From a virus: a stretch of 23,566 nt of DNA. Positions 1 through 23,566 of the stretch are shown in pieces (the stretch's first letter is position 1; each line of letters starts with the position of its first letter). The DNA lies in IMG/VR virus record IMGVR_UViG_3300042328_000348, positions 1 through 23,566 of that record; one strand, given 5' to 3'. The position numbers were made by a program, and so were the translations under genes. Under the pieces are notes generated by a model, which saw only the letters and a list, made by a program, of their open reading frames with translations, was not told the DNA's origin and made no database searches.

Positions 1-528
1 GCAATTAGTAGATTTTTTCTATTAAATGAATTTATAGATCAGAAACCAGGTAGTAAAAAATTTATTAACAAGTTAATTGATGTTACAGTTGCTACTTTTC
101 CTGCCGATGGAATTCAAACACAATTTAGTGTTGGTGAAAGTATAGGAACGTTATTCAACACATCGGTAAACGGTCTTGTACAAGAGAGGGATACGGATTA
201 TTTTCACGTTGCGTACACATCAAAAATTACATTTTCCGAACCACCACCTGAAGGTAGTTCAATAGCTATAACATATTATAAAGGTAGAAATAGTGTAATT
301 ATCGACACCTATGGTTCCATATTACAAGTTACAACGGAATATTTTACATATAATGGATCAACATTAGAATTTACATTACACAACTCTATCAATAGTATCA
401 TAACTGTAGACATAAACGGTCTATTACAAGAGGAAGGTTCAGGTTTTGATATAACTAGTGACCAAAGAATAACGTTGGGTGGTGCACCTGTAATTGGGTC
501 AAGAATAGGGGTTACGTATCTTTATTAA
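1..528 (+). CDS. C-terminal part of a phage virion (tail fibre/baseplate-type) protein with two beta-rich modules
   Basis: The frame is open from base 1 to a TAA at 526-528, giving 175 residues of a protein that begins outside the window. Most of it is two copies of an approximately 80-residue module. Each copy runs through a pattern like 'FxVG/NGS...VDVNGLLQE...D(F/Y)xI...ITF/TLGGxPxxGSxIxVTYY'. The first copy has VNGLVQERDTDYF and ends at AITYYKG; the second has VDINGLLQEEGSGF and ends at GVTYLY. This pattern is common in phage tail fibre and appendage proteins, where it forms small beta-sandwich modules. That places the protein on the virion surface or tail, but the exact part cannot be named because the N-terminus is missing. 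Its neighbour downstream is on the opposite strand, and the two stop codons overlap. Confidence 0.6.
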   Translation, partial: AISRFFLLNEFIDQKPGSKKFINKLIDVTVATFPADGIQTQFSVGESIGTLFNTSVNGLVQERDTDYFHVAYTSKITFSEPPPEGSSIAITYYKGRNSVIIDTYGSILQVTTEYFTYNGSTLEFTLHNSINSIITVDINGLLQEEGSGFDITSDQRITLGGAPVIGSRIGVTYLY

Positions 529-683
529 TCATCACCATACATGTCCTTCTTTTTTGGTTTACACAAGTCTTCTATAAATTTTTCTAAGACTTTGTAAATT
601 TTTAATCCGTTCTTTTCACAATGGACTTTTAACATCTCGTGATGTTTTTCACTGATTTTTACATTTTTCTGTTTGTTTTCCAT
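525..683 (-). CDS. Small ribbon-helix-helix-like putative DNA-binding protein (52 aa)
   Basis: On the minus strand an ATG at 683-681 opens a 52-residue frame that ends with TAA at 527-525. The protein starts MENKQKNVKISEKHHEML. A short strand (residues 6-11, KNVKIS), a first helix (about 12-26), a Gly turn and a second helix (about 27-41, LKIYKVLEKFIEDL) match the size and layout of ribbon-helix-helix repressors of the Arc/CopG type. A Lys-rich tail follows. Such proteins act as dimers, using the strand to read DNA. It is the only minus-strand gene supported in the window, and its 3' end interlocks with the upstream virion gene within the palindrome TTATTAA. Upstream of its start lies an AT-rich inverted repeat that could be its operator. 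Fold assignment is by pattern only, and a regulatory role for the tail genes is inference. Confidence 0.6.
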   Translation of the reverse strand: MENKQKNVKISEKHHEMLKVHCEKNGLKIYKVLEKFIEDLCKPKKKDMYGDD

Positions 684-705
684 AATGAAAGATAGTTTTA
701 GATAT

Positions 706-729
706 AAAAAGATAATTTACTATCTTTTT
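706..729. repeat. AT-rich inverted repeat between divergent genes
   Basis: AAAAAGATA (706-714) and TATCTTTTT (721-729) are perfect 9-base inverted arms around a 6-base loop. The repeat sits between the minus-strand small gene (start at 683) and the sheath gene (start at 811). GATA-containing steps also recur at 690-694 and 701-704. It could be an operator for the ribbon-helix-helix protein. It could also be a weak terminator, since the right arm ends in a T-run on the plus strand and the left arm gives one on the minus strand. The sequence alone does not decide. Confidence 0.45.
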
Positions 730-765
730 TAAGAAAAGTACGGAAATCTTTGGTAAAAACAAAGA

Positions 766-773
766 TATTTATA
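766..773 (+). promoter_or_regulatory. TATTTATA motif, candidate phage promoter element for the sheath gene
   Basis: TATTTATA lies 38 bases upstream of the sheath ATG, measured from the last base of the motif. The same octamer has exactly the same spacing to the tail tube ATG (3986-3993). Related copies precede the tape measure gene and the small gene at 18388. A late-promoter role is inference. Confidence 0.45.
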
Positions 774-810
774 GAATAACTAATAAAAATAATTAACCAA
801 ACAACAATCG

Positions 811-3690
811 ATGGCAAATTCAAACAGAGTATTCGTTTCTCCAGGTGTCTACACATCTGAGAAGGATCTAACATTCGTGGCTCAAAGTGTCGGAGTAACA
901 ACATTGGGATTAGTAGGTGAAACCTTAAAAGGTCCAGCTTTCGAACCAATTTTAGTAGGAGACTTCGACGAATTCAAAACATACTTTGGCGGTACCTCTC
1001 CAGAAAAATATGGAGACGGATCTAATAACCCAAAATATGAGTTACCTTACGTAGCTAAATCTTATTTACAAGAGTCAAACCAATTATTCGTAACAAGAGT
1101 ACTTGGATTGACTGGATATAAAGCAGGTAAAACATTCGCAATAAAAACATTAGGTGGTATTTCACCAACAGGTGCTACTTGGGATTCAAGTTATAGTACG
1201 TCTGGAAGTACTACTATGTCCGCAACGACCGCAACAATTACCGGAAGTACAATATATGGTGAGTTATCAGGTAAAACTTCAACAGAAGGAGTATCAATAA
1301 CAAGTTATATAGTATCAAATTTTAGTGGTTTTACAACTACAGATGATGGTAAATGGTTTACAATTGGTTTAATGCCTTCAGGTGTAACACTACCTAGTAC
1401 AACATTAGAAGTGGTTTCACCTTTAACAGGTAAGGTATACAGTGAAACACCTAATAATAAAGAATGGTACAATACTTTCTTTAATTCAGGTGCAACAATT
1501 AATCAACTTTATTCATATAAATTTGCTTGGAATTCAGGTACTACTAGATTTGATGTTGTAAAATACACATTTGGTGCTGAGGTTAATACCGATTATGATA
1601 GTATATCTGTGGCAACATTAAGATCAAGAGGTCGTTATGCTTCAGAGATATTAACTTATGAAGTTACGGGCACCACACAAGTTTCATTGGCTGAAGTTAC
1701 AGATATTGAATTAAATCCATTGGGTGAATTTCAAATTAATGTTACAGGATTAACAGGAGGTGCAAAATCATTCAATTGTACTTTAGATACAACGTCAACA
1801 AAATACATTAAAAAAGTATTAGGTTCTGATGTATTTGATAAGTCATATGAAGATTTTCCTCTTTATGTTTATGAATCTTATCCTAACTTAGTTAAATCCG
1901 CTTATGAAAGAGGATTGATTAGAGGTTTAAGTACAACTAAAGTTTTTAATGATGAAGGTTCTAACTTTTTAGGTCAATGGTCAACATCTTTATCTCCAAT
2001 GGTGGTTTCAGAAGTTCGTGGTGGAAAAGTTTCAGATTTATTTGAAGTAATAACAATTTCAGACGGTGAAGGTTCTAACTACCAAGTTAAAATAACAATC
2101 CAAAACATTAATTTAGATTCAGGTGAATTTGACATTGTTGTTCGTGATTTTAACGATACTGATGACAATATGGTTGTTCTTGAAAAATATTCAAGATGTT
2201 CTATGAATCCTGACATGCCAGGTTTTGTTGGTAGAAAAATAGGTACCGCCGATGGTGAGTACGAATTACGTTCAAAATATATAATGTTATCTTTAGCTGA
2301 TAATCATCCATCGGATGCATTCCCTGCAGGATTTAAAGGATTTGTCAATAATGCAAACTTTAGTGGAACAACATTAGGTAGTGTAATTTATAAAACTGAA
2401 TATATCGACGCTGGTGATGTAGTAACATATAACGCAGATGGTACTGAAAATATTGAGTCGGGTGACAAGGTAAAGAAAGTAATGTTAGGATTATCGTCAC
2501 AAGTTGGATTTGATAAGGATTTATTTAAATATAAAGGTACAAGTGGTACAACTGAAACTTTCGGATTCCACTTATCTGTTAATGCTACCGATATTACAGG
2601 AACCACATACCAATGTACACCTTACGATTTAGAAGGTATAACGAAAGGAGCGTTAGAAAATATTGCATATCGTAAATTTACATTTGCAACATGTGGAGGT
2701 ACAGATGGTTGGGATATCTATAGAACGTCAAGAACCAACACCGACGGTTATATATTTGGTAAAACAACTTACAACAATAATAAAACAACCGGTGCGTATA
2801 GTGGGGTGTTTAACGTTGATAATGGAAACTCTGACTATTATGCTTACTTAGATGCTATAAACACATTTGCTAACCCTGAAGCGGTTGATATTAACGTATT
2901 TGCTACTCCAGGTATTAACTTCCGTGATCACAGTTCTTTGGTTAATCAAGCAATTGATATGATTGAGAACGATAGAGCAGATTCATTATACATTATGAAC
3001 TCTCCTAACATTACGGGAACAACCGCAGCGGCTGACGTTGTTGGTGAATTAGATACAGTATCTATCGATTCTAACTATTCGGCAACATATTGGCCTTGGA
3101 TTCAAGTAAGAGATACGGATAATGCAACTCAATTATATATTCCACCAACAGGTGAGGTATTAAAGAATATCGCATTAACTGACAATGTTTCTTATCCTTG
3201 GTTCGCAGTTGCGGGTTATTCAAGAGGTTTGGTAAACGCTATTAAAGCAACCAAAAAATTAACTTTAGACGAAAGAGATGAATTATATAAGAATAGAATC
3301 AACCCAATTGCAACTTTCTCTGATACAGGTACAATTATTTGGGGTAACAAAACACTTCAAGTAAGAGAATCTGCATTGGATAGAATCAACGTAAGAAGAT
3401 TATTATTGAGAGCAAGAAAATTAATTTCAGCAGTTGCGGTAAGATTGTTATTTGAACAAAATGACGAGCAAGTAAGACAAGAGTTCTTAAGATTGGTTAA
3501 CCCTATCTTGGATTCAATTAAAAAGGAAAGAGGTTTGTACGAATTCAAAGTTACTGTTTCTAGTGACCCAGAAGATATTGATGCAAACACATTGAGAGGT
3601 AAAATTTATATTAAACCTACTCGTTCTCTTGAATTTATTGATGTTGAATTTGTAATCACTCCAACAGGAGCCTCATTTGAGAATATCTAA
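811..3690 (+). CDS. Tail sheath protein (T4 gp18-like)
   Basis: The protein forms the contractile sheath around the tail tube. The N-terminus (SPGVYTSEKDLTFV, then TTLGLVGETLKGPAFEP) is the classic sheath start, in which an 'sPGVYt.E' segment is followed by an early beta region. The last 200 residues (NRINPIATFSDTGTIIWGNKTL, then NVRRLLLRARKLISAVAV and a final ITPTGASFENI) match the conserved sheath C-terminal domain that interlocks subunits. At 959 aa it is much longer than T4 gp18 (about 660 aa). The extra length lies mainly between residues 120 and 620, where Ser/Thr/Gly-rich, beta-looking sequence suggests inserted surface domains. The ATG at 811 follows an A-rich leader without a Shine-Dalgarno sequence. 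The gene has its own upstream motif (766-773) and a strong terminator directly after it, so it is probably expressed as a single, highly transcribed unit. Confidence 0.95.
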   Translation: MANSNRVFVSPGVYTSEKDLTFVAQSVGVTTLGLVGETLKGPAFEPILVGDFDEFKTYFGGTSPEKYGDGSNNPKYELPYVAKSYLQESNQLFVTRVLGLTGYKAGKTFAIKTLGGISPTGATWDSSYSTSGSTTMSATTATITGSTIYGELSGKTSTEGVSITSYIVSNFSGFTTTDDGKWFTIGLMPSGVTLPSTTLEVVSPLTGKVYSETPNNKEWYNTFFNSGATINQLYSYKFAWNSGTTRFDVVKYTFGAEVNTDYDSISVATLRSRGRYASEILTYEVTGTTQVSLAEVTDIELNPLGEFQINVTGLTGGAKSFNCTLDTTSTKYIKKVLGSDVFDKSYEDFPLYVYESYPNLVKSAYERGLIRGLSTTKVFNDEGSNFLGQWSTSLSPMVVSEVRGGKVSDLFEVITISDGEGSNYQVKITIQNINLDSGEFDIVVRDFNDTDDNMVVLEKYSRCSMNPDMPGFVGRKIGTADGEYELRSKYIMLSLADNHPSDAFPAGFKGFVNNANFSGTTLGSVIYKTEYIDAGDVVTYNADGTENIESGDKVKKVMLGLSSQVGFDKDLFKYKGTSGTTETFGFHLSVNATDITGTTYQCTPYDLEGITKGALENIAYRKFTFATCGGTDGWDIYRTSRTNTDGYIFGKTTYNNNKTTGAYSGVFNVDNGNSDYYAYLDAINTFANPEAVDINVFATPGINFRDHSSLVNQAIDMIENDRADSLYIMNSPNITGTTAAADVVGELDTVSIDSNYSATYWPWIQVRDTDNATQLYIPPTGEVLKNIALTDNVSYPWFAVAGYSRGLVNAIKATKKLTLDERDELYKNRINPIATFSDTGTIIWGNKTLQVRESALDRINVRRLLLRARKLISAVAVRLLFEQNDEQVRQEFLRLVNPILDSIKKERGLYEFKVTVSSDPEDIDANTLRGKIYIKPTRSLEFIDVEFVITPTGASFENI

Positions 3691-3711
3691 TCTAAAAGGA
3701 GATATAAAAAT

Positions 3712-3744
3712 AGGAAGGGGGTCTTTGGACCTCCTTCTTTATTT
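3712..3744 (+). terminator. Rho-independent terminator after the tail sheath gene
   Basis: A hairpin with arms 3712-3723 and 3728-3739 (core GGAAGGGGGTC against GACCTCCTTC) has a TTTG loop. It forms about 12 pairs including two G-T wobbles. The T-rich stretch TTTATTT at 3738-3744 follows. It lies 22 bases after the sheath stop. Confidence 0.88.
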
Positions 3745-3766
3745 GTGGAACGTTCCACGTGGAACC
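3745..3766. promoter_or_regulatory. parS-like double palindrome
   Basis: Three alternating 7-base half-sites run back to back: GTGGAAC (3745-3751), GTTCCAC (3752-3758) and GTGGAAC (3759-3765). They form two overlapping perfect 14-base palindromes, GTGGAACGTTCCAC and GTTCCACGTGGAAC. The second is the core of the bacterial chromosomal parS site (consensus TGTTNCACGTGNAACA), missing only the outer T and A. It starts immediately after the T-tract of the sheath terminator. ParB binding is inference. A second short terminator stem (GTTCC-ACGT-GGAAC followed by CTTTT) is the main alternative. Confidence 0.6.
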
Positions 3767-3798
3767 TTTTGTATAATGATTGGATTATTTTACTGCAC

Positions 3799-3906
3799 CC
3801 AGTATATGCTAGTATAATCTAGAACTGGTTATACTAGTATTTATTTAATATTGAATAAATTATTAAAAACTAGATATATTATTTATTACTGGAACTAGAA
3901 TACTGG
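3799..3906 (+). other. Foldable multi-stem region in the 340-bp spacer, candidate structured RNA
   Basis: This is the core of the only long gene-free stretch in the window (3691-4030). CCAGTAT (3799-3805) pairs with ATACTGG (3900-3906) and would close the structure. Directly inside, 3806-3817 pairs with 3829-3840 (core CTAGTATAA with TTATACTAG, one G-T wobble, 11-base loop). Next, TTTAATA (3844-3850) pairs with TATTAAA (3861-3867). The outline is a multi-branch junction with five CTAG tetranucleotides. A TATAAT box lies upstream at 3772-3777. No convincing gene is present, only a 13-codon frame at 3776-3817. I do not recognise a known RNA family. Strand is assumed from the neighbouring genes. 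Confidence 0.4.
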
Positions 3907-3985
3907 AGGGTTTGTAAAAAACTACGAAAAATAATTGATAAAATCAAGTACCTAACCAAAAATAAATTTATTTCCAAATAACACA

Positions 3986-4006
3986 TATTTATAAGAAGTA
4001 TAAAAT
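3986..4006 (+). promoter_or_regulatory. TATTTATA plus TATAAAAT motif upstream of the tail tube gene
   Basis: TATTTATA (3986-3993) is followed after five bases by TATAAAAT (3999-4006). The octamer ends 38 bases before the tube ATG, exactly as in front of the sheath gene. A similar two-part arrangement occurs before the gene at 18388. It is a candidate late promoter. Confidence 0.45.
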
Positions 4007-4030
4007 AACAAAAAATTTAACAAATACAAA

Positions 4031-4519
4031 ATGGCAGATTTACTAATGAAAATGCCGGTTCCCTACGAACCGAAAAGACAGAACAGATTTATTCTTAGAT
4101 TCCCTTCATCTTTGGGAATTAACGAATGGTATGTATCTTCAACAAAAAGACCTTCAGCTAAAATTAACTCAACAGAGATTCCTTTCTTGAATACTTCAAC
4201 TTATGTTGCTGGTAGATTCACTTGGGAAGAAATGAGTGTTACTTTTAAAGACCCGATTGGTCCTTCAGCTTCTCAAGCGTTAATGGAATGGTTCCGTTTA
4301 CATGCGGAATCAGTAACAGGTAGAATGGGATATGCTGCCGGATACAAAAAAGACATTGAACTTGAAATGCTTGACCCAACAGGAGTTGTTGTTGAAAAAT
4401 GGATTATCCAAGGTTGTTTCTTAACAAGTTTAAACTTTGGTGATTTAGATTACAACAACGATGCTTTAGCTCAAATTACTTGTAACTTGAGAATGGACCG
4501 TTGTATCCAAGTATACTAA
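4031..4519 (+). CDS. Tail tube protein (T4 gp19-like)
   Basis: The protein polymerises into the inner tube through which DNA passes. It is 162 aa, close to T4 gp19 (163 aa). Recognisable features are the start (MKMPVPYEPKRQNRFILRFP), the edge segment SSTKRPSAKINSTEIPFLN, a beta hairpin around FTWEEMSVTFKDPIG, and the closing strands GCFLTSLNFGDLDYNNDAL and ITCNLRMDRCIQVY. These follow the tube fold shared by T4 gp19 and type VI secretion Hcp. The gene stands alone between the spacer and a strong terminator and has its own upstream motif, as expected for a protein needed in many copies. The leader before the ATG (AACAAATACAAA) has no Shine-Dalgarno sequence. Confidence 0.95.
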   Translation: MADLLMKMPVPYEPKRQNRFILRFPSSLGINEWYVSSTKRPSAKINSTEIPFLNTSTYVAGRFTWEEMSVTFKDPIGPSASQALMEWFRLHAESVTGRMGYAAGYKKDIELEMLDPTGVVVEKWIIQGCFLTSLNFGDLDYNNDALAQITCNLRMDRCIQVY

Positions 4520-4537
4520 TAGTTTCTATTTAATATT

Positions 4538-4588
4538 AAAACCGATAATCAAATTAGTAAATCTGTCTAATGGGTTGTCGGTTTTTTT
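4538..4588 (+). terminator. Terminator after the tail tube gene
   Basis: AAAACCGATAA (4538-4548) pairs with TTGTCGGTTTT (4575-4585) with one T-G wobble. An inner stem ATTAG (4553-4557) with CTAAT (4567-4571) extends the hairpin. The T-run at 4582-4588 completes a rho-independent terminator. Confidence 0.88.
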
Positions 4589-4632
4589 ATGCAAAAACTT
4601 TACTTTAATCTACTTATAGTTTAAATTGTACT

Positions 4633-5382
4633 ATGGAAGAATTTAGAATTGACCCCAACATTGCTTATGACGTAGTTGAATTACCAAGTAGAGGTATTCA
4701 TTATACAAATAACAAAAAATCGGTAAGAATCGCATACTTAACCGCCGCAGATGAGAATATCTTATCATCCCCAAGTTTAATTGCAACTAATAAAGTTGTT
4801 GATGAATTACTAAAAAGAAAAATTTTAGATAAAGATTTACCTATCGATGATTTGGTTGAGGAGGATAGACAAGCGATTTTAATATTCTTAAGAAATACCT
4901 CATTTGGTAGTGATTATAAAGTTACATCAACAGACCCAAAAACAGGAGAACAGTTTGATTTTGAATTAGATTTATCAACAGTAAAAACAAAAGACTTTAA
5001 ATTAGTTGCAGATTCAAATGGTGAATATTCTTATTTCATGGAAAAATCAAAATTAGATATCACATTTAATTTTTTAAATAAGAAACAAGAAAAGGAAATA
5101 GACGCAATTAGAGATAGTTGGAACGGTAACGGAGTGGCTCCAATTATCACTAAACAACTTGAAATGATGATTAAATCGGTCGCGGGCAATAAAGACCTAA
5201 TGAATATTAGAAACTTTGTTGAGAACATGCCGATTAAGGACTCACAAGATTTTAGAAAATTTATCAACGAAAATAAACCGGGGTTAGACTTAACCCAAAC
5301 AGCAATCACCCCGTCAGGAGACACAATCCAAGTTGAAATTGGATTCGGGGTTGAGTTTTTTCGTCCTTTCTACGGATTATAA
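4633..5382 (+). CDS. Tail assembly chaperone, N-terminal part (T4 gp26-like, TAC-N)
   Basis: This 249-aa protein resembles the T4 gp26 family. It was long called a baseplate hub subunit, but published comparative work has reinterpreted T4 gp26 and gp51 as tail assembly chaperones. Such chaperones bind the tape measure protein during tail assembly. Visible features are the opening (DVVELPSRGIHYTNNK, then VRIAYLTAADENIL), which is the typical 'LPSrG..Y.......v.v..lta.dE.iL' start of phage tail chaperones, and a helical C-terminal half (NKKQEKEIDAIRDSW). Its place between the tube and tape measure genes is the standard chaperone position. The C-terminus overlaps, in another frame, a short open frame that looks like the matching C-terminal domain. 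A TACTTATA element lies at 4611-4618. Family assignment is good; the binding role is inferred from family and position. Confidence 0.8.
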   Translation: MEEFRIDPNIAYDVVELPSRGIHYTNNKKSVRIAYLTAADENILSSPSLIATNKVVDELLKRKILDKDLPIDDLVEEDRQAILIFLRNTSFGSDYKVTSTDPKTGEQFDFELDLSTVKTKDFKLVADSNGEYSYFMEKSKLDITFNFLNKKQEKEIDAIRDSWNGNGVAPIITKQLEMMIKSVAGNKDLMNIRNFVENMPIKDSQDFRKFINENKPGLDLTQTAITPSGDTIQVEIGFGVEFFRPFYGL

Positions 5383-5515
5383 AAAGGGACAGTTAGACGA
5401 GATTTTATTTTTAGTTAAAAGAGGATTCTCATATGGAGATATCCTTTCTATGCCCGTCTATATCAGACGTTATTATATACAATATTTAATATCATTAGAA
5501 AATGGAAATAATTAA
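5333..5515 (+). CDS. Tail assembly chaperone, C-terminal extension (T4 gp51-like, TAC-C), reached by frameshift
   Basis: This frame is shifted +1 against the preceding chaperone gene. It is open from 5294 (just after a TAA at 5291-5293) to a TAA at 5513-5515, and overlaps the upstream gene up to its stop at 5382. The overlap contains no ATG. The only possible starts are TTG codons at 5333, 5339 and 5351, and the first ATG (5450) would leave about 20 codons. The unique part reads DEILFLVKRGFSYGDILSMP and then YIRRYYIQYL. This matches the short helical C-terminal domain of phage chaperones, in which 'FSw.dv..MP...R.wy...l' is typical. I therefore read it as the C-terminal half of a fusion of about 293 aa with the upstream protein, not a separate gene. 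Independent initiation at a TTG cannot be excluded. Confidence 0.7.
   Translation: MKLDSGLSFFVLSTDYKKGQLDEILFLVKRGFSYGDILSMPVYIRRYYIQYLISLENGNN
5347..5362 (+). other. Candidate programmed frameshift site in the chaperone overlap
   Basis: In the upstream frame the bases read GGG GTT GAG TTT TTT CGT. At TTT C (5359-5362) a Phe tRNA could move +1 from TTT to TTC. At GGG G (5347-5350) a Gly tRNA could re-pair perfectly after a +1 move. The T6 run (5356-5361) would also allow a -2 shift, the mode reported for phage Mu. All three lead into the open C-terminal frame. Either +1 option gives about 293 aa and the -2 option one more. Which one operates cannot be told from sequence. Confidence 0.5.
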
Positions 5516-5520
5516 ACATC

Positions 5521-5528
5521 TATTTATA
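5521..5528 (+). promoter_or_regulatory. TATTTATA motif before the tape measure gene
   Basis: This is an exact copy of the octamer found before the sheath and tube genes, but it ends only 5 bases before the ATG. At this spacing a transcript starting downstream would be nearly leaderless or start inside the gene, so the site may be a chance match in AT-rich DNA. Confidence 0.2.
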
Positions 5529-5532
5529 TGAT

Positions 5533-7455
5533 ATGGGATTATTAAGCAGAATACCTAGTGGAATTACAAATGAAAGCGCTTTCAAAATTGCGTTTGCCGA
5601 CGCGTATCAAAAAGAATTTGGTAAAGCATATAAGGGAGACATCTCCGATGGAGCATCATTAGCAGGTACATGGAAGTTATATAATGAAAAATTAGGTACA
5701 ACAAATACACCAATAACGGATACCAAACAAAATTTTGGAAATAAGGCTGTTGATTTTGTAAGAGGAACGATAGACACACAAAAAACACAATCATCACAAT
5801 ACGCCGAAGGTGAAATGTTTAGAATTAGTAATATGTTAGATATTATTAATAAAAAAGGACAGGTAACTGGAGGACTAATGGGGATGGCTAGTAGATTGGT
5901 TGAAGAAGTTGGTGGTGGAATAGCAACTCAATTAAAACAAGAAGCTCAATTAAGAACAGATATCAACGAAAAAGTTGGTATGCAAGGGGAACTTTCAAAA
6001 GGTCTAAGAGAAGAAATAATAGACGCATATCCATCAACACTTAGATTAGGATATGGGATGCAACAACTAACTGATATGATGACAAACATGATGTCAGAAT
6101 CGGGTAGATTTAATCTCATATCAAAAGAAACGATAGGTCAAGCGGCAGCAACCGCAAGGTCTTTTGTTGGAGATTTAAGTGAAATGGGTAGAGTATTTGG
6201 TCAATTTGAAAAAGTCGGTTTAGGTGCTTCAGACGCAACCAAGGCCATTGATACTGCTGGTAAATCTTCATTATCTTTAGGTTTGAATAGTAAAAAAACA
6301 ACACAAGATTTAAGAGACAATTTAGGAAAATTAAATGAATTTGGATTTGCAAATGGTGTACAAGGATTAAATAGAATGGTTCAAAAGGCCAATGAATTTA
6401 GAATAAGTATGGATTCTGTTTATCAGATTGCGGATAAAGTGTTTAGTCCTGAAGGTGCGTTAGAATTAAGTGCAAATTTATCGGTATTGGGAGGTGCTAT
6501 GGGTGACTTTGGTGACCCAATAAAATTAATGTACATGGCAACCAATAATGTGGAAGGATTACAAGACGCATTAATTGGTGCTGCGGGTTCATTAACCACA
6601 TATAATCAAGAACAAGGTAGATTTGAAATTACAGGTGTTAACCTAAGAAAGGCCAAAGCAATGGCAAGTGAATTGGGTATATCGTATCAAGAATTGGCTA
6701 AAGGTGCAATAGCGGCTTCAGAAAGAACTGCCGCTGCGAGTGCTTTAATGACAAGTGGATTAGTAATGGAAGATAAAGAAAGGGAATTCTTAACTAACTT
6801 ATCACAAATGAAAGATGGTAAAATGGTTATTGAAGTTCCTAAATCTTTAATGAGTGAATTAGGTGGACAAACAGAAGTTATTTTAGAAGATTTAACAAAT
6901 GCACAAAAAACTACATTATTAGCAAACCAAGCCGCATTTGAAAAAATGTCTACAGAAGACATTGCAAGAGGACAGTTAAGTGCTATGGAAAACATAGAAA
7001 GAGACATTGGATTCATGGCCGCCACAACAAGAGGTCGTGTAGTTAATATGGCTAAATCTGCAGCTGAAGCTGCTGGTTTAACAGGGGAAGACGCTCAAAA
7101 ATTTGTTAAAGAAACCGCAGATAATGTTTCAAAGGGTACGGTTCAAATGAGTGATAACTTTAATAAGTTGGTTGGTAATTACATTAGCGAACTTAAAGGT
7201 GAAAAACCAAAATCACAAGGTACCGCAACAACACAAACAAACGCAATGAATGTTGCAGAAGCGGAAAAGAAAGCTGCGGAAGCCAGACAAACTGCCACAA
7301 ATACCACATCAACAATTAGAAATGAATATGTTTTTCAAGCTAATGGACCTTTGGTTGATGGATGGTCAAGACAAATTATTAAGGACTCTAGTATAAAAGA
7401 TGATTTCATAAACACAGGTAATGATGAATACACAACACCACCAAAAACTAAATAA
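5533..7455 (+). CDS. Tape measure protein (T4 gp29 position and size)
   Basis: This 640-aa, mostly helical protein is rich in Ala, Gly, Met and Gln. It follows the tail chaperones directly, which is where the tape measure gene is found in nearly all long-tailed phages. T4 gp29 has 590 aa. Using the rule of about 0.15 nm per residue, a tail near 96 nm would be expected. Long amphipathic segments include residues about 100-215 (RISNMLDIINKKGQ onward) and 350-600. Ala-rich stretches such as AIAASERTAAASALMTSG resemble tape measure membrane or helical segments. The last 80 residues are Ala/Thr-rich and then polar. It spans the tail lumen during assembly and is probably released at infection. No enzymatic domain is visible. 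The ATG at 5533 is chosen because an ATG at 5528 leads to a stop after five codons. Confidence 0.82.
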   Translation: MGLLSRIPSGITNESAFKIAFADAYQKEFGKAYKGDISDGASLAGTWKLYNEKLGTTNTPITDTKQNFGNKAVDFVRGTIDTQKTQSSQYAEGEMFRISNMLDIINKKGQVTGGLMGMASRLVEEVGGGIATQLKQEAQLRTDINEKVGMQGELSKGLREEIIDAYPSTLRLGYGMQQLTDMMTNMMSESGRFNLISKETIGQAAATARSFVGDLSEMGRVFGQFEKVGLGASDATKAIDTAGKSSLSLGLNSKKTTQDLRDNLGKLNEFGFANGVQGLNRMVQKANEFRISMDSVYQIADKVFSPEGALELSANLSVLGGAMGDFGDPIKLMYMATNNVEGLQDALIGAAGSLTTYNQEQGRFEITGVNLRKAKAMASELGISYQELAKGAIAASERTAAASALMTSGLVMEDKEREFLTNLSQMKDGKMVIEVPKSLMSELGGQTEVILEDLTNAQKTTLLANQAAFEKMSTEDIARGQLSAMENIERDIGFMAATTRGRVVNMAKSAAEAAGLTGEDAQKFVKETADNVSKGTVQMSDNFNKLVGNYISELKGEKPKSQGTATTQTNAMNVAEAEKKAAEARQTATNTTSTIRNEYVFQANGPLVDGWSRQIIKDSSIKDDFINTGNDEYTTPPKTK

Positions 7456-7476
7456 ATCTATTTATTATAAAATATA

Positions 7477-10400
7477 ATGCCAAGTTACTTAGACTTTAAT
7501 TCGACTAAAAAATTCAGAGATTATATATTAGGTAAAACACTTAATGTACCTAATGGTCCACAGACTTTTAGTAATACATCATTTTCAGTTGATAAGTTAA
7601 GTGACATGTCTAATAAAGACAATGGAGATGTTGTTTTAAACGATTCTACAAGTAGAAAGACACAAGTTGATAACATATCTAATTTAAATGTTAATCAACC
7701 TTCTGACAATTATTTAATTGTTGAAGATTTAAATACAGTATTAATACAAAGAAGAAGTAATGGTTTAAATCTTTATCCTTATTTTCCAACAAATACACCA
7801 ACATATAATTTAGTTGGTATTATGGGTTCATCAAAATATGATAATGAATCTGAATTATTTAAATTTGCGGCTAACAATATTAAAAACAATCCTGATGGAC
7901 CTGTTCTTTCAAGAATATCAAGAAATATTGATACAGCAACAAATGGTAGATTAAGATTATTGGACGCTCTTAATGGTAATACCGCAACTGCGTTTAACAT
8001 AGTTACAGGTAGAGAACCATTGGTTGACCCTAATAATAAAATTACAGTAGCAAGAACTTTACCGGGTAAAGCAATTGATTTTTTACAAACCATTTCAGGA
8101 ACACAATTACCATTTAGTGAAATACCTGGCGATTATTTATCGAATCCAGCAAATCCTGTAAATATAAGACCACAAGCAAGAACTGAAGTTGGTAAATTAT
8201 TTCAAGATGTTACAGGTGTACTAGGTTCATTAATTGGTATAAAAAGAAGACCAAGGTTATCAAGAAAACCTTCGGACTTATTAATCGAATATATGGGTGA
8301 CGGTCAAAAAAATAGATTATTTGATACGTTAACATTTAACAAATATGCACCAAATTATACAACAACTGCAAGATCACAAAACACCTCAAAATTATTTAAT
8401 TTTATTGACAGGGCAGCACAAGGAGTAAAAAATATTTTAGGTGTCGAAGCACCTGCGGGAATAGCATATATAGGGGACGATAGAGGAGAAGATGTAAAAT
8501 ATGCAATGGGTGATTTTAATGATAGACCCGTTAGAAGTCCATATTATCTTTCAATAATGTTTGATAGAGTTTCTGCCGAATTATTTCACAGAAGTAAAAA
8601 CATTACTGAGGGAGGTAAAATTACTGGCAATCTTACATGGATTAGTAGAAACTCTAAAAATAAATTAGGTTCAGGTAATAAAGAATGGGGTAGTGAATCA
8701 TCAACATTTGACGATTCAAAATCCACCGCATTTAATTTTAGAGAAGATTCTATATTAGGAACTACACAGGAGATTTTAAATTCGATGCCATCCGACGGAG
8801 GATCAATTTCACATGTTGGAAATGTAATCGACCAAACAAGTAGAGTATTTGGAGAAGGTGATTTAAGAATATCAAAAGGTTCTGCAATCAAATACACAAA
8901 TAAATTTTCAGGTGAAGAAAGTGGTGTTGAATATTGTAGAGTGTGGACAAAGGATAGGTCATATATGCACTATTCCGATACCATGAAAAGAACAGGTAAC
9001 GTAAGAAAATTTGATGGTAGTGTAATGGGAGGTGGTAGTACACCTTGGAATTTAAATTACGCACCAATGTCTAATGGTAATAAATCTTTTGATGGTTCAA
9101 CTAATATAGTTGACAAGTATCCATATGGGGGAGGTTTTTATGCTAAAAAATATATGTTCTCAATTGAGAATTTAGCTTGGAAAACGTCTAATAGAGATGG
9201 TTTTAAAGTTACCGATTTACCGGCTTGTGAAAGAGGAAATAACGGAGGTCGTGTTATGTGGTTCCCACCATATGATTTAAAAATGAACGAACAGAATAGT
9301 GCAAGATGGGAAGAGAATTCTTTTTTAGGAAGACCTGAACCAATTTACACTTATCAAAATACATCAAGAAGCGGTACAATATCTTTTAAAGTTGTTGTTG
9401 ACCACCCAAGTATTTTAAATTTATTAGTTAGAGAACACTTTAAAGGAATGTCAGATGAAGAGGCCGATAACTACATAAATGCATTTTTTGCGGGATGTGA
9501 AGAAATTGATTTTTATAGTTTAATACAAACCTATACAACTTTAGATAGTGATGATATTAACCTAATAAAACTATATTTAAATTCTTCCAAACCACCACAA
9601 GAAATTAAAAAATACAAATATACCACAACACCGGTTACATTTGAAAAACCTGACAAAGGACAAAATGGAGGTAAAGACACAACGATACAATTTGATAAAA
9701 GATTTTATTTTGAAAACGATTATCCTTTAATTGAAAATGGTGTAAAAAATATAACAACTAAGAATTATAAATTATATTATGACCAATATCTAGTTAATAA
9801 AAATGGTCATATAAATGGATTAAGTGATGATTTAGATGAATTATTTGCAATATCAGGTACAACTGCAGGCAAAAAAGATTTAACAGTTATTTTTGGTAAA
9901 GAAGACCCAACTAACGGAGGAACGATTGATGTTGCAACTTTAAAGACGAAAGAATCGGATAAAATAAATGTTGCATTTAATGAATTACAAAGTGGATATA
10001 CTGAATATAACACTAAAATAACTGCATTAAAAAACGACATATCAGGTAAAACAGTACAAGAAGTTACTTTTTCAGTATCAACATCGACATCAGAAGTTGC
10101 AGATAATACCTATAACTTTTATTTAGGTGTTAGAAGAGGGTATGCAATTTTTAAAGATATATTCGATTCAATCTCTAATAATGGAACTAAACCTGATTTA
10201 ACAAAAAATTGGTTTACTATTGATACATTAAAGAAATTTGAAAAAACAGGTACAGGACAACTAACTAAAGAATTTACATTTAAAGACTTTGGTTACGAGG
10301 GTGATGGTAAAATTAAATTTATTTTTAGTACTAATGGTGAAGATTCTACAATAAAAAATAATGGAGGAAAGGAAAATCTAAATTGTAATCAAGTAATAAC

Positions 10401-12237
10401 AACTACAAAGGGTTTAAAGAAAACCGCACCTATTGCATTTTATTGTAGACAAGCTAGAGTTAAATTTGAATATAAGAAAAAACCAGAACAACCACAGGAA
10501 ATAGTTGTACCAAATATACCAGTTCCTATAACAACAATTGAACAAGACGGAACGACGGTTGTACCAAATAGAAAACCTACTATAGATGTGATGAAAAGAA
10601 TCATCATGAAAACATTATCGGAGTGTCATTACTTTAAAAAGTTAGAAGAAGATTCACCAGTTGCATTTACCTCATTAAAAGAAAAATTAAGATATTTCCA
10701 TCCGGGTTTTCACTCAACAACACCCGAAGGATTAAATAGTAGATTAACATTCTTATTACAATGTGTAAGACCTGGAGATACAATTCCAATTAAAGGAGTT
10801 TCGGACCCATTAGATGTGGGAGCAAGAAATACTTCATTTGGTCCACCACCTATCTGTGTTTTAAGAATTGGTGATTTTTACCATTCTAAAGTTATTATTA
10901 GAGATGTTGGAATTACATATGAAGATAGTACTTGGGATTTAAATCCAGAAGGAATTGGTGTACAACCAATGATTGCTAATGTAAGTTTACAAGTTTCATT
11001 TATTGGAGGACAAGGTTTAGAAAAACCTGTTGAGAGATTACAAAATGCATTATCATCAAACTTTTTCGCTAATACGGAAATGTATGATGAAAGAGCAATT
11101 TCTACAACAACTAAAATAGACGGAAAAGACGCTGAAAAATTCACAAAAGATTTTTTAGAAGAATTACAAAAAAGAAACGGTTTTGCGTTAGAAGGTAAAA
11201 ATGATTCGGCTAATGCAAATAAAACAGTTGAAGGAACATATATTGGAACCCCTAATGGTGATAAGATGAAATATACTAACGCCATTGACATGGTTTACAG
11301 TAGTGTTGGAAATTACTTTAATACATATCAAACTGCATATAATGAAGTTATAAAGAACTTTGGTCCCAAAATAGGTCAAATGTTTTTATCACAAAATTTT
11401 AGAACAATAACCGGATATACTGTTAATACCAATACAACATCTACAGAAGACATAAAACTATTGGGAGAATATAAACCTTCTCTTGATTTAAATAAATTAA
11501 AAATAAGATTAACCGACTCATTAGTTAATTATGTTTCCAATACTGCGGATTTAAGTAGTGTTTTAGGATTTTCAGACGTATTACCATCATCATTAGTATC
11601 TAATTCAAATGACTTATTAAAACCACATGTTAAAAAATTAATTTCAGATAAGACACAAAAGATTAGTGATTTTAAGGAAATGAAAAAAGTGGAAGATGTT
11701 AGAAAAGAGGTGATTGAAGCATTAGACAAAGTTAATTTTATTACAAAATACGAAAGAGATGGTAAAATAGAAAAGGAAAATTATAGTGGAGTTACCTTTA
11801 GTGTAGGATTTACAAATGAAGGTTTTTATTCAAACTATTCAAGCGTCGTAACGTATATTAAAAATAACTTCCAACATTTTACAGAAGATTTTACAACCAC
11901 ATTAGATTATTCAGCATTATCACCACAAGATATGAATGATATGTTATCTGTATTACTTAAAGATGAAAAGAAAAGTATTTTGGATTTATATAACGTTGAT
12001 ACTGTAAACTTTACAGATAAGATAAAAACAAAATTAGAAAAGAAATTTGATAATTTTATTACAAAACCAACAGAGAAGAAGTTTAAATTAGATAAATTTC
12101 CTGTTAAGAAAAATGATAAAGAAATTGAATTTGAGGTAGTAACGGGAGATTTACCACCGGATTCAAAACCTGTACTTAAAAAAATATTTAATACAAAGAA
12201 TAAAATTGGAGATACACTAAATTATTATAAACCATGA
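7477..12237 (+). CDS. Giant baseplate protein with split tail-tube-like region (gp48/gp54-type tube initiator or cap)
   Basis: The protein has 1586 aa, against about 320-365 aa for T4 gp48 and gp54. Two regions look tube-related. Residues about 592-650 carry MWFPPYDLKMNEQ, FLGRPEPIYTYQNTSRSG and TISFKVVVDHPSI. Residues about 1080-1200 carry PPPICVLRIGDFYHSKV, then DLNPEGIGVQPMIANVSLQ, SFIGGQGLEKPVERLQNAL and FFANTEMYDE. The last stretch is typical of large baseplate proteins of T4-like phages, where the fold mimics a tube subunit so that the tube can start on the hub. Between them lie about 400 residues, including Lys/Thr-rich low-complexity parts. The function as tube initiator is inferred from these segments and from position between the tape measure and hub genes. 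The stop overlaps the next start as ATGA, so translation is probably coupled. A related element TATTTATT lies at 7459-7466. Confidence 0.65.
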   Translation: MPSYLDFNSTKKFRDYILGKTLNVPNGPQTFSNTSFSVDKLSDMSNKDNGDVVLNDSTSRKTQVDNISNLNVNQPSDNYLIVEDLNTVLIQRRSNGLNLYPYFPTNTPTYNLVGIMGSSKYDNESELFKFAANNIKNNPDGPVLSRISRNIDTATNGRLRLLDALNGNTATAFNIVTGREPLVDPNNKITVARTLPGKAIDFLQTISGTQLPFSEIPGDYLSNPANPVNIRPQARTEVGKLFQDVTGVLGSLIGIKRRPRLSRKPSDLLIEYMGDGQKNRLFDTLTFNKYAPNYTTTARSQNTSKLFNFIDRAAQGVKNILGVEAPAGIAYIGDDRGEDVKYAMGDFNDRPVRSPYYLSIMFDRVSAELFHRSKNITEGGKITGNLTWISRNSKNKLGSGNKEWGSESSTFDDSKSTAFNFREDSILGTTQEILNSMPSDGGSISHVGNVIDQTSRVFGEGDLRISKGSAIKYTNKFSGEESGVEYCRVWTKDRSYMHYSDTMKRTGNVRKFDGSVMGGGSTPWNLNYAPMSNGNKSFDGSTNIVDKYPYGGGFYAKKYMFSIENLAWKTSNRDGFKVTDLPACERGNNGGRVMWFPPYDLKMNEQNSARWEENSFLGRPEPIYTYQNTSRSGTISFKVVVDHPSILNLLVREHFKGMSDEEADNYINAFFAGCEEIDFYSLIQTYTTLDSDDINLIKLYLNSSKPPQEIKKYKYTTTPVTFEKPDKGQNGGKDTTIQFDKRFYFENDYPLIENGVKNITTKNYKLYYDQYLVNKNGHINGLSDDLDELFAISGTTAGKKDLTVIFGKEDPTNGGTIDVATLKTKESDKINVAFNELQSGYTEYNTKITALKNDISGKTVQEVTFSVSTSTSEVADNTYNFYLGVRRGYAIFKDIFDSISNNGTKPDLTKNWFTIDTLKKFEKTGTGQLTKEFTFKDFGYEGDGKIKFIFSTNGEDSTIKNNGGKENLNCNQVITTTKGLKKTAPIAFYCRQARVKFEYKKKPEQPQEIVVPNIPVPITTIEQDGTTVVPNRKPTIDVMKRIIMKTLSECHYFKKLEEDSPVAFTSLKEKLRYFHPGFHSTTPEGLNSRLTFLLQCVRPGDTIPIKGVSDPLDVGARNTSFGPPPICVLRIGDFYHSKVIIRDVGITYEDSTWDLNPEGIGVQPMIANVSLQVSFIGGQGLEKPVERLQNALSSNFFANTEMYDERAISTTTKIDGKDAEKFTKDFLEELQKRNGFALEGKNDSANANKTVEGTYIGTPNGDKMKYTNAIDMVYSSVGNYFNTYQTAYNEVIKNFGPKIGQMFLSQNFRTITGYTVNTNTTSTEDIKLLGEYKPSLDLNKLKIRLTDSLVNYVSNTADLSSVLGFSDVLPSSLVSNSNDLLKPHVKKLISDKTQKISDFKEMKKVEDVRKEVIEALDKVNFITKYERDGKIEKENYSGVTFSVGFTNEGFYSNYSSVVTYIKNNFQHFTEDFTTTLDYSALSPQDMNDMLSVLLKDEKKSILDLYNVDTVNFTDKIKTKLEKKFDNFITKPTEKKFKLDKFPVKKNDKEIEFEVVTGDLPPDSKPVLKKIFNTKNKIGDTLNYYKP

Positions 12238-12560
12238 GTAGGGACTATTTTGACAGGTACCAATATTTTTTAGCGGACGGTAAATTTAGAATTGTCCCTG
12301 GCATTGAAATTCCTATAAAAGGAAGTGATAAGTATATGCAATATAAAAGGGGTAAAGATAGATTAGATAAAATATCACAAGAGTATTATAATTCACCATT
12401 ATTTGGTTGGATTATATTACAAGCAAATCCATTACTTGGTAGTGTGGAATTTGAAATCCCTGATAATTCTTTCATTAGAATACCATTTCCTCTGATTAGC
12501 ACTTTACAAGATTATAAAAGTGCTGTAGAATTGTACAAGTTATATTATGGCGAACAATAA
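12234..12560 (+). CDS. Small baseplate wedge-type protein with LysM-like domain (T4 gp53-like)
   Basis: The protein is 108 aa. The middle (DKYMQYKRGKDRLDKISQEYY, then NSPLFGWIILQANPLLG, then FEIPDNSFIRIPFP; residues about 32-88) follows the LysM pattern. A 'G.drLd.ia..yy' helix is followed by 'w..I...N' and 'I..G..i.iP'. T4 gp53 and the small gpX-type baseplate proteins of other myophages use this fold to join wedges to the hub, and not to bind peptidoglycan. T4 gp53 is longer (about 196 aa), so this is a compact version. It starts within the ATGA shared with the previous gene and its end overlaps the next gene by 14 bases. The three are therefore one translationally coupled baseplate unit. 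Confidence 0.75.
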   Translation: MSRDYFDRYQYFLADGKFRIVPGIEIPIKGSDKYMQYKRGKDRLDKISQEYYNSPLFGWIILQANPLLGSVEFEIPDNSFIRIPFPLISTLQDYKSAVELYKLYYGEQ

Positions 12561-15500
12561 ATTAAACAGTGGTGAAGATATTTTAGTTAAGGTTGACCAA
12601 AACAATTTAATATACATCGACCCAAATAGCGTTGTGAATAATGGCGTTGTTGAAGAAAGAGGAGTTAAACAAGAAAACTTGGTGATGTATGTTAATTTAG
12701 AGGCTGATTTAATACCAAGAACCACATTAGTTGATTCAGGTAATAAAACCACATTGGTCTCTGTTGCAAAAGGAACACTTAACATTCTAAAACCAAAAAC
12801 AGGAGATTACGATACATCATGGACTGAGGCGTATAATGGTAGTGACAATGTAATCACTGAAAAAGATTCTAACGGTAACCAAATTTATAAAGGTGTAGAA
12901 AATAAAGGTTATGACGGAACAGCACAATCTTTTGGTATTGATAGTATTAACATCAACATTAAAGGAGCTAATTTCATACCACAAATTAACATAAACTTTA
13001 TTGATGTTAGAGGTAAGACTTTATTTGAGTCTCCTGAGAATTCACCATATAATGCATTTTTTCACATGCCGTGGCCTATATTTTACTTAACGGTAAAGGG
13101 GTATTATGGTAAAGCAATTAGATATCGTTTACATTTAGTTAAATTTAACACAAGATACAACGAATCGAATGGTAATTTTGAAGTTTCAACCACATTTGTT
13201 GGTTCAACATATGCATATCTAAACGACATACCATTAACGGGTATATTAAATGCTCCGTATATGTATGCAATTGAAAAAGAAACAAACACATCTTTTAACG
13301 AAAAAACGGGTAGATACGAGAAGAAGGTTTCAAAATCTTCAAGAGGTTATACAATGTTGAGGTCGGTATATGATGAATATATTGCAAAGGGATTATTACC
13401 TAAAAACTTCCCAACAAAAACATTAAGAGAAGTTATTACGGTTGCAAGAAGTTTAGATAAAATATTAGAAAAGGAAATATTCAACCAAGTAGTTGATTAT
13501 AAAATATTTGCAGGTTTAAAGGAATTTGAAAAAACAGTACAGAATTTTGAAACTGCAGTTAGATCATGGGGAGCGGTTAACTTAGAAAAAAACACATTTG
13601 AAATAAATGGTGTTACTGGAGTTACTTATAGTTATCTTTCAGGACAGGAAAAAACAAGTACGGTAAAATTGATTAGTCCTGATAAGGCAGGAACATTAGA
13701 AAAAATATTAATAGAATATCCAAAAGAACTATTAAAAACACAGTTATTTGCTCAAAAATACATTAACGATACAGGAGCAGATTTCAAAAAAGAAACATTT
13801 TCTTTTATTAATCAAATTAAAAAAGTTGGTGAATACTGTAATGGTTTTGCACCACATGAAGGTAAATTAATTGTAAACTTAAATGCAATTTTAACGGATA
13901 TATTCAACATACAAAAATCATTTGTTGCACAAAGAGACAAGTTAGAGAGTAAAGTTGAGCAAAAAATTAATGAAGTTATTAAAGACCCAACAAAGGGTGG
14001 AATTGGTTTTGAACCTACAATAAGAAATATTATAGGTGTTATTCTTGCAAATGCAGATGTTTACATTAGATTAATGAAAGATGTTCATAATAGAGCATTT
14101 GAAGTTGCGGAAAGAAGAAAAAAAATAATAGGTAATTTGGAGGATGAGTCAAAAGACGGACAAATTTATCCATGGCCTGAAATTAAAAAACAAACACCAA
14201 GTAAACAAAAAGTTTTAGCGTATCCGGGAGACCCTGAATTACAACAAAAATTACAAAGTTTTAACAGATCACTTTGGCCCGAAATAGATTTCCTTGAAAA
14301 CTATCACGGAGTTGCAACTAAAAGACTGGATTCATTAGCACAAAAAGAAGGTAATGTTGGTAATATTAGTTACATTTTTGAAGAAAATTCACAAGAACAA
14401 AATTTCAATAACATATCAACGTTATTAAGTTTAACACCAAATGTTCCATATTCAAATAAATCTATTTCTTCTCTTATATATGAAATATATGAAAGGTCTA
14501 GATATACGATGGCAATCGACACTTTTAATAATGCATCAATAAAAGAATTAGCATTAATCGATTTCTCTAATTTGGAGAAACTATTAAAAGAAGATTATGA
14601 CATTATAGATATTTTAAATACGATAGATAGTAAAGAGAAAATGGAGCAATACCTTTTATCGTTTTCACCATTTGAAAGATATCCATATGTACAAGACCAA
14701 TTACCGACGGTAGAATATGTTAACCAATTATTGGCAAAACCATTTCAAATAGAAGAATATACAACATCTAAAAAAAGTGGTGAGTCGGGAAATCTTTATA
14801 AAAACTTAAATAGTAATTTATTTTCATATTTGGCGGAACCATATAGAACAAAAATATATCCATTCAATTCTGAACAATACTTGTCTTATATCAAAAAACC
14901 AAAATTTGAACCTCAAGAATTTAAATTTGAAGGTATTTTACAGGTAAACACTAAAGAAGGGTTAATTAGTTCACCAATCAATTCAATGTTTTGGGTTAAA
15001 GATGGTTACACAACAGATATTTTTGCAAGAAAATTAGACTTAGATACTTCTGATGGTTTATTTAGTTCTGTTAATATTTTAAACACACCATATTTCCATA
15101 AACAATTATATAATGATTTACATAAAACATCATCATATGGAAAATATGCGGGCTCCGCATATCTCTTATTAAACTCATTACCATTTGTTGATTTAGATGA
15201 AATGGTTAATTTTGGATTATCGAGTACAAGACCATCTTCATTATTTAAAGAAGTAAGTTCTTCACACTATATTCCATATCATTTAATGTTAAAGTGGGGT
15301 TCCCAATATCATAGATATAAAAAGTATCTAACTGAAAATGTTGATATCATAAGTGGAATAACATCTTCGATTGATACAGGAGCATTTTTTACTTGCCCCG
15401 GATTTAATGTTCCTGGCGAAATTGAAATTGGTAATGAAACCGTTAGTGATGTACTCGATACAGGAGTTCATCCATTTTACGATGCTCTTTACCACCAATT

Positions 15501-18342
15501 TATAAATGATTATAGTCATTTTGATATTAATGCACCAAGCGGTGTTAATTCTTTTACTGGTAGAACAACAAGTAACACAATAAATTTTGATAGAGTATCA
15601 AACGGAGATGAATTTAGATATTGGACATCATTTGTTGATAATTCTAAATTAAAATCAACAGATACACACTATACATTATTACCATCAGTTGGAGCAAACT
15701 CATCTTCAAATTTAGATTTAACAACAGGTTCAGATTCAGAAAAAAACTTTAATAAAGGACAAAATTCATTTAGAATAGTGTGGACAGATGAAACTGTTTA
15801 TACAACTTATACGGGTAAAACGTTTCCATCTTATGATGAATATCACATTGATGTTAATTTTGGAGATTACTTAGTGATGGATAGTTCTATTAAATTTAAA
15901 AAGGTTAATGATTTAATTGCAACTTTTAGTCCTGATATTTTAGATAAATTTGAGGAATACTTTTTAGACTTTGCAACTGAAAGAGTTATCGAGGAGACCC
16001 CATACAAAAAATTTAAATCCGTAAAACAGGATAACTTTCAAAATTTATTAAAATCTATTGTAACGGTTAAAAAGAAAGATAGCGACCCAACAAACACAAA
16101 TTTGTTAATAAAAACTTTAAGAGAACAACAACTAGAAAATTTAAAAACAATAACAAAAGATATTTTATCTGATTCTAATTTAATAAAGATAACTATTGGT
16201 AACCCGAAAGAAATTGATTTATATACTTGGAATGGATTTGCGGAAAGTGGAAGCGTAAAAAGTTTCTCATATAATAATTTTGATATTGTACAAACAGGAG
16301 ACACAACAAATCAAAAGGATTTAAAATTAATAATTGGTACAGAACCATATACGGGAACACCGACAAATTATTATGTGGAATTTTTCAGTACTAATAATGT
16401 AGAATTTACTGAAGAATATTTTAGAATTTTTAGACCTTTAGTTTACATCTATGCGGGTTATAGAAAAAATGGAGGTACAAATACAAAAGGAGCATTTCAA
16501 CAATATCTAATTAGTAACATACTTTCATATAACACTATATTCCATATCGGAATTCAAAATAGACAAGATTTATATTTGAATACTATTATATCTAAACTTG
16601 TTGGTCTTAAGAGTGAAACAAAAACAATACAACAAACAATTTTAAATGGGTACAATGACAGTCCCATGAAACTTGAACAATATAATTATTTTAAATCATT
16701 TAATGATAAATGGATTGCGGGTAATTCTATAGGACAAAGATTGCTATTAGAGGAATTTTTATTTTTAGATAAAGCAAACAGAGATATTGGAGATAAAGCG
16801 TATTTTAGTTTAGAAAAACTAATACCGTTAGAAGAACCGGAAAACGACAAACAAAACCTATACGGTCTTATTGGTATGTTGATAAATGGTACTGGATTTG
16901 ATATGAGAGGTTTACCGGCATATGTAAATTTTTATGGAACAAATTTAACAACCAAATCTAAATTAACACCATCTAAAAAGGTGGCTCAAAATTTATTTGG
17001 TACGTTTTTAGAGGTAGATTACCAAGAATCGTCTCCAAAGATGATTTTACAATACACAGGACCAACCTCCAAACATTTGGAAATGGCCGACGTTAGTAAA
17101 AAATACAATTTTAATGACGACAGCTTTAATGTTGGTAATGCAAATAAAAATCCTTTAGTCATAACCATACCTGATATATTCAGTAATGCTGATTTATCAA
17201 AATCAAATAAGGTGGTTGCGTTTGAAGTTAATTTTGGAGACCAAAACCAAAGTATTTTCAAAGGGGTTAGTTTAGACCAAAGTTCAATAAGAAATACTAC
17301 GGAATCATTTATAGCTCAAGAAAATTTAGGTAGGTCCGAATCAGGTTCGGGAGCGCACCAAGTAGATATTGGATTATTTGACATATACAGACAAGCGTCA
17401 TATACTTGTGATGTTACGTGTTTAGGTAATGTAATGATACAACCAACAATGTATTTTTATTTGAAAAACATACCAATGTTCAAAGGTTCATATTGGATTA
17501 CAGAGGTATCACATAAAATCAATAACAACAACATAACAACTTCGTTTAAGGGTACAAGAATACCATATGCTTCATTACCAGACCCTAAAGATTCATTCAT
17601 GGCAAGTTATAGGGCGTTATTCGATAGAATTACCAAAAGTGCGGTTGCTCGAGTTAAACAAGATAGTTTAAACATAACAGGTTCGACTAAAAATGAAAAA
17701 TCAATTAGTACTGACCAAGGTACATTTACTATTGATATGGGGGGTAAGGAACAAGAAATTAAAGGAGAACAATTAACAAAAGAAACAGGGGTCAATGTAT
17801 TTGGTGTTAGATATAACGGATATAATGGTGAGAAATACATCCAAAAAGTAACATATAACAAGAATGAATACTTTAGAGCAATTGCTGTTGGGATGGGAGG
17901 TAAAACATATAAACCTGAAGACGCAATTCAAATGAATTTATTGTCTCGACTAAAATCAAAAACCATACAGGGTACGACGATGAATAATAATGGAGAATAT
18001 GTTAGTTATTTAACTTGGGGGGATATTAACAAAGAAAAAGACTTTTATTCATTAAGATTTGATTTGAGTGTCGCATCTGCGGATATTATTATTGGAACAG
18101 TTAATAAAACACAAGGAGTTAATATAACACATGCCGGAGCAACCACTCATTTTCTTAACCCCAAAACAAATAAAAAAATAACAATAACACCAAATGGTAG
18201 TAACCCCATCACAAAGGATAATATAACAGGACCAATAAATGTTGGACCAAATATCGATGGATATGGAATCGCATTATCACAATCATTAATGACCAAATTG
18301 GGATTATATGATGGAGATGTTGTTTATTTCACAATGACATAA
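12547..18342 (+). CDS. Giant baseplate hub protein (gp27-like) with C-terminal extension
   Basis: At 1931 aa this is about five times T4 gp27 (391 aa). Residues about 141-235 carry FIPQININFIDVRGKTLFE, FFHMPWPIFYLTVKGYYGK, LVKFNTRYNESNGNFEV and TFVGSTYAYLNDIPL, which look like the first tube-like domain of a hub protein. Residues about 1615-1675 carry ASYTCDVTCLGNVMIQPTMY, PMFKGSYWITEVSHKI and ITTSFKGTRIP, the typical end of gp27/gpD-type hubs. About 1400 residues lie between, with helical parts around 270-700. After the hub end come about 250 more residues, closing with GYGIALSQSLMTKLGLYDGD and VVYFTMT, a pattern like a double-psi beta-barrel edge. The protein should form the central hub under the tube. 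A cell-wall-acting role for the C-terminal part is only a guess, as I see no catalytic motif. Confidence 0.7.
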   Translation: MANNKLNSGEDILVKVDQNNLIYIDPNSVVNNGVVEERGVKQENLVMYVNLEADLIPRTTLVDSGNKTTLVSVAKGTLNILKPKTGDYDTSWTEAYNGSDNVITEKDSNGNQIYKGVENKGYDGTAQSFGIDSININIKGANFIPQININFIDVRGKTLFESPENSPYNAFFHMPWPIFYLTVKGYYGKAIRYRLHLVKFNTRYNESNGNFEVSTTFVGSTYAYLNDIPLTGILNAPYMYAIEKETNTSFNEKTGRYEKKVSKSSRGYTMLRSVYDEYIAKGLLPKNFPTKTLREVITVARSLDKILEKEIFNQVVDYKIFAGLKEFEKTVQNFETAVRSWGAVNLEKNTFEINGVTGVTYSYLSGQEKTSTVKLISPDKAGTLEKILIEYPKELLKTQLFAQKYINDTGADFKKETFSFINQIKKVGEYCNGFAPHEGKLIVNLNAILTDIFNIQKSFVAQRDKLESKVEQKINEVIKDPTKGGIGFEPTIRNIIGVILANADVYIRLMKDVHNRAFEVAERRKKIIGNLEDESKDGQIYPWPEIKKQTPSKQKVLAYPGDPELQQKLQSFNRSLWPEIDFLENYHGVATKRLDSLAQKEGNVGNISYIFEENSQEQNFNNISTLLSLTPNVPYSNKSISSLIYEIYERSRYTMAIDTFNNASIKELALIDFSNLEKLLKEDYDIIDILNTIDSKEKMEQYLLSFSPFERYPYVQDQLPTVEYVNQLLAKPFQIEEYTTSKKSGESGNLYKNLNSNLFSYLAEPYRTKIYPFNSEQYLSYIKKPKFEPQEFKFEGILQVNTKEGLISSPINSMFWVKDGYTTDIFARKLDLDTSDGLFSSVNILNTPYFHKQLYNDLHKTSSYGKYAGSAYLLLNSLPFVDLDEMVNFGLSSTRPSSLFKEVSSSHYIPYHLMLKWGSQYHRYKKYLTENVDIISGITSSIDTGAFFTCPGFNVPGEIEIGNETVSDVLDTGVHPFYDALYHQFINDYSHFDINAPSGVNSFTGRTTSNTINFDRVSNGDEFRYWTSFVDNSKLKSTDTHYTLLPSVGANSSSNLDLTTGSDSEKNFNKGQNSFRIVWTDETVYTTYTGKTFPSYDEYHIDVNFGDYLVMDSSIKFKKVNDLIATFSPDILDKFEEYFLDFATERVIEETPYKKFKSVKQDNFQNLLKSIVTVKKKDSDPTNTNLLIKTLREQQLENLKTITKDILSDSNLIKITIGNPKEIDLYTWNGFAESGSVKSFSYNNFDIVQTGDTTNQKDLKLIIGTEPYTGTPTNYYVEFFSTNNVEFTEEYFRIFRPLVYIYAGYRKNGGTNTKGAFQQYLISNILSYNTIFHIGIQNRQDLYLNTIISKLVGLKSETKTIQQTILNGYNDSPMKLEQYNYFKSFNDKWIAGNSIGQRLLLEEFLFLDKANRDIGDKAYFSLEKLIPLEEPENDKQNLYGLIGMLINGTGFDMRGLPAYVNFYGTNLTTKSKLTPSKKVAQNLFGTFLEVDYQESSPKMILQYTGPTSKHLEMADVSKKYNFNDDSFNVGNANKNPLVITIPDIFSNADLSKSNKVVAFEVNFGDQNQSIFKGVSLDQSSIRNTTESFIAQENLGRSESGSGAHQVDIGLFDIYRQASYTCDVTCLGNVMIQPTMYFYLKNIPMFKGSYWITEVSHKINNNNITTSFKGTRIPYASLPDPKDSFMASYRALFDRITKSAVARVKQDSLNITGSTKNEKSISTDQGTFTIDMGGKEQEIKGEQLTKETGVNVFGVRYNGYNGEKYIQKVTYNKNEYFRAIAVGMGGKTYKPEDAIQMNLLSRLKSKTIQGTTMNNNGEYVSYLTWGDINKEKDFYSLRFDLSVASADIIIGTVNKTQGVNITHAGATTHFLNPKTNKKITITPNGSNPITKDNITGPINVGPNIDGYGIALSQSLMTKLGLYDGDVVYFTMT

Positions 18343-18362
18343 GAATATTAACAAATTTGGGA

Positions 18363-18380
18363 TATTTATACAATATAAAA
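18363..18380 (+). promoter_or_regulatory. TATTTATA plus TATAAAA motif before the small gene at 18388
   Basis: TATTTATA (18363-18370) is followed after three bases by TATAAAA (18374-18380), and the next ATG is at 18388. The two-part arrangement resembles that before the tail tube gene. It could start a transcript for the small genes 18388-19848. Confidence 0.35.
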
Positions 18381-18387
18381 GAATATT

Positions 18388-18588
18388 ATGGAAAATAATA
18401 AAATTAATGCAGTAGATCAATTCTTAAATCCAAAAAAAGTTAGAAAGGTTTCTAATGACGGAATGGAAAGAGAAGAATGTGATATGGTAACAGGAGAATG
18501 TTACACAATCAGAGAAAAAGACGGAATTGTTGAAAGAATAAATAAAAAATACGTTACAAACGACGGAAGACAATTATTACAAGATTAA
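18388..18588 (+). CDS. Small protein of unknown function (66 aa)
   Basis: I do not recognise this protein. It is polar and starts MENNKINAVDQFLNPKKVRK. The middle has two Cys eight residues apart (EECDMVTGECYTI), followed by a charged beta-like stretch (REKDGIVERINKKYV) and a short tail. Two cysteines are too few for a zinc site on their own. It has no signal peptide or membrane segment. It follows the hub gene by 45 bases, carries a TATTTATA element just upstream, and is separated from the next gene by three bases, so it is probably translated in one unit with the coiled-coil protein. Its place between baseplate and replication genes suggests a virion or assembly accessory role, but this is weak. 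Confidence 0.6.
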   Translation: MENNKINAVDQFLNPKKVRKVSNDGMEREECDMVTGECYTIREKDGIVERINKKYVTNDGRQLLQD

Positions 18589-18591
18589 GCC

Positions 18592-19239
18592 ATGTTAGAA
18601 CAAAAACTACAAGAAGAATTAAATCGTTACAAAGCCATTAACAAATATGGTAAAACGATGATAATGGAGCAAGATGCTCCTCCAGCTGACCCAGCATTAG
18701 ATGCGGTGGCACCACCAGCTGACCCAGCATTAGATGCGGTGGCACCACCAGTTGACCCCGCAGCACCTATTGACCCTGCAGCTGCACCTGCTGATGTACC
18801 GGCTGAAACCGATACAACAGAAGAGATTGATATTACAGATTTAGTTAATATGACTAAAAGTCTTAAAAAAGATGTTGAGGATAGTAAAAACGAAAATGGA
18901 GATGTTATCGGAAAGATGGATGATGTGTTTACCAAATTAAGTGATTTAGAATCTAAATTATCTCAAATGGACCAAGTTATGGCTAAAATTGACGAATTGG
19001 GCGCTAAAGTTGAATCGTCAAAACCAAAAACGGGAGTTGAGAAACTTGAAATGCGTTCATTGGATTCATATCCATTTAACGAAAAACCACAAGAATTTTT
19101 CGCTCATAAACAAGGTGAAATGCAAGCGAGTGGTAAAAATGAATATGTATTAACCAAAAATGAAGTTGATAATTATCCAACAGATACTATAAAAACCTCA
19201 TTTAATCCAGAACAACAAGAAGATGAATATAAGTTCTAA
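18592..19239 (+). CDS. Ala/Pro-rich and coiled-coil protein of unknown function (215 aa)
   Basis: The protein has three parts. Residues 1-25 are a short helix (LEQKLQEELNRYKAINKYGK). Residues about 28-75 are an Ala-Pro-Asp linker with two exact copies of an 11-residue unit containing ADPALDAVAPP and a degenerate third copy. Residues about 78-145 look like a coiled coil with Leu and Met at heptad positions (DVFTKLSDLESKLSQMDQVM). A polar C-terminal tail ends DEYKF. The flexible linker plus coiled coil suits an oligomeric virion or assembly protein, but I recognise no family. It starts three bases after the previous stop and its end overlaps the ferritin-like gene by 17 bases, which argues for joint translation. 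Confidence 0.65.
   Translation: MLEQKLQEELNRYKAINKYGKTMIMEQDAPPADPALDAVAPPADPALDAVAPPVDPAAPIDPAAAPADVPAETDTTEEIDITDLVNMTKSLKKDVEDSKNENGDVIGKMDDVFTKLSDLESKLSQMDQVMAKIDELGAKVESSKPKTGVEKLEMRSLDSYPFNEKPQEFFAHKQGEMQASGKNEYVLTKNEVDNYPTDTIKTSFNPEQQEDEYKF
18682..18747 (+). repeat. Two perfect 33-bp tandem repeats inside the linker of the coiled-coil gene
   Basis: Positions 18682-18714 and 18715-18747 are identical and begin CCAGCTGACCCAGCATTAG. A third, imperfect copy starts at 18748. The unit keeps the reading frame (11 codons) and is more GC-rich than its surroundings. Perfect identity points to recent duplication by slippage, so copy number may vary between related phages. Confidence 0.9.
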
Positions 19240-19594
19240 CGTAAACTTTTTATTGGGATTACAAACACAAATGAAGATTAATCATTGGCAAACCAAAGGT
19301 TATGCTAGACACAACGCATTTGGTGGATTTTATGATTCATTAAGTGATTTAATCGACACATTTATTGAGTCCGCAATGGGAAAATATGGTAGATTTACAT
19401 TAGATGAGGAAACAAAAACAATTCAATTAAGTAACTTATCTGAATTAGATATGAAGGGTATGATTTCAACAGTAAGAGATGCGTTGGTTCAAATGAGTGA
19501 GCAATTAGACTCGTCAGATACCGATTTATTAAATATTCGTGACGAAATCTTAGGAGAATTGAATAAATTATCTTATCTTTTAACATTAGAATAA
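19223..19594 (+). CDS. Ferritin/Dps-like small protein of phages
   Basis: This 123-aa, all-helical protein has, near its N-terminus, QMKINHWQTKGYARHNAFGG followed by FYDSLSDLIDTFIES. The same order of residues forms the di-iron site of Dps proteins: a His-Trp pair, a second His, then Asp and Glu. The spacing from His30 to Asp45 (15) and to Glu49 (4) equals that in E. coli Dps (His63, Asp78, Glu82). The first two His are 9 apart instead of 12. At 123 aa it is shorter than Dps (about 165), so it may be a reduced relative. Similar small proteins of unknown function are, from memory, found in other T4-like phages. Iron binding and DNA protection are inference. It overlaps the previous gene by 17 bases, so its translation is probably coupled. 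Confidence 0.6.
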   Translation: MNISSNVNFLLGLQTQMKINHWQTKGYARHNAFGGFYDSLSDLIDTFIESAMGKYGRFTLDEETKTIQLSNLSELDMKGMISTVRDALVQMSEQLDSSDTDLLNIRDEILGELNKLSYLLTLE

Positions 19595-19620
19595 TAAAAT
19601 TATTAAAAAAACAAAATTAA

Positions 19621-19848
19621 ATGATATCAGGTTCAGCGGCAAGAATTGCATCAAACACAGCAACAAGTTCATTATCTTACATAGATAGTTTAGTAACTGG
19701 AGCAACTGCTCAAGGTTTATACTCTATAACGGTGGATGGAGCAAGAGTAAACCCACAAATGATTACCACATTAAAATCTTATGGTTTTACGGTGGATACT
19801 ACATATGACACTATGGGAACCTATCCAAGATATGTGATTTCTTGGTAA
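19621..19848 (+). CDS. Small phage protein of unknown function (75 aa)
   Basis: The N-terminal half is a Ser/Ala/Thr-rich helix (residues about 1-35). The C-terminal half looks like a beta-alpha-beta unit (YSITVDGARVNPQMITTLK, then YGFTVDTTYDTMGTYP and RYVISW). The closing 'TYDTMGTYP.YVISW' pattern is one I associate with small phage-encoded proteins of unknown role that often sit near structural genes. No catalytic residues, cysteines or membrane segment are visible. It begins 26 bases after the ferritin-like gene, following an A-rich leader, and is the last gene before a strong terminator. It therefore closes the tail-side transcription unit. Confidence 0.6.
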   Translation: MISGSAARIASNTATSSLSYIDSLVTGATAQGLYSITVDGARVNPQMITTLKSYGFTVDTTYDTMGTYPRYVISW

Positions 19849-19880
19849 TTTAACCTTAAAAAAAACTTTAAAAATAATTT

Positions 19881-19909
19881 AACCCAGATTTCCAAGTCTG
19901 GGTTTTTTT
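19881..19909 (+). terminator. Terminator separating tail and replication genes
   Basis: AACCCAGA (19881-19888) pairs perfectly with TCTGGGTT (19897-19904) around an 8-base loop, and seven Ts run from 19903 to 19909. It marks the border between the virion genes on the left and the replication genes on the right. The gp32-like gene should therefore have its own promoter in 19910-19955. I see only weak candidates there, such as TATAAC at 19923-19928. Confidence 0.92.
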
Positions 19910-19955
19910 ATGTATATTTTACTATAACGTTTTAAAAACTTAAATTTTAACAATT

Positions 19956-20801
19956 ATGTCTACATTTGACGCAGTACTAGCACAGTACGAGAAAAACAAG
20001 AACAACGCCACAAGTGGCAATGCAAACAAGGTATCCCAAGAGGATAGAATGAAGAAGTATTTCACAACCGTATTACCTAAGGGTTCTAAAGGTGAAGAAA
20101 GACGTATTCGTATTTTACCTACAAAAGATGGTAGTTCACCATTTGTAGAGGCTTATTTCCACGAAGTTCAAGTGGATGGAAAATGGGTTAAATTATTTGA
20201 CCCTAAACAAGAAGGTAAGCGTTCACCATTAAACGAGGTTTATGAAGGTTTAATGATGACTGGTGTTGATTCTGATAAAGAATTAGCACGTACATACCGT
20301 TCTCGTAAATTTTACATTGTAAAGGTTATTGACCGTGACCATGAAAATGACGGAGTTAAATTTTGGAGATTTAAACATAACCACAAAGGTGATGGTATTA
20401 TGGATAAAGTATTCCCAATTTTCCGTAACAAAGGAGATATCACTAATGCAGAAACAGGACGTGATTTGATTCTTTCTTTGGCATTAACTAAATCAGGTAA
20501 CGGTAAGGAATACACAACAATTAATTCAATCATCCCTGAAGATTCAGGTGTTTTACACACGGATGCAGATGTTGCAAAAACATGGTTAGAGGATGAATTA
20601 ACTTGGTCAGATGTATATGCTAAGAAGGGTGAAGACTACTTAGAGTTAGTTGCAAGAGGTGAAGCCCCACGTTGGGATTCAGACCAAAAAAGATACGTTT
20701 CATCATCAACAAGTGATGAGGTAATTGCATCACCAAAAACTTCTACTCCTGTGGTTGACCCACAAGAAGAAGATGATGTTGATGGAGATTTACCATTCTA
20801 A
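19956..20801 (+). CDS. Single-stranded DNA-binding protein (T4 gp32-like), without cysteines
   Basis: This 281-aa protein (T4 gp32 has 301) coats single-stranded DNA during replication and recombination. The core starts after a flexible basic region. It shows RRIRILPTKDGSSPFVEAYF, then YRSRKFYIVKVIDRDHEN and VKFWRFKHNHKGDGIMDKV, the pattern of the gp32 OB-fold core. The tail is acidic and ends DDVDGDLPF, close to the DDDIPF tip with which bacterial SSB recruits partners. T4 gp32 holds a zinc through one His and three Cys; this protein has no Cys at all, so that site is absent. It is the first gene after a terminator and is followed by UvsX, its functional partner, 49 bases later. The ATG is preceded by an A/T-rich leader. 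Confidence 0.88.
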   Translation: MSTFDAVLAQYEKNKNNATSGNANKVSQEDRMKKYFTTVLPKGSKGEERRIRILPTKDGSSPFVEAYFHEVQVDGKWVKLFDPKQEGKRSPLNEVYEGLMMTGVDSDKELARTYRSRKFYIVKVIDRDHENDGVKFWRFKHNHKGDGIMDKVFPIFRNKGDITNAETGRDLILSLALTKSGNGKEYTTINSIIPEDSGVLHTDADVAKTWLEDELTWSDVYAKKGEDYLELVARGEAPRWDSDQKRYVSSSTSDEVIASPKTSTPVVDPQEEDDVDGDLPF

Positions 20802-20811
20802 TTAATTCATA

Positions 20812-20838
20812 GGGGTGGTGAAATATCCACCCCATTTT
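20812..20838 (+). terminator. GC-rich hairpin between the ssDNA-binding protein and UvsX genes
   Basis: GGGGTGG (20812-20818) pairs perfectly with CCACCCC (20827-20833) around an 8-base loop and is followed by ATTTTAA. The T-run is short, so it may be a leaky terminator that lowers UvsX expression relative to the ssDNA-binding protein. Alternatively it may stabilise the 3' end of the upstream message. It also contains a GTG that would extend UvsX in frame, which I reject as a start. Confidence 0.6.
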
Positions 20839-20850
20839 AAAAACACAAAC

Positions 20851-21831
20851 ATGGCAGGTATTAAAAAAACAGATTTTTCTTCCATTAAGAAGAAATTCTC
20901 AAAAGAGGCAGAATATAAACCAGACCGTTTTTTCGATTTGGGTAGTGCCTTCTTAGACGCTACAGGTATACCTGGACCGGCAATGGGTCACATCAATATG
21001 TTGTTAGGACATAGTGATACAGGTAAAACAACCGCACTTGTTAAGTCGGCGGTAGATGCACAAAAGAAAGGTATTGTTCCTGTGTTTATTATCACAGAAC
21101 AAAAATGGAGTTGGGACCATGCTGAATTAATGGGATTCGATAAAGGAGGAGATTATCTTTTCAACAGTGACTTTGAGTACATTGAACAAATCACAGATTA
21201 TATCAATGAATTATTAGATGCACAAGAGAAAGGAGATTTACCTCACGATTTATTAATCTTATGGGATTCAGTAGGTTCGGTTCCATGTAAAATGACTTAC
21301 GATGGTAAAGGTGGTAAACAACACAATGCATCAGTTTTAGCTGACAAAATTGGAATGGGTATCAACCAACGTATCTCAGGTTCAAGAAGAACAGATAAGT
21401 CTTATACGAACACATTAATCATTGTTAACCAACCTTGGGTAGAATTACCTGATAATCCTTTCGGACAACCGAAGATTAAAGCAAAAGGTGGTGAAGCCAT
21501 TTGGTTAAACTCAAGTATCGTATTCTTATTTGGTAATCAAAAAGGTGCAGGAACGACTAAAATCTCAATCACTAAAGATAAGAGAAAAGTAAAAATAGCA
21601 ACAAGAACAAAAATCTCTATCATGAAAAACCACATCAATGGTTTAGGATATGAAGACGGACGTATCTTGGTTACATCACACGGATTTATGGCTGGACGAG
21701 AGGAAGGAGAAGAAAAGAAATCTCTTGAAGAGTACAAAAAAGAAAGTGGTGATTACATCAGTAAGATGTTAGGTGTTAATGTTACAGACATTACGGACGT
21801 AGAAGTTGTAACAGAAGAGAGTGATCTATAA
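20851..21831 (+). CDS. uvsX: UvsX-type RecA-family recombinase
   Basis: The protein loads on gp32-coated single strands and drives strand exchange for recombination-dependent replication and repair. With the start at ATG 20851 it has 326 aa. The Walker A motif is GHSDTGKT (residues 53-60). The putative catalytic Glu is E83 (ITEQKW). Walker B is LLILWD (134-139), followed by SVGSVP. The DNA-binding loop region runs about 195-222 (NQPWVELP, then KAKGGEAIWLNSS). The C-terminus is acidic (DVEVVTEESDL). T4 UvsX has about 390 aa. A GTG at 20815 would add 12 residues in frame, but it lies inside the stem of a hairpin, while the ATG has the A-rich leader seen at other starts. The next gene begins 10 bases after the stop. 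Confidence 0.93.
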   Translation: MAGIKKTDFSSIKKKFSKEAEYKPDRFFDLGSAFLDATGIPGPAMGHINMLLGHSDTGKTTALVKSAVDAQKKGIVPVFIITEQKWSWDHAELMGFDKGGDYLFNSDFEYIEQITDYINELLDAQEKGDLPHDLLILWDSVGSVPCKMTYDGKGGKQHNASVLADKIGMGINQRISGSRRTDKSYTNTLIIVNQPWVELPDNPFGQPKIKAKGGEAIWLNSSIVFLFGNQKGAGTTKISITKDKRKVKIATRTKISIMKNHINGLGYEDGRILVTSHGFMAGREEGEEKKSLEEYKKESGDYISKMLGVNVTDITDVEVVTEESDL

Positions 21832-21841
21832 TTAATTTTAA

Positions 21842-22864
21842 ATGTCGGTATTACTTGTTGATGGAGACAATTTACTCACGATTGGTTTTTATGGTGTTAA
21901 GAACGCCTTTCATAAAGGAGCACATATTGGAGGAATTTATCATTTTCTCAATACTCTTAGAAAATCATTTGAAACATATCATTTAGATAAAATAGTGGTA
22001 TTTTGGGATGGATTGGAAGGTTCACAAACCAGAAAGAAAATCTATATCCATTACAAGGAAAATAGAAGACAAAGAATTAGAAGTGAAGAAGAATTAAATT
22101 CCTATAACTACCAAAGAGATAGAGTAAAACAATATCTCGAGGAGTTATTTGTAAGACAGGGAGAATATGAGTATTGTGAGACTGATGACAACATCGCTTA
22201 CTATACTCAAAATTCACCTAACGAAAATAAAATAATTTATTCTTCAGACGGAGATTTAACTCAACTCGTTTCAGAAACCACACAAATTTACAATCCCTCA
22301 CACGGAAAACTTTACAAAAAAAACGATACTATTCTATACAACCATGAAGAAATCTTAATCGAAAATGTTAAATTGGTTAAGATGATGTGTGGTGATTCTT
22401 CAGACAACATTGCCGGTATAAGAGGAATGGGAGTAAAAAGATTTTTATCAGTTTTCCCTGAACTAAAAACACAACAAATTTCTGTTGAACGAGTTAAAAA
22501 CAAATGTGAGGAAATCTTTCAACAAGACAAACACAACAAACTTATTGCAAATTTACTGACAGGTGTTACCAAACACGGAGTATTAGGTGAGGAATTTTTC
22601 GATATTAACAATCGTATCGTAAGTTTGGAAGAACCTTTTTTAACTGATGAGGCTAAAGAAAATATAAATTTACTAATAAATGAAAATTTAGACCAAGAAG
22701 GTAGGTCATATAAAAATGCTATGAGAATGATGAGGGACGATGGAATATTCAATCTATTATCAAAATCTGACGATTCGTGGATTAAATTTATAAACCCATT
22801 TCTTCGATTAACAACAAAAGAAAAAAATAAAAAAAAAACAATTAAAGTAAAAATCTATGAGTAA
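21842..22864 (+). CDS. rnh: FEN-family 5'-3' exonuclease (T4 RNase H-like)
   Basis: The enzyme removes RNA primers and 5' flaps from lagging-strand fragments. The 340-aa protein keeps the expected metal-binding acids: D7 and D9 (LLVDGDN), D56 (VVFWDG), E113, D115 and D116 (ETDDNIA), D136 and D138 (SSDGDL), and D185 and D188 (GDSSDN). The last begins the helix-three-turn-helix DNA-binding part (GDSSDNIAGIRGMGVKR, 184-200). Arg and Lys follow the first block (TRKKIYIHYKENRRQRIR), as in the helical arch of this family. T4 RNase H has 305 aa. The Lys-rich end is encoded by a run of ten As (22829-22838). It overlaps the next gene by 8 bases. The gene name follows T4 usage and should not be confused with cellular RNase H. 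Confidence 0.88.
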   Translation: MSVLLVDGDNLLTIGFYGVKNAFHKGAHIGGIYHFLNTLRKSFETYHLDKIVVFWDGLEGSQTRKKIYIHYKENRRQRIRSEEELNSYNYQRDRVKQYLEELFVRQGEYEYCETDDNIAYYTQNSPNENKIIYSSDGDLTQLVSETTQIYNPSHGKLYKKNDTILYNHEEILIENVKLVKMMCGDSSDNIAGIRGMGVKRFLSVFPELKTQQISVERVKNKCEEIFQQDKHNKLIANLLTGVTKHGVLGEEFFDINNRIVSLEEPFLTDEAKENINLLINENLDQEGRSYKNAMRMMRDDGIFNLLSKSDDSWIKFINPFLRLTTKEKNKKKTIKVKIYE

Positions 22865-23306
22865 CCAACAACTTGACATCACAAAATTTGAGTTTCTTTT
22901 AACATTAGAAGGAAACATAATCTGTCAACGATTCTTCAATGTTAAGGATCATGTAGAACAATCCCGCCGTTCTATGGATTTACATTATTATATAAGAAAT
23001 ATTTGTGAAGATATTGCGGAGGATTTAAAAATAAAAAGTTCCGATTATTTGTGTGAAAATCAAAATTATTTCCTATCTTCGGACTATGTGGAAGATGCTC
23101 CGGAGAAGGATAGAGAACATTTTTTATTAGTCATTAAGTTGAATGACGATGTATTTATTCAAAGGATATTCCCCGCATATTATTACCATCCAAAGGTTAG
23201 GTATACGGTTGATATTCGTCCAAAACTTAAGCGTATTTTGTCAGACTTAACTGACATTTTATCATCTGAAGAATTGGAAACAACATATCTACATTACGAA
23301 CTATAA
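22857..23306 (+). CDS. Protein of unknown function in the replication cluster (149 aa)
   Basis: I do not recognise the family. The protein looks like a mixed alpha/beta domain. It has a first strand pair (FEFLLTLEGNIICQRFFNV), a helix with 'YYIRNICEDIAEDL', a second beta part (REHFLLVIKLNDDVFIQRIF, then YTVDIRPKLKRIL) and an acidic C-terminal helix (SDLTDILSSEELET). The two strand blocks, each ending in 'QRFF' or 'QRIF', may reflect an internal duplication. Its start lies inside the end of the nuclease gene (8-base overlap) and the helicase gene follows 25 bases later. It is therefore translated with replication proteins and may be a replisome accessory. No catalytic motif or membrane segment is visible. 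Confidence 0.65.
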   Translation: MSNQQLDITKFEFLLTLEGNIICQRFFNVKDHVEQSRRSMDLHYYIRNICEDIAEDLKIKSSDYLCENQNYFLSSDYVEDAPEKDREHFLLVIKLNDDVFIQRIFPAYYYHPKVRYTVDIRPKLKRILSDLTDILSSEELETTYLHYEL

Positions 23307-23331
23307 TTTTTAATATATAATAAAACATAAC

Positions 23332-23566
23332 ATGGAAGAAAGGAATTTTGGGTATTTGGGATTTACATTTCAACAATCACTAATAAAGGCAATAATTGAG
23401 GATAAGAAGTACGGAGAAACGATTATTGATGTAATTGAGGCTAAGTTTTTTGATAATAATTCATTTAGATTTATTATGGAGAACACAAAGGAATTGTACA
23501 AAATATATAGTAAAATACCTAATTACGATACGTTAGCACAAAAAATAATGGCTGAAGGAGGTAACC
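23332..23566 (+). CDS. N-terminal part of a DnaB/gp41-type replicative helicase (partial)
   Basis: The frame opens with an ATG at 23332 and runs off the right edge, giving 78 residues. The opening (FGYLGFTFQQSLIKAIIEDK) followed by FFDNNSFRFIMENTKELY and YSKIPNYDTLAQKI resembles the helical N-terminal collar domain of DnaB-like phage helicases. In that domain 'q..ll..ii.d..f...i.......F......i' precedes a helix and a 'P....l' turn. The ATPase domain would lie outside the window. In T4-like phages such a helicase (gp41) sits with the other replication genes, which supports the call. The A/T-rich leader (TAATAAAACATAAC) is like the other starts. Confidence 0.7.
   Translation, partial: MEERNFGYLGFTFQQSLIKAIIEDKKYGETIIDVIEAKFFDNNSFRFIMENTKELYKIYSKIPNYDTLAQKIMAEGGN

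Follow-up and report, generated by a model that had tools for sequence, protein, structure and literature searches.

A candidate +1 frameshift at TTT_CGN in a gp26-like tail assembly chaperone gene of a T4-like virus and its relatives

Organization of the locus

The window, i.e., the whole stretch of DNA analyzed here, comprises all 23,566 bases of the IMG/VR virus record IMGVR_UViG_3300042328_000348 and carries T4-like late genes. The tail sheath gene (811–3690), itself a T4-like late gene, is followed by a gene for a gp19-like tail tube protein (4031–4519, plus strand; phrog_4542, E 3.3e-26), a gp26-like ORF (4633–5382, plus strand), and then large ORFs and replication genes. The gp26-like ORF encodes a predicted tail/hub assembly chaperone of 249 aa (assigned by PF12322, phrog_150, and an AlphaFold model, see below) and ends with the codons GGG GTT GAG TTT TTT CGT CCT TTC TAC GGA TTA TAA, the stop occupying 5380–5382. 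Its end is overlapped by a frame shifted by +1 (5294–5515), just as the preliminary description of this DNA had it. That description also held that the second frame lacks an upstream ATG, and, indeed, the first ATG (5450) already lies within the domain encoded by this frame (hereinafter, the extension), while among ATG, GTG, and TTG only TTG is found before it, at 5333, 5339, and 5351. Translation through TTTC yields 293 aa, in agreement with the length of about 293 aa estimated earlier for the fusion. The three proposed shift sites, TTT_C (5359–5362), GGG_G (5347–5350), and the T6 run (5356–5361), are all present in the window sequence.

The chaperone gene had been placed between the tube and tape measure genes. 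The tube gene is identified by its family match; the downstream neighbor (5533–7455, plus strand; 640 aa) is a candidate tape measure gene by position only. Its product has no match in Pfam and no convincing family match in PHROGs (best E 0.13), and is aligned with a part of the annotated tape measure protein of phage immuto at BLASTP E 0.022.

No tRNA genes were found in the window, and no Rfam family matched it at gathering scores. Known relatives infect Flavobacterium and Rhodothermus; our guess is a host among Bacteroidota and kin. A small minus-strand ORF (525–683), located ahead of the sheath gene, resembles Arc-like repressors (phrog_3180, E 2.3e-4). The sequence TATTTATA, whose reverse complement equals the T4 late promoter core, occurs at window positions 766, 3986, 5521, and 18363, all four copies being on the plus strand, 12–45 nt before ORF starts; four copies in the window, taken by themselves, do not exceed chance expectation, and in 62 relative loci 135 copies are on the same strand vs. 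14 on the opposite one.

Frame of the extension in relatives

Relatives were retrieved by queries with the chaperone and with the tube protein, and the best 80 loci were kept per query, the contigs being partly shared. Among 161 loci, 153 contain the chaperone with its stop codon, with 88 distinct junctions; 120 of the 153 entered the later sets, for which a complete start and an extension were required, and locus L137, with the stop one codon later, was omitted from these. The extension is in the +1 frame at 152 of the 153 loci, the remaining contig (L148) ending at the stop; a long form made by +1 shifting, as supposed in the preliminary description, fits the relatives examined. In the more distant group of immuto, a Flavobacterium phage (29% identity to the window protein), the +1 relation is seen in all 80 loci with a stop (62 distinct); one further locus of this group (L270), without the stop, is outside the 80. 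A pattern scan of IMG/VR with GGGGTNGARTTTTTTCGNCC yielded at least 120 stretches; among the 120 matches listed, the +1 extension spans at least 40 codons in 116 and is open to the contig end in the other four. All counts for relatives are non-independent, as the sequences are related.

The extension (5363–5515 on the plus strand with its stop; residues 244–293 of the long form) is a domain of 50 codons that lacks a conserved start. It evolves as a protein, since its median dN/dS is 0.16 (131 of 406 pairs within the dS limits, the other 275 outside), compared to 1.96 when this DNA is read in frame 0 (401 pairs). One contig, fetched twice (L007 and L086), has an extra stop inside the extension, near the contig end. 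The search of genome contigs produced one distant match, in a bacterial genome (L166), without an extension: it has TTT CGT at the gene end, but its +1 frame is only 12 codons long. In a further group of loci (L357–L436), the chaperone stop is two codons earlier in 48 of 73 distinct regions, and the A-site codon there is mostly CGG (34/48).

The slip site

Judged by the comparison of gene ends, the best +1 site is TTT_C at 5359–5362 (plus strand), i.e., the P-site Phe codon 243 and a skipped base, with CGT (5362–5364) in the A site. Among 60 distinct 75-nt gene ends, Phe TTT is followed by CGN in all 59 that are in register (CGC in 31, CGT in 23, CGA in 3, and CGG in 2), and in the sixtieth (L137) this string lies one codon farther 5′. 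Preceding it, in the E site, is TTT (58 of the 60 ends) or TTC (two ends); with TTC TTT CGN, only TTT_C remains as a +1 quartet, and a −2 shift is unlikely. In 20 of the 60 ends, the +1 frame contains TAG one codon before the two Phe codons; hence, in those ends the shift must fall after TAG, and GGG_G, two codons 5′ of it, is ruled out as the slip site there. Likewise, the 55 distinct immuto-group junctions (TTT CTT TGG, 27; TTT CTA TGG, 3; TTT CTT TAC, 1; TTT TTT TGG, 24) offer UUU_C or UUU_U. Thus, of the candidate sites listed earlier, TTT_C is retained, while GGG_G is set aside because of the +1 TAG, and the −2 shift on T6 because of TTC TTT CGN and TTT CTT or TTT CTA; the alignment of relatives, suggested as a check for a conserved slippery site, gives TTT_C as the conserved one in the window's group.

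TTT_CGN is largely excluded from ordinary genes and retained at the chaperone junction. Outside the junction (161 occurrences, set aside), TTT and TTC are found before CGN Arg codons 16 and 136 times, respectively (16/152), compared to 466 and 121 before AGA/AGG (466/587), and 537 and 653 before other codons starting with C (537/1190). The ORFs counted, 614 distinct ones of the window's group, were taken from both strands with a minimum length of 240 codons and without removal of shadow ORFs; the sequences being related, the counts are descriptive rather than a set of independent cases. In-frame TTT_CG is seen exactly once per gene in the 120 chaperone genes, which were preselected for one near the end.

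In the literature, UUU_CGN is described as the motif for +1 shifting in influenza PA-X and in amalgaviruses (PMC5052127), P-site slippage occurs on UUU_C within UUU_CGU (PMC3498833), and UUU_Ynn is especially prone to +1 shifts in bacteria (PMC5009743).

Upstream RNA stem

RNAalifold, run with no structure supplied, pairs GGGG with CCCC 34 nt upstream. The 5′ arm is ACCCCG (5308–5313) and the 3′ arm CGGGGT (5346–5351), both on the plus strand, the latter ending 7 nt before the P-site codon. This six-pair helix is formed in 97.4% of cells, with the inner pair being G-C in 20/38 and A-U in 13/38; an inner helix, AATCCAA/TTGGATT (5325–5331 with 5339–5345, plus strand), is paired in 84.2% of cells and has two pairs changed on both sides. 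The Gly239 codon is always GGG (46 of 46 pruned sequences), although GGG makes up 3.5% of Gly codons in the window; the invariance of this rare codon is explained by the pairing of GGGG with the conserved upstream CCCC. The latter is present in 119 of the 120 pattern loci among the matches listed, the search pattern itself not containing CCCC, and the third-base C is uncommon in the Ala/Thr codon at this place (GCC, 7.9% of Ala; ACC, 12% of Thr).

None of 500 shuffles reaches the covariation score of the six-pair helix or its share of paired cells; the number of pairs changed on both sides is matched by 443 and the number of pair types by all 500, so that these two show no excess. With the inner helix added, the same four figures are 0, 0, 92, and 292. 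The covariation of the stem comes mainly from one pair (column 18 with 51; 13/38 changed on both sides), as four of the six pairs are invariant and, hence, uninformative in this respect; RNAalifold credits covariation with only −0.61. For the fold as a whole, the z-score is −1.7, and 11 of 200 shuffles fold equally well. In the immuto group, GGG is not invariant and the upstream stem is not kept. In the window's group, the upstream stem probably stimulates the shift. Alternatively, GGGG may act as a Shine–Dalgarno-like stimulator, but pairing with the upstream CCCC accounts for both GGGG and CCCC.

A downstream stem, GTCCTTT/AAAGGGAC, is good in the window but not conserved among relatives, and was rejected. 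The loop of the upstream stem contains an almost invariant GGAGA (5317–5321; Gly GGA in 45/46, 48/48, and 24/24), which resembles the Shine–Dalgarno core but is located about 40 nt upstream of the slip site. The group split behind these counts and those for L357–L436 excludes one locus of a third type.

The chaperone family and T4 gp26 and gp51

The ORF at 4633–5382 had been called gp26-like, and it matches PF12322 (T4_baseplate, gp26/gp51) with E 1e-10 and 42.1 bits, passing the curated cut-off of 24.5, and phrog_150 with E 6.9e-14. PF12322 does not reach immuto or Mel-JY01; phrog_150 does. Alignments to phrog_150 cover positions 13–280 for T4 gp51, 14–235 for T4 gp26, 14–233 for the short form, and 14–264 for the long form, the latter gaining only 2.8 bits over the short form.

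The use of two separate genes, 26 and 51, in T4, mentioned in the preliminary description, agrees with the protein sequences: gp26 ends in ...GLKEFFELL, gp51 carries an additional C-terminal part absent from gp26, and no +1 or −1 domain is found 3′ of T4 gp26. This part of gp51 (218–245) is aligned with the extension at a moderate level (hhalign E 6e-4, probability 28%); the single T4 gp51 sequence against the extension profile gives E 0.12. The short-form profile against the gp51 alignment produced no useful alignment (E 0.23, in the wrong place). Comparison of extension profiles gives E 5e-8 for the window and immuto groups, 4e-11 for the −1 group (see below) and gp51, 2e-5 for the −1 and immuto groups, 2e-4 for the window and −1 groups, 3e-4 for the window group and gp51, and 2e-3 for the immuto group and gp51, with probabilities of 16 to 44% for the weaker matches. 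By these scores, the chain from the window via immuto and the cyanophages to gp51 is better supported than the direct step from the window to gp51. T4 gp51 appears to end in a domain like the extension, and gp26 appears to stop where the short form stops; by this correspondence, gp26 and gp51 look like a two-gene equivalent of the short and long forms. The KVP40 record already notes a small ORF as resembling 40 residues at the gp51 C-terminus, so that this link is known.

An AlphaFold model was made for the short form (pLDDT 87.7); among predicted structures, it matches baseplate-hub and hub-assembly proteins of phages, including that of SP-15. Foldseek of this model against the PDB gave no match at E ≤ 0.001 (1.3 and 3.1 were seen); a second PDB comparison gave the HK97 tail assembly chaperone 2ob9 with a middling score (Z 4.9, 83 of 107 residues, rmsd 4.0), the next hit having Z 2.1. 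By sequence, solved structures yielded chance-level matches only (best E 0.16).

Distant relatives with +1 and −1 layouts

The +1 layout at UUU_C or UUU_U is also found in immuto, SP-15, RM378, Mel-JY01, GXN1, and LR756508, and thus recurs in phages of Flavobacterium, Rhodothermus, Bacillus, and Microcystis. The junctions are TTT TTT CAC in SP-15, TTT TTT TGG in RM378 and Mel-JY01, TTT CTA in the megaphage LR756508, and TTC TTT CGT in GXN1; of the six records, only GXN1 has CGN in the A site, similar to the window's group. At the place of the extension, a small separate gene is annotated in immuto, Mel-JY01, RM378, and SP-15, and none in GXN1, while the LR756508 record is unannotated.

S-PM2, P-SSM2, KVP40, Cr30, phiW-14, and HTVC008M have one PF12322 match each, compared to two in T4, and in all six the extension is in the −1 frame after T_TTT_TTC or T_TTT_TTT. 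The only relative found with GXN1 as a query of viral contigs, L328, also has the extension at −1. A conserved start codon outside the overlap, named in the preliminary description as evidence against a fusion, is not seen in the +1 group; of the six −1 relatives, five (S-PM2, P-SSM2, KVP40, Cr30, and phiW-14) have an ATG that overlaps the chaperone stop or follows it by 2 nt, hence re-initiation is possible there. In HTVC008M and L328, no ATG is found near the chaperone stop. In the 595-kb phage record LR756511 (L331, 1501–2450), where the extension is likewise at −1, an ATG overlaps the chaperone stop, making it a possible re-initiation variant. In the S-PM2, P-SSM2, and KVP40 records the extension is annotated as a separate small gene, called gp51 or hub assembly catalyst, so the likeness had already been seen by the depositors; a frameshift is not mentioned in the portion examined of the notes to these three records.

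Proposed mechanism and alternative explanations

Given the conserved layout and slip site, we consider it highly probable that the gene is translated in two modes, yielding a short form and, by a +1 shift at TTT_C aided by the stem, a long form, with roles similar to those of G and GT. Most ribosomes would read to the TAA at 5380–5382, producing the 249-aa chaperone. When Phe-tRNA is on TTT (5359–5361) and the A site holds an Arg CGN codon, a minority would slip by one base onto TTC (5360–5362) and continue in the +1 frame to 5515, producing the 293-aa form with a C-terminal domain related to gp51. The stem (5308–5313 with 5346–5351) probably stimulates this step: its refolding behind the ribosome would pull the message and favor forward movement. 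The two forms may then act like lambda gpG and gpGT, both binding the tape measure protein, and the long form recruiting tube subunits.

The same frame is reached by −2 slippage on the T6 run, and TTTTTTCG is present in 58 of the 60 gene ends; phage Mu is a known −2 case (in the part of PMC3498833 consulted). This explanation is, however, quite improbable: TTC TTT CGN, found in two of the 60 ends and in GXN1, would re-pair badly after a −2 shift, and 31 of the 55 distinct immuto-group junctions have TTT CTT or TTT CTA. RNA polymerase slippage on T6, leaving a share of the mRNA one U short, would give an identical product from a run that is indeed present. We regard it as similarly improbable, as the run is reduced to three T in the relatives with TTC TTT CGN or TTT CTT, and it is the short TTT_CGN that is avoided elsewhere (long T runs being outside that count).

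The extension could also be a separate small protein started in or at the end of the chaperone gene, at a TTG or by re-initiation. The three TTGs in the window, the conserved GGAGA upstream, the ATG at or 2 nt after the stop in S-PM2, P-SSM2, KVP40, Cr30, and phiW-14, the distinct gene annotated in the first three of these, and the in-frame ATG 26, 50, and 56 nt before the stop in the +1 records LR756508, GXN1, and SP-15, respectively, agree with this; but in 20 of the 60 gene ends the +1 TAG lies 3′ of all upstream TTGs, 22 of 58 members lack all three of ATG, GTG, and TTG, and no start codon is common to the six +1 records, which makes a separate start very unlikely. Decay of the extension into a remnant, or a sequencing error at the frame break, has a negligible probability: the extra stop of L007/L086, close to the contig end, would agree with it, but the same +1 relation in other relatives and the dN/dS of 0.16 argue against both.

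Along with the +1 shift at TTT_C, a broader scheme may be envisaged, which has, in our estimate, an even chance of being correct. In it, one family would use several routes at the same position of the protein: two genes in T4; a +1 shift at UUU_C or UUU_U in the window's group and the six distant records; a −1 shift at U_UUU_UUC or U_UUU_UUU in HTVC008M, L328, and perhaps the cyanophages and KVP40; and, possibly, re-initiation. The window's group would combine UUU_CGN with a forward-pulling upstream stem, and gp26/gp51 would be the G/GT of T4. If gp26 and gp51 indeed correspond to the short and long forms, the T4 exception disappears and gp51 gains a testable role. The +1 shift itself would explain how relatives of T4 manage with a single gene where T4 has two. 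The site would be a natural use by a bacterial virus of UUU_CGN, which the literature consulted describes in eukaryotic viruses, and it offers more than a hundred natural variants for testing; the upstream stem would be a useful case for RNA-driven forward shifts.

Comparison with known systems

Similar to lambda gpG/gpGT, a single gene, lying between the tube gene and the place expected for the tape measure gene, would give a short form and one extended at the C-terminus; unlike lambda, where the shift is −1, the frame here is +1 at TTT_CGN, and the chaperone belongs to PF12322. A paper by Xu and others from 2004 is said to treat conserved tail frameshifts. According to PMC5009743, long-tailed phages widely conserve the G/GT scheme, T4 being the exception, and the frameshift in the tail chaperone of haloarchaeal myovirus HSTV-2 is “very likely +1”; gpGT of phage Mu is made by a −2 frameshift (PMC3498833, excerpt). 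Both shift to the same frame as the window's chaperone would; hence, a chaperone shift other than −1 is not new in itself.

The T4 pair shares with the window the PF12322 family; in addition, the C-terminal part of gp51 appears to resemble the extension, and gp26 appears to end where the short form does. It differs in being encoded by two separate genes rather than one. Another two-gene chaperonin, gp143/gp144 of 0305phi8-36, with short and long forms made without a frameshift, has been proposed as a G/GT equivalent, and the section on it does not mention T4 gp26/gp51 (PMC2147016); the proposed T4 pair is likened to it here. A partial literature search, mostly outside subscription journals, recognized no report of frameshifting in gp26/gp51 genes.

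The influenza PA-X and amalgavirus sites have, as here, UUU in the P site and CGN in the A site, and all four CGN codons occur both in the window's group and in amalgaviruses (PMC5052127, excerpt). These are, however, viruses of eukaryotes, the influenza E site is UCC compared to TTT or TTC here, and the upstream stem is a feature of the window's group; going by the codons, the window site would work like the influenza site and is not that cassette, as its E site lacks UCC. Tail chaperone frameshifts, a likely +1 shift in HSTV-2, and a two-gene form in print are thus already known; what differs in the present system is the UUU_CGN site, the upstream stem, and the proposed link that would make T4 gp26/gp51 the same system.
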